Part shown: positions 1-64,000 of the stretch, piece by piece | Position numbering within the stretch: position 1 is the stretch's first letter | Layout: each line of letters starts with the position of its first letter | Assembly: GCA_913058395.1 (NCBI GenBank) | Contig: CAJXQI010000002.1 | Location: forward strand, 188,001 to 252,000 | Reading direction: 5' to 3' | DNA from: an uncultured Colwellia sp. | GTDB taxonomy: Bacteria > Pseudomonadota > Gammaproteobacteria > Enterobacterales > Alteromonadaceae | DNA length: 64,000 nucleotides | Position numbers and translations under genes: made by a program | The notes under the pieces: generated by a model | The model's input: only the letters and a program-made list of their open reading frames with translations | Told to the model about the DNA's origin: nothing | Database searches by the model: none

Positions 1-209
1 GCTGCGTATGTACGCTCTTGGTAGTTAACTGTTAAAGGGAAAAAATCTTGACCTGGTTTTGCTTCTTTCTTACCAACAACAGAGACTAATACTGAAGTAT
101 CGTCCATGCTTGCCATAACGGCACAAGTAGCTTGACGAGCAATAACGCCCGTTTCAAGAGTTACGGTATGTTGACCGAACTCAAATGATTTAGTAACTGG
201 TTTGAACAT
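1..209 (-). CDS. pnp: Polyribonucleotide nucleotidyltransferase (PNPase), N-terminal fragment
   Basis: Only the first 69 codons are inside the window; the gene continues past the left edge. The visible part starts [20 protein letters not shown] and runs through [20 protein letters not shown], the start of the first RNase PH-like domain of PNPase. PNPase is a phosphorolytic 3'-5' exoribonuclease and degradosome partner. In gammaproteobacteria pnp normally follows rpsO directly; here three extra genes on the same strand separate them, leaving pnp with its own 275-nt upstream gap (210-484). That gap holds a TATAAT-like hexamer (349-354, minus strand) with no well-spaced -35, and a small GC hairpin with a GCAA loop near 317-330. 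Confidence 0.95.
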
Positions 210-484
210 ATTATTAGTTCCTTAAATATTTTTGATTTTAATCAATCTGTACAATTATTTATTCACTTAGTCAGTCATCTTAATATTTATTTAAAGATTA
301 AGGTGTTAACCAAATTCACGCGTTTGCACACGCTAAGTAGAACAAAAAATTATACAGGCTGATTGATTAGTTTTTTGCAATTATAAATTTTGCACGCACA
401 TTATACTTAACGGTTGGTTTTTTACTAGCGTCAAAGTATAAATGTTGGGGTTAAAAGTTAGAAAACAGTGCAATAGGATGATAT

Positions 485-1792
485 TTAAACACAGTTATTA
501 ATTTTGGCTAGGCTTTGCTTATATAGATGTAAACACCGCAGTATCAAAAATAGTAACCAGCTAAACTCTGCTAACATCGTTAACGCAAATAGTTGATATA
601 ATTGCGTGAATGCTAGCGTAGATATTAATGTAGAACAGGAGCAAAGGTGCAGATAAAACAACCAGCGACCATGCTTTTTTAGCAGTAATTCATGCATATG
701 GGGTAAATGTGCCATGGCAGTAAAATTACTTAAGCACAAGGTTTGTAAATGAGTATAAGTTAAAAATGGTGTGATCTTTAACAGCATCGCTTCAATTATG
801 CTAACAAGGAAAAAGTAGATAAACATTCCGCTTATCAACAAAGCTTTATTGCCCGCAAACAGCTCTAAAAACCAAGTATCAGGTAAAAAATGCAAACAGG
901 TCAACGCGATAAAACTTATGCCTGCGAACTGCCAAAATTGAATACTAGTATCAACAACCTTGCGTTTTCGTTGCTTAAATAACTTCAAAAATGTCAGATT
1001 AAAAATACTGTACATAACAAGTACCAAAGTAATAACCACCTGCCCGTTTGTACTGCTAGGTTTAAAAACAAACAACAGTGATAATAATGCTATTAAAGCT
1101 GCAGGCATGTATTTCGCCAACAGCTTAGGAAAGCTAGGCGTAACATGAAACATCGGTATTATTTGCAAACTAGCCGCTAAAATCAGTACTCCCGCCCAGC
1201 CGAAACCACCGAGTAAAGCATGAATATCAGTGAAATTTTTATCACTAATAGCGCCTAATTCTATTGGCATTAAGTTTTTTTGTGCGAGAAAAAGTATGCC
1301 AAATGTCACAACGACTACTAGCGATAGCATAGCCAACCTCATACCAATGATGGTTTGTCCTTGACTCAATTTTTTAATCAGTACATTGGCAACAGCACAG
1401 ACATAAAGCGTGAAACCCACGCCTAAGGTTAACATCGCAATCACACTTATAACGGTATTAGGGACTATAAAGCTCCACGACAAAGCCAATGTCCCTATAG
1501 TGTGCAAAGCATGAGATATAGTGGCAACCATGCGGACGTTTGCGATACCAACACCACCAATAACCGGTAAAAATTGGTATATCGCTCCCATCATCACCAT
1601 CGAAATAAACCCAAGGGTAAATAAATGAGTGATAGCCAACATAGTCGGATGCCAACGACTAAGCCATACCGCTTCGCCGGAAAACAGGATTAAAAAACCC
1701 GTGAGTATTAGAAAGATAGCAGCACTGATAAAATAACGAAAAGGTACGCTAATTGGGGGTAAAGCACTAAAAGATAGATTAGCGATATTCAT
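485..1792 (-). CDS. Multi-pass membrane protein, NnrS / haem-copper-oxidase subunit I-like
   Basis: A 435-residue, almost wholly hydrophobic protein with roughly 12 predicted membrane segments. Histidines sit inside or next to helices in a pattern recalling haem-ligating subunit I-like proteins: H48 and H56 (HPTMLAITHLF), H94 and H97, H191 in a HALLGGFGWAG segment, H216, and a late HLPHMHE cluster. Proteins of this look are annotated as NnrS-like or cytochrome oxidase subunit I-like and are linked to nitric-oxide or nitrosative stress. It is the last gene of a same-strand trio with a hemerythrin-domain protein and a DUF2249 protein, 72 nt downstream of the latter, which supports an NO/O2-related role. 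The exact family and any haem content are inference. Confidence 0.6.
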   Translation of the reverse strand: MNIANLSFSALPPISVPFRYFISAAIFLILTGFLILFSGEAVWLSRWHPTMLAITHLFTLGFISMVMMGAIYQFLPVIGGVGIANVRMVATISHALHTIGTLALSWSFIVPNTVISVIAMLTLGVGFTLYVCAVANVLIKKLSQGQTIIGMRLAMLSLVVVVTFGILFLAQKNLMPIELGAISDKNFTDIHALLGGFGWAGVLILAASLQIIPMFHVTPSFPKLLAKYMPAALIALLSLLFVFKPSSTNGQVVITLVLVMYSIFNLTFLKLFKQRKRKVVDTSIQFWQFAGISFIALTCLHFLPDTWFLELFAGNKALLISGMFIYFFLVSIIEAMLLKITPFLTYTHLQTLCLSNFTAMAHLPHMHELLLKKHGRWLFYLHLCSCSTLISTLAFTQLYQLFALTMLAEFSWLLFLILRCLHLYKQSLAKINNCV

Positions 1793-1864
1793 AATTATGA
1801 TAACTTTAAGTAATTATGAGTAAGAATATTGTTCTTATGTACCGTTAACTTAGGCGCTATTAAC

Positions 1865-2125
1865 TTAAGCATTTAGGATAATAAAGTCACTGAATGATAA
1901 CTTGTCTTTTTCATTGGCGATGTAGATCACGAAACTTTCTTCTGCCAATTGCTTGCTATGATAAAGCCAACCATTGGCAATTAGTTGCTCGTACAACGGA
2001 AACGGTTCACGTCGATGAAAAACCTTTAACACCGCATCACTTGGTAATGCTGCAAGTGAAGATAAGATCACTTGCATCGGCTCAGGTGGAGCCAATGCAC
2101 TTACATTAACTTCAATAATATCCAT
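1865..2125 (-). CDS. DUF2249 family small protein
   Basis: An 86-residue soluble protein. It carries the DUF2249 hallmarks: an early ALAPPEPMQ segment (residues 10-18) and the HRREPFPLY core (37-45). The fold is expected to be TusA/SirA-like (beta-alpha-beta-alpha-beta-beta). The family has no settled biochemical role, but it recurs beside hemerythrin-domain proteins and denitrification or nitrosative-stress genes. Here it lies 9 nt after the hemerythrin stop codon, so the two are surely co-transcribed. No cysteine is present, so a TusA-type sulfur transfer activity is unlikely. Confidence 0.75.
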   Translation of the reverse strand: MDIIEVNVSALAPPEPMQVILSSLAALPSDAVLKVFHRREPFPLYEQLIANGWLYHSKQLAEESFVIYIANEKDKLSFSDFIILNA

Positions 2126-2134
2126 TAAGTAGTC

Positions 2135-2587
2135 TTAACTGCTTACGGGGGTTTGGCAATGTTCGACAACACTTGCTAGTAATGCCTCTGGTGCTGGCAC
2201 ACGTTGTTGTGTCATCGGGTAAAGCATCATTTCTTCTTTCATATTGTGTTGTTGCATCAGTACCATTAATGTTTCAGAAGCGCCAATGTATGCCTCTTTA
2301 TCATCGGTGCCAAGTGCTTGTAACAAATCAGCGACTAACGCACGCATTTGTTGATGCTCGCCACGCATCACCTGCGTTGGACCTTGAGTAATCCCAGTTG
2401 CTTGTTCAAACTCAGGGAATAAAATAGTTTCCTCAGCTTGCAAATGTAATTCTAATTCTTCAGAGAATTGGCTAAAAGTTTGTTTAGCTAACGACCAATT
2501 ATTGTCTGCAACTGCGTTTTCTGCGGCAATAAAAAATTCATCACATTCGCGATGTTTCGTGGTCATAAATTCAGGGATAGATGTCAT
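2135..2587 (-). CDS. Hemerythrin HHE cation-binding domain protein
   Basis: A 150-residue single-domain four-helix protein with a full set of non-haem di-iron ligand candidates: H12, the HxxxE pair H48/E52, H78, and the HxxxE pair H114/E118 (HNMKEEMMLYP). Hemerythrin-like proteins bind O2 or NO, or repair and protect iron-sulfur proteins (RIC/YtfE type). The N-terminal cysteine-containing ScdA domain of RIC is absent, so this is a stand-alone hemerythrin. The start has a good ribosome site (GAGGA, about 7 nt upstream). It is the first gene of the trio inserted between rpsO and pnp; its 288-nt upstream region presumably holds the promoter, but I could not identify an FNR or NsrR site. Confidence 0.85.
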   Translation of the reverse strand: MTSIPEFMTTKHRECDEFFIAAENAVADNNWSLAKQTFSQFSEELELHLQAEETILFPEFEQATGITQGPTQVMRGEHQQMRALVADLLQALGTDDKEAYIGASETLMVLMQQHNMKEEMMLYPMTQQRVPAPEALLASVVEHCQTPVSS

Positions 2588-2819
2588 AAAATTTTCCTCA
2601 TCAAAGTTAGTAATATTCTAGTTCAATCAGTAAATTATTCTTTGATTTGGCGTAATAATAACGCTGACAGCAGCTAAAATTGATCAAGCTTTAATGCAGA
2701 TTCCAGCCAACTAAATTCGATTCGTCATTAAGTTATCAAGATTATTGAGCTAAATTTATCATTCCCGGCTTTGCAGATAGTATTGTTGAGATTTCAAAGG
2801 ATGGTCAAAATTAAGACAT

Positions 2820-2846
2820 AAAAAAAGGAGCCGTTAGGCTCCTTTT
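2820..2846 (-). terminator. Intrinsic terminator after rpsO
   Basis: A perfect 10-bp stem (2823-2832 with 2837-2846), tetraloop, then a T-run on the minus strand. It sits 30 nt after the rpsO stop codon and separates rpsO from the hemerythrin module. Confidence 0.85.
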
Positions 2847-2875
2847 GCAGATCTTTGCTTTTAATAAAGCTTGTC

Positions 2876-3145
2876 TTAACGACGTAGACCTAATTTACCG
2901 ATTAAAGACGTGTAACGTTCAACGTTTTTGCCTTTTAAGTAATCAAGTAATTTACGACGTTGGCTTACCATGCGTAATAAACCACGACGAGAGTGGTGAT
3001 CATGGATGTGCTCTTTAAAGTGACCTTGTAAGTGGTTGATTTGTGTAGTTAACAAAGCAACTTGTACTTCTGGAGAACCAGTATCACCTTCTTTTTGAGC
3101 GTATTCTGCAACGATTGCAGCTTTTTCTACAGCATTTAAAGACAT
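2876..3145 (-). CDS. rpsO: 30S ribosomal protein S15
   Basis: An 89-residue protein of standard S15 length with the diagnostic [14 protein letters not shown] and [20 protein letters not shown] segments that contact 16S rRNA helices 20-22. S15 is a primary binding protein of the small-subunit platform and in E. coli represses its own translation through its leader. The gene has its own promoter-like sequence and a hairpin leader (listed separately), lies downstream of truB as usual, and ends at a strong terminator. It is not directly followed by pnp, which departs from the usual order. Confidence 0.97.
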
Positions 3146-3160
3146 AATATTTACCTTAAT

Positions 3161-3198
3161 TTTAGTGTTTAAAAAATCGCGTCGAGCCGAACACTAAA
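3161..3198 (-). promoter_or_regulatory. Hairpin in the rpsO leader, possible S15 autoregulatory element
   Basis: A 9-bp perfect stem (3161-3169 with 3190-3198) closes a 20-nt loop and ends 15 nt before the rpsO start codon, next to the ribosome site. E. coli S15 binds a pseudoknot in the same position. That this hairpin is the equivalent is inference from position. Confidence 0.5.
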
Positions 3199-3224
3199 TC
3201 AGCAAGACGTTCTAAAGAGCGCGT

Positions 3225-3252
3225 ATTCTAGCAATATACTCCGTAATTGCAA
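3225..3252 (-). promoter_or_regulatory. Candidate sigma70 promoter of rpsO
   Basis: On the minus strand TTGCAA (3247-3252), 16-nt spacer, TAGAAT (3225-3230). It sits in the truB-rpsO gap, where E. coli also has an rpsO promoter, giving a leader of about 70 nt. Confidence 0.6.
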
Positions 3253-3303
3253 CTAAATTCCATTAACTTAGCTTAATAGCAAGTGTGGGATTAGCGCCAG
3301 AGT

Positions 3304-4251
3304 TTACGCTGGTAAAACTACAATACGTTTCGGCGCAACTAAACCATCATCATCGATATGCCCGACACCGATAAACTCACCGGTTTCAACGTCATCACCA
3401 ATAAATACTTGAACTAAGCCATCACTTGGTGCATTTGAACATTGTACGGGATTACCGTGACGCAAAAAGTTAGCCGACATATCATCAATAAATACCGCAG
3501 GAATACCGTCACATGCAGTGGTCATTGGTAATAACAATGGGTCTAAATATACCGACGGTGCAACTTCTTCTGTTTCAGCTTGTTCAAGCAATGATTCTAA
3601 GTGTGCCAACGTTATCATACGATCAGTTGGGTAATTGCCGACCGCACTGCGGTGCAATTTGGCAACATGAGCGCCGCAGCCCAATAACTCACCTAAATCA
3701 TCAATAATAGTACGAATATAAGTACCTTTAGAGACATGAATATCTAAATCGACTTCATCACCTTCAAAGCGCAATAAATCAAGATTAAATACCGTAATAT
3801 CACGAGACTCTCTTGGTACTTCAATGCCTTCACGTGCGTATTTGTAAAGCGGTTGCCCTTGATACTTTAACGCCGAATACATAGAAGGTATTTGCTTTGT
3901 CGTACCACGAAATGAATCTAGCGCTGTAGCTAATTGCTCTTCAGAAACATCAACCGATTTTTCACAAACAATTTCACCATCAACATCACTTGTCGTCGTG
4001 CGAACACCTAATTTAGCCGTTACTTGATAGGTTTTATCGGTATCAAGTAAAAACTGTGAGAACTTAGTTCCTTCGCCTAAACATATCGGTAACATGCCCG
4101 TTGCAAGTGGATCTAATGCTCCGGTATGGCCAGCTTTTTGAGCAAAGTAAATACGTTTAACTTTCTGTAAAGCACTATTCGACGACATATCGTATGGCTT
4201 ATCAAGTAGTAAAACGCCGTTAATAGCACGACCTTTTCTTTTCTTCGCCAT
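3304..4251 (-). CDS. truB: tRNA pseudouridine(55) synthase
   Basis: A 315-residue protein, essentially the E. coli length. It converts U55 of the tRNA T-loop to pseudouridine. The catalytic motif is [20 protein letters not shown] (residues 41-60), with D47 as the expected nucleophile. The [14 protein letters not shown] and [13 protein letters not shown] segments are typical of TruB, and the last 70 or so residues form the PUA-like C-terminal domain. It begins 2 nt after the rbfA stop, so the two are translationally coupled. Downstream lies rpsO with its own promoter. Confidence 0.97.
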
Positions 4252-4253
4252 CG

Positions 4254-4670
4254 TTATTCACTCTCAGGGCTTTCGTCAGCTTCAACTTCGCCTATTTCGC
4301 CTTCATGGTTCTTAACGTCTTGTGCAACGGCTTTATCAACTAAGTTACCCATGCGAACACCTTCAACCATAGAGCTATCATAAATAAATCTAAGTTCTGG
4401 CATAATGCGAGCTTTAATACGCTTAGCTAACAATGTGCGTATGTAGCTTGATGCTTCATTTAGTACTTCGAGTGAATGATCAACATTTCGGCCTTCCAAG
4501 GTAAAAAACGTGACAAAGATTTTGGCATAAGCTAAATCACGGGTAATTTCTACCGCATTAACCGTTACCATTCCTAAGCGCGGATCTTTTACTTCGCGTT
4601 GAATAATCATCGCGATTTCTTTTTGAATTTCTTGTGCAACTCGATCAGTACGAGCAAATTCTCTTGCCAT
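4254..4670 (-). CDS. rbfA: Ribosome-binding factor A
   Basis: A 138-residue KH-fold protein with characteristic [20 protein letters not shown] and [18 protein letters not shown] stretches. It binds immature 30S subunits and assists 16S 5'-end processing and cold adaptation. The C-terminus is acidic ([15 protein letters not shown]). The ribosome site is TAGGAG about 8 nt before the ATG. It follows infB, but the 208-nt gap contains two terminator-like hairpins, so its expression relative to infB may be reduced or conditional. Confidence 0.95.
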
Positions 4671-4728
4671 GATGGCTACTCCTATTAACGCTATAAAACT
4701 TATTGATAAGATAGGTAAATCTTATAGC

Positions 4729-4755
4729 AAAAAATGGAGGCTAAGCCCCCATTTT
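4729..4755 (-). terminator. Intrinsic terminator/attenuator between infB and rbfA (second)
   Basis: An 11-bp stem (4731-4741 with 4745-4755; one G-U pair in the RNA) with a 3-nt loop, followed on the minus strand by six T. Strong by eye, yet it lies inside an operon normally transcribed through. Confidence 0.75.
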
Positions 4756-4805
4756 AATAAATCGATTGTGATTAACTATTGAAGCTGTTGATAACTAGTG
4801 CAATG

Positions 4806-4844
4806 AAAAAGCACGTAGTTGACACATGTCTACGAGTGCTTTTA
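4806..4844 (-). terminator. Intrinsic terminator/attenuator between infB and rbfA (first)
   Basis: Stem of 7 + 5 bp (4807-4813/4837-4843 and 4814-4818/4830-4834) with a 2-nt bulge, followed by five T on the minus strand, 35 nt after the infB stop. Confidence 0.7.
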
Positions 4845-4878
4845 ATGCAGCTATCGCTAGCAACAGCAATAATATTAA

Positions 4879-7563
4879 TTACAATGTACGTTGTACTTCA
4901 ACGGTCTCAAATACTTCAATTTGGTCACCAACGCGTACATCGTTGTAGTTCTTAACACCGATACCACACTCAGTACCGTTACGAACTTCTTGTACGTCAT
5001 CTTTAAAGCGACGTAAAGATTCCAACTCACCTTCGTAAATTACAACGTTTTCACGTAGTACACGAATTGGTGCTGAACGCTTAATAATACCTTCAGTAAC
5101 CATACAACCAGCGATAGCGCCAATTTTAGGAGACTTAAATACATCACGTACTTGTGCCAAACCAATGATTTCTTGTTTAAACTCAGGAGCAAGCATACCG
5201 CTCATTGCTGATTTAACTTCGTCAATCAAGGCATAGATAACACTGTAGTAACGTAAATCGATTTTTTCAGCTTCAATCACTTTACGAGCAGTAGCATCAG
5301 CACGTACGTTGAAACCAACAACAATTGCATTTGACGCTGCAGCTAATGTCGCATCAGTTTCAGTGATAGCACCTACGCCACTACCAATGATTTTGACTTT
5401 AACTTCATCTGTTGAAAGTTTAACTAGTGAATCTGAAATTGCTTCAAGTGAACCTTGAACATCAGATTTAAGTACCACGTTAACTTCAGAAACATCACCT
5501 GTTGCCATGTTAGCAAACATGTTTTCAAGTTTAGACTTCTGTTGACGAGCAAGCTTCACATCGCGGAATTTACCTTGACGGAATAAAGCAACTTCACGCG
5601 CTTTCTTCTCATCTTTAACAACAGTCGCTTCATCACCTGATTGTGGAACACCACTTAAGCCAATGATTTCTACTGGAATAGATGGACCAGCTGATTGAAT
5701 GGTGCGACCATTTTCATCACGCATCGCACGTACACGGCCGTATTCTAAACCACAAAGTACGATATCACCTTGGTTCAATGTACCTTCTTGAACAAGTACG
5801 GTAGCAACTGGGCCACGTCCTTTATCGAGTTTAGATTCAACAACAACACCGTTCGCCATTTTATCAACAACTGCTGTAAGTTCTAAAACTTCAGATTGTA
5901 GCAATATTGCGTCAAGTAATTCGTCAATACCTAAGCCTGTTTTAGCTGATACGTGACAGAATTGAACGTCACCGCCCCATTCTTCAGATAAAACGTCATG
6001 CTGTGACAATTCACTCTTAACACGATCTGGGTCAGCACCCTCTTTATCCATTTTGTTTACAGCGATGATAATTGGCGCTTCAGATGCTTTCGCATGCTGG
6101 ATAGCTTCAACTGTTTGTGGCATTACACCATCATCTGCTGCAACAACAATAATTACGATATCCGTAGCTTTAGCACCACGTGAACGCATAGCGGTAAACG
6201 CGGCATGGCCTGGAGTATCAAGGAAAGTGATCATACCGTGACCAGTTTCAACGTGATAAGCACCAATATGCTGCGTAATACCACCGGCTTCGCCGTCTGC
6301 TACTTTCGCTTCACGAATGTGATCAAGTAATGATGTTTTACCGTGATCAACGTGACCCATGATAGTAACAACAGGTGCACGAGTAATTTCTTCACCTGAA
6401 TGGCCACGATCAGATAATACCGCTTCTTCAAGGGCATTTTCTTTTACTAGTACCACTTCACGGCCCATTTCTTCTGCAACTAGTGCCGCAGTTTCTTGGT
6501 CAATAACTTGGTTAATGGTTGCCATAGCGCCCATTTTGAACATAGCTTTTACAACTTCAGCGCCTTTAACAGACATTTTGTTTGCTAATTCTGCAACTGA
6601 GATAGTTTCGCCAATGCGTACTTCATTCAGCTTAATTTCAACAGGCTTAGTGAAACCATGCTTCAAGCTTTGAGGTGAAGATAAGCTTAACTTGCCCTTA
6701 CCTCTGGCATTGCGACCACGGTTGTTTCTGTCTTGACCAGCAGGTTTTTTCTTCTTGCGTCGACGTCCACTTTCATCGGCAGAGTCACTTTTATCTTCCG
6801 CTTCTTGTGCGTATTTAGAAGAAGTTAAATGTACCACTTCTTTTTCTTTCGCTTTACGTTCGGCTTCTTGCTCTTTCCAACGGGCTTCGTTTTCTTCAGC
6901 AAGCTTACGAGCAGCTTCTGCTGACAATCTAGCTTCTTCTTCAGCTTTTGCTGTTAATTCTGCTTCTTGTTGTAAACGTAATTTTTTCGCATCTTCAGTT
7001 TCAGCTGCCGGAGTTGGCTTAGCAGCCGACTCTTCAATGCTTTTCGCTTTTGCTACTGCTGCTTGCTTAGCTTTAGCTTCTGCTTCAAGTTTGGCTTCTG
7101 CTTTAGCTTCTGCCTGTACTTCAGCTTTAGCAGCTGCAACTGCACGTGCATTTTCAGCTTCTTTAGCATCTGCGACCGCTTTAGCTGCTGCATCTGCTTC
7201 AGCTTTGATACGTGCTTCTTCAGCAATTTTTGCTTCTTCTTCAGCTTGTTGTTGCTCTTCTACGTCGCTACGTTTTACGTAAGTACGTTTTTTGCGAACT
7301 TCAACTTGCACTGACTTAGCCTTACTACCATGACCAAGTACTAGTGTTGATTTTTTCTTACGGCTCAGCGTCATTTTACTTGGGCTAGCGTTTGAATCAT
7401 CACCGTGTTGCTTTTTCAAATGATCAAGCAGGGTTTCTTTTTCTTCTTGCGAAACAGAATCGGTGGCCGATTTATTCACGCCAGAGTCAGCCAATTGGCT
7501 AACTAAGCGATCCACCGGTGTACCGATTTCATTGGCAAGTTGTTCTACTGTTACGGTTGCCAT
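4879..7563 (-). CDS. infB: Translation initiation factor IF-2
   Basis: 894 residues. It delivers fMet-tRNA to the 30S P site and hydrolyses GTP on subunit joining. An IF2N domain (about 1-50) is followed by a long Ala/Glu/Lys-rich, probably helical linker (about 90-290) and a second IF2N-like module near 310-360. Then comes the GTPase: G1 GHVDHGKT (403-410), G3 DTPGH (449-453) and G4 NKMD (503-506), followed by domains II-IV. The linker composition creates long open frames on the opposite strand that are artefacts. nusA lies 21 nt upstream. Confidence 0.98.
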
Positions 7564-7584
7564 CTATATTTTTCTCCCGGTGAG

Positions 7585-9081
7585 TTATTCTTCGTTAAAC
7601 CAACAAATGTTACGAGCAGCCATGATTAGCTCTCCCGCTTTGGTTTCATCTAATTCTTCAATATCTGATATTTCATCAACGCCTTGTTCAGCAAGGTCTT
7701 CAAGTGTTCTCACACCTCGACTTGCTAATACAAACGCTAAATGACGTTCTAAACCAGCAAGATTTAATAAATCTTCTGCAGGCTCAGCACCTTCTAGAGT
7801 TTCTTCACTTGCTAACGCTTGAGTGGTAATTGCTGCTTTAGCACGTTCACGCAATTCTTCAACTGTATCTTCATCCATACCATCAATATCAAGCATTTCA
7901 GCTACAGGTACGTAAGCAATTTCTTCTAATGAAGTAAAACCTTCTTCTACTAACATCAAGGCAAAATCTTCATCAAGATCTAGCTTTTCAGTGAATAGTG
8001 TTAATACTTTATCGTTTTCAGCTTGGTGCTTCTCGTTCATGTCTGCAACAGTCATGACGTTAAGTTCCCAGCCAGTAAGTTGGCTTGCTAAACGAACGTT
8101 TTGACCACTACGGCCAATTGCCATTGCTAAATTACCTTCTTCAACGGCAATATCCATGGTGTTTTTGTCTTCATCAACAATGATTGAAGCAACTTCAGCT
8201 GGCGCCATTGCATTGATAACATATTGTGCTGGGTTATCATCGTATAAAACGATATCAACACGTTCGCCACCAAGTTCACCAGATACTGCTTGAACACGTG
8301 AACCACGCATACCAACACAAGCACCAACAGGGTCGATACGCTTGTCGTTACTTTTTACAGAAATTTTCGCACGAGAGCCAGGGTCACGAGCTGCTCCTTT
8401 GATCTCAAGCATCTCTTCGCCAATTTCTGGCACTTCAACGCGGAATAGTTCAATTAACATTTCCGGTTTAGTACGGCTAACAAATAATTGTGCGCCACGT
8501 GCTTCAGGGTTAATGTCATAAAGTAGACCACGAATACGATCGCCCGGACGGAAACTTTCGCGCGGTAACATATCGTCACGGTAAACAATCGCTTCGGCGT
8601 TGTTACCTAGATCTAAAATTACGCTATCACGGCTAGCTTTTTTCACTACACCGGTAATAATCTCACCAATTTGTTCTTGGTAAGCATCAACAATCAATCC
8701 ACGTTCCGCTTCGCGAATTTTTTGTACGATAACTTGCTTCGCTGTTTGCGTTGTTACACGGTCAAATTTAACTGATTCAATTTGATCTTCAACGAAATCA
8801 CCAACATTTAATTCTGGATCATCATATTGTGCTGCAGCTAAACTAATTTCTGCATATGGGTTTTCCATCGGCGTTTCGCTTTCATCAACAACTAACCAAC
8901 GACGGAAGGTATCAAATTCACCACTTGCGCGATCAATACTGACTCGAACGATGATGTCGCCTTCATATTTCTTTTTAGTCGCAGTTTCTAAAGCGGTTTC
9001 CATTGCTTCAAAAATGCTCTCTCGTGGTAATGCCTTTTCATTAGAAACAGCATCTACAACCAGTAATATCTCTTTACTCAT
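7585..9081 (-). CDS. nusA: Transcription termination/antitermination factor NusA
   Basis: 498 residues, close to E. coli NusA (495). The order is the N-terminal RNA-polymerase-binding domain ([24 protein letters not shown]), the S1 domain (from about 135), KH1/KH2 (including [12 protein letters not shown]-type and [18 protein letters not shown] loops) and two C-terminal helix-hairpin-helix acidic repeats ([20 protein letters not shown] and [21 protein letters not shown]). Both repeats are present, as in enterics. It acts on pausing, intrinsic termination and rRNA antitermination, and is a plausible feedback regulator of the terminator-rich leader of its own operon. Confidence 0.98.
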
Positions 9082-9109
9082 GCTAGTTAGCCTTTCTCAT
9101 TATTTTAAA

Positions 9110-9571
9110 TTATTTTTTGTGGTTATAAACAAGGTGAGCCTTGTCTATATTACTGATAACAAGTTCATACTCTTCGTTATCAACCATGACGATTAAACTA
9201 TCGTTTTCAATAGCAACTAATTTGCCTTTGAATTTACGACGACCATTTAATGGCATTGAAATTTTTACTTCGATAGTTTCATCAATAACCGCTTCATACT
9301 GCGATTTTTCAAAAAGAGGACGATCAAGTCCTGGTGATGAAACTTCTAAGTTATATTCGCTACTAATAGGATCTTCTACATCTAGAATAGCTCCTACTTG
9401 ACGACTAACTTCTGCGCAGTCATCTACATCGATACCATTTTCATGGTCGATAAATATTCTTAAAACCGAGTGGTTACCTGCACTGATAAATTCAACGCCT
9501 AATAACTCCTTGCCAGTTTCTTCAACGGCAGGACGCAACATTGCAGTCAGTTTGTGTTCAAATTTAGCCAA
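9110..9571 (-). CDS. rimP: Ribosome maturation factor RimP
   Basis: 153 residues with the RimP hallmarks GIDVDDCAEVSRQV (residues 45-58) and LEVSSPGLDRPLF. RimP assists 30S assembly. The chosen start is TTG at 9571-9569, which gives the family N-terminus (AKFEHKLTAMLRP) and has GGAG spaced 8 nt away (9583-9580). A nearer ATG (9575-9573) is in another frame and opens only a three-codon frame that overlaps the TTG. It is the first gene of the nusA-infB operon and is preceded by a long structured leader. Confidence 0.95.
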   Translation of the reverse strand: MAKFEHKLTAMLRPAVEETGKELLGVEFISAGNHSVLRIFIDHENGIDVDDCAEVSRQVGAILDVEDPISSEYNLEVSSPGLDRPLFEKSQYEAVIDETIEVKISMPLNGRRKFKGKLVAIENDSLIVMVDNEEYELVISNIDKAHLVYNHKK

Positions 9572-9604
9572 TCATTTTTCTCCAATTTGGAAGAGTTCAG
9601 AAAC

Positions 9605-9624
9605 AAAAAAAGGGCATATAGCCC
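9605..9624 (-). terminator. Second terminator-like hairpin in the rimP leader
   Basis: GGGC/GCCC (9612-9615 with 9621-9624) with a TATAT loop, followed by seven T on the minus strand, 34 nt before the rimP start codon. The short stem makes it a weak terminator. Confidence 0.5.
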
Positions 9625-9671
9625 AGCGATACACCTTGCTGTCATTGCACCTTTTCATGTTCTTAAGATAC

Positions 9672-9696
9672 AAAAAAGCCCCATTACGCGGGGCTT
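9672..9696 (-). terminator. First intrinsic terminator in the rimP leader
   Basis: A 7-bp GC-rich stem (9676-9682 with 9690-9696), 7-nt loop, six T on the minus strand. It directly abuts the 3' strand of the TTTCACTGA/TCAGTGAAA helix, as expected of an attenuator expression platform. Confidence 0.75.
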
Positions 9697-9822
9697 ATTT
9701 CACTGAACCCACGATGTAAGCCAAATTAAAAACTTGGCTTTTTACAACAATATCTTAGATAATCTTGCCAAACTGGTTAAATTATCTTCTCAGTGAAATA
9801 TTGTTATATTCAAGCTGGGCGA

Positions 9823-9851
9823 ATTATATATAGTTGCCTACGCTATAGCAA
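9823..9851 (-). promoter_or_regulatory. Sigma70 promoter of the rimP operon with GC-rich discriminator
   Basis: On the minus strand TTGCTA (9846-9851), exactly 17 nt, TATAAT (9823-9828), then discriminator TCGCCC. A consensus -10 with a GC-rich discriminator is typical of stringently controlled stable-RNA promoters. It precedes the leader with no gene between. Confidence 0.75.
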
Positions 9852-10083
9852 GCTAATTTTCCCTAAGTGTTTACGCTAAAACAAGCCTTTAATAAGAGTT
9901 GTGTGAAAGAAAATAGCGAGACAAAGTTACACATCGTTACATATCACTACTATAATATTTATTGTGGCATTATCATATAGTTAGTAAATTATAATGATTC
10001 ATGTTAAAAGTTTAACAATTGCCGTAAAATAACAACGAATAAAAAACAATTTTTTAAGCAACATATAGGCATTATGAATTTAT

Positions 10084-11970
10084 ATGTATACATATACACA
10101 ATTACTGTTAAGAAATTTACTTATTGCATTTGCTTTTAGTCTTGTTGTTGGCATAGCAGGTGCTGTATTTGTAGCAATACAAGCTTCTCAAAATCAGCAA
10201 GTTCATCAACAAGCCTTATTATCTTTTGACAGAACAAGTAGTGATGTAAATGCTGATGAAATGGCCAAGCTATTAACTAGTACTCACCAATACCACTTTA
10301 TTGACATCAGTAAAAGTGATGGTGCTACAGTTATAAATAAACAACAAAAAAGTTTGCCTTTAGCTGAGTTTGTTTTGGCCCCTGTCAATCAAGTCAAGTT
10401 GACTAATTCGGCACTAACCATTCGTTATCAGTTAGCCGTTAGCAAAAGTTTACTTTATTTATTAAACATGGTTCTGACGGTATTTGTACTATCTGTCATT
10501 TTCATTGTGATTGCTGCCTTTTATAGTATTTCGCGCTACCGCCGTTTAGCAAATAAAATCAACCTACAAATAAAACGTGATCTTGCCATGATAATTTCAG
10601 GCAAAGAGCCGTTAGAAGATAATAAAGACGACGAAATTGATTTACCTGAAATTCAGCAGCATTTAACCGAATTAAAAGATTTGATAGCCAGCAGACTATC
10701 AGCAACGACCTTACTTGAAAAAAACGCATATATAGAGCCCGTAACTAAATTAGAAAATCGTAATCGTTTTATTCAATTTTTCGAAAACGCTGACAGCCGT
10801 TCTGACTTTGGTGTGTTATCCATTACTCGTTGTTCGGAATTACAAACCATTAATCAAGTTCATGGCTATCACGAAGGTGATACATATATTCGCGCGGTTG
10901 CTGATATAATGAAACAAGCAACAAGTCCATATAAAGGCGCACAAGTATTTAGACTAAACAGTTCTGATTTCGCTACGCTTATCCCGAATGTGACATTAAA
11001 AAGTGCAGAAAATTTTGCTAATGATATTACTGGGCGTTTCAATGAATACCAACAGAAATCGGATTTAGATTCTGTTGGTTATACAGGTTTGGTCTATTTC
11101 GATAAAAACAAACCTTTAGGGGAGCTATTAGCGCTGGCTGATACCGGTATTAGCATTGCACAAACACAACAGGTTAATGCTTGGTTTGCTCAAACTGACG
11201 ACAGTATTCTAGAAAACTCTAGTGCCAGTTATGGTAATCAAAATTGGCGTCAAGAAATCGATAGCGTCATTGAAAATCAGCGTATTAACCTGCTAGTACA
11301 ACCGATTAAGCCAAGTAGCCCAAATAGTCGAGCCTATGCTGAAATTTTGGCCCGGTTTTTAAATAGTGGTGAAGATACGTTGCCAACCGCGTCATTTTTC
11401 GCAATGGCTGAGAAGCTTGACAAAATTGTTGCCGTTGATCGCATGATAATCGAAGCGGCAATAAAAGAAATTGCCGATAAGAATATGCAAAACCATTTTT
11501 TTGGTATTAATATCAGCGCCCGTTCAATTACTGATGGTCATTTTCTTATTTGGTTAGAGCGTCGTTTGTTACGTGATGCAACCATTGCATCAAAATTGGT
11601 ATTTGAAATCACAGAGTTTGGCTTGCAGCAAAATATTAAAGCCAGTAAAAGTTTTATTGATATGATACATCGAGTTGGCTCACGTATAACTGTAGAGCGC
11701 TTCGGTGTTGGCTTAACATCATTTAAGTTCTTTAGAGATTTAAAGCCTGACTTTATCAAAATGGATAGCACTTACACTCGTGATATAGATGAAGATAAAA
11801 ATAACCAATATTTCTTGCGTTTGATGGTAGATTTAGCGCATCGATTAGGCATTAATGTATTAGCTGAAAGTGTTGAAAGCCAAGAAGAGAAATTTATGCT
11901 AGAAAAACTTTGTGTAGATGGCTGCCAAGGCTTTTATATTGGTAAACCTAAAAGTCTATCTGCTCTCTAA
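10084..11970 (+). CDS. Membrane GGDEF-EAL protein with both active sites degenerate (CsrD/LapD-like)
   Basis: 628 residues. Two membrane helices (about 9-33 and 121-149) flank a short periplasmic loop, followed by a linker, a GGDEF-fold domain (about 205-370) and an EAL-fold domain (about 385-628). The GGDEF signature reads NSSDF (292-296), which cannot make c-di-GMP. In the EAL half, E420 of EIL, N476 and E508 survive, but the metal-binding DDFG is ERFG (538-541), so phosphodiesterase activity is unlikely. Length and topology resemble CsrD (E. coli, 646 aa; promotes CsrB/C decay) and MshH; a LapD-type c-di-GMP receptor is the alternative. It is transcribed alone, divergent from rimP, with a hairpin after the stop. 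Confidence 0.75.
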   Translation: MYTYTQLLLRNLLIAFAFSLVVGIAGAVFVAIQASQNQQVHQQALLSFDRTSSDVNADEMAKLLTSTHQYHFIDISKSDGATVINKQQKSLPLAEFVLAPVNQVKLTNSALTIRYQLAVSKSLLYLLNMVLTVFVLSVIFIVIAAFYSISRYRRLANKINLQIKRDLAMIISGKEPLEDNKDDEIDLPEIQQHLTELKDLIASRLSATTLLEKNAYIEPVTKLENRNRFIQFFENADSRSDFGVLSITRCSELQTINQVHGYHEGDTYIRAVADIMKQATSPYKGAQVFRLNSSDFATLIPNVTLKSAENFANDITGRFNEYQQKSDLDSVGYTGLVYFDKNKPLGELLALADTGISIAQTQQVNAWFAQTDDSILENSSASYGNQNWRQEIDSVIENQRINLLVQPIKPSSPNSRAYAEILARFLNSGEDTLPTASFFAMAEKLDKIVAVDRMIIEAAIKEIADKNMQNHFFGINISARSITDGHFLIWLERRLLRDATIASKLVFEITEFGLQQNIKASKSFIDMIHRVGSRITVERFGVGLTSFKFFRDLKPDFIKMDSTYTRDIDEDKNNQYFLRLMVDLAHRLGINVLAESVESQEEKFMLEKLCVDGCQGFYIGKPKSLSAL

Positions 11971-12000
11971 ACTTGCCTACTTAATTCAATCAACCTCAAT

Positions 12001-12028
12001 ACGACCAACAATTTATGCCGTTGGTCGT
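12001..12028 (+). terminator. Hairpin after the GGDEF-EAL gene
   Basis: A 9-bp perfect stem ACGACCAAC/GTTGGTCGT (12001-12009, 12020-12028) with a 10-nt loop, 31 nt after the stop codon. The following tract (TATTCT) is only moderately T-rich. Confidence 0.6.
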
Positions 12029-12153
12029 TATTCTACCTAATACCGCCAACAACTTACTTCAAAAGCTATTTGCCGCACTTACACTTTGTGTACGAATTTC
12101 AATCACAATAAAATTCTTACTGATAAAATTTCAATAACCTTACTCTTCATATG

Positions 12154-12182
12154 TTGTTTATTCATTGATAAACACGGATAAT
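12154..12182 (+). promoter_or_regulatory. Candidate sigma70 promoter of the rsx operon
   Basis: TTGTTT (12154-12159), 17-nt spacer, GATAAT (12177-12182), 32 nt before rsxA. One reasonable match; no SoxR-type site was recognised. Confidence 0.4.
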
Positions 12183-12214
12183 AGCGTGAATTTTCATTGT
12201 AAAATAAATCTAAA

Positions 12215-12796
12215 ATGACTGATTACCTACTGCTGTTAGTTGGCACAGTATTAGTAAATAACTTTGTTCTGGTTAATTTTCTCGGCTTGTGCCCTTTTAT
12301 GGGGGTATCTTCGCGTACAGAAACGGCCATCGGTATGTCGTTTGCTACAACATTTGTCATGACTTTAGCCTCATTACTCAGCTACGTTGTTAGCACTTAT
12401 ATACTCACACCATTAGGTTTAGAGTACCTAGAAACCATGACCTTTATTTTGGTTATCGCCGTGGTGGTACAATTTACTGAAATGGTCGTGCACAAAACTA
12501 GCGCAAATCTCTATCGTTTGTTAGGTATATTCTTACCCCTGATTACAACCAATTGTGCCGTACTTGGTGTTGCACTGTTAAACCGCGACAAGCAGCATAA
12601 CTTTTTCGAATCAATTATTTATGGTTTTGGTGCTGCAGTTGGCTTTTCACTGGTATTAATTATGTTTGCAGCCATGCGCGAAAAGCTAGCGAATGCCGAT
12701 GTCCCCACTCCCTTTAAAGGTTCTGCAATAGCTATGATCACTGCTGGATTAATGTCGTTGGCATTTATGGGCTTTACTGGCTTGGTTAAATTCTAA
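12215..12796 (+). CDS. rsxA: Electron transport complex subunit RsxA (RnfA)
   Basis: 193 residues, six membrane helices, matching the family length. The diagnostic starts are [20 protein letters not shown] and [11 protein letters not shown], with the matching half-repeat [17 protein letters not shown] in the middle. Those Cys-containing LGxCP and TTNCA segments are the sites where the RnfA/RnfE pair is thought to hold an iron-sulfur centre in the membrane. Rsx couples reduced-carrier oxidation to ion movement, and in E. coli reduces the SoxR cluster. It overlaps rsxB by one base. Confidence 0.96.
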
Positions 12797-13350
12797 TGAG
12801 TACTGTTATTGCAATACTCGTTCTCGGCGTTCTCGCCGCATTATTTGGCGCCCTATTGGGTTACGCTTCAGTGCGATTTAAAGTTGAAGGTGACCCACTT
12901 GCTGAGCAACTCGATGCTCTTTTGCCACAAACCCAATGTGGCCAATGTGGTTACCCTGGTTGTAAACCTTACGCTGAAGCGGTTGCTAATGGTGAAGCTA
13001 TTAACAAGTGTGCGCCAGGCGGTGAAGACACTATCAAAAAAATAGCCGATTTAATGGGCGTAGAAGTTCAGCCATTAGATGAAAATCATGAAACTGACAA
13101 TACACCTAAAGTCGCCTTTATCATTGAAGAAGACTGTATCGGTTGTACCAAATGTATTCAGGCTTGCCCTGTTGACGCCATTCTTGGCACCACAAAACAA
13201 ATGCATACCATTATTGCTGACGAGTGCACGGGCTGTGATTTATGTGTCGCGCCATGTCCGGTCGATTGTATTGAAATGATCCCGGTTGCAACAACAACGC
13301 AAAATTGGCAATGGGATTTAGACAGTATCCCTGTAGTACAAGTAGATTAG
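12796..13350 (+). CDS. rsxB: Electron transport complex subunit RsxB (RnfB), polyferredoxin
   Basis: 184 residues. An N-terminal membrane anchor (about 4-26) is followed by an Fe-S domain with C48, C51, C56 and C72 (CGQCGYPGC, then KCAPGG). Two ferredoxin-type 4Fe-4S motifs follow: C114/C117/C120/C124 ([12 protein letters not shown]) and C144/C147/C150/C154 ([12 protein letters not shown]). All twelve expected ligands are present. It passes electrons from RsxC toward the membrane flavoproteins. The ribosome site for rsxC lies across its stop codon. Confidence 0.96.
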
Positions 13351-13361
13351 ATGAGGTTTGG

Positions 13362-16049
13362 GTGGAATCAGTAATAGAACGCATACATAAAGGGCATTTT
13401 TCTCATTTTCATGGTGGCATTCACCCACCTGAGCAAAAGTTCCTGACTTGTACTAAACCTATAGCAAGTGCTCAAATACCTGAGCAACTCACTATCCCTG
13501 TGCGCCAACACATTGGCCAAGCAGGCGATATTATTGTCGCCGTTGGCGACAAAGTCCTAAAAGGACAAGCATTGAGCGCTAGTGACAGCCCAATGCAACT
13601 TCCCGTTCATGCCCCTACAAGTGGCACTATTTCAGCGATTAAAGCATCAGTAATTCCTCACCCTTCAGGGTTAAGCGAAACCTGTATTATCATGAAGCCT
13701 GATGGTGAAGATACATGGTGTAAGCGAAAGATATGCCCTGACTATGAATTATTAAGCAAAGGGCAGATTTTAGAAAAAATTGCCAACGCTGGGATTGCTG
13801 GTATGGGGGGCGCAGGTTTCCCTACACAAGTAAAAGTCGGCACTTTAGCCAAAATTGAGTACTTAATCATTAATGCCGCAGAGTGTGAGCCTTATATCAC
13901 CGCTGATGATTTACTGATCCAAGAACATAGCCCAACGGTTTTAGATGGCATAAAAATACTTGATCATTTACTTGCGCCAAAAAATATACTAATCGGTATT
14001 GAAGACAATAAAAGTAAAGCCATTGACACACTTAAAAAGGCTACAGCTGATATTGAACACATTCATGTTTGTGTTATTCCCACCAAATATCCAAGTGGCG
14101 GTGAAAAGCAACTGATCAAGATTTTAACCGATCAAGAAGTGCCAAGTGGTGTATTGCCAAGCTCTCTTGGTATCGTAATGCAAAACGTTGCTACATGTTT
14201 CGCCATTGCCGATGCGGTAATTAATGACACTCCACTTATTAAGCGTGTTGTTACCGTGAGTGGTCAAGCATTAGAGAAACCACAAAATACTTGGGCATTA
14301 ATTGGCACTCCTGTTGGCTTTTTAACGCAGAACTGTGGCTATAAAAACAAACAGCACAAACATTTGATTATGGGTGGCCCTATGATGGGCTTTAGTCTTT
14401 CAAACGACCAAATACCAGTAATTAAATCCACAAACTGTATTTTAGCGCCAAGTGAAGAAGAGATAGCATCGCCTTATTCTACCGGTACAAAAGAAGTCGA
14501 GTGTATTCGCTGCGGACAATGTGCTGATGTGTGCCCTGCTCAATTATTACCGCAAGAATTACAATGGAGCGCAAAAGCAAAAGATCAACAACAGTTAACT
14601 AACCTTAATTTATTTGATTGTATTGAGTGTGGCGCTTGTGCTTATGTATGCCCAAGCCAAATTCCGTTAGTGCATTATTACCGAGTCGGCAAAGCAGAAA
14701 TACGTCAGCAAAAACTACTCGATATCAAAGCAGAAAAAGCTAAAGTTAGGTTTGAAGCGCGTAAAAAACGACTTGAACGTGAAAAAATTGCGCGAGCAGA
14801 AAAACACAAAAAAGCTGCTGAAGCTCGTAAAGCTAGAATGAATTCAGGCACCAGTGAAGCAAAAACTGAAAAATCAGCTGTTGCCGCCGCACTTGCCCGT
14901 GTAAAAGCTAAAAAAGCGCAATCTTCAACAGATAAAAATGCTAGCCCACAAGAAAGTGGAAACGAGCAAGTGAGCGATCAAAAGAGTCAAGTTGCTAATG
15001 CTATTGCCCGCGCTAAAGCCAAAAAACTTGCTCAAAAAGCACAGTTAACTGATGTTCAAACACCAAAAAACGATTCAGATACAACTAAAGTTGATACAAA
15101 AGAAGCATCAGCTAAACCTAAATCTGAAAATGCGCCGGTCACAGACAAAAAAGCTAAAGTTGCCGCAGCGATTGCCAAAGCTAAAGCAAAAAAGTTACAG
15201 CAAGCAAAGAAAACAGATGACTCAGTTGCAAAATTGCCTGAAACAAAAACAGACAATGACGTTAATGCTGCACTTACCGATGTAAAAGAGACGGCGGCTA
15301 GTCCAGCCCAAGATAAAAAGTCGAAAGTTGCTGCCGCTGTTGCAAAAGCGAAGCAAAAAGCAAAAGCCAAGGCAGACGCAAAAGCTAAAACGGATAATCC
15401 TGTTGAACTGACTGCCAAAAGCCAAGCTAAATCAGCAACAGCGAAAAAAGAAGCTTCGCCTACGCCTGTTGAAGTCATTGAAGTCGTTGAAGTCGTTGAA
15501 GAAAGCGACTCAATATCAGCTGAATTGCCAAAGCAAAGTGCAGCCGAATTGAAAAAAGCAAAAATTGCCGCCACGGTTGCAAAAGCTAAGCAAAAAGCAA
15601 AAGCCAAGGCAGCCACAAAAAATAAAACTGAAAAGCCAACAGATTTGTCCTCTGATGAAACGGATGACTCGATTAGTAAAAAACAAGAAAAACCAACCAG
15701 TAATAATGATAACTCTGCGAACAAAGAGTTAACAGCTCCCGTCACAAAAAACAGCATTAAAGCAAAAGCGGCTAAACTAACGAAAGCCCCCAAACAAAGT
15801 GCCGAAGAATTGAAAAAAGCTAAAATTGCTGCCGCAGTATCAAAAGCTAAAGCAAACGCAAAAGCGAAAAAATTAGCTAAGCAATCACAAACAGAATCAA
15901 ATTCAGAAAATAGTGAGCAAAAAGATGACGCCAAAGCAAATGAGGCTTCAGCATCAGAAATAAAAAAAGCTCGTATCGCAGCAGCTGTCGCTAAGGCTAA
16001 AGCCAAAAAGCTTGCCGCTGACGCAACTAAATCACAAACTTCAGAGTAA
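13362..16049 (+). CDS. rsxC: Electron transport complex subunit RsxC (RnfC) with long repetitive C-terminal tail
   Basis: 895 residues from the GTG at 13362, chosen because it follows GATGAGG (13349-13355) and gives the family N-terminus (VESVIERIHKGHFSHFHGGI). A start further upstream would only re-read rsxB. The core has the FMN/NADH-binding domain with GGIHPPE, the GMGGAGFPTQVK loop and NAAECEPYITADD. Two 4Fe-4S motifs follow: C381/C384/C387/C391 and C420/C423/C426/C430. After about residue 440 the protein is a Lys/Ala-rich, probably helical tail with seven copies of a KKAKIAAAVAKAKAK-type unit. The tail makes it about 155 residues longer than E. coli RsxC (740 aa). Confidence 0.95.
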   Translation: MESVIERIHKGHFSHFHGGIHPPEQKFLTCTKPIASAQIPEQLTIPVRQHIGQAGDIIVAVGDKVLKGQALSASDSPMQLPVHAPTSGTISAIKASVIPHPSGLSETCIIMKPDGEDTWCKRKICPDYELLSKGQILEKIANAGIAGMGGAGFPTQVKVGTLAKIEYLIINAAECEPYITADDLLIQEHSPTVLDGIKILDHLLAPKNILIGIEDNKSKAIDTLKKATADIEHIHVCVIPTKYPSGGEKQLIKILTDQEVPSGVLPSSLGIVMQNVATCFAIADAVINDTPLIKRVVTVSGQALEKPQNTWALIGTPVGFLTQNCGYKNKQHKHLIMGGPMMGFSLSNDQIPVIKSTNCILAPSEEEIASPYSTGTKEVECIRCGQCADVCPAQLLPQELQWSAKAKDQQQLTNLNLFDCIECGACAYVCPSQIPLVHYYRVGKAEIRQQKLLDIKAEKAKVRFEARKKRLEREKIARAEKHKKAAEARKARMNSGTSEAKTEKSAVAAALARVKAKKAQSSTDKNASPQESGNEQVSDQKSQVANAIARAKAKKLAQKAQLTDVQTPKNDSDTTKVDTKEASAKPKSENAPVTDKKAKVAAAIAKAKAKKLQQAKKTDDSVAKLPETKTDNDVNAALTDVKETAASPAQDKKSKVAAAVAKAKQKAKAKADAKAKTDNPVELTAKSQAKSATAKKEASPTPVEVIEVVEVVEESDSISAELPKQSAAELKKAKIAATVAKAKQKAKAKAATKNKTEKPTDLSSDETDDSISKKQEKPTSNNDNSANKELTAPVTKNSIKAKAAKLTKAPKQSAEELKKAKIAAAVSKAKANAKAKKLAKQSQTESNSENSEQKDDAKANEASASEIKKARIAAAVAKAKAKKLAADATKSQTSE

Positions 16050-16058
16050 TTGATACCC

Positions 16059-17123
16059 ATGGCATTTTGGATAGCAAGTTCCCCACATAATCACGAACAG
16101 AGTGAAACCTCAGGCCTGATGAGGTTAGTTATTTATGCCACAATCCCAGGCATATTTGCGCAATGGTATTTTTTTGGTTGGGGAAATTTAATTCACATCT
16201 CTATGGCGATTATTACCGCTTTAGTCGCTGAGTTTTCCATTCTTTCTCTTCGAGGAAAGAAAATTCGTCCACAACTACTTGATGGCAGTGCTATATTAAC
16301 CGCGGTATTACTGGGTATAAGCTTACCTGCTCTCGCGCCTTGGTGGGTCACCATCATTGGCAGTTTATTTGCAATTGTTATTGTTAAGCAGCTTTACGGT
16401 GGCTTGGGTCATAACCCATTTAATCCAGCCATGGCCGCTTATGTCATGTTACTTATTTCTTTCCCTGTACAAATGACCCAATGGCAGCCACCCCTGTCAT
16501 TGCTAGCCATTGATTTACAATTTTCAGACACATTGTCGTTAATTTTTTCTGGTTATACCCCACAAGGTTATTCGGTAGAACAAATTAGAACTCATGTTGA
16601 TGGCTTCACGATGGCAACACCACTTGATACGGTAAAAACTAACATCACGCTAGGTTTAACAGTTGTAGAAAGCATGGAGTCGCCCGTTATAGGTAAACAC
16701 TTTGGTATTGGTTGGGAGTGGATGAACGTTGGTTTCTTACTAGGTGGATTATTTCTATTAACTAAAAAAGCCATTCACTGGACTACGCCATTAAGCTTTT
16801 TATCAAGCTTATTCATCTGTAGTTTTATTGCGTTTATTCTTAGCCCAGATAGTAGCGCATCAACGATGTTCCATTGGTTCACTGGCGCTACAATGCTTGG
16901 TGCATTCTTCATCTTAACTGACCCAGTATCTGGCGCAACCAGTGTTAAAGGGCGGTTAGTATTCGGCGCACTTGCTGGTTTGTTAGTTTATTTAATTAGA
17001 AAGTTCGGTGGTTACCCAGACGCCGTCGCCTTTGCGGTGTTGCTCTGTAATATGGCCGCACCATTAATAGATCAATATACCCGCCCCCGCACTTATGGTC
17101 ACAACGTGGGAGTGAAAAAATAA
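16059..17123 (+). CDS. rsxD: Electron transport complex subunit RsxD (RnfD), membrane flavoprotein
   Basis: 354 residues from ATG 16059, which gives the family start AFWIASSPH; a TTG three codons earlier (16050) is possible but would add MIP. It is a multi-helix membrane protein. T187 in DGFTMATPLD sits at the residue number where RnfD carries covalently bound FMN through a threonine phosphoester. A second SGAT motif is at 291-294. The core YGGLGHNPFNPAMAAYVM segment is conserved. It ends in a one-base overlap with rsxG. Confidence 0.95.
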   Translation: MAFWIASSPHNHEQSETSGLMRLVIYATIPGIFAQWYFFGWGNLIHISMAIITALVAEFSILSLRGKKIRPQLLDGSAILTAVLLGISLPALAPWWVTIIGSLFAIVIVKQLYGGLGHNPFNPAMAAYVMLLISFPVQMTQWQPPLSLLAIDLQFSDTLSLIFSGYTPQGYSVEQIRTHVDGFTMATPLDTVKTNITLGLTVVESMESPVIGKHFGIGWEWMNVGFLLGGLFLLTKKAIHWTTPLSFLSSLFICSFIAFILSPDSSASTMFHWFTGATMLGAFFILTDPVSGATSVKGRLVFGALAGLLVYLIRKFGGYPDAVAFAVLLCNMAAPLIDQYTRPRTYGHNVGVKK

Positions 17124-17761
17124 TGTCAGCATTAGCACCCGCTATTAATAAAAATGCCTTAATATTGATGTTATTCGCCGTTGTATGCACCGCAACTGTT
17201 GGGCTCGTACATCTAATGACTAAAGATAATATTGAATTACAAGCACAGCAACAGTTGATCAGACAATTAAACCAAACTATTGACGAAAACAGGCACGACA
17301 ATGAAATGTTTCGCGATTGTATCATTGCACCAATAAATAATGATGGCTTAAAAATAGACGTAATTTACCGTGCAAGAATGAATAACTTAGCAATTGCCGC
17401 CGCAATTAAAACAGCTGCACCGGATGGCTATAATGGCAACATTGAATTACTTATCGCAATAAATAACGATGGTAGTGTCAGTGGAGTTCGTACCTTATTG
17501 CATAAAGAAACTCCAGGTTTAGGCGATAAAATAGAGTTAAGAAAAAGTGATTGGATCACTAAATTTGCTGGTAAAAAAGTACATGATGAAAATGACAATC
17601 GTTGGGCAGTTATTAAAGATGGCGGTATGTTCGACCAATTTACTGGCGCAACCATTACCCCTAGAGCAGTAGTGAAAACAGTGAGAAAAACCGTCGATTA
17701 TTTTAAAGCTAATCAAGAGGTTATTTTTAACACCGAAAGTAATTGTGGAGCTAAGTCATGA
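17123..17761 (+). CDS. rsxG: Electron transport complex subunit RsxG (RnfG), periplasmic flavoprotein
   Basis: 212 residues. It has one N-terminal membrane anchor (about 12-31) and a periplasmic FMN-binding domain. The flavinylation motif TGAT is at 174-177, with T177 the expected FMN-linked threonine; [12 protein letters not shown] (127-138) is the other conserved loop. Flavin attachment requires an ApbE-type transferase, which is not encoded in this window. It overlaps rsxE by four bases (ATGA). Confidence 0.95.
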
Positions 17762-18462
17762 AAATAGATTCTGAGTACAGAGAATTAGCATGGCAGGGGC
17801 TATGGAAAAACAATCCTGGCTTGGTACAGCTACTTGGGCTTTGTCCTCTACTCGCGGTTACCTCCACCGTTGTCAACGCCTTAGGCTTAGGCATTGCCAC
17901 TATGTTCGTGCTAATTTGCTCTAATGTCGCGGTTTCAGGCGTTAGAAACTGGGTGCCTAAAGAAATTCGCATTCCTATTTTTGTTTTGATCATTGCTGCT
18001 TTTGTAACTTGTGTGCAACTGCTGATGAATGCTTATACCTACGACTTATACCAATCACTTGGAATATTCCTGCCACTGATTGTTACTAACTGTGCCATTA
18101 TTGGCCGAGCAGAAGCCTACGCTTCTAAAAACCCTATGTTACAAGCTAGTTTTGACGGCTTGATGATGGGACTTGGTTTTTTACTAGTCTTGGTTGTTTT
18201 AGGCGGCATACGAGAAATATTAGGCCAAGGTACATTATTTGACGGTGCAAATTTATTATTGGGCTCTTGGGCAACAGAACTTAGGGTTGAAGTGTATAAA
18301 CTTGATAGCCAATTTCTATTAGCTATTTTACCACCTGGGGCATTTATTGCCATGGGCTTTTTGATTGCCGGAAAAAACGTCATTGATAATAAAATTGCCC
18401 AAGCTAAACCTAAACAACTAGAACAAGCAATTGAACGCGTTCGAGTTAACTTTGAAAGCTAG
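17758..18462 (+). CDS. rsxE: Electron transport complex subunit RsxE (RnfE)
   Basis: 234 residues, six membrane helices, paralogous to RsxA. It shows [14 protein letters not shown] near the start and [16 protein letters not shown] in the middle, mirroring the two cysteine-bearing half-repeats of RsxA. The [23 protein letters not shown] stretch is typical. The gene is last in rsxABCDGE and is followed after 63 nt by nth, the same order as in E. coli. Confidence 0.96.
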
Positions 18463-18525
18463 ACTTGCTTAATAAATAATATTGATACTTAGAATAATTA
18501 AAATAACTAAAATAAGTTAAATCAA

Positions 18526-19185
18526 ATGAATAAAGACACTCGATTAGAAATGCTTACCCGCTTGCGGGACGATAACCCAACGCCAACAACTGAACTTAAC
18601 TTCTCAAGTCCATTTGAGTTATTAATCGCTGTTTTACTGTCGGCACAAGCAACCGATGTTAGTGTTAACAAGGCTACTGATAAGTTATACCCAATAGCTA
18701 ATACACCACAAACAATTTTAGACCTAGGCTTAGATGGTTTAAAATCTTACATCAAAACTATCGGTTTATTTAACACCAAGGCGGTTAACACGCTTAAAAC
18801 TTGTCAAATGTTAATCGATTTACATGGCGGTGAAGTACCTGAAGACAGAGTGGCTTTAGAAGCCCTTCCCGGCGTAGGCAGAAAAACGGCTAATGTTGTA
18901 CTTAATACAGCCTTTGGCCAACTAAAAGATAATGAAGGTAAATACTTTTTAGCTGTCGATACCCATATCCAGCGCCTTGCCAACCGCACAGGCTATGCAA
19001 AAGGCAAAACAGTTGATCAAACTGAACAAGCCATCATTAAAAACACCCCTAAAAAAACAGAGTTTATGTTCAATTTGCATCACTGGTTTATTTTACATGG
19101 TCGGTACACCTGCGTTGCTAGGAAACCACGTTGTGGCTCTTGTATCCTTGAAGACTTATGTGACTTCAAGGATAAAACCGAGTAA
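18526..19185 (+). CDS. nth: Endonuclease III, DNA glycosylase/AP lyase
   Basis: 219 residues. It removes oxidised pyrimidines and cleaves the abasic site. The helix-hairpin-helix is LPGVGRKTANVV (114-125), with catalytic K120 at the E. coli position and catalytic D145 in VDTHIQR. The 4Fe-4S loop has C196, C203, C206 and C212 in the correct C-X6-C-X2-C-X5-C spacing. About seven residues (KDNEGKY, 134-140) are inserted before the catalytic Asp relative to E. coli. Genes of the reductase that serves a redox-sensing Fe-S protein sit next to this Fe-S repair enzyme, as in enterics. Confidence 0.97.
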   Translation: MNKDTRLEMLTRLRDDNPTPTTELNFSSPFELLIAVLLSAQATDVSVNKATDKLYPIANTPQTILDLGLDGLKSYIKTIGLFNTKAVNTLKTCQMLIDLHGGEVPEDRVALEALPGVGRKTANVVLNTAFGQLKDNEGKYFLAVDTHIQRLANRTGYAKGKTVDQTEQAIIKNTPKKTEFMFNLHHWFILHGRYTCVARKPRCGSCILEDLCDFKDKTE

Positions 19186-19264
19186 TATTTTTTAAATATC
19201 TAGCACTGCCTTGCACTGTAATGACATTAAATTCATTATGCATGACTCTTGGTTTAATACCTGA

Positions 19265-20110
19265 TTAAAAAAGCCCGTCAAGCGCTTTTGCAATTCGTGG
19301 GATCCACATCATTGTAACAGCCGCAGCAACACCGACAGTGGTAATTATTGCGCCAGTACCAGCGAAAATCGCAGCAAGCCATTTAATATTGTTATTTTTA
19401 TTTCGCTGTGCCCAAAAAATTACTTCCGCTATTGCCATTGGAAGTAAATAAGAAGCAAAAGAAAGTGCTATATCAGCTGGCCCGTCAATACTTGCTGAGT
19501 TGCCATTTGCACCTTGATTTACAACAAACCAGCCCATCAAATATAATCGAAATGACCAAACGCCGTTGATTAATATAAAGCTGTGAATTGCAAAACGTCG
19601 ATGAATAGTAAATTTCTTTTCAATGGCTGACTTCCACGCAAAGTAAATAGCAATAGGAATTAATATGCCATTAAAGGTCACACCAAGTGAGCCTAAATCA
19701 CTAAACCTAAAACCTGCTCCCCAAGTTAAATACAAGCCAGTCAAGGCTCCGGACAATCCTAAAGTTAAAAACATTCGGCCATTGTATCGATGAAATTTCG
19801 GGTATTTTTTTCTTATACTCGGAAACAGCTGAAACAAACCGCTCATTGCCATTAAAGCCGCTGGAATTATGTGGACAAAAAACACTAATGACTCCGCACT
19901 ACTTTCCGTATTCGCCCCTTGACCCGGTGACAATGAGAAGGTTAATGCTGAATTAGCAAATATGGTAGGAAGCGCATAAATACTTAAGATATAGGCAGCA
20001 AACATCCATTGCCCTAATAACGCTACGACTACCCAATATTTAACAATATGACTAAGTGTTTTCTCTGCTGATATTAGAGGTACACCAACTTTGTTCATTA
20101 AAACCTGCAT
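19265..20110 (-). CDS. DUF2306 family membrane protein
   Basis: 281 residues with about seven or eight hydrophobic segments. Family marks are conserved histidines at helix ends: H80 (FVHIIPAALMA), H107 in FHRYNGRMF (106-114), and H170/H176 in HRRFAIHSF (170-178). DUF2306 proteins look like small haem-binding-type membrane proteins but have no assigned function. The gene is divergent from a membrane-anchored AraC-family regulator across 181 nt containing a perfect inverted repeat, so it is the likely target of that regulator. It ends convergently with nth with no clear terminator between. Confidence 0.75.
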   Translation of the reverse strand: MQVLMNKVGVPLISAEKTLSHIVKYWVVVALLGQWMFAAYILSIYALPTIFANSALTFSLSPGQGANTESSAESLVFFVHIIPAALMAMSGLFQLFPSIRKKYPKFHRYNGRMFLTLGLSGALTGLYLTWGAGFRFSDLGSLGVTFNGILIPIAIYFAWKSAIEKKFTIHRRFAIHSFILINGVWSFRLYLMGWFVVNQGANGNSASIDGPADIALSFASYLLPMAIAEVIFWAQRNKNNNIKWLAAIFAGTGAIITTVGVAAAVTMMWIPRIAKALDGLF

Positions 20111-20175
20111 ATTTAACCTTTATATTAACCTATTGATTAAAATAAATTTTGCATGTTAAAAAAACAAAAATCGCA

Positions 20176-20192
20176 CCGAATTTTAAATTCGG
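20176..20192. promoter_or_regulatory. Perfect palindrome in the divergent DUF2306/AraC gap
   Basis: CCGAATTT-T-AAATTCGG: 8-nt arms and a 1-nt centre, about 65 nt from the DUF2306 start and 100 nt from the regulator start. Its placement suits an operator for divergent control. Confidence 0.45.
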
Positions 20193-20291
20193 CACACATA
20201 TTTTGGAAATATTTGCTAATAAAATGCTCATTGAAGAAAAAACAGTGAGTTGTTAAAATTTTTCTGCTTATTACGTTAACGGTAAATAAAA

Positions 20292-21371
20292 ATGAATCTA
20301 ACAACGATATATACGACTTTACTTGTTATAAGTTTACTATTTTTAATTGCTCAACTTTTAGTACGAGAAAAACAAATAGCACATATTATGTTTGCCCTGT
20401 TTTGTGGCTCTATTGCGATAATGGCAACAAAGAAAGTATCAGGTGAAACATTGGGTGCATATCAATATTTAATCGGTATGGGCGCCTGTGCAACCTGTAA
20501 CGGCTATTGGTTATTGTCTCGCAGTTTATTTAGAGAAAAACGGGCAATTTTATTACCTCACATTACCATTGCCATCGTAATAGCCGTGCTAATTATGGCA
20601 AATCAAGGTTATTTATTTGTGAGCGGCATCACGCCAGTTTTGGCCAAAAATAGTAGTATTGTTCCCTACATCATTAGTGAATTAACCGTTTTATTGTCTT
20701 CTACAGTAATCATGCTTTCCTTCTGGGAAGGGTGTAGAGGATTCACTACCGCTAGTAAAAAAGGTAAATCCCAACGTATACTTTTTTTAGCGACTTTTGG
20801 TTTGGCGGTAGCAATAAGTAAGTTATCGCAAGGAATGTTTGTCGACAGTCCAGAATCAAAAGAACTGATCACTGCGTTTATCATTTTATTTGTATTAGCA
20901 AATACCCAAATATTATTGCTGTGGCGATTTAAAAAAGAGAAATCGTCAGAGAAAACAAACGACCTTGCTTATTCACAGGCAAAGTACAATATTTCAGAAA
21001 CGACCCAATCAGGTGAGATTGAACTCGCACTTGCTGAAAAAGTTGAGGCTCTATTAATTGAGCAATCTTTGTATTTAAAAGCAAACTTAAAAGTGGCTGA
21101 TATTGCACGTGAACTTGAGGTTTCAGAATATAGAGTGAGTAGAATACTCAAAAACAATTTAAACGCCCGAAACTTTAATCAATACGTTAATCAACTTCGG
21201 GTAACACACGCCAAAAACCTACTATCTGATCCAGACAAGAAAAAGTGGCCAGTGCTTGTGGTTGGCTTGGAAAGTGGATTTGCATCAGTAGGACCTTTTA
21301 CACGTACATTCAAATTATTAACAGGTTATACCCCCAACCAATACCGAACAAATATCGGCAAAATGAATTAA
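20292..21371 (+). CDS. AraC-family transcriptional regulator with N-terminal membrane domain
   Basis: 359 residues. About six or seven transmembrane helices fill residues 1-215, including a CATCNGYWLLSR loop. A charged linker (about 216-250) leads to a C-terminal AraC-type double helix-turn-helix. The first HTH is LKVADIARELEVSEYRVSRI; the second spans GLESGFASVGPFTRTFKLLTGYTPNQYR, with the classic FxRxFK..G.TPxxYR signature. The sensor is therefore in the membrane and the DNA-binding part in the cytoplasm. Ligand unknown. The divergent DUF2306 gene is the obvious candidate target. Confidence 0.85.
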   Translation: MNLTTIYTTLLVISLLFLIAQLLVREKQIAHIMFALFCGSIAIMATKKVSGETLGAYQYLIGMGACATCNGYWLLSRSLFREKRAILLPHITIAIVIAVLIMANQGYLFVSGITPVLAKNSSIVPYIISELTVLLSSTVIMLSFWEGCRGFTTASKKGKSQRILFLATFGLAVAISKLSQGMFVDSPESKELITAFIILFVLANTQILLLWRFKKEKSSEKTNDLAYSQAKYNISETTQSGEIELALAEKVEALLIEQSLYLKANLKVADIARELEVSEYRVSRILKNNLNARNFNQYVNQLRVTHAKNLLSDPDKKKWPVLVVGLESGFASVGPFTRTFKLLTGYTPNQYRTNIGKMN

Positions 21372-21470
21372 CTTAAATTTTAGCTATTTACTTATAACAA
21401 GTGACTTCTCTACGACCTATACAACAGTGTAGACTTAGGCAAGTTTTAAAATTAAGTGGATTCTTAAAAA

Positions 21471-21890
21471 ATGAAGTTTTTACATACGATGGTTCGCGTT
21501 AAAGACGTAGAGCAATCATTAGATTTTTACATCACTAAGCTTGGCTTGGTAGAAACAAAACGAGTCGATGTACCTGAAGGAAAGTTTACCTTAATCTTTT
21601 TAGCAACAGAGCCCGGCGCTGCTGAAATTGAATTGACCCATAATTGGGGCTCAGAAGAAGATTACAGTGTTGGCCGCAATTTTGGTCATTTAGCGTTTGA
21701 AGTAGATAATATTTATCAAACCTGTGAAAAACTTATGGCTGCCGGTGTTACCATTAATCGCCCTCCTCGCTGTGGCCACATGGCATTTGTAAAGTCTCCC
21801 GATAATGTCTCCATTGAGTTACTACAAAAAGGTGAACGTTTAGCGCCACAAGAGCCTTGGCTAAGTATGGAAAACTCAGGTAGCTGGTAA
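21471..21890 (+). CDS. Glyoxalase I-like VOC-family protein
   Basis: 139 residues, one VOC domain. All four glyoxalase I metal ligands have counterparts: H5, E54 (EIELTHNWG), H73 (FGHLAF) and E116 (SIELLQ), corresponding to H5/E56/H74/E122 of E. coli GloA. Lactoylglutathione lyase activity (methylglyoxal-glutathione hemithioacetal to S-lactoylglutathione) is therefore plausible. The glutathione-contact region before the last strand ([14 protein letters not shown]) differs from GloA's GGTTVIAFVEDPDG, so a related substrate is possible. It is a stand-alone gene 99 nt after the AraC regulator and ends at a shared terminator. Confidence 0.75.
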
Positions 21891-21907
21891 ACAATAACCC
21901 TGATCTT

Positions 21908-21951
21908 AAAAAAAAGCACTCTTTGACCTAATGATGACAACGAAGAGTGCT
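21908..21951. terminator. Bidirectional intrinsic terminator between convergent genes
   Basis: A 9-bp stem AGCACTCTT/AAGAGTGCT (21915-21923 with 21943-21951). There is an eight-T run on the minus strand and only a weak tract on the plus strand, so it serves the 21986-22753 gene best. Confidence 0.8.
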
Positions 21952-21985
21952 CTTATCTATATTGTTCCTATTATCTAATTAGATA

Positions 21986-22753
21986 TTACTTCATGGATAA
22001 ATCAGGACGAATGCGATAAATGGTATAGTCAGTTGACTTAAAGTTTCCACTCCACTGTTTAAAAATGGCTTTGGTTTTATCTTCATCTTTTAAGTGTTTA
22101 ACAATCGCTTGATAAAAGCTTTCCTCGGGCGGCGCCATATCAGCATAGTTGCTATATGGAATAACTAAACTCAGCCCTTCTTTACCGCCAATTTGATCAC
22201 TCCACGACCAATAATATGGCCACTTCATTGCTTTTGCATAACTACTTAAGGTTTTTTTACCTTCGGCAATACTAGCCCCTTTACCCATTTTCACCCGATA
22301 TTGGGTAACAGCAAAGTACTGCATACCTTTATTCGATTCAGGCCAGTTACTATTGGCAAAATCAAGCTCATTTAAGTAATGCTCATAGTCACGCACATAC
22401 GATGCGACATTTTTATTCCAATGTTCAAGCACGCCAGTTTCTTTTGACCATTGCTGATAGCTATCCAAATCGGCCCACGCTAAGCAGCAATGGCGAACAA
22501 TATAAAAACTAATATCTTTACCAATAACTGGTGCGTAAGTTTGCCAACTACGTGGATCTTTTTGTTTTTGTCGAAATTTTAGGTGTGCTTTAAACGCTGA
22601 TTCAAACTGCGCACTTTGACCTTCATTCGGCACCATTTTCCAAACATCGGCCAAATTAGATTTAGATTCAGCCCCTTGAACAAGAGTACTAAAAAGAAGA
22701 ACGGTTGATACTAATAAACAATTGAAGGTTTTTACAAAATTGACTTTGTACAT
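21986..22753 (-). CDS. Exported protein of unknown function
   Basis: 255 residues. It starts with a Sec-type signal peptide (basic MYKVNFVK, hydrophobic core, likely cut after VQGA, residue 28). The mature part seems to hold two similar halves of about 100 residues, each opening with a VWKMVP / QYRVKMG-type strand followed by a helix and ending near a short hydrophobic strand. This recalls a duplicated dimeric alpha/beta-barrel (NIPSNAP/ABM-like) fold, but that is a visual guess. A Cys-Cys pair lies at 89-90 (RHCCLAW). It is aromatic-rich, with no catalytic motif I can name. It is monocistronic with a strong terminator. Confidence 0.6.
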   Translation of the reverse strand: MYKVNFVKTFNCLLVSTVLLFSTLVQGAESKSNLADVWKMVPNEGQSAQFESAFKAHLKFRQKQKDPRSWQTYAPVIGKDISFYIVRHCCLAWADLDSYQQWSKETGVLEHWNKNVASYVRDYEHYLNELDFANSNWPESNKGMQYFAVTQYRVKMGKGASIAEGKKTLSSYAKAMKWPYYWSWSDQIGGKEGLSLVIPYSNYADMAPPEESFYQAIVKHLKDEDKTKAIFKQWSGNFKSTDYTIYRIRPDLSMK

Positions 22754-22986
22754 TATGATTCCTCATTGTGAATATTATGCTAAGCATGTTCACCTGAAAT
22801 AATTCATAAACTACAACACCAGACTTCCTTTACCGGTAACTTATCACTTTCTACTATATTAAAAATACGTCTGTGTAACTCGCATAAGAACGGCTAAAGC
22901 CTAGCAAAAATCCGTTCATTTGCAAGATTACAGCCGTTTTATTCAAGTAATATAAACCATCAATTTATCGGAAATAAACGATATTT

Positions 22987-24117
22987 TTAACTACGAAATT
23001 TATTTAACGCATCAGTTAATGCGCTTAAACACAATGCAACATTTTCACTACGCGCGGTATAGCCCATTAAGCCAATTCGCCACGCTTGGCCTGCATATTG
23101 GCCAAGACCAGCACCAATTTCAAGGTTGTATTCTTGTAGTAAATATTGACGTACTTTAGCATCATCAACACCTGCTGGAATATAAACCGAGTTCAGCTGA
23201 GGTAATCGCTCTTCTGCTGGCACAATAAAATCTAACCCAAGATCAGTTAAGCCCTTTGCAAGCTTTTCATGTTGAGCTTTATGTCGTGCCCAAGCGTTTT
23301 CGATACCCTCTTGTTGTAACATTACCAAAGACTCATGCAGTGCATATAAAGAATTTACTGGCGCGGTATGATGATAAGCACGTTTACCTTCACCGGACCA
23401 ATAGCCCATCACAAGTGATTGATCTAAAAACCAGCTTTGAACAGGCGTGGTTCTGTTAGCGATAACTTCACTGGCTTTATCACTAAAACTTATGGGTGAA
23501 ATACCAGGTACACATGACAAACATTTTTGGCTACCTGAATAAATAGCATCAATTCCCCAGTCATCAACTCTCAGTTCAATACCGCCGAGTGACGTCACCG
23601 CATCAACTATCGTTAAACATTGGTAACGTTGAGCAATTTCACATAAAGTTTTCGCGTCAGAAACCGCACCTGTTGAAGTTTCGGCATGCACAAAGGCAAC
23701 AAACTTTGCTTGCGGGTTAGCAATTAAGGCATCTTCCAACAGTTGGGGCTCTACCGCTCTGCCCCAAGGTGAATCAACAATCACTAAGTTAGCGCCAATA
23801 CGTTTTACATTTTCAATCATGCGCGCGCCAAATACGCCATTACGACAAACAACAACGGTATCATCTGGCGTAACTAAGTTAACAAAACACGCTTCCATGC
23901 CAGCTGAGCCCGGTGCTGATATGGCCATGGTATTCGCATTAGTTGTTTTAAATGCATATTGTAATAACTGCTTTAATTCATCCATCATGCCAATAAATGT
24001 TGGGTCTAAATGACCAACGGTTGGCCTTGCTAATGCCGACAAAACACGTTGACTAACATCAGATGGACCAGGGCCCATTAAAGTGCGCTGTGGCGGAATA
24101 AAAGATTGAATGGTCAT
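22987..24117 (-). CDS. Class V PLP aminotransferase, alanine/serine-glyoxylate aminotransferase type
   Basis: 376 residues from the ATG at 24117, preferred over an ATG five codons earlier because GGAAG lies about 10 nt before it. Hallmarks are GPGPSDVSQRVLSALARPTVGH near the N-terminus, HAETSTG (145-151), the cofactor-pocket Asp172 in TIVDAVTSLGG, and the Schiff-base lysine K198 in SGSQKCLSC. The family moves the amino group of alanine or serine to glyoxylate, giving glycine and pyruvate or hydroxypyruvate. It is transcribed alone and divergent from yaeQ, so operon context does not narrow the substrate. Confidence 0.85.
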   Translation of the reverse strand: MTIQSFIPPQRTLMGPGPSDVSQRVLSALARPTVGHLDPTFIGMMDELKQLLQYAFKTTNANTMAISAPGSAGMEACFVNLVTPDDTVVVCRNGVFGARMIENVKRIGANLVIVDSPWGRAVEPQLLEDALIANPQAKFVAFVHAETSTGAVSDAKTLCEIAQRYQCLTIVDAVTSLGGIELRVDDWGIDAIYSGSQKCLSCVPGISPISFSDKASEVIANRTTPVQSWFLDQSLVMGYWSGEGKRAYHHTAPVNSLYALHESLVMLQQEGIENAWARHKAQHEKLAKGLTDLGLDFIVPAEERLPQLNSVYIPAGVDDAKVRQYLLQEYNLEIGAGLGQYAGQAWRIGLMGYTARSENVALCLSALTDALNKFRS

Positions 24118-24369
24118 AGTTATTGCTTCCATATGAAAAAGAGTTTTGAACTGTATTGGTTTTATTTCAGTTTACTTTCAAACGGCAAACTAAAATTGAA
24201 TTAATCCTAGTCTATCACTGTTAATTACATCACTTAAATTAATCCACTTTATGCTAGCTATTCATCTAGGATATAACAATTCGTTAATCATTGACGATAA
24301 GTTACTATCACACAAAGAAAATACACGTTAATATGCAGAATTAGTTATCTCATTCAACAATAAGACGTT

Positions 24370-24903
24370 ATGGCCTTAAAATCGACAATAAATAAAGCAA
24401 CAATTCATCTATCTGATATGGATCGTAACCATTACGAAACCCTGCAATTAACGGTAGCACAGCATCCGTCTGAAACTAACCGTCGAATGATGATCAGACT
24501 GATTGCCTTCGTACTTAATGCCAACGAGCATTTACAATTTGGTAAAGGTGTCAGTGATGAAGACGAAGCAGCTATTTGGCAAATAAATTACAGTGAAGAA
24601 ATTGAACTATGGATTGAACTGGGCCAACTTGATGAAAAACGATTGAAAAAAGCGTGTAACCGCGCACAACAAGTTAAATTGTATTGTTACGGCACAAGTG
24701 TCAATACTTGGTGGCAACAATCACAAAGTAAACTTAATCAATTCAATAAATTATCCATAGAAAGCTTTAGTGAAGAAACCACACAAGCATTAGCTGAATT
24801 GGCCGATCGCTCTATGGAATTCCAAATTAGTATTCAAGACGGTCAATTATGGCTAACCAGTGGCGAAGAAACGCTATTAGTAGAATTAACTAAGCTGAAA
24901 TAG
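24370..24903 (+). CDS. yaeQ: YaeQ family protein
   Basis: 177 residues, near the E. coli length (181). Typical YaeQ features are ATIHLSDMDRNHYETLQLTV, HPSETNRRMMIRLIAFVLNA, GVSDEDEAAIW and the LWIELGQLDEKRLKKAC block. Structurally YaeQ has a PD-(D/E)XK nuclease-like fold, and E. coli YaeQ was once reported as an RfaH suppressor; no biochemical activity is established. It is a single gene, divergent from the aminotransferase. Confidence 0.9.
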   Translation: MALKSTINKATIHLSDMDRNHYETLQLTVAQHPSETNRRMMIRLIAFVLNANEHLQFGKGVSDEDEAAIWQINYSEEIELWIELGQLDEKRLKKACNRAQQVKLYCYGTSVNTWWQQSQSKLNQFNKLSIESFSEETTQALAELADRSMEFQISIQDGQLWLTSGEETLLVELTKLK

Positions 24904-24989
24904 CCACTGCGAGATTGTACGTTGACCCAATGTACTAAGGTATTGATTTCTTAATTCAAATCCTCAATAGTATTGACTCATAAATAACG

Positions 24990-26351
24990 ATGATAATAAA
25001 TATGATGAACATTTTTAATACCCAAAAGAGAACACCTAGTCGCTTTCAATTAAAAGCTTTAGTGGCAGCAGTCGCCATGACAAGTACATTTTCCAGTATT
25101 GCCGAAATTATTCCATCAGAGCAAGTGATCAAGGATATTACCTATCTAGCGGGCGACGACTTAAAAGGTCGTGCCAGCTTTAGTCCAGAAATAGAAAAAG
25201 CTGCTGATTACATTGCTAAACGTTTTGCCGACATTGGCTTAAAGCCATTAGCTTCAAATAAAAATGGGAGTTTTTTGCAAAGCTTTACAGTGCATCAAAT
25301 TAAGCCCCAAGCGCTAGCTGTTTCACTAAATAATAACGACATTAGTGATGACAATTTAGCCATAGCATCAACAATGGCAAAGCTTAGTTGGCAGCAAGGT
25401 AATGCGCAAACACATGTTATCGGTAAAGATGATGATATGCGTGCAACCCTAAGCAAACTGAATCAAAGTGGTGGTCAGCATTTAGTCATTATTAACACCG
25501 CTCATGCAAAGTTGTTTAAAGGTTATCAAGGCTATTTTAAGCGTGGTTTAACTAAACTGTCACTCGAACACCGTGGTGCTATTGTCATGGTGCTAAGTGA
25601 CGAAGCAAACATTGAAAAATATAGTGTCAGCGCTAGTGCAGAAATTACCAAGCAGTCATTAACCAATGTGGTTGGTGTTTTACCTGGCGTTGAAAGCCCA
25701 AAAGAAGTCGTTCTGTATTCTTCACATTATGACCATTTAGGTACAACCCCTGATGGCAAGCAGATATACAATGGCGCGGATGACGATGCATCGGGTACAA
25801 CTGCCGTACTAAACTTGGCGCAATATTACCAAGAAAAAGGTAATAACAAACGTACCTTAATGTTCAGCGCATTTACTGCAGAAGAAATTGGCGGTTTTGG
25901 CTCTAAGTATTTTTCTCAGCAGTTAAATCCAGACGACGTTGTAGCCATGATCAATATTGAAATGATCGGAAAACCTTCAAAATTTGGTGCGGGTACTGTG
26001 TGGATGACGGGCATGGAACGCTCAAATTTAGGCGCTTTACTTAATGAGAAACTCGTTGCACAGAACACTAAAATTTACCAAGACCCTTACCCAGAACAAG
26101 GTTTGTTTTATCGTTCGGACAATGCCACGTTGGCTCGATTAGGTGTACCTGCCCACAGTTTTAGTAGTACTCAGCTTGATAAAGATCAGCATTACCACCA
26201 AGTGTCTGACGATTTGGCAAGCTTAGATTTAACTTCAATGCACAAAGTCATCGAGTCATTAGCAACGGCCACTCAATCACTCGTTGATGGTGAAGTTACA
26301 CCGACTCGTGTTGATAAAGAAAAAGTGCGCGCACAAGGCAAAATTTACTAA
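24990..26351 (+). CDS. Exported M28-family zinc metallopeptidase
   Basis: 453 residues with a Sec signal peptide (core about 21-36, cut near A38); the exact start among ATGs at 24990, 25002 and 25005 is uncertain. The C-terminal half carries the co-catalytic zinc set of M28 aminopeptidases: H246 and D248 in SHYDHLG, the Asp cluster 264-266 in NGADDDASG, E298/E299 in TAEEIGGFG, E324, and a late histidine in the HYHQVSDD segment (401-408). The inserted region 100-220 corresponds to a PA-like domain position. A periplasmic or secreted aminopeptidase that scavenges peptides is likely. Confidence 0.9.
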   Translation: MIINMMNIFNTQKRTPSRFQLKALVAAVAMTSTFSSIAEIIPSEQVIKDITYLAGDDLKGRASFSPEIEKAADYIAKRFADIGLKPLASNKNGSFLQSFTVHQIKPQALAVSLNNNDISDDNLAIASTMAKLSWQQGNAQTHVIGKDDDMRATLSKLNQSGGQHLVIINTAHAKLFKGYQGYFKRGLTKLSLEHRGAIVMVLSDEANIEKYSVSASAEITKQSLTNVVGVLPGVESPKEVVLYSSHYDHLGTTPDGKQIYNGADDDASGTTAVLNLAQYYQEKGNNKRTLMFSAFTAEEIGGFGSKYFSQQLNPDDVVAMINIEMIGKPSKFGAGTVWMTGMERSNLGALLNEKLVAQNTKIYQDPYPEQGLFYRSDNATLARLGVPAHSFSSTQLDKDQHYHQVSDDLASLDLTSMHKVIESLATATQSLVDGEVTPTRVDKEKVRAQGKIY

Positions 26352-26379
26352 GCAGCGTAATCTAATCTAAAGTACAATC

Positions 26380-26415
26380 AAAAAATCCAGACTGGTCACC
26401 CTCTCTGGATTTTTT
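26380..26415. terminator. Bidirectional intrinsic terminator
   Basis: An 11-bp stem AAAAAATCCAG/CTGGATTTTTT (26380-26390, 26405-26415) placed between the convergent M28 peptidase and GNAT genes. Confidence 0.85.
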
Positions 26416-26477
26416 ATTGGTTAACTTTCATCAGCAAAAAATATATTTCAAACAGCCGACATCCACTTGAGTCAATA

Positions 26478-26933
26478 TTACTGTGGTCTTTGCCATCGCA
26501 TACTGTATTCAAGTTCATTGACACTACTAACGATAAAGTCATGACGCAAATACAACTGCTTCGCGGGATTATTCAATAATACATTCAAGGTAATTGAAAC
26601 CTGCTTTTCAATTGCTTTGCGTTTAATCATATCGAGAATAAGGCTACCAATTCCTAAGCCGTGATAGCCAGGCAATATTTGAAATTGCCTAATATGAATA
26701 TGATCAGAAAACATGCCTAGCTTCAACAAACCTATCCTTTGGTTATTAATCAAAATTAAGTGAGAATCACTAAAAAACTCATCAACACGCTGCATATGTT
26801 GCTGGTCATTCAATACAATACCTGCAGCAATAAGATGCTCATCCATCGATGCTTTTCGCAACGCTAATAAAAAGCCCCTATCCGCTTCACTGGCAAGCTT
26901 AAAGGCAATTGTTGATTTACTTTCTTTATTCAT
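26478..26933 (-). CDS. GNAT-family N-acetyltransferase
   Basis: 151 residues from ATG 26933; a GTG start 15 codons earlier is possible but adds a non-family leader. The acetyl-CoA pyrophosphate loop is in QILPGYHGLGIGSLILDMI (motif A, Q/R-x-x-G-x-G form), preceded by the strand HIRQFQ. The N-terminal ASEADRGFLLALRKASMDEH is a usual GNAT first helix. The acceptor substrate cannot be told. The gene stands alone between a bidirectional terminator and a divergent promoter region with a DUF885 lipoprotein gene. Confidence 0.75.
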   Translation of the reverse strand: MNKESKSTIAFKLASEADRGFLLALRKASMDEHLIAAGIVLNDQQHMQRVDEFFSDSHLILINNQRIGLLKLGMFSDHIHIRQFQILPGYHGLGIGSLILDMIKRKAIEKQVSITLNVLLNNPAKQLYLRHDFIVSSVNELEYSMRWQRPQ

Positions 26934-27015
26934 ACTTCTAAAAGCACTCTCATTCACACCAAACCAAAGACAACGCACGGCTATCTAACTTTTTTACTTA
27001 AATTTTCGGTCATTA

Positions 27016-27034
27016 ACTTGCAGTAAATGCAAGT
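27016..27034. promoter_or_regulatory. Inverted repeat in the GNAT/DUF885 divergent gap
   Basis: ACTTGCA-GTAAA-TGCAAGT: 7-nt arms with a 5-nt centre, about 80 nt upstream of the GNAT start and 135 nt upstream of the lipoprotein start. Operator-like in form; no regulator is assigned. Confidence 0.3.
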
Positions 27035-27169
27035 GAGTTAATAATAATGGATGTTTCAAAAAGTTGCAGCAGGAGATTGTCGCAATAAATGTGTAACTGA
27101 GCGTTCAGCACTTGATCCACTTTCCCTTATAGCGGCAAAATAGCCTATCGATTAAACTAGGGAAAAAAC

Positions 27170-29020
27170 ATGCTCTTAAAAAAATCACTTATTGTTATCG
27201 CCATTTCAGCAGCACTAACGGTTGCCTGTAGTAATGATACAACAACACAAGTTACTAAAACGGCAAACACTGCCACTGAAACCGCACAATTAAACAATAT
27301 AACTAGCGCTTCAGTAGCAGCAAACGAGCTATTCGACACTATTTTTATGGAAGGCGTCAATCGTAACCCCGTTCGACAAACCTACCTAGGCATCAAAACT
27401 GATTACGATAAATGGCAAAACCTTTCTGAAGAAAATAGCGCTAAAGAACTAGCGTTTACGAAAGAAGCCTTGCGACGAATTCAAGTAATTGACACTAATA
27501 ACCTCGATAAACAAACTAAATTAAGTTATCAATTACTGTCGCAAAAGTTAGAACAGCAAATTGATGACTATCAATGGCGTCATCATAACTACCCTGTAAA
27601 TCAAATGTTTGGCGTACATTCTCAAATTCCTGCATTGTTGATTAACCAACATAGTATTAAAGATAGTAAACAAGCGCATGATTATATCGCCCGCGTTAAA
27701 AACGCTAAGCTATTACTTGAACAGTTAGTTGACCAGCTTAAAATCAGAGAAAATAAAGGCATCATCGCGCCAAAATTTGTTTTTGAGCATGTCATACGTG
27801 ATTCGAAAAACTTACTTGTCGGTGCACCATTTGATCAACAAGAAAATAGCACCTTATATGCTGATTTCATCACGAAAGTTAACAAACTTGATATTGCGGA
27901 GTCAGATAAAAAAGCCTTAGTTAAAGAGCTAGAAACAGCACTAACTTTGCAGTTTAAAGACGGCTACCAGCAACTTATTAGTTATTTAACAAAACTTGAA
28001 GCCAAAGCTGACAATACTGATGGCGCATGGAAATTTCCACAAGGTAATGAGTTTTACAATAACGCTTTAAACCGCACGACAACAACAGACTTAAGCGCTG
28101 ATGAAATCCATCAAATTGGTTTAGATGAAGTTAAGCGTATTCATGACGAAATGCGCGTCATTATGCATAAAGTTGGCTTTAAAGGCTCTTTAAATGAGTT
28201 TTTCCAATTTATGCGTCACGATAAACAGTTTTACTATGCCGGTGACGATGCCGGTCGTGAGCGTTACCTTGCCGAAGCAACCGCCTTAATTAACACCATG
28301 AAAGGCGAGTTAGACCAGCTATTTATTACGAAACCGAAAGCGGATTTAAAAGTTAAAAAAGTTGAAGCCTTCAGAGAAAAGTCAGCGGGTAAAGCCTTTT
28401 ATCAACAGCCTGCGCCTGACGGCTCTCGTCCGGGTATTTATTACGCTAACCTTTACGACATGGAAGCAATGCCAACCTATCAAATGGAAGCATTAGCTTA
28501 CCATGAGGGTATTCCTGGGCATCATATGCAAATAGCGCTTAAACAAGAATTGGAAGGCATTCCTAAGTTTAGAAAGTTTGGCGGTTACACAGCTTATAGT
28601 GAAGGCTGGGGCTTATATTCAGAAATGATCCCTAAGGAAATTGGCTTTTATCAAGACCCATATTCAGACTTTGGCCGCTTAGCGATGGAGTTATGGCGTG
28701 CATGTCGTTTAGTTGTTGATACCGGTATTCACAATAAAAAATGGACCCGTGCTCAAGGCTTAGAGTACTACGTCACTAATACGCCAAATGCTGAATCAGA
28801 TGCGGTTAAAATGGTTGAACGCCATGTTGTCATGCCATCACAAGCAACGGCTTATAAAATTGGCATGTTAAAAATAGTACAACTACGTGCGATGGCGAAA
28901 CAGCAACTGGGTGATAAATTTGATATTCGTCAATTTCATGATGTTGTGTTAACTAATGGCGCGGTACCACTTAACGTGCTTGAAGATATGGTCAACGACT
29001 ATATTGAGTTAAATCGTTAA
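27170..29020 (+). CDS. DUF885 family lipoprotein, putative zinc peptidase
   Basis: 616 residues. The signal peptide ends in lipobox LTVAC, so C20 should be lipidated and the protein anchored in the envelope. DUF885 proteins are mostly helical and carry a thermolysin/carboxypeptidase-like zinc motif: here H445-E446 with H451/H452 in YHEGIPGHHMQ, followed by the conserved YSEGWGLYSE. Those residues imply metal-dependent peptidase activity, but no substrate is established for this family. It has its own strong terminator (29101-29134) and a REP-like hairpin element just after the stop. Confidence 0.85.
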   Translation: MLLKKSLIVIAISAALTVACSNDTTTQVTKTANTATETAQLNNITSASVAANELFDTIFMEGVNRNPVRQTYLGIKTDYDKWQNLSEENSAKELAFTKEALRRIQVIDTNNLDKQTKLSYQLLSQKLEQQIDDYQWRHHNYPVNQMFGVHSQIPALLINQHSIKDSKQAHDYIARVKNAKLLLEQLVDQLKIRENKGIIAPKFVFEHVIRDSKNLLVGAPFDQQENSTLYADFITKVNKLDIAESDKKALVKELETALTLQFKDGYQQLISYLTKLEAKADNTDGAWKFPQGNEFYNNALNRTTTTDLSADEIHQIGLDEVKRIHDEMRVIMHKVGFKGSLNEFFQFMRHDKQFYYAGDDAGRERYLAEATALINTMKGELDQLFITKPKADLKVKKVEAFREKSAGKAFYQQPAPDGSRPGIYYANLYDMEAMPTYQMEALAYHEGIPGHHMQIALKQELEGIPKFRKFGGYTAYSEGWGLYSEMIPKEIGFYQDPYSDFGRLAMELWRACRLVVDTGIHNKKWTRAQGLEYYVTNTPNAESDAVKMVERHVVMPSQATAYKIGMLKIVQLRAMAKQQLGDKFDIRQFHDVVLTNGAVPLNVLEDMVNDYIELNR

Positions 29021-29042
29021 ATTAGCTTATTAAGCTAATAGC

Positions 29043-29089
29043 TATACCCAAGCCACCTGAACCTTGCATCTTCAAGTGATTTGAGTATA
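29043..29089. repeat. REP-like imperfect palindrome
   Basis: Two 19-nt arms (29043-29061 and 29071-29089) pair with three mismatches around a 9-nt loop. Each outer arm begins with TATAC. Short TATAC-ended hairpins like this are scattered between genes in many Alteromonadales genomes; I saw only this copy in the window. Confidence 0.4.
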
Positions 29090-29100
29090 AATACGAGTAA

Positions 29101-29134
29101 AAAACGCCAAAGGAGTAATCCTTTGGCGTTTTTA
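29101..29134 (+). terminator. Intrinsic terminator of the DUF885 gene
   Basis: A 12-bp stem (29103-29114 with 29119-29130), GTAA loop and a T-run. A-rich on its 5' side, so it may also act on minus-strand transcripts from EamA. Confidence 0.9.
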
Positions 29135-29222
29135 TTTCAATAATATGGCAGCCCTGCTCTCTTTAAACCTTGAAGCCTTTCACTCTCTTTCAATACATTT
29201 TAAAGCCTAGGTTATAAAAATT

Positions 29223-30113
29223 TTACGCCGGCTTTACCTTTAACCGTTTTGATTTTCCACTCCACTGATAAAGCGCTAAACCACACATCACGAGTAATGC
29301 CCCGAAAATCAAATGTAGACTCACGGTTTCATTATTTAATACCGCACCTAAGTAAAGTGCAAATACCGGCGTCATCATGGTTATTAATGCCACGGTACTG
29401 GCACGTAGTTTTTGCAATATGAAAAAATATGCTAAAAATCCAACCAAAGAGCCAAATATTCCTAAATATAAAATCGCCCAAATAGAACGAGCATGCCACT
29501 CTTGATAAGGTAATGTTCCATCAATTAAAAACCATACTATGGCAAATAAAGGTACGCTAAATGTTAAAGCTCCAACGGTGGTTGCTAGCGGGTGTATATC
29601 AATAGCAACGCTTTTCACCATTACACCGCTGAGACTAAAAAAGAACACACCAAGTAAAATAAAAGCGATACCAATAACGCTGTTTTCGCTTAGTGACATA
29701 CTATCAAAACAGACAACAAATAATCCTGACAATGCCACTGCTAGCGCCAGTTTTTTTAATCTGCTAAATTTAGGCTCATCAAGAATTTTTTGTGCTAAAA
29801 CACCGGAAAATATTGGTGATAAACCGAAAATAAGCGACATCATTCCAGACGCTAAATATTGTGCGGCAAGGTAAGAAAATAGCATGCCGCCAAAAATTCC
29901 AACGCAGGAATAAGTATATATTTTTCGTGCTTGTTTAGACCAAGGTAAATTTATATTAGCGAGCTTTAAAATGACCATACCAGGTATTATCGCAATCAAC
30001 ATACGTAAAAGTACCGCTAACGTAGGACTAACCGTTTCGCTACTCCACACGATACCTAATGGGGTTGTCGACCAAATAATAACGACTGCTAAATACGCCA
30101 CTGAAACTGGCAT
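29223..30113 (-). CDS. EamA-family (DMT superfamily) transporter
   Basis: 296 residues from ATG 30113, chosen for its excellent ribosome site (AAGGAGAAGG); an upstream in-frame start at 30161 lacks one. About ten membrane helices are arranged as two EamA repeats. The first has SPTLAVLLRMLIAIIPGM and ASGMMSLIFGLSPIFSGVLA; the second has HPLATTVGALTFSVPL and STVALITMMTPVFALYLGAVL. The C-terminus is basic (SGKSKRLKVKPA). Substrates of this superfamily range over amino acids, purines and other metabolites, and none is indicated here. Confidence 0.85.
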   Translation of the reverse strand: MPVSVAYLAVVIIWSTTPLGIVWSSETVSPTLAVLLRMLIAIIPGMVILKLANINLPWSKQARKIYTYSCVGIFGGMLFSYLAAQYLASGMMSLIFGLSPIFSGVLAQKILDEPKFSRLKKLALAVALSGLFVVCFDSMSLSENSVIGIAFILLGVFFFSLSGVMVKSVAIDIHPLATTVGALTFSVPLFAIVWFLIDGTLPYQEWHARSIWAILYLGIFGSLVGFLAYFFILQKLRASTVALITMMTPVFALYLGAVLNNETVSLHLIFGALLVMCGLALYQWSGKSKRLKVKPA

Positions 30114-30218
30114 TACCTTCTCCTTTGAATAATTCGTGCACAAATATTTTTGAATACACACATTAATATGGTTGAAAATTACCGAGAAAAGAGACTGAAG
30201 CTTTGAAATGACAATATT

Positions 30219-30247
30219 AAAACCGCAGTCTGAGTATCTGCGGTTTG
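30219..30247 (-). terminator. Hairpin with short T tract upstream of the EamA gene
   Basis: A 9-bp stem AAACCGCAG/CTGCGGTTT (30220-30228, 30238-30246). On the minus strand it is followed by TTTTAAT, about 105 nt before the EamA start. Confidence 0.45.
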
Positions 30248-30621
30248 AAGTAGAATATAAACCTTACTTATTACCCAACAGAATGAAAACTAGCAGCCAG
30301 CGATTGACATTATTAGTCTGCTGATTGGTTAGTCTATTCATCATATTTCGGATTAGCGTAAGCATTAAATTACTCTGTTATAAGTGTTTATTAAATTCAT
30401 CTTCACAATGCCGAGAATTAAAATGAATGTCAATATCTATAACATTATTAAACTACACACATTGAAATTTTATTCTCTTAATTAGCGATAAGCTCCACGC
30501 GCTATGCATCACCAATCAATCGCCCAACCGGCAAATTAACATTTTATTAACTTATTTTAATGAAAGTGTAACAAAACTTTGCTAATATTTTGTTGACCAA
30601 TTAGACAGTACTTGCTCAAGG

Positions 30622-30656
30622 AATAGGCAGAATGAAAATTCGTGCCTATTTTTTTT
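30622..30656 (+). terminator. Terminator or attenuator ahead of the secreted nuclease
   Basis: An 8-bp stem AATAGGCA/TGCCTATT (30622-30629, 30643-30650) running into eight T, ending 50 nt before the nuclease start codon. It has full intrinsic-terminator form in the 5' leader. Confidence 0.65.
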
Positions 30657-30706
30657 GCCTGTTAATTGGCTAATAAAATAAAAAACAATAAAAAGAGAGA
30701 AATAGA

Positions 30707-32455
30707 ATGAAATCTGCAATTTTAACTCGGGCATGCCAATACGCTATTGGTTTGTCTGTCTGCCTTACTAACATAGCTCATGCAGCTGAACCTCAAAACT
30801 ACTATGACTCAGTTGATACAGCTAATGCATCAGCACTGAAGCAAAGCTTACATGACATTATTGATGATCATCAACGCTTCCCGTACACCTCTTCAGCAAC
30901 CGACACATGGGATATATTGGAAGCAGCAGATCAAGATCCAAACAATAGTAACAACGTTATTAGCATCTATAAAAACATCTCATACGCAAAAGTTGGTGGT
31001 GGCAATAACAATTATAATCGAGAGCACAGCTGGCCGAAATCTTATGGTTTTCCAAAGGATGGCGCTAGTAATTATCCTTATACTGATGCCCATCATCTAT
31101 TTATTGCCGACAGCAGCTATAACTCAAGCCGAAGCAATAAACCCTACGCAAATTGTGCCAGTGACTGTACAGAAAAAGTAACTGATTTCACTAATACTCG
31201 TGGTGGTGGCGCAGGTGAACATAACCTGACCAAAGGTTCAGGTCATACTGGAACTTGGCAAACTTGGATCGGTCGTAAAGGTGATGTTGCTCGTGCCCTA
31301 ATGTATTTGGCCGTTAGATATGAAGGCGGTGTACATGGTGTAACAGGCGTAAGCGAACCAGATTTAATTTTAACAGATGATCGCAATTTAATTGCCAGCT
31401 CAAAAACCGGGGCAAATGTTAGTATTGCTTATATGGGACTAAAATCAGTACTCATTCAATGGCATAAAGATGATCCTGTAGACGATTATGAAAGAAGACA
31501 TAACGATGCAGTACATGCGCAGCAAGGAAACCGTAATCCGTTTGTCGATCGTCCTGAATATGCCGCATGTATTTTCGAAGACGTTTGTAGTGGCACAGGT
31601 GTAACACCACCAACGGGCAACAATAGCGATATATGGATAAATGAAATTCACTATGACAACAACAGCAGCGATGTAAATGAAGCCGTTGAATTAGCAGGTG
31701 CTGCAGGTGTTAACCTTAGCGGCTGGCAACTGGTTGCGTATAATGGCACCAATGGCGCAGCTTATAAAACAGTAGCTCTTCAAGGTGTTATTCCCAATCA
31801 GTCAAACAGCTTTGGTACACTAAATTTTGCATTTTCAGGTTTACAAAATGGCAGTGCTGACGGTGTCGCGTTGATTGATAGTAATAATCAAGTGCGTCAG
31901 TTTTTAAGCTATGAAGGACAACTTACCGCCACAGATGGCCCAGCAAATGGTGTAACTTCCACTGATATAGGCGTTTCAGAAACCTCTAATACGCAAGCTG
32001 GTTTCTCATTGCAATTGTCAGGTACGGGTAGTAAATACAGTGATTTCAATTGGCAGTCTGCTGCGACAAGCACCGCCGGAAACAAAAATAATAATCAAAC
32101 TTTTAGCTCTGGTTTCGAACAAAACGTATTTGAAAATAGCACAGTTACTGCCATCCCGGATAACGCCAACGTTGTAAGTAATATTGATGTTCAGCGTTCT
32201 GGTAATGCCGGTACGGTTACCGTTTCGGTCAATATAACTCACACATATCGCGGTGATATAAGCCTAAATTTGATTGCACCTGATGGCAGCTCCTACACGC
32301 TGAAAACCTTGTCAGGAAGTGATAGTGCAGATAATGTTATTGAAACCTACACGGTTAATACTTCAGGACTTGCACAAGGTCAATGGCAGTTATCTGTCAG
32401 CGATAATTACCAACAAGATACTGGCAACTTAAACCAGTGGAATATTACTTTCTAA
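30707..32455 (+). CDS. Secreted nuclease: endonuclease I + lamin-tail + P-domain
   Basis: 582 residues. The signal peptide is cut after IAHA (near residue 26). Residues about 30-290 form an endonuclease I domain: NREHSWP (104-110) with catalytic H107, DAHHLF (127-132), and the RRHNDAVHAQQGNRNPF block (264-280). Next is a lamin-tail domain (about 305-430; IWINEIHYDN, NEAVELAG, NLSGWQLVAYNG). The C-terminus (about 490-582) is a proprotein-convertase-type P/homo-B domain (IDVQRSGNAGTVTVSVNITH to NQWNITF). It likely degrades extracellular DNA for nutrients or biofilm turnover; type II secretion is inference. A leader terminator precedes it. Confidence 0.9.
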   Translation: MKSAILTRACQYAIGLSVCLTNIAHAAEPQNYYDSVDTANASALKQSLHDIIDDHQRFPYTSSATDTWDILEAADQDPNNSNNVISIYKNISYAKVGGGNNNYNREHSWPKSYGFPKDGASNYPYTDAHHLFIADSSYNSSRSNKPYANCASDCTEKVTDFTNTRGGGAGEHNLTKGSGHTGTWQTWIGRKGDVARALMYLAVRYEGGVHGVTGVSEPDLILTDDRNLIASSKTGANVSIAYMGLKSVLIQWHKDDPVDDYERRHNDAVHAQQGNRNPFVDRPEYAACIFEDVCSGTGVTPPTGNNSDIWINEIHYDNNSSDVNEAVELAGAAGVNLSGWQLVAYNGTNGAAYKTVALQGVIPNQSNSFGTLNFAFSGLQNGSADGVALIDSNNQVRQFLSYEGQLTATDGPANGVTSTDIGVSETSNTQAGFSLQLSGTGSKYSDFNWQSAATSTAGNKNNNQTFSSGFEQNVFENSTVTAIPDNANVVSNIDVQRSGNAGTVTVSVNITHTYRGDISLNLIAPDGSSYTLKTLSGSDSADNVIETYTVNTSGLAQGQWQLSVSDNYQQDTGNLNQWNITF

Positions 32456-32511
32456 AAGTTTATATATTAGAGTATCTTAGTGTTATGAGTGTTTTACTCA
32501 TAAGTTATTGA

Positions 32512-32546
32512 GGCTAGCTTTCTTCATGGTCAGCTAGTCTTTTTTA
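32512..32546 (+). terminator. Intrinsic terminator of the secreted nuclease
   Basis: An 8-bp stem (32512-32519 with 32532-32539, one G-U) and six T. Confidence 0.8.
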
Positions 32547-32658
32547 CATTAACGTAAAATTAAAATTCCAGCCCTACCCATCAAACATGTAATTGTTAGC
32601 AATTCCCTGATAAATTAACATTAATGACAATCATCAAAACTTAACTTAAGGACACTCA

Positions 32659-33111
32659 ATGGAGTTAAAAGTTATTCCTGTTGTTCAGGTGATTATTGCA
32701 ATGGCTTTAATGGCAGCCATTCAATCAACAATACCAACTTTTGCGTATACCTTGCAGTTAAGCAATTACATTAGTGGAAGTTTAGTTTTTATTGGCATTA
32801 TTATCGGCTTTTCTGCAATTTATAGCTTTCGAAAACATCAAACAACCGTTAACCCAAGCAAGCCTGAGTCATCTTCAACGGTGGTTAATAGTGGCATTTA
32901 TCACTACTCACGTAATCCAATGTACGTAGCAATGTTGCTCGCATTATTAGCTTATGCTTTTTACCTAGAAAACCTGCTAGCCTTTGTGATTTGTGGTGTT
33001 TTTATTTGGTATATAAGCAAATATCAAATCACTCCTGAAGAGCGCATGCTTGAAAAATTATTTGGCCAAGAATATCAGCATTACTGTCAAAAAGTTCGTC
33101 GTTGGATATAG
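32659..33111 (+). CDS. Isoprenylcysteine carboxyl methyltransferase-like membrane protein
   Basis: 150 residues, about four membrane helices. It carries the SAM-binding signature of bacterial ICMT/PEMT-like proteins: GIYHYSRNPMY (79-89) with H82, then EERMLEKLFGQEYQHYCQKV (127-146). Bacterial members probably methylate small or lipid-linked acceptors rather than prenylated proteins; the substrate is unknown. It is monocistronic. Confidence 0.8.
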   Translation: MELKVIPVVQVIIAMALMAAIQSTIPTFAYTLQLSNYISGSLVFIGIIIGFSAIYSFRKHQTTVNPSKPESSSTVVNSGIYHYSRNPMYVAMLLALLAYAFYLENLLAFVICGVFIWYISKYQITPEERMLEKLFGQEYQHYCQKVRRWI

Positions 33112-33247
33112 TCTTTACAAATAGCCAATATTGTAGAAATTGCCTGATATTAGCAGCCATTCTGAACAATGAATTCCTATACGTAGCTTAGTGATTGCTT
33201 ATTTCACTAAGCACGCAAACGATCCCCTCTTCCGCATGTAAATTAAA

Positions 33248-33269
33248 TTTTGTCGATATTTTGTCGATA
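33248..33269 (+). repeat. Tandem 11-bp direct repeat upstream of betI
   Basis: TTTTGTCGATA occurs twice head-to-tail, about 135 nt upstream of the betI -35. One helical turn per unit suits side-by-side binding of an activator. Confidence 0.4.
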
Positions 33270-33402
33270 TAGTTTCAACACAAAGCTTTACTCTCCCTAT
33301 CAAATTTTATTACTAACTCATCAATATGGCTGAATACGGTGCTTTTATTGACTTTTAGTCAATTTTACAGACCTGAGCTTGATCTACATTAATGATCCTT
33401 AC

Positions 33403-33456
33403 TTGATAATCCAAGCTAAAATCATTAGAATTATAATTAATTGAACGTTCAATTAA
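33403..33456 (+). promoter_or_regulatory. betIBA promoter with overlapping BetI operator
   Basis: TTGATA (33403-33408), 17-nt spacer, TAGAAT (33426-33431), then a perfect 20-nt palindrome TTAATTGAACGTTCAATTAA (33437-33456) covering the expected transcription start. A TetR-family repressor bound there would block initiation. Assignment to BetI rests on adjacency to betI. Confidence 0.75.
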
Positions 33457-33477
33457 AAATAAAATTCTGAGAAATTA

Positions 33478-34083
33478 GTGCCTAAAATCGGTATGAAGCC
33501 CCTGCGTGAGCAGCAATTGATTAACGCTACATTAGAATCTGTTGCACAATTTGGTTTACAAAAAACAACCATTATTACCATCAGTAAAATTGCAGGTTTA
33601 TCATCTGGAATTATTAGCCACTACTTTGGCGGTAAACAAGGTTTGGTTGACGCTACGGTTAAACATCTACTTGGGCAATTGAAATTTGCTTTACTCGAGC
33701 GTATCGAACAAAAAAACTTAAGCCCTTTCGAACGACTTAATATAATTGTTGAAGCTAACTTCACTCCATTTCAACGTTCTATTCCTGCGACAAAAATGTG
33801 GATTAGCTTTTGGGCGCAGTCAATGCACGAGCCTGGTTTAGCTAGACTTCAACATATCAATAGCAAACGTTTATACAGCAATTTGCTGTTCTCTTTCCGT
33901 CAATTACTCAATGATGAATTAGCAAGCAGCGCTGCTAAACAAATGGCAGCAATGATTGATGGTTTTTGGCTACGCAGTGCCTTAAGTGCAACGCCAGACG
34001 AAGAATTTAAGCAAGCTGAACAGTTATGTAAAAAATTTATAGATGATCTTATCAAGCAGTACGGAGAAGAAACTTGTCATTAA
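33478..34083 (+). CDS. betI: Transcriptional repressor BetI
   Basis: 201 residues from a GTG start. The N-terminus [20 protein letters not shown] and the TetR helix-turn-helix (about 24-62, with [20 protein letters not shown]) match BetI closely. BetI represses choline-oxidation genes and is released by choline. It comes first in betI-betB-betA and overlaps betB by 10 bases, so repressor and enzymes are made together. The palindrome over its promoter suggests autoregulation. Confidence 0.93.
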
Positions 34084-35537
34084 AGACTTATAAAAACTTT
34101 ATCGATGGTGCCTACATGGCAAACGATAACGGTGAAACATTTGATGTGATCAATCCTGCAACAGGTAAAGTTATTTACCAGGTTGAAATTGCAGATGAAA
34201 AAATTAAACAACAAGCAATTGAAAGTGCTCAACGTGGTTTTGCTACTTGGTCAGCAATGAGCGCAATAGCGAGAAGCCGCATATTACTTAAAGCCGTTAG
34301 CTTACTACGTGAACGTAATGATGAATTAGCAAAAATTGAAGTACTTGATACCGGTAAACCATGGCAAGAAGCCTCAGTAGTTGATGTACTTTCCGGCGCA
34401 GATTCTATTGAGTTTTTCGCGGGCTTAGCCCCTGGTATTGAAGGTAATCAGCAAGCTGTTGATGGTGACTTTTATTACACCCGTCGTGAAGCACTAGGCG
34501 TATGTGCCGGCATTGGTGCTTGGAATTACCCTCTACAAATTGCCTGCTGGAAATCAGCACCTGCAATAGCTTGTGGTAATTCAATGATTTTTAAACCTTC
34601 AGAAGAAACACCATTAGGTGCACTAAAACTTGCTGAAATATTTACTGAAGCAGGTATTCCTAACGGTGTATTTAATGTTGTACAAGGCGCCGGCGAAGTG
34701 GGCGCATGGTTAACTCACCACCCAGACATCGCTAAAATATCATTTACTGGCGAAGTCGGTACCGGTAAAAAAGTGATGGCGGCCGCAGCAACATCACTTA
34801 AAGATCTCACCATGGAGTTAGGCGGTAAATCACCGCTTATTATCTTTAACGACGCTGATGTTGATAACGCCGTTTCTGCAGCAATGCTTGGTAACTTCTA
34901 TACTCAAGGTGAAATTTGCACCAACGGTACTCGCGTATTTGTTGAAAAATCTATTTACCCAGTATTTGTTGAAAAGTTACTACAACGCACCCGAGACAAT
35001 ATTGTAGTTGGTGATCCTATGGATGAAAAAACCAACTTTGGCGCATTAATCTCAGCCAAGCATTTCGAATTAGTAATGAAATATATCAATATCGGTATCG
35101 ATGAAGGCGCAACACTGGCACATGGCGGAACAGCATTGCAACCTGCTGATGCGCCGAATGGTTATTTTATTGCACCAACCATTTTTACTGACTGTACCGA
35201 CGAGATGACCATTTGTCGGGAAGAAATATTTGGCCCTGTAATGTCAGTATTGACCTTTGACGGTGAAGAAGAAGTTATTTCCCGTGCTAATGCCACAGAG
35301 TTCGGTTTAGCCGCAGGCGTTTTTACCCAAGACATTACCCGAGCTCATCGCGTGATTCATCAAATGGACGCCGGAATTTGTTGGATAAATAGTTATGGTT
35401 TATCACCTGCCCAAATGCCGGTAGGTGGTTATAAGCAATCAGGGATAGGCCGAGAAAATGGCTTGGCAACGCTTAATCATTATACGCAATTAAAAGCGGT
35501 GTATGTTGGATTACAACCATTAGACAGCCCATTTTAA
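34074..35537 (+). CDS. betB: Betaine aldehyde dehydrogenase
   Basis: 487 residues from a TTG that lies inside the end of betI. It is an NAD(P)-dependent aldehyde dehydrogenase converting betaine aldehyde to glycine betaine. Visible catalytic residues are N151 (GAWNYPLQ), general base E248 (TMELGGKSP) and nucleophile C282 (GEICTNGTR); [11 protein letters not shown] is the cofactor-binding loop. Length equals the BetB norm (about 490). A perfect 10-bp hairpin follows before betA. Confidence 0.95.
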
Positions 35538-35566
35538 GTTAACTAAATGGTTTTCCCTGAAATTAA

Positions 35567-35594
35567 ATTGTCTCAAAAATAACGTTGAGACAAT
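35567..35594 (+). promoter_or_regulatory. Hairpin between betB and betA
   Basis: A perfect 10-bp stem ATTGTCTCAA/TTGAGACAAT with an 8-nt loop (35567-35576, 35585-35594), 22 nt before the betA start and without a T-run. It may affect mRNA stability or betA translation. Confidence 0.5.
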
Positions 35595-35616
35595 GAAATG
35601 ATAACTAAGAAATATT

Positions 35617-37275
35617 ATGAATAACGAAAATTTTGATTATATTATCGTTGGCGCAGGCTCAGCCGGCTGTGTATTAGCTAACCGTTTGAGTGAAGACGCT
35701 AACAACAGCGTTTTATTACTTGAAACAGGTGGTAGTGATAAAAGTATTTTTATTCAAATGCCAACTGCCCTATCGATTCCAATGAATACTAAAAAGTACG
35801 CGTGGCAGTTTGAAACCGAGCCAGAGCCTCATCTTGATGGCCGTCGTATGCATTGTCCTCGCGGTAAAGTATTAGGAGGCTCTTCGTCAATTAACGGTAT
35901 GGTTTATGTTCGCGGCCATGCCAAAGATTTTGATGAGTGGCAGCAATACGGCGCTAAAGATTGGGATTATGCCCATTGTTTACCTTACTTTAAAAAAGCC
36001 GAAACATGGGCATTTCCTGGAGATGAATACCGTGGCAAAGAAGGCCCGCTAGGCGTTAACAATGGTAATCAAATGAAAAATCCATTGTATAAGGCCTTTG
36101 TTGATGCTGGTGTCGAAGCGGGATATTTACCAACAGATGATTATAACGGCGCCGCGCAAGAAGGTTTTGGCCCAATGCACATGACCATAAAAAACGGTGT
36201 GCGTAGTTCAACATCAAACGCTTATTTGCGCCCTGCGATGGCACGTACTAACTTAACCGTAGAAACTCATGCCTTAGTGCATAAAGTATTGCTCGATGGC
36301 AAAAAAGCTGTCGGCGTACGTTACGAGCGCAAAGGTAAGTTATTCGATGTAAACGTTAATAAAGAAGTGATTTTATCCGCTGGCCCTATTGGCTCTCCGC
36401 ACATATTACAACTTTCTGGTATTGGTAATAGAACGACACTTGAAGAAGCGGGCATTGAAGTTAATCATGAATTACCTGGTGTTGGTGAGAATTTACAAGA
36501 TCACCTTGAATTCTATTTCCAGTTTAAATGTAAAAAGCCGATTTCTCTTAATGGTCAATTAGGCTTATGGAATAAGTTTTTAATTGGTACCCGTTGGATT
36601 TTGACCAAGCAAGGCTTAGGGGCAACCAATCATTTTGAATCATGTGGTTTTATTCGTTCCAAAGCGGCAGTTGAATGGCCTGACTTACAATATCATTTTT
36701 TACCTGCCGCTATGCGCTATGACGGTAAAGAGGCCTTTGCAGGACATGGATTTCAGGTACATATTGGCCACAATAAACCGAAAAGTCGTGGCGCGGTTAA
36801 AGTGCTATCAAACGACCCTAAAGTGCATCCGCAAATTTGTTTCAATTATCTTGAACATGAAGAAGACAAAGCCGGCTTTCGCGCTTGTGTTCGTTTAACC
36901 CGTGAAATTATTCATCAAAAAGCCTTTGACGAATACCGTGGTGAAGAAATTCAGCCAGGTATTGAAGTACAAACCGATGAAGAAATAGATACCTTCGTCC
37001 GTCAATTCGTTGAAAGTGCCTATCACCCTTCATGCTCTTGTAAAATGGGTACTGATGAAATGGCTGTTGTTGACCCTGATACCAAAGTTCATGGTATTGA
37101 AGGATTACGAGTGGTTGACTCGTCAATATTCCCAACCATTCCAAATGGCAACTTAAATGCGCCCACCATTATGGTGGCAGAACGTGCTGCCGATATTATT
37201 CGTGGTCGTGAAACCTTACTGCCATCTGACGCAAAGGTGCGTATTTCGCCAAACTGGCAGCAAAGTCAGCGTTAA
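35617..37275 (+). CDS. betA: Choline dehydrogenase
   Basis: 552 residues, a GMC flavoprotein oxidoreductase of the usual BetA length. The FAD Rossmann motif is [16 protein letters not shown] (G12, G14, G17), followed by [15 protein letters not shown] with the conserved adenine-site segment. The catalytic-region histidine is H470 in [11 protein letters not shown]. It oxidises choline to betaine aldehyde, and BetB completes the pathway. The C-terminus ends in a short basic tail. The gene is followed by the structured 37306-37408 element. Confidence 0.95.
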
Positions 37276-37305
37276 AAAATCAAATAATTACAATAACGAT
37301 AATCG

Positions 37306-37408
37306 CGAGTACTCGTTCAGATATTAATTATCGCAGTCAAGATAGAATTCATGATTGCGACAATTGAGATTTGGCACTTTAATTAAGTGTTTCCGAGTAC
37401 TCTTTTTT
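37306..37408 (+). promoter_or_regulatory. Three-way-junction-like element with T-run between betA and transporter gene
   Basis: A 9-bp helix GAGTACTCG/CGAGTACTC (37307-37315 with 37394-37402) encloses two hairpins: TCGCAGTCA/TGATTGCGA (37331-37339, 37352-37360; one G-U) and CACTT/AAGTG (37375-37379, 37385-37389). Six T follow (37403-37408). Downstream AAAAGAG (37415-37421) can pair with CTCTTTT (37400-37406) as a competing helix. It may be a branched terminator or an attenuator of the transporter. Because GAGTACTC is itself palindromic, two protein-binding sites 88 bp apart are an alternative. Confidence 0.5.
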
Positions 37409-37469
37409 AAAACTAAAAGAGGAGTTTATACTTGTTTACATCACTAAAAATTACCATTAGGAGACCCTT

Positions 37470-38687
37470 ATGACCACATGGTTATCAGCTGGTATCCTAT
37501 TTACCTTTGCCGCCATTGCACTGATATTATTTCGTTGGGGAAATATACGCTGTGTTGGCGTTACACCCGTTAAAACATTTACCTTCATTGCGATTCTATT
37601 TACCTCTGGACTTGATGTTGGTCTTATTATGTTCCCGTTAACTGAATTTGCCGGTTATGCAGATTTAGCAACGAGTCCTGAGTACACATTTACCAATCCA
37701 CTAGCGATAGAGTTTGGTTTTTGGGCCTTCCTTATTTGGGGTTTCTACTTTCTTACTTGTTTTTACTTCTGCGTTATTGAACCTCGAGTAAAGTTTTTTG
37801 AAATACCGTTAATCAAGCTAATAAACAACGTTGTGATCATAGGTACCTGTGCTTTTACTGCCTACTTATTACTAACTAATCTACCTTGGTATCTGCCTTC
37901 TTTAGGTGATGGTGAGTCGATAATTAGTAGTTTTTACCTTATTGTCTTCCTTGTTATTGCCGCAGCGGTTTATTCAAGTACCAGTATTCGCTATGTTCGA
38001 CTATTAAGTTTAGCCACTACTTGGCTATTTATTGCCTTAATTGCCTTAATGTTCAGTGGCGCATTCTTTTCAGAGGGCTCGAGTATTTCCGAGTTTGCGA
38101 CTACCGTTTCTTTACTTGGTGGTTACTTTGGTAATATTCATGAATTTGTTTTACCACTTAATGATTATCATGAGTTCTACCTTTACTGGTGGTTTGCGTG
38201 GAGCATTATGATTGGTCAGTTCACTGCTCGTTTTGTTGGAGGTTTACGTACTTATCAAGTATTAGTAGCTATGTTGGTATTTCCATCAATTCCAATCGCC
38301 ATATGGTTTACGGTGTTGTACTACTACAGTGCAAATGGTTTAGAGACTGCTGGTTTTTACAATATTGCCATGGCAATTGTCGGCATAACTTTTGTCATTA
38401 ATTCACTCGATTCACTGATCCGTTTATATACTGATAACCTAAACTTAAGCGTGAGTAGATTAGGTACTATCAAGTACTTTGTGGGTAACTTAGCAGCGTT
38501 GAGCGTACTAACCTTACTATTTAAATTGGATTTTTTACAAATTCAATGGGTTGGTGCTGTAGTTATTGGACTATTCTTTACTTGTTTTGGTTATATCTTG
38601 TTATCCAAATATAAAGCGGTAAATGAAATTGATAGTTCTCCAAAAGAAAACGAACTCGATTTTAATAAAATAGAATTAATAAAATAA
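37470..38687 (+). CDS. Short, divergent BCCT-like transporter (putative choline/betaine carrier)
   Basis: 405 residues, about ten membrane helices. The best family link is the central segment FYLYWWFAWSIMIGQFTARF (about 235-254), aligning with the BCCT signature (WWxxWxPFVGxFIARISRGR), plus an N-terminal RWGNIR and FTSGLDVGLIMFPLTE resembling the BCCT glycine-rich region (GMGIGLVFWGVAEP). It is about 100 residues shorter than a usual BCCT carrier and the signature is much altered. Position directly after betIBA suggests choline uptake. The ribosome site is AGGAG. Family assignment is moderate; the substrate is inference. Confidence 0.6.
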   Translation: MTTWLSAGILFTFAAIALILFRWGNIRCVGVTPVKTFTFIAILFTSGLDVGLIMFPLTEFAGYADLATSPEYTFTNPLAIEFGFWAFLIWGFYFLTCFYFCVIEPRVKFFEIPLIKLINNVVIIGTCAFTAYLLLTNLPWYLPSLGDGESIISSFYLIVFLVIAAAVYSSTSIRYVRLLSLATTWLFIALIALMFSGAFFSEGSSISEFATTVSLLGGYFGNIHEFVLPLNDYHEFYLYWWFAWSIMIGQFTARFVGGLRTYQVLVAMLVFPSIPIAIWFTVLYYYSANGLETAGFYNIAMAIVGITFVINSLDSLIRLYTDNLNLSVSRLGTIKYFVGNLAALSVLTLLFKLDFLQIQWVGAVVIGLFFTCFGYILLSKYKAVNEIDSSPKENELDFNKIELIK

Positions 38688-38733
38688 CATCACAATTTTT
38701 ATAAAAATATACTGAATAAAAAGAGAAAATAAA

Positions 38734-39438
38734 ATGAACAAAAGTATTATTGCTATCGCAACAAGCTGTCTACTAACATTATCTGCTGGTGCAGCTGCCG
38801 ATGTAACCGCTACCGTTAACCTAGCTTCGGATTACACTTTTAATGGTGTTAGCCAAACGGGAAACGATCCTGCGTTGCAAGCAAGTTTAGACTATGCCGC
38901 AGATAGTGGTTTTTACGCCGGTACTTGGGCATCAAACGTTGATTTTGGTAGCTCTGATGATACTAATATTGAATGGGATGCATACGTTGGCCAATATTTT
39001 CAGTTAAACGAAAAAGTTGGTTTAGATGCTGGTATTGCGTATTACACTTACCATGGTGATTCTGCATCAGATACTTATAACTACCCTGAAGCTTATACTA
39101 AGTTTAGCTATAACTCTTCAATGGGTGATACTGAATTAAATTTTTGGTATAGCTGGGATTACTTTGGATTAGACGTGAATCATTATATTGCGATGGTTGC
39201 ACATACATTTGAAGTAGCGCCAGGCCATAACGTAAAAGTAAGCTTTGATCGTTCAACTTCATCAGATGAAAACAAATGGTCTTGGGATAACAAAGATGCA
39301 TACAACCATTACCGTGTTGAGTATATGACGAGTTGGAATGGCTTTGACTTTGATTTAGCACTCGAAGATACCACTATGGATATCGATGCGGCTGATACTC
39401 GCGTTGTACTTTCAGTATCACGCACATTCAGCTTATAA
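38734..39438 (+). CDS. TorF-family putative outer-membrane porin
   Basis: 234 residues. The signal peptide is cut near SAGA-AA (residue 20-21). The mature chain is a run of amphipathic beta strands rich in aromatic residues, ending in a C-terminal phenylalanine-containing strand (VVLSVSRTFSL) as expected of a beta-barrel. NLASDYTFNGVSQTGNDPALQASLDY is the N-terminal hallmark of this family (also called Gcw_chp). It is 46 nt after the transporter gene and ends at two hairpins. An outer-membrane channel for choline or betaine is a reasonable guess. Confidence 0.75.
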   Translation: MNKSIIAIATSCLLTLSAGAAADVTATVNLASDYTFNGVSQTGNDPALQASLDYAADSGFYAGTWASNVDFGSSDDTNIEWDAYVGQYFQLNEKVGLDAGIAYYTYHGDSASDTYNYPEAYTKFSYNSSMGDTELNFWYSWDYFGLDVNHYIAMVAHTFEVAPGHNVKVSFDRSTSSDENKWSWDNKDAYNHYRVEYMTSWNGFDFDLALEDTTMDIDAADTRVVLSVSRTFSL

Positions 39439-39457
39439 GTTTCAGCATTAGCGATTA

Positions 39458-39484
39458 CTGGCTTTAACTATTAAGCCAGCTTTG
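39458..39484 (+). terminator. Hairpin after the TorF-like gene
   Basis: CTGGCTT/AAGCCAG stem (39458-39464, 39473-39479), 8-nt loop, weak T tract. Confidence 0.5.
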
Positions 39485-39499
39485 CATAACTTGACGACT

Positions 39500-39535
39500 A
39501 ATAGCCTCTATATTTTTATAGGGGCTATTTTATAT
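39500..39535 (+). terminator. Intrinsic terminator after the TorF-like gene
   Basis: A 13-bp stem with one G-U (39500-39512 with 39517-39529) followed by a T-rich tract. The remaining roughly 200 nt to the aminotransferase holds no gene I can support. Confidence 0.8.
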
Positions 39536-39740
39536 CTAATAAAGCGTTTTTTAACCAATAAAACAACAAAGCTACATTACCGTTATAGTATTTACACCAA
39601 AAAATTAATGACAGAAACCATGATCAATATAGCATTTAAAATGTGCTTAACACTTCCAGAAACAGTACGTTCCCTGTATTATTGGCGTCATAAAATTTCA
39701 GTCAAAATTACAATATTTAGCAAGATAAAGAGTACCCATA

Positions 39741-41063
39741 ATGAAAACACACAAGCCACAAAGTAACGCTATGCTCAAAAGAGCCCACACCAATATGCCG
39801 ATGGGTGTAGCTGATAGTTACCGTTATTGGGGTGAAGAAAACACCGTATTTTTAAGTAGTATGAAAGGTTGTACGATTACTGATTGTGACAACCAAACCT
39901 TTGTTGATTTTCGCTTGGCCTATGGGCCCATTATTCTTGGTTACCGTGATGAACGTGTTGACAATGAAGTGATTAATGCGATTACTAATGTTGGTACTAT
40001 TTCTGGGTTTTCTACTGGTCTTGACTCTGACGTAGTGGAGCTAGTGAAGTCACTTTGCCCTAACATCGATAAAATGCGCTTTGCAAACTCTGGTACTGAA
40101 GCCGTTATTGGCGCGGTACGTACTGCTCGTGGTTTTACTAAACGTAATAAAATAGTTGTTGTTGAAGGTGGTTTTCACGGTCTTCATGATGAAGTTATGT
40201 GGAAGTCAGATGTTGATAACTGGGATGACCGTACAGAAAAGTCACCTGAAATCATTCCATTTGGTGCCGGTATTCCACAAAGTACTCGTGAACATCAAGT
40301 CAGTGTGCCACTAAATGATATTGCCGCTATCGACGCCGTATTTGCAGAACATGGTGATGATATTGCTGCAATTTTAATTGAACCCATTATGGGTAACTGT
40401 GGCTCAATTGCCTCCACTCAAGACTACATGCAAAAATTGCGTGATGTTTGTGATGCTAACGGCTCGCTACTAATTATGGACGAAGTAAAAACTGGCTTTC
40501 GTGTTGCTAAAGGTGGCGCGCAAGAGCTTTATGGTATTTACGCCGATTTAACCACCTATGCAAAAGCCATGGGCAATGGTTATCCCGTTGCTGCTTTTGG
40601 TGGCAGTGCTAATGTCATGGATACTATTTCTTTTGATAAAGGCGGCGTAACTCATGGCGGTACTTATACGGCAAATATGGTGGCGCTTAGTGCGGCAAAA
40701 GCAACATTAACCATATTGAAAGAAACTGATGCACTGGCAAACATTGCTAATGTTGGTAAAAAAATTCAAACCGTTCTTTCACGTGTATTTACAAAGTTTG
40801 GTATTAAGCATTGCTTTGCAGGCCCAGATGCAATGTTCGGCGTACATTTTGGTAGCGAAGTTCCACAAAACTATCGTGACTGGAAGCAAACTAATAGCGA
40901 CCTTTATACGCAATTTGCGATGAACTTAATCGATAATGGCTTGATGCTAGAACCAGATTCTCGTGAACCTTGGTTTATTTGTGAAGCCCATAAAACCATG
41001 GATTTGAACTGGTTAGAGCAAGTAGCTGAGCAATCAATGGCGGCAGCAATTAAAGCACAATAG
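39741..41063 (+). CDS. Class III PLP aminotransferase, glutamate-1-semialdehyde aminomutase-like
   Basis: 440 residues. Fold-type I motifs in order: NSGTEAVIGAVRTARGFT (116-133) resembling HemL, GGFHGLHD, EPIMGN (214-219), D247-E248 (MDEVKTGFR) for cofactor binding, and the Schiff-base lysine K275 in TTYAKAMGNG. Differences from true HemL around residues 140-190 suggest it does not make haem precursor but handles an omega-amino or carnitine/betaine-related substrate. It follows the bet-transporter-porin genes on the same strand but after a terminator, so it may be separately transcribed. Its ribosome site is weak. Confidence 0.75.
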   Translation: MKTHKPQSNAMLKRAHTNMPMGVADSYRYWGEENTVFLSSMKGCTITDCDNQTFVDFRLAYGPIILGYRDERVDNEVINAITNVGTISGFSTGLDSDVVELVKSLCPNIDKMRFANSGTEAVIGAVRTARGFTKRNKIVVVEGGFHGLHDEVMWKSDVDNWDDRTEKSPEIIPFGAGIPQSTREHQVSVPLNDIAAIDAVFAEHGDDIAAILIEPIMGNCGSIASTQDYMQKLRDVCDANGSLLIMDEVKTGFRVAKGGAQELYGIYADLTTYAKAMGNGYPVAAFGGSANVMDTISFDKGGVTHGGTYTANMVALSAAKATLTILKETDALANIANVGKKIQTVLSRVFTKFGIKHCFAGPDAMFGVHFGSEVPQNYRDWKQTNSDLYTQFAMNLIDNGLMLEPDSREPWFICEAHKTMDLNWLEQVAEQSMAAAIKAQ

Positions 41064-41160
41064 CACTAGCTTTGCTTACGCTAGGAATAATATCAGGCAA
41101 AAACTATGGCTTTTGTCCTAACACGTTAATTAATCAAAGATTAACTAACTAATTTGTATA

Positions 41161-41206
41161 AAAAAAGCACCGGCTGTAGGCGAACTACTCTCGGTGCTTT
41201 TTATTA
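41161..41206. terminator. Bidirectional intrinsic terminator
   Basis: A 10-bp stem AAAAGCACCG/CGGTGCTTTT (41163-41172, 41192-41201) between convergent genes. Confidence 0.85.
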
Positions 41207-41268
41207 ACTATTTAAAGTTATCATTATCGTTATTTAAGTATTCGCCTTAAAACGATTGATTAAAAATC

Positions 41269-41838
41269 TTATGCTTTCTTTAAGTACGCAGAAACTAACA
41301 CAATACGCGTACCATTTACTTTCCCTTCAATATGCTCAGGGTTATCCGTTAAACTGATACCACGTACCATTGTGCCTTGCTTGGCAGTAAAATTAGCCCC
41401 TTTAACCTTCAGATCTTTAACTAAGGTAACATTGTCGCCGTCATGTAATTCAGCGCCGTTACTATCGCGGGTAGGCCCTTCTCGTTCAGCTGCAGCAATA
41501 CCCTGCTCAGCCCAAGTTTTAACGTCGTCTTCCAAATAAATCATATCAAGTGCATCTTGTGCCCAGCTTTCACTAGATACTTTATGTAGCATACGATAAG
41601 CCATTACTTGCACTGCTGGTTCTTGATTCCACATTGCATCGGTCAAACAACGTAAATGGTTAATATCAAGCTCAACAGTACCTTCTACTTGTCCTAAGCA
41701 ATTACTACATAAATAGATACTTTGTTGTGCGCTTAAGTCACTTGTCGGTGGCACCGGATGAACACTTAAACCGTCAGTTGATGCACAAAATTCACAGCTT
41801 GAATTACTGCGTTGCTTTACTGCTTGCTCTGTTACCAT
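41269..41838 (-). CDS. PhnA/YjdM-domain zinc-ribbon protein
   Basis: 189 residues from ATG 41838; a GTG five codons earlier (41853) is the alternative. A zinc ribbon lies near the N-terminus, with two CxxC pairs (CEFC and CSNC in SNSSCEFCAS and YLCSNCLGQ). The C-terminal PhnA domain has DSNGAELHDGDNVTLVKDL and KGANFTAKQGTMVRGI. Despite the name, the E. coli homologue is not a phosphonate hydrolase gene and its function is unclear. Here a central helical region makes it longer than E. coli YjdM (111 aa). Minus-strand single gene. Confidence 0.85.
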   Translation of the reverse strand: MVTEQAVKQRSNSSCEFCASTDGLSVHPVPPTSDLSAQQSIYLCSNCLGQVEGTVELDINHLRCLTDAMWNQEPAVQVMAYRMLHKVSSESWAQDALDMIYLEDDVKTWAEQGIAAAEREGPTRDSNGAELHDGDNVTLVKDLKVKGANFTAKQGTMVRGISLTDNPEHIEGKVNGTRIVLVSAYLKKA

Positions 41839-41968
41839 AATAAATATACCCACAAAAAATTTGTCGCTATTATGCCAATGTTGCCAATGCTATGGTAGAA
41901 CATTTAGCATTTAAATAAGCGTTATTGATTTAAAATCAAGCTCTGTCGCGTTGATGGCGGTATTAAGA

Positions 41969-41996
41969 TCAAAAAAGGTGGCTAGCGCCACCTTTA
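41969..41996 (-). terminator. Intrinsic terminator of the symporter gene
   Basis: A 9-bp stem AAAGGTGGC/GCCACCTTT (41974-41982, 41987-41995) with a TAGC loop, then T7 on the minus strand. Confidence 0.85.
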
Positions 41997-42028
41997 AATT
42001 TAATTAAGCGACTAAGACTTAGTGAAAA

Positions 42029-43219
42029 CTAGGTTGATTCTTTAACTTCATCGCTTTGATTAGCTAAAGCACTGTCTTCACCTGCAAATTTATCTACCCA
42101 AATAGCAATAGCGCCATCACCGGTAACATTACACGCAGTACCAAAGCTATCTTGAGCTAGGTATAACGCTATCATTAACGCTAACGCAGCATCGGTAAAG
42201 CCAAGCATACTTGCAAGTAAACCAATAGCTGACATTACTGCGCCGCCTGGAGCACCTGGTGCTGCAATCATGACAATACCTAACATCAATATAAAACCCA
42301 TCATGCCGCCTAAACCAGGCAATGCAAGTTCAGGCGTTAATAACATAACGGCTGTTGCACAAGTGACGATGGTAATTGTTGAACCACTTAAATGAATTGA
42401 CGCACAAAGTGGTACCGTGAAATTAGCAACACCGTCACTAACATCATTTGCTTTAGTTGCGCGTAAAGACACAGGAATGGTTGCAGCACTAGACATAGTA
42501 CCCAACGCGGTAAAATATGCTGGCATCATGTTTTTCAATAATACCATTGGTGACTTTTTCATCGCCATCGCAGTGGTAACGTATAAAATCGTGATCCAAA
42601 GCCAATGCATGATTAATGCAAGTACGAGTACTAAGCCAAATGTTTGCAGGGTTGAAAATACAGTACCGTCAACTGTCATTTCAGCAAATACACCAGCAAT
42701 ATAAAAAGGTAATGCCGGAATAATAACTTTGCTCAATAACATTTCAATAACATCACGCGCTTCGTTTAAATTAGTACGAAGCGATGTTGCGTTAATTGCG
42801 CTAATACCAATACCAAAAATAAAGGCTAATGCTAAAGCTGTCATCACATCAAACAAAGGCGGAATGCTAATATCTAAAAAGCCTTTTAGTTTTTCACCTT
42901 CTGCTGCTGCCTCTAATGCATTGCCAGAAATTAAACCTGGTAAAATAGTACTCGCAACAATAAATGCTAATGCGCCAGCAACAATGGTTGAACCGTAAGC
43001 TAAGCCAACGGTTTTACCTAGTAATGCACCCGAACCTTGAGGCAGTGAGGCTATACCGCTAGCAATATAAAACAAGATAATTAATGGAATAGTAAACTTA
43101 ATTAATTGCCCGATAAAAGATTGAATAGTAAAGGTTAATTGTATGAGAAAATCAGGGGCAAATAGGCCAATGACGATACCCGCGACTATGCCAGCAATAA
43201 GCTTTAGCACTAAATTCAT
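42029..43219 (-). CDS. Dicarboxylate/amino acid:cation symporter (DAACS family)
   Basis: 396 residues, eight or so helices plus two re-entrant loops. The first loop is the serine-rich TMSSAATIPVSLRATK; the second substrate/cation motif reads NVTGDGAIAIWVDKFAG where the family has NMDGT. VPLCASIHLSGSTITIV precedes it. These sites bind Na+ or H+ and an acidic amino acid or dicarboxylate such as glutamate, succinate or serine; which one cannot be told. It lies 82 nt after tilS on the same strand and has its own terminator. Confidence 0.85.
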   Translation of the reverse strand: MNLVLKLIAGIVAGIVIGLFAPDFLIQLTFTIQSFIGQLIKFTIPLIILFYIASGIASLPQGSGALLGKTVGLAYGSTIVAGALAFIVASTILPGLISGNALEAAAEGEKLKGFLDISIPPLFDVMTALALAFIFGIGISAINATSLRTNLNEARDVIEMLLSKVIIPALPFYIAGVFAEMTVDGTVFSTLQTFGLVLVLALIMHWLWITILYVTTAMAMKKSPMVLLKNMMPAYFTALGTMSSAATIPVSLRATKANDVSDGVANFTVPLCASIHLSGSTITIVTCATAVMLLTPELALPGLGGMMGFILMLGIVMIAAPGAPGGAVMSAIGLLASMLGFTDAALALMIALYLAQDSFGTACNVTGDGAIAIWVDKFAGEDSALANQSDEVKEST

Positions 43220-43301
43220 AAGAACTCCGATTGTTATAATAATATTGAAGATTAATTCGCAACCATTTCAAGGTAGCGATAATAATTCTATTCTAACCTA
43301 A

Positions 43302-44684
43302 TTATTTATGTTCAAGCCAGACTAGCGTTAACTTGCTGTCTTCTGGCTGCGGTATATGGTTTTTACAAACAAAAAGCCCAAGTGCGGCAACCAATGTTTC
43401 ATCGTAATAAACAAAAGGTATGCGTTGACGCTGCCATGTCGGTATTTTCGCCTCTTGTAATACCTTTTTGAGCGCCCTCGATTTATCACGAAAATGTGGT
43501 AAACATTTTGGATTATCATGGCTAAATCGAATACTAACTTTTTGCCCAGCTTTTGGCGCTATTATATTAATGTCTTGATGAGAGTTACTGACACCAGAAT
43601 CGGTATCAACAATATCATTCGCGCCATCGATAACAGCAAATTGAATGTTGCCTAAGTTATCAGGCAGTTCAAGTTTCTTTCTTTCTAAAGTAAAAACTAA
43701 CGACTTACTCCATTCACTAATATCCATAAAGTTGTCAGTTAAATAAAGTTTCTGCTGATAACGACGCAGACAATAATTTGCAATTTTAACACTCGGATTT
43801 TTATCACTATCCGCATGCAGTTGCTGAGCAATTTGCATTAACTGAGCGCTACTTGGCATCAATTTATCATGCTTGGCGAGAAAAAAACGTATCACATTGT
43901 TAAATCGTAATTCACTTAAACTCAAAAGTTCAGGAATTGACAACACATTGTCAGTAAATGACACTTTATTTAAGTCTTCTTTAGCAACCTCATTAAGTAG
44001 TAACTGTGCATCTTGGCAATGCCCTGCACTTCGACTCAAGGTTTTATTAAAACTTGGCCAACGACGGGTTAACTCAGGCACGATAGTATGACGAATAAAA
44101 TTCCGGTCGAATGCTTGGTCCTCATTCGATTCATCTTCAATCCAGTCTAGTTTTCGCTCTTGAGCATAAGCGACAATATCTTCACGAGACATAGCTAACA
44201 GTGGTCGCACTAGCGAGTGTTGCGCAAGTGGCAACTGCTGCCCCATTGAAGATAAGCCTTTTAAGCCAGCACCCCGTTTCAAGGCGAGTAAAAAAGTTTC
44301 TGCTTGGTCATTAAGATGGTGGCCAGTAACAATAAAGGCTGAATCAGCACTTGTTTCAATCAAACACTGATAACGCGCATCTCGGGCAATTGCTTCAAGG
44401 CTTTGCTGGGGTAGTTTTTTTAATGCCAATTGATGAATAGTCAGCGGTAATGAAAATTGCTGACATTGCTCAGTAGCAAACTGTTGCCAAAAGTGTGCAT
44501 TGGCACTTAAACCATGATTTACATGGCAAACCAAAATAGGATTCGTCAGTTGTTGTTGCTGTTTTAAAGAAGATAAAGCGGCGAGTAGTACTTGTGAGTC
44601 AACACCACCACTGTATGCAACGACAATAGTTTTATCATTGGTGTTGTTGAAAAACGCTAGTAGCGCTGATTCAATTTTATTCAT
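43302..44684 (-). CDS. tilS: tRNA(Ile)-lysidine synthetase
   Basis: 460 residues from ATG 44684. An in-frame ATG at 44708 lies within the stem of the accA terminator and is less likely. The ATP-pyrophosphatase loop is AYSGGVDSQVLL, followed by the CHVNHGLSANA and TGHHLNDQAETFLLALKRGAGLKGL segments of the N-type ATPase domain. The substrate-binding TilS middle domain and C-terminal domain follow. It converts C34 of tRNA-Ile(CAU) to lysidine so the tRNA reads AUA. Its position after accA is standard in gammaproteobacteria. Confidence 0.95.
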   Translation of the reverse strand: MNKIESALLAFFNNTNDKTIVVAYSGGVDSQVLLAALSSLKQQQQLTNPILVCHVNHGLSANAHFWQQFATEQCQQFSLPLTIHQLALKKLPQQSLEAIARDARYQCLIETSADSAFIVTGHHLNDQAETFLLALKRGAGLKGLSSMGQQLPLAQHSLVRPLLAMSREDIVAYAQERKLDWIEDESNEDQAFDRNFIRHTIVPELTRRWPSFNKTLSRSAGHCQDAQLLLNEVAKEDLNKVSFTDNVLSIPELLSLSELRFNNVIRFFLAKHDKLMPSSAQLMQIAQQLHADSDKNPSVKIANYCLRRYQQKLYLTDNFMDISEWSKSLVFTLERKKLELPDNLGNIQFAVIDGANDIVDTDSGVSNSHQDINIIAPKAGQKVSIRFSHDNPKCLPHFRDKSRALKKVLQEAKIPTWQRQRIPFVYYDETLVAALGLFVCKNHIPQPEDSKLTLVWLEHK

Positions 44685-44695
44685 GAACGGAAAAT

Positions 44696-44725
44696 AAAAA
44701 GCGACCATTGAATTGGTCGCTTTTT
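44696..44725 (-). terminator. Intrinsic terminator of accA
   Basis: A 12-bp stem (44696-44707 with 44714-44725), 6-nt loop, flanked by A/T runs on both sides, starting 7 nt after the accA stop codon and ending just before tilS. Confidence 0.85.
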
Positions 44726-44731
44726 ATTAGA

Positions 44732-45688
44732 TTAACAGTAACCGAACGACATGAGTTTGTCGTAACGCTTGTCAATTAATTCTTCTTTAGAAAGCTCATC
44801 AAGCTCTGCTAAATTGCTTTTCAGTGATTGTTTTAATAATGCTGCCATCTGCTCCATATCGCGATGCGCACCACCTAAAGGTTCTTCAACAATATTATCA
44901 ATAAGTTCTAATTCTTTAATACGCTTGGCTGTAATACCCATAGCTTCTGCTGCAGTTGGAGCTTTCTCTGCAGTTTTCCATAAGATTGACGCACAACCTT
45001 CAGGAGAAATAACTGAGTATGTTGAATATTCCAACATGTTAACTTTATCGCCAACACCAATGGCTAATGCGCCACCTGAGCCACCTTCACCAATAACCGT
45101 ACAAATAATAGGTACGCTCAAGCGCGCCATTACTTTCAAGTTGGTTGCAATTGCTTCACTTTGGCCACGTTCTTCAGCGCCAATACCTGGATATGCACCT
45201 GGAGTATCGATAAAAGTAATAATTGGCATGTTAAAGCGTTCAGCCATTTTCATTAAGCGCAATGCTTTACGATAACCTTCTGGACGCGGCATACCAAAGT
45301 TACGTTTAACTTTTTCAGTTGTTGAACGACCTTTTTGATGACCAATAACCATCACAGCTCTGCCGTCTAAGCGTGCTGTACCGCCAACAATAGCGCTATC
45401 GTCTGCGTATGCTCTGTCACCCGCTAATTCATCAAACTCAGTAAAAATACGTGGTAAGTAATCTAACGTATAAGGACGTTGAGGATGACGAGCCACGCGC
45501 GCAGTTTGCCATGGGTCTAAGTCTGAAAATATTTTTTTCGTTAACTCATTATTTTTTGCACGTAATTGAGTAATTTGTTCTTCTAAATCAAGATCTAATT
45601 CTTGGCCATTGTTGACCGACTCTAGTTCTTTAATTTTTGCTTCAAGCTCTGCAATTGGCAGCTCAAAATCTAAGAAATTTAATGACAT
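44732..45688 (-). CDS. accA: Acetyl-CoA carboxylase carboxyltransferase subunit alpha
   Basis: 318 residues (E. coli 319). It is the alpha half of the carboxyltransferase that moves CO2 from biotin to acetyl-CoA, the first committed step of fatty-acid synthesis. Recognisable blocks are [66 protein letters not shown] and [15 protein letters not shown] (oxyanion-hole glycines). It lies 52 nt after dnaE and closes the lpx-dnaE block. Confidence 0.98.
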
Positions 45689-45740
45689 ATGATTATTCTT
45701 ACCTATGTTGTCAAGGAGTACCGTTCTTAATGAACACTAC

Positions 45741-48700
45741 TTATTTAAATTTTAACTCGACTTGCTCATCACCCAGCAGGGTTTTCAAATCGTATAATAG
45801 CATGTCGCTTGGCGATACGCGCCACTGTACGCCCAATTCTAGCATACCTTGCGCTTCATCTCTTTGATAAAAAACGCGAATTGGGCAAATACCTTCTTTG
45901 TACGGTGTTAAAACTTCAGTAAACCGTTCAATAAAGTTATCCGAAAGTTTACTTTTATCAATCTGCAAATCAAGTGAAGCGACATAATTTTCACGGGCAT
46001 CTGCAATTGTCATGATATCTCGGGCGGTCATTGTAATACCCCCAGAGTAATCATCAAAGCTGACCTGTCCGCTACAGACTAAAATAGCATCAGAAACAAG
46101 CAATTCTGCAAATCTATCGTAGTCATCTGGAAATAAACGGATGTCCATTCGAGCACTTTTATCATCGAGTGTAACTAATGCCCAACGACGACCGCGTTTA
46201 TTAACTAAAACTCTTACCCCTAAAACCAAACCTACTGCCACGCTTGTTTTGTCTTTATTTGTCGGTTGTAAGCTAACGAGGCGGTTAGTAGCATACCGTT
46301 TAATTTCGTTTAAATAACGGTTAATCGGGTGCCCCGTTAAATATAGTCCTAAGGTTTCTTTTTCACCATCAAGCCACTGTTCTTCGGGCCACGCATTTAC
46401 TACTTTGAATGCCTGTCTATTGTCCGTTTGTTCGTCGTTAATCAGACCAAACAAGTCATTCTGACCTAAAGATTCAGCCTTAGCATGTTGCTCTGCCGCT
46501 TTAATTGCTTCAACTAAGGTTTCAAATAACGCAGCACGGTTTTTACCTTGCTCTAGCGTTGAACCAATTTGGTAATGAGGTCCCAGTGCATCCATAGCAC
46601 CAGATTTAATCAACTTTTCCAATATTCTTTTATTGGTTTTCTTTAAATCTAAACGGGCACAAAAATCGAATAAATCGGTAAATGGGCCACCGTTTTGGCG
46701 CGCGGCAATAATGGCCTCAATTGGCCCTTCACCGACACCTTTAACCGCGCCAATACCATAAACGATTTGATCATCATCATTGACCGTAAACTTGTATTGC
46801 CCAGCATTAACGTCAGGAGGTAATAAATCAATGCCCATATTGCTACATTCATCGACTAGGGTAACAATTTTTTCAGTGTTATCCATATCCGCTGACATTA
46901 CTGCAGCCATAAACGGTGCTGGAAAGTGCGTTTTCATCCATAGTGTTTGATATGACACTAACGCATAGGCAGCTGAGTGTGATTTATTGAAACCGTAGCC
47001 GGCAAATTTTTCTACTAAATCGAATATTTTCATGGCGAGTTCGCCATCAACGCCACGATTTATCGCACCAGCCTCAAAACCGGCACGCTGCTTAGCCATT
47101 TCTTCTGGTTTTTTCTTACCCATGGCACGGCGGAGCATATCTGCGCCACCAAGCGAGTAACCAGCAAGTACCTGAGCAATTTGCATAACTTGCTCTTGAT
47201 AAAGAATAATACCGTATGTTGGCTCTAGAATTGGTTTTAAATCAATATGTTGCCATGTTTCATCAGGGTAGCTGACAGCTTCTCGGCCATGCTTACGTTC
47301 AATGAAGTTATCAACCATGCCTGATTGCAAAGGGCCAGGTCTAAATAAGGCCACCAATGCGATAATATCTTCAAAGCAATCGGGCTTTAATTTAGCAATT
47401 AGTGACTTCATACCACTGGATTCGAGCTGAAATACCGCAGTTGTTTCTGATTTCAATAAGACTTTAAAGCTGGCTTTATCTTCCAAGTCTATCGCGGCAA
47501 TATTAATTGGCTCTTTGCCTTCCTTTAACAACTTAACATCAGCCATCTCAATGGCCCATTGCAAGATAGTTAAGGTACGTAAACCAAGGAAATCAAACTT
47601 GACCAACCCTGCGTCTTCTACGTCATTTTTATCAAATTGCGTAACCGGGTTGTTGCCTTCCTCATCACAATATAATGGTGCAAAATCCGTTATGGTTGTC
47701 GGCGAAATAACCACACCACCCGCATGTTTACCGGCGTTACGCGTTGTACCTTCTAAGATACGGCACATATCGATAAGATCTTTTACTTCACTATCTTGCG
47801 CGTAAACTTCAGGTAACTTGGGCTCTTCCTCGAAGGCTTTTGCTAAAGTCATGCCTGGTGTCGGGGGAATTAATTTTGATATGCGATCAACAAAGCCATA
47901 AGGATGACCTAGTACACGGCCAACATCTCGAATAACCGCTTTTGCGGCCATAGTACCAAAGGTAATAATTTGCGATACGGCATCACGGCCATATAACTCT
48001 GCAGTATGGTCAATTACCTCATCTCGTCTGTCCATACAAAAGTCGACATCGAAATCAGGCATTGAAACACGTTCAGGATTTAAGAAACGCTCAAACAGTA
48101 AATCATATTCTAGTGGGTCTAAATCGGTTATTTTTTGCGCGTAAGCCACTAATGATCCAGCACCTGAGCCACGGCCTGGCCCGACAGGAATATTGTTATC
48201 TTTACTCCACTGGATAAACTCCATAACGATCAAGAAGTAACCAGGGAACCCCATATTATTAATAACTTTAAGTTCAATGGCTAAACGTTCATCGTAAGGT
48301 TTACGTTTTTCAGCGAAGTCTGGCGCGTCTTTATCAAATAAAAACTCTAAACGCTCTTGTAAGCCTTCTTCCGACACCTTAACTAAGAAGTCTTCAATCG
48401 ATAAGCCTTCGGTTGGAAAGTCAGGTAAAACGTATTCACCTAGAGTAACGGTTACATTACATCGCTTGGCTATTTCTACGGAATTCTCTAGTGCTTCTGG
48501 AATATCGGAAAAAAGCTCCGACATTTCCTCTTCACTACGCAGGTACTGCTCTTTACTGTACTTTTTAGGGCGACGTTTGTCGTCTAAAGTGAAACCGTCA
48601 TGGATAGCTACCCTAATTTCATGCGCATCAAAGTCTTCTGGACTTAAAAACATCACTTCATTAGTGGCAACGAGTGGTAATTCGCAACGAGAGGCAAGTT

Positions 48701-49313
48701 CAACGGCTAAGTGCAGGTAATTTTCTTCATCACTACGGCCCGTACGGATCAATTCTAAGTAATAGCAATTAGGAAAATATTGCTGATAAAAACTTAGCAT
48801 TTCATCGACAATTTCTACATTGCCTTTTAGTAAAGCTTTACCAACATCCCCCTCTCGACCACCAGAAAGCAGAATTAGTCCATGTGCATGTTCAATTAAC
48901 CAGTTCTTATCTAATACCGCTTTACCTTGAATGTGACCGCGTAAATACGCTTTTGAGATCAGTTCGGTAATATTTTTATAACCAACATTATTTGTTGTTA
49001 ATATCACTAACCGAGATAATTCATCACCTAACTCATTACTTTTCACCCAAAAATCACAGCCAATAATAGGCTTAATACCTGCGCCATGTGCTGCATGGTA
49101 ATACTTAACTAAACCACACAAGTTGGTTTGATCGGTTAATGCCAGTGCCGGCATATTTAAATCTGCTGCTTTGGCAATTATTGGCTTAACTTTTTTTAAG
49201 CCATCACACATCGAGTAGTCACTATGAACTCTTAAGTGAATAAATTTGGGCTCGCTTGATGCTTCAACATCAGTAGTGTCAATTTCGGCAAGTGAATGGT
49301 CAGGTTCAGACAT
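45741..49313 (-). CDS. dnaE: DNA polymerase III subunit alpha
   Basis: 1190 residues (E. coli 1160). An acidic N-terminal extension of about 20 residues precedes the PHP domain ([14 protein letters not shown]). The polymerase palm has the catalytic pair D422/D424 in [17 protein letters not shown], with [14 protein letters not shown] upstream. The C-terminal region has the tandem HhH, an OB fold ([17 protein letters not shown]) and the tail that binds tau. It is the replicative polymerase, 8 nt after rnhB. Confidence 0.98.
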
Positions 49314-49321
49314 TAATGGCT

Positions 49322-49972
49322 CTAATTTTTTTTATGATTGCTGGCTGAATTAGCAATAACATTTGCTACAGGTTTAAAACTTCGGCGGTAATTATCTAAA
49401 ACACCATGCTCAATGATTTTTTCTAAATGAGCTTTGGTGGGGTAACCTTTATGCTGGGCAAAGCCATATTCTGGGTGCAACTTATCTAAGGCAATCATTT
49501 CATCATCGCGTGCGACTTTAGCCAAAATAGATGCAGCACTAATTTCTGCAACTCTCGCATCACCTTTTACGACGCTTTGACTGGCAATATTACCGCCTTC
49601 TGCAGCAAATGTCGGACAACGGTTACCATCGACCAGTACATAGTCAGGTAAAACCTTTAAGCCAAGTACAGCACGTTGCATAGCAAGCATAGTTGCATGA
49701 AGAATATTTAAGGTGTCTATTTCTTCAGGGTTTGCTCGACCAATTGACCAAGCAATGGCATGCTGCTTGATTTCAACCGACAATAACTGTCTTTTCTTTT
49801 CGGAGAGTTTTTTTGAATCCATCAATCCCTCAATAGGATTTTCAGGGTCTAAAATTACTGCAGCAGTAACTACATCGCCAACTAATGGCCCGCGCCCTAC
49901 TTCATCGACACCAGCGATGCAATAAGCCACAGGGTATTCAAACGGTTCAAAACTTTTTTTTACAGCAGGCAT
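49322..49972 (-). CDS. rnhB: Ribonuclease HII
   Basis: 216 residues. It cuts RNA in RNA-DNA hybrids and at single ribonucleotides. The active-site [12 protein letters not shown] (D and E of the DEDD set) is near the N-terminus. The mid VDGN and the [16 protein letters not shown] block supply the remaining carboxylates, and the Tyr of [14 protein letters not shown] is the ribonucleotide-sensing residue. It sits between lpxB and dnaE as in E. coli. Confidence 0.97.
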
Positions 49973-49990
49973 AATAATTCACGACCAATA

Positions 49991-51199
49991 TTATAATAAA
50001 TCAATGACGGCATTTGCCGCTTGTTTACTCGCATCTTGCTTAAGTGTTTGGTGAATAGTAGTAAAAGCCTGATTTAAGGCTGATTGATCTTGGTACAAAC
50101 GCTCTTCCACTAAGGGGATAATATTATCTACTGTGACTTGCCCCTGCAGTAACTCAGGTACAAGTGATTTATTAGCAAGTAAATTAGGTAAAGAGAACCA
50201 CTTCAATTTCACAAAACCTTTGAACATATGGTAAGTCAGCGGGTTAAATTTATAACAAATCACCATAGGGCGTTTCACCAGTGCAGCTTCTAATGTCACT
50301 GTGCCTGATGCCGTTAACAAACAATCACTTGCCGCCATTACTTTTTGCGTTTCGCCAATAATAATATTGACCGTAATCTCAGGAGCAAATTTTTTATGCA
50401 GCTCTTTAAATTGCTCAGCGCGTTTTTCACTGATCATAGGAACAGCAAACAGTAACTCTTTAATATGCTCAGGCTTATTTAATAATAACTTTTTAGCGGT
50501 TAATAAAAATGGTTCAACTAATCGAGATAATTCGCCACCTCGACTACCCGGCATTAATGCAAGAATTGTTGCCGACTCAGACAAGCCAAGTGAATTTCGT
50601 GCAGCAGCTTTATCAGAGATCATAGGAATATCATCTGCTAACGAATGCCCAACAAAGGTACAAGGCACCTGATGTTTATCATAGAATGCTTTTTCAAAAG
50701 GCAACAATGACAAAACCATATTGGTTGCTTTAGCAATTTTAAAAACGCGCTTCTCACGCCATGCCCATACTGACGGACTAACATAGTGAACGGTTTTAAT
50801 GTTCTGTGCTTTTAGTTTTTCTTCTAGGGTAATATTGAAATCTGGTGCGTCAATACCAATAAAAACATTTGGTTTGTTCGCTGAGAAGTAGTCGGTCAGT
50901 GATTTGCGAATATGAAGCAATCGGCGTAGTCGCCCTAGCACTTCAAAAACCCCCATCACAGACAACTCATCCATATCGAATAAGCTATTAAAACCCAACG
51001 CTTGCATTTTTGGTCCACCAATACCAATAAACTCGGCTTGTGGATAGGAATTAAGCAATTGCTGCATCAGGCCTGCACCCAATGTATCACCTGAGTGTTC
51101 GCCAACAACTATGGCAAAAGTTGGCTTGTCGCTATTATTTTCTTGGCTTACTAATATTTCACTTTCAGATATCAACGTAGAATTCTCTTTTGCTGGCAT
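49991..51199 (-). CDS. lpxB: Lipid-A-disaccharide synthase
   Basis: 402 residues, with an N-terminal extension of about 25 residues before FAIVVGEHSGDTLGAGL compared with E. coli (382 aa). This GT-B glycosyltransferase joins lipid X and UDP-diacylglucosamine to form lipid A disaccharide. It shows FIGIGGPKMQALG, VFIGIDAPDFN, HYVSPSVWAWREKR, FVGHSLADDIP, LALMPGSRGGE and ASGTVTLEAALVKRPMVICYK. It starts 4 nt after lpxA ends. Confidence 0.97.
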   Translation of the reverse strand: MPAKENSTLISESEILVSQENNSDKPTFAIVVGEHSGDTLGAGLMQQLLNSYPQAEFIGIGGPKMQALGFNSLFDMDELSVMGVFEVLGRLRRLLHIRKSLTDYFSANKPNVFIGIDAPDFNITLEEKLKAQNIKTVHYVSPSVWAWREKRVFKIAKATNMVLSLLPFEKAFYDKHQVPCTFVGHSLADDIPMISDKAAARNSLGLSESATILALMPGSRGGELSRLVEPFLLTAKKLLLNKPEHIKELLFAVPMISEKRAEQFKELHKKFAPEITVNIIIGETQKVMAASDCLLTASGTVTLEAALVKRPMVICYKFNPLTYHMFKGFVKLKWFSLPNLLANKSLVPELLQGQVTVDNIIPLVEERLYQDQSALNQAFTTIHQTLKQDASKQAANAVIDLL

Positions 51200-51203
51200 A
51201 ATA

Positions 51204-51986
51204 TTAGCGAATAATGCCGCGACTAGAGTTTTTAATAAAGTTAGTAAAAACCGTTAACTCAGGCATTTTATGATTAGTTTCATCAATTTTAGCTAATGCT
51301 TCGTCAACTGTTAAGCCTTGACGATAAACAGATTTATAAGCACGTTTAATATGCAAGATTACGTTTTTATCAAAACCTCGACGTTTCAAACCTTCACTAT
51401 TCAAACCAAAAGGTTTAGCCGGTTGCCCAGAGGCCATCACATAAGGAGGAATATCTTTTAATATTAGGGAATTAGCACCAACAAAGCTATGATCGCCAAT
51501 ATGACAAAATTGATGAACGCCTGTCATGCCACCAATAATCGCATGATTGCCGACGTGAACATGACCGGCAATGGACGCACCATTAGCCATGATACAATTG
51601 CTACCAATCATACAATCGTGTGCAATGTGCGTATAAGCCATAAATAAATTATTACTGCCAATTTGCGTTAGGCTTTGGTCTTGAATTGTGCCGCGATGAA
51701 CCGTGCAATATTCTCGAAAAGTATTATTATCTCCGATCACCAATTCAGTTGGTTCACCGGCATATTTCAAATCTTGGCCATCTTCACCAATTGAAGCAAA
51801 TTGGAAAATACGATTGCCTTTGCCCATTTTTGTTGGACCATTGATAACAACATGTGAGCTAATTTCGCAATCATCACCAATAACTACATTTGCCGCAACA
51901 TAGGTCCAAGGGCCAATTTTAACATTAGCGCCAATGATAGCGCCATCTTCAATTATCGCTTGCGGGTGAATCAATGAATCAGCCAT
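51204..51986 (-). CDS. lpxA: UDP-N-acetylglucosamine acyltransferase
   Basis: 260 residues from the ATG at 51986, one base after the fabZ stop codon; an upstream in-frame start would only re-read fabZ. It is a left-handed beta-helix of hexapeptide repeats (IIGANVKIGPW and so on) with a C-terminal helical domain. The catalytic histidine is H123 in YTHIAHDC (E. coli H125). It adds the first 3-hydroxyacyl chain of lipid A. Confidence 0.97.
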   Translation of the reverse strand: MADSLIHPQAIIEDGAIIGANVKIGPWTYVAANVVIGDDCEISSHVVINGPTKMGKGNRIFQFASIGEDGQDLKYAGEPTELVIGDNNTFREYCTVHRGTIQDQSLTQIGSNNLFMAYTHIAHDCMIGSNCIMANGASIAGHVHVGNHAIIGGMTGVHQFCHIGDHSFVGANSLILKDIPPYVMASGQPAKPFGLNSEGLKRRGFDKNVILHIKRAYKSVYRQGLTVDEALAKIDETNHKMPELTVFTNFIKNSSRGIIR

Positions 51987-51987
51987 A

Positions 51988-52440
51988 TTATAATGCTCGT
52001 CTTGCACACATAAGATCAGCTGAGCAGACAACTTTACCGTCAACTCGTGCTTCACCATAAAACTTCCACATACCACGGCGCTCTTTAACAAACTCTAAAT
52101 GCAGATGCATTGTGTCACCAGGATGTACCGGTTTTTTAAATTTAGCTTTATCGATTGAAGCAAATAAAAACAGCTCTCCTTCATTTTTATCTTCAACTGA
52201 TTTAAAACCAAGAATACCACTTGCTTGTGCAAGTGCTTCAAGAATCAAAACACCAGGGAATATAGAGTAACTAGGGAAGTGCCCCATAAATGCTGGTTCA
52301 TTAACCGTAACATTCTTTATTGCATGAATAGACTTACCTGGTGTGTAATCAAGTACACGATCCACCAATAAAAAAGGGTAGCGATGTGGGATAAGTGTTT
52401 TTATTTCTTCTACATCAATAATGTTTTTTTGCGCTTCCAA
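51988..52440 (-). CDS. fabZ: 3-hydroxyacyl-[acyl-carrier-protein] dehydratase
   Basis: 150 residues from a TTG start preceded by AAGGAA at 7 nt. Hot-dog fold with active-site H54 ([14 protein letters not shown]) and E68 (LILEALAQ). It removes water from beta-hydroxyacyl-ACP in fatty-acid elongation. Its setting between two lipid A acyltransferases that use the same hydroxyacyl-ACP pool is the usual competition pair. Confidence 0.97.
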
Positions 52441-52480
52441 GATTTATTCCTTAATTTTCATAACGATAATGACAAGTTAC

Positions 52481-53506
52481 TTAATCTTTATCGGTTGTCA
52501 TTTCTTTTTCTACATTAGCCACACGCTTAGTTAATGCTTCTAATTTTCGAATGCGAGCGTTGTTCTTATGCCATTCTTTATTTGGCTGACAAGGCATTCC
52601 AGATGAATAGACACCTGGTTTATTCATTGACTTAGTAACCATAGTCATACCGGTGAATACACAACCATCACCTATTTCAATATGTCCGTTAATGCCAACT
52701 AGGCCAGCAATAATACAATTTTTTCCGATAGTCGTACTACCAGCAATAACACTACATGCCGCAATAGCGGTATTTTCGCCGATTTCAACGTTGTGGGCAA
52801 TCTGTATTTGGTTATCGAGTATCACCCCAGCTTTGATAATAGTATTTTCTAAAGCGCCTCTATCAATTGTCGTGCTAGCGCCAATTTCAACATTATTACC
52901 AATAATGACTGTACCGAGCTGAGGAATTTTTACCCATTTACCTTTATCATTTGCATAACCGAAACCATCTGCTCCGATAACCGTATTTGCATGTACTGAA
53001 CAATTTATACCAATTTCAACACAATGGTAGATACTAACATTTGACCAAACTATTGTGTTGGTGCCAATTTTTGCCCCTATGCCTATAAAAGAGCCCGCAC
53101 CAATACTGACATTATCGCCAATAACTACACCAGCTTCGATTACTACATTAGCGGCTATCGTAACATTTTCACCTAAAGTAACACTCTCATCAATAATTAC
53201 CGAAGCATGAATAGAGCTTGCTGGCTTAGGTGTTGTATCTAGTAACTGTGCAACTAACGCATAACCCATGTATGGATTATCCATAACTAAAGCATTGGTA
53301 TGGCAATTTTCAAGCTCTTTACTAGAAATGATAACAGCGCTAGCACTTGTCGTGGTAAGTTGATCACTATATTTACTATTTGCTAAAAAAGCTATTTGAC
53401 CAATTTGAGCAGTATTTAAAGTCGCAATACTTTCTATTTCGCATTGCCCATCGCCGTGGACAATAGCACCTATTTTATTTGCGATTTCTGCGAGTTTATA
53501 ACTCAT
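52481..53506 (-). CDS. lpxD: UDP-3-O-acylglucosamine N-acyltransferase
   Basis: 341 residues (E. coli 341). An N-terminal uridine-binding domain (about 1-100) is followed by a hexapeptide-repeat beta-helix. The catalytic histidine is H238 in QIQIAHNVEIG (E. coli H239), with the DGFGYANDKGKWVKIPQLG loop before it. It adds the N-linked acyl chain, the third step of lipid A synthesis. A large perfect hairpin lies between skp and this gene. Confidence 0.97.
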   Translation of the reverse strand: MSYKLAEIANKIGAIVHGDGQCEIESIATLNTAQIGQIAFLANSKYSDQLTTTSASAVIISSKELENCHTNALVMDNPYMGYALVAQLLDTTPKPASSIHASVIIDESVTLGENVTIAANVVIEAGVVIGDNVSIGAGSFIGIGAKIGTNTIVWSNVSIYHCVEIGINCSVHANTVIGADGFGYANDKGKWVKIPQLGTVIIGNNVEIGASTTIDRGALENTIIKAGVILDNQIQIAHNVEIGENTAIAACSVIAGSTTIGKNCIIAGLVGINGHIEIGDGCVFTGMTMVTKSMNKPGVYSSGMPCQPNKEWHKNNARIRKLEALTKRVANVEKEMTTDKD

Positions 53507-53582
53507 AAATAGTAACTTCTTGTTAAGTCTAATCTACAGCATAGATTGAAAGGTGAACGTTTACCATCAAAGGGCTAAACGC

Positions 53583-53613
53583 AATATTCCGAATCAAAGT
53601 GATTCGGAATATT
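53583..53613 (-). promoter_or_regulatory. Perfect 14-bp hairpin between skp and lpxD
   Basis: Arms at 53583-53596 and 53600-53613 with a 3-nt loop. On the minus strand it is followed by TTGCGTTTAG, not a clear T-run. It may be a partial terminator or an mRNA-stabilising or processing element. Confidence 0.6.
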
Positions 53614-53672
53614 AAAATAAGGTAGCAAAGGAGGTAAAATTTAATTTACTCCATCAAATAAGAAAAGAAGAA

Positions 53673-54191
53673 CTAATTTAGTTTACTAACTTGCTTTACT
53701 ACTTCAGCTGTAATTGTGCTATCAGGCTTAGAGTAAACAACAGCACTTTGTTCAAGTACTAAGTCATAATCACCTTTAGCGGCAATATTATCAATTGCTT
53801 GACGTACTAAAGCGACAATTTTGTTTTGCTCTTCATTTTTTCGAACACCAGTTTTTTGTTGAAACGCTTTACCTTTAACTTGGTAGTCTTGAAAAAGAGT
53901 ACCAATTTTCGCGTCTAAATCTTCAATTTCCTTCGCACTCATTAAAGAGCCATCACGCTTCTTTTTTTCTTGTTGATATTTAATATCTTGTTCTAACTGA
54001 GCAAGTACCGCTTTATCATCTTTAAACTCTTCTTCCAAGCTTTTCATAACTGCGGCAGTTTGAGGTATTTTACCCATGACTTCTTGAAAATTTACTACAG
54101 CTATTTTTTGATCTGCAGCCATTGCTGAACTTGCTAATAAAAAGCCTGAAGCCGCAGTCGTCATTACGATAGATTTAATCAATTTATTCAA
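53673..54191 (-). CDS. skp: Periplasmic chaperone Skp/OmpH
   Basis: 172 residues from a TTG start with GGAG 7 nt upstream. The signal peptide is cut after SSAMA (residue 25). The mature protein has the short beta body and long charged coiled-coil tentacles (about 50-130, with repeated EEEFKDDKAVLAQLEQDI-type helices) of the jellyfish-like trimer. It holds unfolded outer-membrane proteins in the periplasm for delivery to BamA, which is encoded just upstream. Confidence 0.94.
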   Translation of the reverse strand: MNKLIKSIVMTTAASGFLLASSAMAADQKIAVVNFQEVMGKIPQTAAVMKSLEEEFKDDKAVLAQLEQDIKYQQEKKKRDGSLMSAKEIEDLDAKIGTLFQDYQVKGKAFQQKTGVRKNEEQNKIVALVRQAIDNIAAKGDYDLVLEQSAVVYSKPDSTITAEVVKQVSKLN

Positions 54192-54332
54192 TTTCTACTC
54201 CTGAAATATTTTCCAATATTTTCTATATTATTTTATTATGCGGTAGTTATACCGTTTCAAGTTACTTGGTTCAAGCCCAAAACGAAAAAGGTCGTCATTT
54301 TCGCTATTTATAGGGCTCTTACTCAATTTTAT

Positions 54333-56804
54333 TTAGAATGTTTGACCAATATTGAAGCTAAAGAACTTAGTATCATCACCCTCTTCTTCTTTAAGAGTCT
54401 TAGCAAAGCTAAATATCATCGGTCCCATAGGAGATAACCATTGAACAGAAATACCTGCGGATGCACGGTAACGACCAACATCAGAATAATCAGCTATTTT
54501 ATCAAATTCAACTTGTGCCAAATCTTCGAAATCACTTAAGCGAAACTCAGTATCCCAAACATTCCCCGCGTCAATAAAGAAACTGCTACGTACGCTATTA
54601 GCATAACCTTCATCTAAAAATGGTGTTGGTACAATAAGTTCTACGCCTGCGATAGCAATGGCATTACCGCCAACTGAACGAGTAGATGTTTGTATATAAT
54701 CGTGATCAGGTCCTAAACAGCAACCACTACTACCACCAAAAGGATCAGGAGATCCTATTTGTGTAGGACGTCTATATATCGCACGAGGACCAACAATATT
54801 CGATTCAAATCCTCTCAGGGTACCTGATCCCCCCGCTCTAAAGTTTTCCCAGAATGGTAATATTTGGTCATTACCATCAACTTTGCCATAGCCATTACCA
54901 TAGCCAAGTTGGAACTTAGTAAGTACAGTCCATCGTTGATCTTGAGTCAATGGAAAATACCATTTAGTATCTAAGTTAATTTTAAAGTAATTTACATCAG
55001 AATTAGGCGTGGTCATTTTATACGACAAACTTTGCTGAGAGCCATCGGTAGGAAATGTTCCTCGGTTTAATGTCGAACGTGAAATTGAGGCACTAAGATC
55101 AAAGTTTTCAAACTCTAAACCACCATCTGGATCATTAGGATCAGAATACAGTTCATAGAATTTTTGAATTTGCTCGTAAGTTTCTAAACGAGTAATACCA
55201 TTACTTTTATATCCAATACCGAAATTTAAACGAACATATTCATTAATCGGAAAACCTAAAGTCATGCCAACACCGTAGGTTTTATTATTATATTCAACTA
55301 AATTGGCATTTCCCGCATCGAACTCCTGATAAAAAACATTCCCACCAAGTGAAACACCATCAACAGTAAAATAGGGATCCGTGTAAGAAATACTTGCGCT
55401 TTTAGAATAGCTTGACGTGTTAATATTAAAACCTAAGCGATTACCGGTACCCAAAAAGTTATTTTGTTGAATACCCGCATTCAAACTTAATTGTGTAGTT
55501 GAGCCATAACCAATACCAGCAGTAAATGAACCCGAAGGTTGCTCTTTTACTTCAAAGTCGATATCAACAAGGTCATCTTCACCAGGTAACTGGTTGGTTT
55601 CAAACTCAACTGTTTCCATATACGGTAAGCGTTGTAACCAAGCTTTTGAACCTTCAATCAAATTATTTGAAAGCCAAGCTCCTTCCATTTGACGCATTTC
55701 TCGACGTAAAACATGCTCCGCAGTTACATGATTACCTTTAAAATTAATACGATTAACGTAAACACGCTTACCTGGATCAACAGACAATATAAGTTTAACG
55801 GTTTTATCTTCTTCATTGATTTCAGGGATGGTAACAACTTTTGGGTATGCATAGCCATAACGTCCCAAAAACTTGCTGATTAACTCTTCTGTATAAGTAA
55901 CAAGTGCACCGTTATAAAGTTCTTCTGTTCTAATCGGGGTGATAGCACGTATAGTTTCTTCAAAGCCCGCCATATCACCAATAAAGTCAACTTCATTAAC
56001 AGTGTAAACTTCCCCTTCGGTAACATTTAGAGAGATATAAACCGCTTTTTTATCCGGCGTCATCGACACTTGTGTGGAATCAACTTTATATTGCAAGTAA
56101 CCACGATCAAGATAATGACTCTTAATCGTTTCCATATCCCCTTGAAGTGTTTGCTTTTGATAGCGATCTTGCGCCATAAAGTCCCACCAAGGTGAATCAT
56201 AAGTTAACTCTATTCTTTCAAGAAGCTCAGCGTCAGAAAATTTCTCATTACCTACAATATTAATTTGCTCAATGGCAGCCGCATCACCTTCTTCAAAAGT
56301 GAAGCTAATTTTAACGCGATTACGCGGTAAATGGGTGACGTCTGCTTTTACATTGGCATTATATTTACCGACACTGTGATAAAAGTCTTCTAGTCCGACT
56401 TCAATGCCGGAAATAACTGTCATATCTAATGTTTCACCAACACGGATATCACTACCATCAAGACTTTCGGTTAATTGTTCTTCTTTTAAATCATTATTAC
56501 CATCAAAAGTAATAGCACTAATGGTCGCTCTTTCGCGAACGCGATAAATAACGGTATTGCCATCTCGTGAAACCGCAACATCACTAAAATGGCCCGATTT
56601 ATATAGTGCTTTAATTGATTGGGATACTCGAAATTCGTTTAAGTTATCACCAACATTAAATGGAATATGTGTTAAGGCTGCACCTAGCGCAACTCGCTGT
56701 AAACCTTTAACTTCGATGTCTTCTACTTGAAAATCATCGGCCGCTTGTACCGAAGTTCCCAAACTACCTAATAATACCGCCAGGGCAATTTTTTTAATAA
56801 TCAT
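54333..56804 (-). CDS. bamA: Outer-membrane protein assembly factor BamA
   Basis: 823 residues. The signal peptide is cut after SVQA (residue 21). Five POTRA domains fill about 22-420 (starting FQVEDIEVKGLQRV), followed by a 16-strand Omp85 barrel ending in FFSFNIGQTF with the C-terminal phenylalanine. The barrel contains the conserved GGSGTLRGFESN loop-6 motif (family VRGF/Y). It inserts beta-barrel proteins into the outer membrane. An extracellular CC pair occurs in the loop near DPFGGSSGCCLGPDHD. Confidence 0.97.
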   Translation of the reverse strand: MIIKKIALAVLLGSLGTSVQAADDFQVEDIEVKGLQRVALGAALTHIPFNVGDNLNEFRVSQSIKALYKSGHFSDVAVSRDGNTVIYRVRERATISAITFDGNNDLKEEQLTESLDGSDIRVGETLDMTVISGIEVGLEDFYHSVGKYNANVKADVTHLPRNRVKISFTFEEGDAAAIEQINIVGNEKFSDAELLERIELTYDSPWWDFMAQDRYQKQTLQGDMETIKSHYLDRGYLQYKVDSTQVSMTPDKKAVYISLNVTEGEVYTVNEVDFIGDMAGFEETIRAITPIRTEELYNGALVTYTEELISKFLGRYGYAYPKVVTIPEINEEDKTVKLILSVDPGKRVYVNRINFKGNHVTAEHVLRREMRQMEGAWLSNNLIEGSKAWLQRLPYMETVEFETNQLPGEDDLVDIDFEVKEQPSGSFTAGIGYGSTTQLSLNAGIQQNNFLGTGNRLGFNINTSSYSKSASISYTDPYFTVDGVSLGGNVFYQEFDAGNANLVEYNNKTYGVGMTLGFPINEYVRLNFGIGYKSNGITRLETYEQIQKFYELYSDPNDPDGGLEFENFDLSASISRSTLNRGTFPTDGSQQSLSYKMTTPNSDVNYFKINLDTKWYFPLTQDQRWTVLTKFQLGYGNGYGKVDGNDQILPFWENFRAGGSGTLRGFESNIVGPRAIYRRPTQIGSPDPFGGSSGCCLGPDHDYIQTSTRSVGGNAIAIAGVELIVPTPFLDEGYANSVRSSFFIDAGNVWDTEFRLSDFEDLAQVEFDKIADYSDVGRYRASAGISVQWLSPMGPMIFSFAKTLKEEEGDDTKFFSFNIGQTF

Positions 56805-56831
56805 ATAATATTAACTTTATACTTCTTTTAG

Positions 56832-58187
56832 TTATAATCGCGATAAATCGTTAAATATGGCGATACTCATCAAGCTTAGTAACGCTATAGTACCAAATTT
56901 AAAACCTATTTCTTGTATTTTTTCCGGTACAGGTTTCCCTGTAAAAAGCTCTATAACATAGTAAAATAAATGACCTCCATCTAACACAGGTAAAGGTAAA
57001 AGGTTAATAATACCCAAGTTGATACTGATTAAGGCTAAAAAGCCTAAAAAGTAAACAAAGCCATAATTAGCACTGCTGCCTGCACCTTGTGCTATTGAAA
57101 TGGGACCACTTAAATTTTTCACTGAAACATCACCAGTAATTAACTTACCAATCATGTCAAAGCTCAACACTACTAAATTCCACGTTTTATTAACACTTTC
57201 TCCTATTGCGGAAATAGGACCGTACGATTGCTCAAATAAATACTCTTCAGGATAAGGTTCAGAAACTGGCTGAACACCTAAAAATCCAACAACTTTTTCT
57301 TTATATTTTTTAGCTTCTGGTTTTACCATCAACTCCGTTATTACGTCATTTCGTAAAACCGTTACACTCACTGCTTTATTAGGATAAAGCTTGATTTGTT
57401 CAGAAAACTTTTGCCAACTACCATTGATTCTCTCGCCAGCAATTGAAATTAATTCATCTCCAATTTTTAAACCGGCTTTCTCAGCTGGGCTGTTCTTACC
57501 AATCACGGCTAATTTTGCCTGAGCAACAGCGCGAAATGGATTTATGCCTAAACTTGCAATGGCAGACTCTTTGTCTGGAGAAAATAGCCATTCACTGGTG
57601 TTCAAATAAAAGTTCTTATTTGAAGCACTGCCTTTAGGTTTAACGGTTATAACAACTTGCTCATCGCCAATAGCACTGACTAAGGCTAAATTTACATCTT
57701 GCCAGTCTACCGTTGCATTTTCATTTATTGCAATAATTTCACTATTTGTTGGAAGTGATGCTTTTGCAGCAATTGAATTTATTTCTATATCGCCAACAAT
57801 TGGCTTTACGCTGGGAACGCCAATAAGAAACATTAAATAAAAGGCTAAAATAGCAAAAGCAAAATTTGCCAAGGGGCCTGCAGCTATAATCGCTATCCGC
57901 TGATATACCGACTTATCATTGAATGTTCTATTACGTTGACTATCACTCACGTCATCTACTCTACTATCGAGCATTTTGACGTAACCTCCTAACGGAATCA
58001 TCGCAATAACAAATTCAGTACCGCACTTATCGACTTTACGCCACAGCACTTTACCGAAACCAACGGAGAAACGCTCTACTTGCACGCCATTCTTGCGAGC
58101 AACCCAGAAATGACCATATTCATGAACGGTAATCAATACCCCTAAAGCAACAACAAAAGAGGCTAAATTCCAAAAAAACTCTAACAT
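56832..58187 (-). CDS. rseP: Site-2 intramembrane protease RseP
   Basis: 451 residues, M50 family. The zinc site is H22-E23-Y24-G25-H26 in the first helix; the third ligand is in NLLPLPVLDGGHLFYY near the C-terminus. Two PDZ domains occupy about 125-305 (second with GLKIGDELISIAGERI). RseP cuts the anti-sigma factor RseA, releasing sigma E. It is encoded with the outer-membrane assembly genes that sigma E controls in relatives. Confidence 0.97.
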   Translation of the reverse strand: MLEFFWNLASFVVALGVLITVHEYGHFWVARKNGVQVERFSVGFGKVLWRKVDKCGTEFVIAMIPLGGYVKMLDSRVDDVSDSQRNRTFNDKSVYQRIAIIAAGPLANFAFAILAFYLMFLIGVPSVKPIVGDIEINSIAAKASLPTNSEIIAINENATVDWQDVNLALVSAIGDEQVVITVKPKGSASNKNFYLNTSEWLFSPDKESAIASLGINPFRAVAQAKLAVIGKNSPAEKAGLKIGDELISIAGERINGSWQKFSEQIKLYPNKAVSVTVLRNDVITELMVKPEAKKYKEKVVGFLGVQPVSEPYPEEYLFEQSYGPISAIGESVNKTWNLVVLSFDMIGKLITGDVSVKNLSGPISIAQGAGSSANYGFVYFLGFLALISINLGIINLLPLPVLDGGHLFYYVIELFTGKPVPEKIQEIGFKFGTIALLSLMSIAIFNDLSRL

Positions 58188-58196
58188 ATGGTCACG

Positions 58197-59414
58197 CTAT
58201 AACTGCCCTACTAATTCATTATTTTCCAACAAGGATTGAGCAAATACTCTTACCTTTTGATCCAAAGTGATAACATCTTCTATTGTTACCACCTTTTCTG
58301 AGACAAATTTATTCACAGAAGTTTCATTTATTTTCACAATATCGGTGAATTTAATTTTTTCGTTCAAAAAAGCATCAACAGCAATTTCATTAGCTGCGTT
58401 AAGTGCAGTGCATGCTCCTTGCCCTTGTTTACAGGCGTCAATAGCCAATTTCAAGTTTGGATATTTAACATAATCCACGTCTTGAAATTCAAATGATTTA
58501 GTTGAGAAGAAGTCTAATGGTTCGACACCAGATTCAATACGTTGCGGAAAACTTAATGCATGTGCGATAGGCGTGCGCATATCAGGATTGCCCATTTGTG
58601 CTAATACTGAGCCATCTTTATATTGCACCATTGAATGGATAGTACTTTGTGGATGTAAAACCACTTGTATATCATCAGCTTCGACATTAAAAAGCCATTT
58701 AGCTTCAATAAATTCGAGGCCCTTATTCATCATAGTGGCTGAATCAACAGAAATTTTTCTGCCCATATCCCAATTAGGATGGGCACACGCTTGTGCAGGA
58801 GTAACCTCGCTTAAATCAGCATTTTTCCAAGTTCTGAATGGGCCACCAGAGCCAGTTAACAGTATTTTGCTAACACCATTATCATTAAGGTCACAATAAC
58901 CTGGTTGTTGCTGTGCCGTTAGCGGTAAACATTGAAATATAGCGTTGTGTTCGCTATCAATAGGCAATAACTGAGCGCCAGATTTTTTTACTGCATCAAT
59001 AAAGATTGCACCTGATGTCACTAATGCTTCTTTGTTGGCTAGTAGTACTTTTTTACCGGCTTTTACTGCCGCTAATGTTGGTAATAAGCCTGAAGCACCA
59101 ACAATGGCTGCCATAACCGTTGTACTTGTAGTCGACTTGGCAATATCTTCTAATGCCTCAGTACCAGAAAGTACTTCAATTTCGCTTAAACCAATTTCTG
59201 CTAATTTATGAACTAATGTATCAGCATGTAGTTTAGAAACCATTACGACGTTTTCAGGACGAAACTCCCGGCATTGGGCAAGCATTAGGTCGACACTAGC
59301 ATTTGCTGACAAACTTACAATATCAAACTTTTCAGGATGTAAGCGCACAACATCAAGCGTACTCTTACCAATTGAGCCCGTAGAACCCAATATACATAAC
59401 GTTTGTTTTTGCAT
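58197..59414 (-). CDS. dxr: 1-deoxy-D-xylulose-5-phosphate reductoisomerase
   Basis: 405 residues (E. coli 398). The NADPH-binding start is [15 protein letters not shown]. The metal and substrate residues lie in [21 protein letters not shown] and [23 protein letters not shown]. It makes 2-C-methylerythritol 4-phosphate, the committed isoprenoid step and the source of undecaprenyl carrier for the neighbouring UppS. It is 9 nt from rseP and 5 nt from cdsA. Confidence 0.97.
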
Positions 59415-59419
59415 TTACT

Positions 59420-60286
59420 TTACCAACCTAAATATGCATAGCATAAAGCATAAATTGGTGCAGTAGCTGTTAAGCTGTCTATACGGTCTAAAATCCCGCC
59501 ATGACCAGGTAAAATACTACCACTATCTTTAACTCCTGCTTGGCGCTTAAACATGCTTTCATTTAAATCACCTAATACAGAAATAGTCGTAATTAGCATA
59601 GTCACTGGGATCACAACACGGTATTGCTCAGCAGTCCAGCCAATAAAATAACCTGCTAATAAAACCATAAGACAGGCAAAAAATACCCCACCTAAAAAGC
59701 CTTCGAGGGTTTTTCCTGGACTAACATTGGGTAACAACTTTCGCTTACCAATAGATTTACCAACGAAATAAGCACCAATATCAGCACTCCAAACCATTAA
59801 AAATAAAACCATTAATAATTGCGCGCCGTGGTAGCTATCAGTTGTATACTCGCTACTTCTAAGTACCATAAAAGCTAACCAAGTTGGTACTAGCGTTAAC
59901 CAACCGAAAATTCCTCTTACTGAGCGATGACTTGACCAAAAAGAGCTACAACGAGGGTATAAGAAAGTTAAACCTGCAGACAGCAACCACCACGCAACAG
60001 CGAGCCACAACACAAGGTTAACTTGATTAAGTAGCTGTTTTGGCGCTTGCCATAAGTGTTCAATTGGCAACATATACCAAAGAGCGGCAATGAGTAAAAC
60101 CGAAACACTGACAAAAGCCAATCGACGACGCTTATTAGGGAAGCCCATCAAAGGTCCCCACTCCCAAGCTCCAATGGCCATAACGACTAAAATAACTGCA
60201 GCAAAACTAGGCAGCGATAAGTAAAAAATTGCCCAAATAGCAGCGGGGGCAAGTAATAAAGCGGTTATTATACGTTGTATTAACAA
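59420..60286 (-). CDS. cdsA: Phosphatidate cytidylyltransferase
   Basis: 288 residues from a TTG start with AAGGA 8 nt upstream. About eight membrane helices. The signature S-x3-R-x3-K-D-x3-D-x4-P-G-H-G-G-x2-D-R-x-D is seen as MFKRQAGVKDSGSILPGHGG followed by ILDRIDSL. It makes CDP-diacylglycerol for all phospholipids. Confidence 0.96.
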   Translation of the reverse strand: MLIQRIITALLLAPAAIWAIFYLSLPSFAAVILVVMAIGAWEWGPLMGFPNKRRRLAFVSVSVLLIAALWYMLPIEHLWQAPKQLLNQVNLVLWLAVAWWLLSAGLTFLYPRCSSFWSSHRSVRGIFGWLTLVPTWLAFMVLRSSEYTTDSYHGAQLLMVLFLMVWSADIGAYFVGKSIGKRKLLPNVSPGKTLEGFLGGVFFACLMVLLAGYFIGWTAEQYRVVIPVTMLITTISVLGDLNESMFKRQAGVKDSGSILPGHGGILDRIDSLTATAPIYALCYAYLGW

Positions 60287-60319
60287 ACGGGAATCCTTAA
60301 ATTACGTTTAGTATTTATT

Positions 60320-61084
60320 TTAATTATTAGTTACTTGTTCACCAGTTTGACCAAAACGTCGTTCACGTAAATCAAACTGCATAATCGCTTTGGTAAATTC
60401 TTCTTCATTAAAGTCAGGCCATAAAACATCGGTAAAATAGAATTCAGCATAGGCTGCTTGCCATAACAGAAAATTACTTATGCGGAAATCTCCACCCGTA
60501 CGTATTAACAAATCCAGTTCAGGTAACCCTGCCAAACTTGTATGTTCGTTAAGTGACTCTTCAGTAATATCGCTTGCTGAAATTTCTTGTTTAGCAACTT
60601 TTTCAGCTAACTTTTTAGCAGCATGGGTAATGTCCCAACGTCCACCATAATTTGCGGCGATAGATAACACCATACCAGTATTATTAGCAGTTAACGCTAC
60701 AGAGTCTGAAATCATTTTCTGTAATTTCGGTGAAAACTTACTTAAATCGCCAATAACACTAAATTTAATACCATTTTTATGTAAGCGTTTAACTTCTCGA
60801 GTTAACACAAACATAAATAAATCCATCAAAACACTAACTTCTTTCTCTGGGCGCTGCCAGTTTTCACTACTAAAAGCAAATAAAGTTAATGCTTTAACGC
60901 CATGCTTAGCAGCTGCAGATACAGAAGATCTTACCGACTCAACGCCAGACTTATGACCAACTACACGCTTCTTACCACGTAATTGAGCCCAACGTCCGTT
61001 ACCATCCATAATAATAGCAACATGTTGAGGAACCTTGACGATGTCTTCCATCACTTGATTGCTTTTTATGTCCGCAATACTCAC
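60320..61084 (-). CDS. uppS: Undecaprenyl diphosphate synthase
   Basis: 254 residues from a GTG start; an ATG 11 codons in is a possible alternative, since the family core begins at [13 protein letters not shown] (21-33). D27 binds the Mg-pyrophosphate. [23 protein letters not shown] and [20 protein letters not shown] are the other conserved regions. A cis-prenyltransferase that builds the C55 carrier for peptidoglycan and LPS. It follows frr after a terminator. Confidence 0.96.
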
Positions 61085-61132
61085 ATATTCCCCGCTGTGT
61101 ACTTATCCATTAAAACTTTAACCTTTATATGC

Positions 61133-61161
61133 AAAAACGCCGTAGTCATTATCTACGGCGT
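61133..61161 (-). terminator. Intrinsic terminator after frr
   Basis: A 9-bp stem ACGCCGTAG/CTACGGCGT (61137-61145, 61153-61161), then TTTTG on the minus strand. Confidence 0.75.
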
Positions 61162-61183
61162 CGTTGATTAAGCAATGAAAATA

Positions 61184-61741
61184 TTAAATTTCCATTAATT
61201 CCTTCTCTTTAACGTTCAAAACTTCATCAACTTGTTTAATAAATGTGTCAGTGATTTTTTGCACGTCATCTTCAGCTTGATGCATTTCATCGTCACTGAT
61301 TTCTTTTTCTTTGTTTAACGTTTTAATATCTGAGTTAGCATCACGGCGAATATTACGAATAGCAACCTTACCGCCTTCCGCTTCACCACGTACAACTTTC
61401 ACTAAGTCTTTACGACGTTCTTCCGTTAATGCCGGTAATGGAATGCGAATTAACGTACCTTGTGATGATGGGTTTAAGCCTAAATCTGACTTTAAAATTG
61501 CCTTTTCCACTGCACCAATCATACCTTTATCAAAAACGGTAATAGCTAAAGTACGTGCGTCAGGAACTGAAATGTTACCCACTTGATTTAGCGGTGTATC
61601 CATCCCGTAATATTCAACAACAATGTTATCTAACAGTGAGCGATGTGCACGACCTGTACGAACCTTGTTTAAACTAATTTTTAATGACTCTATGCTCTTC
61701 GCCATTCTTTCTTGAGCGTCTTGCTTTATTTCGTCTATCAC
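61184..61741 (-). CDS. frr: Ribosome recycling factor
   Basis: 185 residues, the standard length, from a GTG start with AGGAA about 8 nt upstream. The three-helix body and small beta domain are recognised by [38 protein letters not shown] and [20 protein letters not shown]. With EF-G it splits post-termination ribosomes. Confidence 0.98.
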
Positions 61742-61760
61742 TTTTTTATTCCTGCAATAA

Positions 61761-62501
61761 TTAATTTAAATTTTCAGCGTGGTCGATAGTTGTACCTTCT
61801 TCACCACCCATAACGACTGATTTTAATGCACCAGGCTTATTCATATTAAATACACGAAGTGGCATGCTGTGATCACGCGCTAAGGTAAATGCGGCTAAAT
61901 CCATCACTTGTAATTCTTTTTCTAGCACTTCTTGGTAAGTCAAATGACTATATAAAGTTGCTTCAGGATTCGCAACTGGGTCTTCTGAATAAATACCATC
62001 AACTTTTGTTGCTTTAAGTACAACATCAGCTTCAATTTCGATGCCACGTAAACATGCGGCAGAATCTGTGGTAAAAAATGGATTACCTGTTCCAGCACTA
62101 AATATCACAACACGGCCCGACTTTAATAAACTGATAGCCTCAGCCCAGTTATAACGATCACATACACCTGCTAAATCAATAGCAGACATTAAACGTGTAT
62201 TAACAAAGGCTCTGTGAAGTGCATCGCGCATCGCTAAACCATTCATTACTGTTGCTAGCATTCCCATTTGGTCACCAACAACACGATTCATGCCTGCTTC
62301 AGCCAAACCTTTACCACGAAACAAGTTGCCGCCGCCAATAACAAGGCCGACTTGAATACCCATTTCGATTAATTCTTTAATTTCTTGTGCCATACGATCC
62401 AAAACTTTTGGATCTATGCCAAAACCTTCTTCACCCATTAGGGCTTCACCACTAAGTTTTAAAAGGATTCGACGATAAGTTGGTTTGGGATTGATGCTCA
62501 T
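61761..62501 (-). CDS. pyrH: Uridylate kinase
   Basis: 246 residues, amino-acid-kinase fold. [13 protein letters not shown] at the start binds phosphate, [12 protein letters not shown] is the glycine-rich loop, [15 protein letters not shown] the allosteric/hexamer region, and [16 protein letters not shown] the nucleotide site. It converts UMP to UDP and is activated by GTP and inhibited by UTP in relatives. The start has GAAGGAA. A terminator-shaped hairpin sits in its leader. Confidence 0.98.
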
Positions 62502-62532
62502 GTAATAAACATTCCTTCAGAATTTTTTAATT

Positions 62533-62567
62533 AAAATAGCCTAGGTCTGATCGACCGCAGCTATTTT
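62533..62567 (-). promoter_or_regulatory. Hairpin in the pyrH leader
   Basis: On the minus strand AAAATAGC/GCTATTTT (62533-62540, 62560-62567) encloses an inner GGTC/GACC helix. It ends in GCTATTTTAATT, 31 nt before the pyrH start codon. Confidence 0.5.
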
Positions 62568-62709
62568 AGTACGTTTAGCAGCTTATCGAAAGCCTAATAT
62601 GAAAAAAGTCTATGGTAGACCGTGCTTATCTTTACAATACCACCGAGGCTCTGTTCAATATTCAATCAAAACTTTAAGTAGTTACGCAATTTCCGTAAAT
62701 TTTAGCTAT

Positions 62710-62740
62710 AAAAAAAGCGCCATCACTAGGCGCTTTTTTT
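62710..62740 (-). terminator. Intrinsic terminator after tsf
   Basis: A 12-bp stem AAAAAAAGCGCC/GGCGCTTTTTTT (62710-62721, 62729-62740). It ends the rpsB-tsf transcript. Confidence 0.9.
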
Positions 62741-62776
62741 AAGAAAGTTGCATTAAGCAATAATTCATCAAATGAA

Positions 62777-63637
62777 TTAGCCTTTAGCTGCAGCGATTTG
62801 TGCTTCTACTTCAGCAGCAAAATCTTCTTCTTTCTTCTCAATACCTTCACCAACTTCTAAACGAACAAAAGAAGAAATTGTTAAGCCTTTTTCTTTCAAA
62901 ATAGCGCCAACAGTTTTCTTAGGCTCCATGATGAAAGCTTGACCAGTTAGAGATACTTCACCAGTGAATTTCTTCATACGGCCAATGATGATTTTTTCAA
63001 GTAAATCAACAGGCTTTTTCTTGTTTTCTTCAAGAGCATCGTTTTCAGCTTTTAAGATGTCAAGTTGAATACGTTGTTCATTTTCTACTACGCTAGCAGG
63101 TACATCTTCAGGGTTGATGAATTCTGGCTTGCTTGCAGCAACGTGCATTGCAATGTGCTTAAGTGATTCAGCATCACCTTCACCAGCAACAACAACACCA
63201 ATAGTAGCACCATGCTTGTAAGAAGCTAACACAGAACCTTCAACATTAGCTACACGACGAACATTGATGTTTTCACCGATTTTAGTCACTAAAGCAATAC
63301 GCTCTTCTTCAAACTTAGCTTGTAAGTCTTCGATAGAAAGCTTTTCAGCTGCAGCAACATCAGCAACTTTGTTAGCAAATGCTAAGAAGTTGTCATCTTT
63401 TGCTACGAAGTCAGTTTGACAGTTAACTTCAACTAATGTGCCATCTTTAATGATGATTTGACCTTCAGCAGCGATGTTACCCGCTTTTTTAGCCGCTTTT
63501 GCTTGACCGTTCTTGCGCATGTTTTCAATTGCAAGTTCCATGTCACCATTAGCTTCTTGTAAAGCTTTTTTACAATCCATCATGCCCGCAGCTGTGCGTT
63601 CACGTAATTCTTTAACTTGTGCAGCAGTAATTGCCAT
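62777..63637 (-). CDS. tsf: Elongation factor Ts
   Basis: 286 residues from ATG 63637, chosen because GAGGAA lies 7 nt before it and it yields [15 protein letters not shown]; an ATG five codons upstream overlaps that ribosome site. The N-terminal UBA-like domain ([14 protein letters not shown]) and the EF-Tu-contact [10 protein letters not shown] are clear. It is the guanine-nucleotide exchange factor for EF-Tu. It follows rpsB across a hairpin-containing gap and ends at a strong terminator. Confidence 0.98.
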
Positions 63638-63670
63638 GAGTTTATTCCTCAATAAATATAAATGTCAGTA

Positions 63671-63700
63671 ATTGCCACAACACAATACGGTTGTGGCAAT
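63671..63700 (-). promoter_or_regulatory. Hairpin in the rpsB-tsf gap
   Basis: A perfect 10-bp stem ATTGCCACAA/TTGTGGCAAT (63671-63680, 63691-63700), 10-nt loop, no T-run. Probably moderates read-through or mRNA stability between rpsB and tsf. Confidence 0.55.
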
Positions 63701-63731
63701 AGCAAAATAAAACGCGTGTTAAAAACTGAAA

Positions 63732-64000
63732 TTATTCAGCTTCAACAAAACCGTCTTTTTCAGCTTGTACTGCGATGTTTTGCTCACGACCTTCTAGAAC
63801 AGCGTTTGCAGCTGAGTCTAAGTATAAAGTCACAGCGCGAATCGCATCATCGTTACCTGGAACGATGTAGTCAACGCCATCTGGGTTTGAGTTTGTATCA
63901 ACTACAGAAATTACTGGAATGCCTAAGTTGTTAGCTTCTTTAATAGAAATGTGCTCGTGATCAGCATCAATGATGAATAAAACATCAGGTAAACCACCCA
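63732..64000 (-). CDS. rpsB: 30S ribosomal protein S2, C-terminal fragment
   Basis: The last 89 codons of rpsB; the gene continues beyond the right edge. Visible are [40 protein letters not shown] and [14 protein letters not shown], ending in GFVEAE, a very close match to S2. S2 joins the 30S subunit late and is needed for S1 binding. It is first in the rpsB-tsf operon. Confidence 0.97.

Follow-up and report, generated by a model that had tools for sequence, protein, structure and literature searches.

What does the leader of the rimP-nusA-infB operon sense, and does an upstream structure set termination within it? In the part of the study by Naville and Gautheret (PMC2965389) drawn on here, the rimP leader is the most ubiquitous attenuator and is described without a larger sensing element, hence the question of what it senses has stayed open. 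We addressed this question at one locus of an uncultured Colwellia sp., within a stretch of 64,000 nucleotides (hereafter the window, from whose first letter all positions are counted). The window carries, on its minus strand, rimP (9110–9571; Pfam RimP_N and RimP C-terminal domain), nusA (7585–9081; NusA_N and KH_5) and infB, encoding IF2 (4879–7563; IF-2, GTP_EFTU and IF2_N). The leader extends from a promoter at 9851–9823 to the UUG start codon of rimP at 9571, and a GGAG at 9580–9583 is probably the ribosome-binding site. All 77 Colwelliaceae-type loci have an in-frame UUG start (9571–9569 in the window), as does the E. coli annotation. A divergent gene on the plus strand (10084–11970) encodes GGDEF and EAL domains; its ORF starts ~230 nt from the rimP promoter.

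Relatives of the leader were collected through RimP, whose gene was found in 16 of the 17 genomes of the genus and in 286 of 295 genomes sampled from the GTDB family. The leader set comprises the upstream regions of 77 of the 86 listed RimP matches at an identity of at least 71%, and 13 more distant regions were added. Genera are GTDB labels: g1 is Colwellia including C. chukchiensis, g38 is C. psychrerythraea, g13 is Thalassomonas, and g21, g27 and g52 are Thalassotalea. We infer that the name Colwelliaceae also suits the other 12 of the 18 genera and hence the whole set of relatives.

A reading made earlier from the sequence alone had proposed a consensus-like promoter with a GC-rich discriminator, followed by about 245 nt without a gene. 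Both elements are there: TTGCTA (9851–9846), a 17-nt spacer and TATAAT (9828–9823) on the minus strand, then no gene until the rimP start. The promoter match alone was within chance, since a scan of a 901-nt stretch returned four sites against 3.6 expected. Support came instead from conservation, because TTG[CT] is present in the –35 stretch of 77/77 relatives and the discriminator (7 nt 3' of the –10 box) has a G+C fraction of 0.63, compared with 0.30 upstream. TATAAT occurred in 73 of the 77 relatives, a count that is not independent because the –10 box was located via a TATA-type pattern.

The sequence-only reading had pointed to an attenuator-like rimP leader catalogued in gammaproteobacteria and had recommended a comparison with its Rfam model. 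This model, RF01770, matched 9729–9605 with 49.1 bits (gathering score 47), directly 5' of rimP-nusA-infB. The downstream part of the leader is therefore the known gammaproteobacterial rimP leader, with two terminators, T1 and T2. T1 (9672–9696) has the form GCCCC...GGGGC followed by U6; it was detected by a terminator scan at 9696–9676, and its pattern recurs in 77/77 relatives. This is the strong terminator that had been described as abutting the second helix, and only 3 nt separate the 3' strand of that helix from the T1 stem. T2 (9605–9624) reads GGGC UAUAU GCCC U7, with stem arms at 9624–9621 and 9615–9612 and the U7 following on the minus strand. It was missed by the terminator scan, yet it forms the terminal hairpin of the RF01770 match. 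The T2 pattern is also present in 77/77 relatives, in the compact GGGC...GCCC form in all except L042 and L060 (75/77). The earlier proposal of a second, weaker terminator near the ribosome site was thus right as to its presence; the supposedly weaker hairpin is the general, family-defining rimP-leader motif, going by the part of PMC2965389 used here. The tandem arrangement of the model, an upstream CCCg..cGGG and a downstream GGGc..gCCC with a U tract, is found in full, and the conserved portions within the match are GGGUUCAG, T1 and T2.

Only RF01770 and RF00114 reached their cut-offs in the Rfam scan of the window, in which no riboswitch class was matched. RF00114, the ribosomal S15 leader, lies at 3210–3089 on the minus strand (77.6 bits), before an ORF that we take to resemble rpsO. 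The sole other family listed for this leader up to E = 1 was asX2, on the opposite strand and with 20.2 bits against its own cut-off of 70, and was rejected. A second, sub-cut-off RF01770 match in the genome from which the window comes (35.7 bits) appeared by eye to be two ordinary terminators by unrelated genes and was taken as chance.

The RF01770 match stops short of the first ~87 nt of the leader, and no Rfam class matched the 5' domain in the window or in 20 scanned relatives. The whole 245-nt leader folds far better than its shuffles (–73 against –52.1 kcal/mol, sd 4.3; z = –4.9, 0/200 as good). From promoter to T1, the order of parts is S1a, S2a, a variable hairpin P2, S1b, a hairpin P3, a GGG, S2b and T1, where a and b denote the 5' and 3' strands of a helix. 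S1 pairs UAUAACAAUAU (9798–9808) with AUAUUGUUGUA (9743–9753), the latter located by partner search and covariation. It interleaves (9808–9798/9753–9743) with S2 (9796–9790/9706–9700), in which UCACUGA (9790–9796) pairs with UCAGUGA (9700–9706). P2 (9757–9787) lies within S1 and varies in sequence and length between aligned leaders; P3 (9718–9740) lies between S1 and S2; the GGG (9708–9710) sits directly 5' of S2b. All four helices that had been pointed out earlier, including the interleaved pair, could be located in this way. Beyond the S2 core and the GGG, sequence conservation of the 5' domain is low in the alignments.

S2 was examined across relatives by searching fixed stretches for the patterns [CT]ACT[GA] (S2a) and [CT][AG]GTG (S2b). 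Both patterns favour pairing, and shuffles of the identical stretches therefore served as control. The S2 pattern was present in 65 of the 77 leaders, spanning 16 genera, whereas shuffles averaged 2.3 (maximum 6); the exact CACUG...CAGUG occurred in 58/77, compared with 0.1 in shuffles. In 62/65 leaders, 31–35 nt separate S2a from the point where the –10 box begins, and in 65/65 the distance from the start of the S2b core to the T1 CCCC is 11–14 nt. Between the –10 box and T1, no 5-mers are more frequent than CAGTG (62 of 77) and CACTG (60 of 77), which are reverse complements. Among 66 outgroup loci, the exact S2 pair was found in none of the 42 that have T1. In g52 (nine leaders), an alternative pair stands at the place of S2: ACUCU is matched by at least GGGU, the longest case being ACAACUCU and AGGGUUGU. 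S2 is absent from g8 (3/77 leaders: L042, L053 and L072); by eye, a UGGGGUGUUG-like stretch in their 5' part is a possible pairing partner for the T1 CCCC. As a signal in single sequences S2 is near chance (p = 0.043 for the window; p < 0.05 in 15 of 86 tested sequences) and was set aside as too weak alone; we regard it as real because it is conserved across relatives, though marginal in any one. For S1, 15 nt 5' of S2a were compared with the S2a–S2b interval, which placed the S1 5' strand independently of pairing. The partner found beat shuffles at p < 0.05 in 49/65 leaders and at p < 0.01 in 32/65.

Pair changes were counted on alignment A2, which was built without constraints from the 29 leaders (out of 77) that we chose as better alignable, and the counts hold for those 29 only. 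This alignment was preferred because in a larger one (A1, 40/77 leaders) S1b seemed misplaced in several genera. The whole structure contains 51 cells changed on both sides against 15.6 in shuffles, with 0/500 shuffles as high. In the main S1 helix, 7/9 pairs change on both sides and 95% of cells are paired; in P3, 7/8 counted pairs do so, with only 73.9% of cells paired. S2 has 97.4% of cells paired and 2/7 pairs changed on both sides, one of them owing to three sequences from a single genus, the other to just one sequence, with four unpaired and 13 gapped. The sequence-only reading had staked itself on covariation in at least one helix, and S1, S2 and P3 each contain pairs changed on both sides. 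RNAalifold recovered S2 and T1 unaided from the unconstrained alignment.

Genus-label permutations, which leave kinship between genera in place, gave p = 0.0005 for S1 (the floor, with one representative per label). For S2 with g52 included, p ranged from 0.0005 to 0.0085 (median 0.0012, 20 draws). When g52 was left out, with the S2 strands located by the pairing-favouring patterns, p rose to 0.13 because the S2 core is nearly invariant. The 17 and 18 labels of these permutations correspond to 16 and 17 genera, as L041 was labelled g25x while its genome is listed under g25. Judged from these alignments, S1 covaries strongly and S2 modestly. The case for S2 rests on two near-invariant reverse-complementary blocks at fixed places, on a G-C to A-U change in all three leaders of g46, on changes in its flanks and on its replacement in g52.

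A covariance model of the domain found 16/17 genomes of the genus, with one match each at E below 1e-20, beside rimP; the next-best matches in these genomes had E of 0.2 or worse. The 17th genome is 66% complete and also has no RimP match. That S1 and S2 arose by chance, or merely form a structure for mRNA stability without a regulatory role, is in our view barely credible: the weakness of S2 in single sequences speaks for such a reading, and the covariation and conservation over 17 genera, together with the one strong domain match per genome at rimP, speak against it.

The sequence-only reading had left two options for the interleaved helices, a pseudoknot or mutual exclusion. The interleaving itself holds. 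Pseudoknot-free folding preferred S1 in 27 of 65 leaders, S2 in 37 and neither in one, so that by this measure the two helices are balanced. S1 and S2, however, have at most one to three bases in common, and in g52 the S2a strand lies within the apical loop in 7/9 minimum-energy folds, an arrangement permitting both helices. On these grounds we favour a pseudoknot over exclusion as the more probable arrangement. Two interleaved helices that each covary, as expected of an H-type pseudoknot, are found, the covariation of S2 being modest and dependent on g52.

What might such a pseudoknot do to the terminators? In 65/65 leaders, a GGG stands no more than 9 nt from the S2b core and is a possible partner of the T1 CCCC. 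While T1 still lacks its 3' arm, this anti-T1 GGG:CCC pairing has a mean predicted probability of 0.72 (above 0.3 in 56/65 leaders). It comprises only three to four pairs, is far weaker than T1, and is invariant on both sides. Towards T2, S2b contains GGUUCAGUG, complementary to CGCUGGGCU at the 5' arm (9620–9628); the S2 3' strand would thus be shared with a possible anti-T2 helix, which is worth –13.2 kcal/mol in the window and beats shuffles (p < 0.05) in 30/77 leaders. Complementarity to both terminators, as a putative RF01770-type antiterminator would need, is present, but covariation does not support the anti-T2 helix, with permutation p-values of 0.64 in the clade and 0.13 over 22 order-level representatives (four of 26 were dropped for want of a recognisable T1 or T2). 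Leaders of g46 (3/3) have lost the T2 complement and 7/9 leaders of g52 have a weak one, and S2 is retained in both; we therefore rejected anti-T2 pairing as the sole role of S2b as a general rule. In g52, S2b itself includes the GGG. In each of the 74 leaders with S2, this helix includes or adjoins the GGG; we therefore read S2 as a handle on a putative antiterminator strand.

Comparison of the leaders shows a conserved promoter, S1, an S2 that links the strand after S1a to the strand before T1, and T1 with T2. Beyond this, we tentatively propose, at slightly less than an even chance, a transcription attenuator of rimP-nusA-infB in which a 5' pseudoknot specific to the lineage of Colwellia, Thalassotalea and their kin holds the antiterminator strand. 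GGG-UUCAGUG would be this strand: its GGG would bind the T1 CCCC while T1 is still incomplete, and its GGUUCAGUG would pair with the 5' arm of T2. By holding the strand via S2, the 5' domain would set RNA polymerase read-through of T1 and T2 into rimP. In the likeliest version, S2 withdraws the strand and favours termination, and the operon would be read once something, be it a bound protein, pausing or the state of ribosome assembly, loosens S2.

The opposite effect would follow if S2 locked the antiterminator: S2b would then sit in the loop of an anti-T1 hairpin, its pairing with S2a would stabilise a compound pseudoknot, and the folded domain would favour read-through. The tight spacing at which GGG and CCCC flank S2b in 65/65 leaders fits such a lock, as does the predicted GGG:CCC probability, which rises to a mean of 0.95 when the S2a and S2b cores are treated as occupied; the energy model behind this figure has no pseudoknot terms, and the GGG of g52, being inside S2b, could not serve both pairings. 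We consider locking rather unlikely. Going by the sequences, S2 in g52 would have to remove the GGG, and elsewhere it could either remove or lock it.

For attenuation through a withheld antiterminator strand, the likeliest regulator would be NusA, a plausible candidate by analogy with E. coli, where NusA is reported to lower expression of its own operon, and with B. subtilis, where it is reported to promote termination within its own leader. NusA was also one of the candidate signals of the sequence-only reading, next to IF2 and the state of ribosome assembly. In the parts of the sources cited here, transcripts of the E. coli operon rise when NusA-dependent termination is reduced (PMC6511841), B. 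subtilis NusA autoregulates through leader termination (PMC12288461), and NusA is named the best candidate regulator for rimP leaders (PMC2965389).

NusA could also act on the leader differently. The 5' pseudoknot might bind a protein (NusA, RimP, IF2 or a ribosomal protein) or else a small molecule and act through this contact, close to the RNA exit channel, with no strand exchange, a reading to which the near-invariant S2b core at its fixed distance from T1 and the naming of NusA as candidate in the cited part of PMC2965389 lend some weight. Against it stand the lack of an Rfam class matching the domain and the scarcity of conserved sequence outside the S2 core and GGG. Most ligand pockets are conserved in sequence, unlike this domain. 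We hold this reading to be distinctly unlikely. Very improbable, in turn, is a leader that serves mainly to make the ~145-nt RNA ending at T1, as a stable small RNA with a separate function, with rimP expression as a by-product. The promoter and T1 are conserved in the 77 relatives, and the rimP leader is among the ProQ-associated, attenuator-derived small RNAs in the part of PMC5391140 cited, but T2 and the operon context are also retained.

To what range is this domain confined? In an order-level sample, the domain model found 5/197 genomes, all in the GTDB family of the window; this is not the true range, because the strict filters missed G042 (g27) and G053 (g38), whose leaders carry S2. 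The sequence-only reading had remarked that no tRNA precedes rimP here, and this was borne out by a tRNA scan, with none in the window and none within 500 nt upstream of rimP in 77/77 relatives. A tRNA lies within this distance of rimP in 39 of 93 other loci (27 of the 93 being named Colwelliaceae-type records), the first one being tRNA-Met in 31 and tRNA-Leu in eight; in two of the eight (L131 and L133) a second tRNA is nearer to rimP. The tRNA-Met anticodon arm of E. coli, which has metY at this place, was also seen in 30/30 top-scoring order-level loci, a sample biased to high Rfam scores. Positionally, then, the 5' domain occupies the place that a tRNA gene has in related bacteria, and it may have replaced this gene.

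Other upstream elements were noted along the way. A different conserved motif, GGGCUCCCU, occurs in tRNA-less rimP leaders of Alteromonas and of some relatives (L124, L080, L081, L086, L087, L089, L125, L127, L130, L134, L135, L140, L141, L143 and L146) and is followed by AGUAACG in 13/15. In the same 13 loci, T1 was found, and its 5' arm has a complement in GGGCU, worth –9 to –12 kcal/mol; in the six loci scanned, only the rimP leader reached its Rfam cut-off. In an order-level family (L210, L212, L216–L220 and L222–L226), inspection by eye showed a hairpin of the GUUAAGUG...CACUUAAC type that separates the tRNA-Met gene from GGGUCCAG and makes a third upstream element specific to one lineage.

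A description of the 5' domain was not found among the matches listed in the open-licence literature on rimP and nusA leaders and on structured RNA in Colwellia. The domain may represent an undescribed class of structured RNA that is confined to Colwellia-Thalassotalea and replaced the initiator tRNA gene before the operon for NusA and IF2, a pseudoknot sensor that would pass a bifunctional antiterminator strand to or from two successive terminators; in this full form the proposal is somewhat doubtful. A compact, covarying 5' domain beside T1 would offer a handle on whether upstream structure sets termination, here in the operon of a termination factor itself, and the lineage would also reveal how a leader was rebuilt where relatives carry a tRNA gene.

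How, finally, does this leader compare with known systems? To pseudoknot-plus-terminator riboswitches such as that for fluoride (in the part of PMC11077080 cited), it is alike in outline, a 5' pseudoknot followed by an intrinsic terminator; the Colwellia-type leader has no Rfam riboswitch match, and membership is not claimed. The attenuator of the B. subtilis nusA leader was compared in principle alone, not in sequence. With RF01770 (Naville and Gautheret, 2010, in the cited part of PMC2965389), the leader shares its site before rimP-nusA-infB, GGGU(U/C)CAG, a T1 of CCC...GGG and a T2 of GGGc...gCCC with a U tract. By contrast, the model has no 5' domain, and the ~87 nt extra here take in S1 and P2, some of P3, and S2a; the match also barely exceeds the cut-off. 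The metY-rimP-nusA-infB operon of E. coli likewise has T1 and T2, and its GGGUUCAGUUAU is able to pair over 12 bp with AUAACUGGGCUU at T2. In E. coli, however, the initiator tRNA gene metY is located before T1, whereas the Colwellia-type leader has, between promoter and T1, a putative pseudoknot in place of any tRNA.
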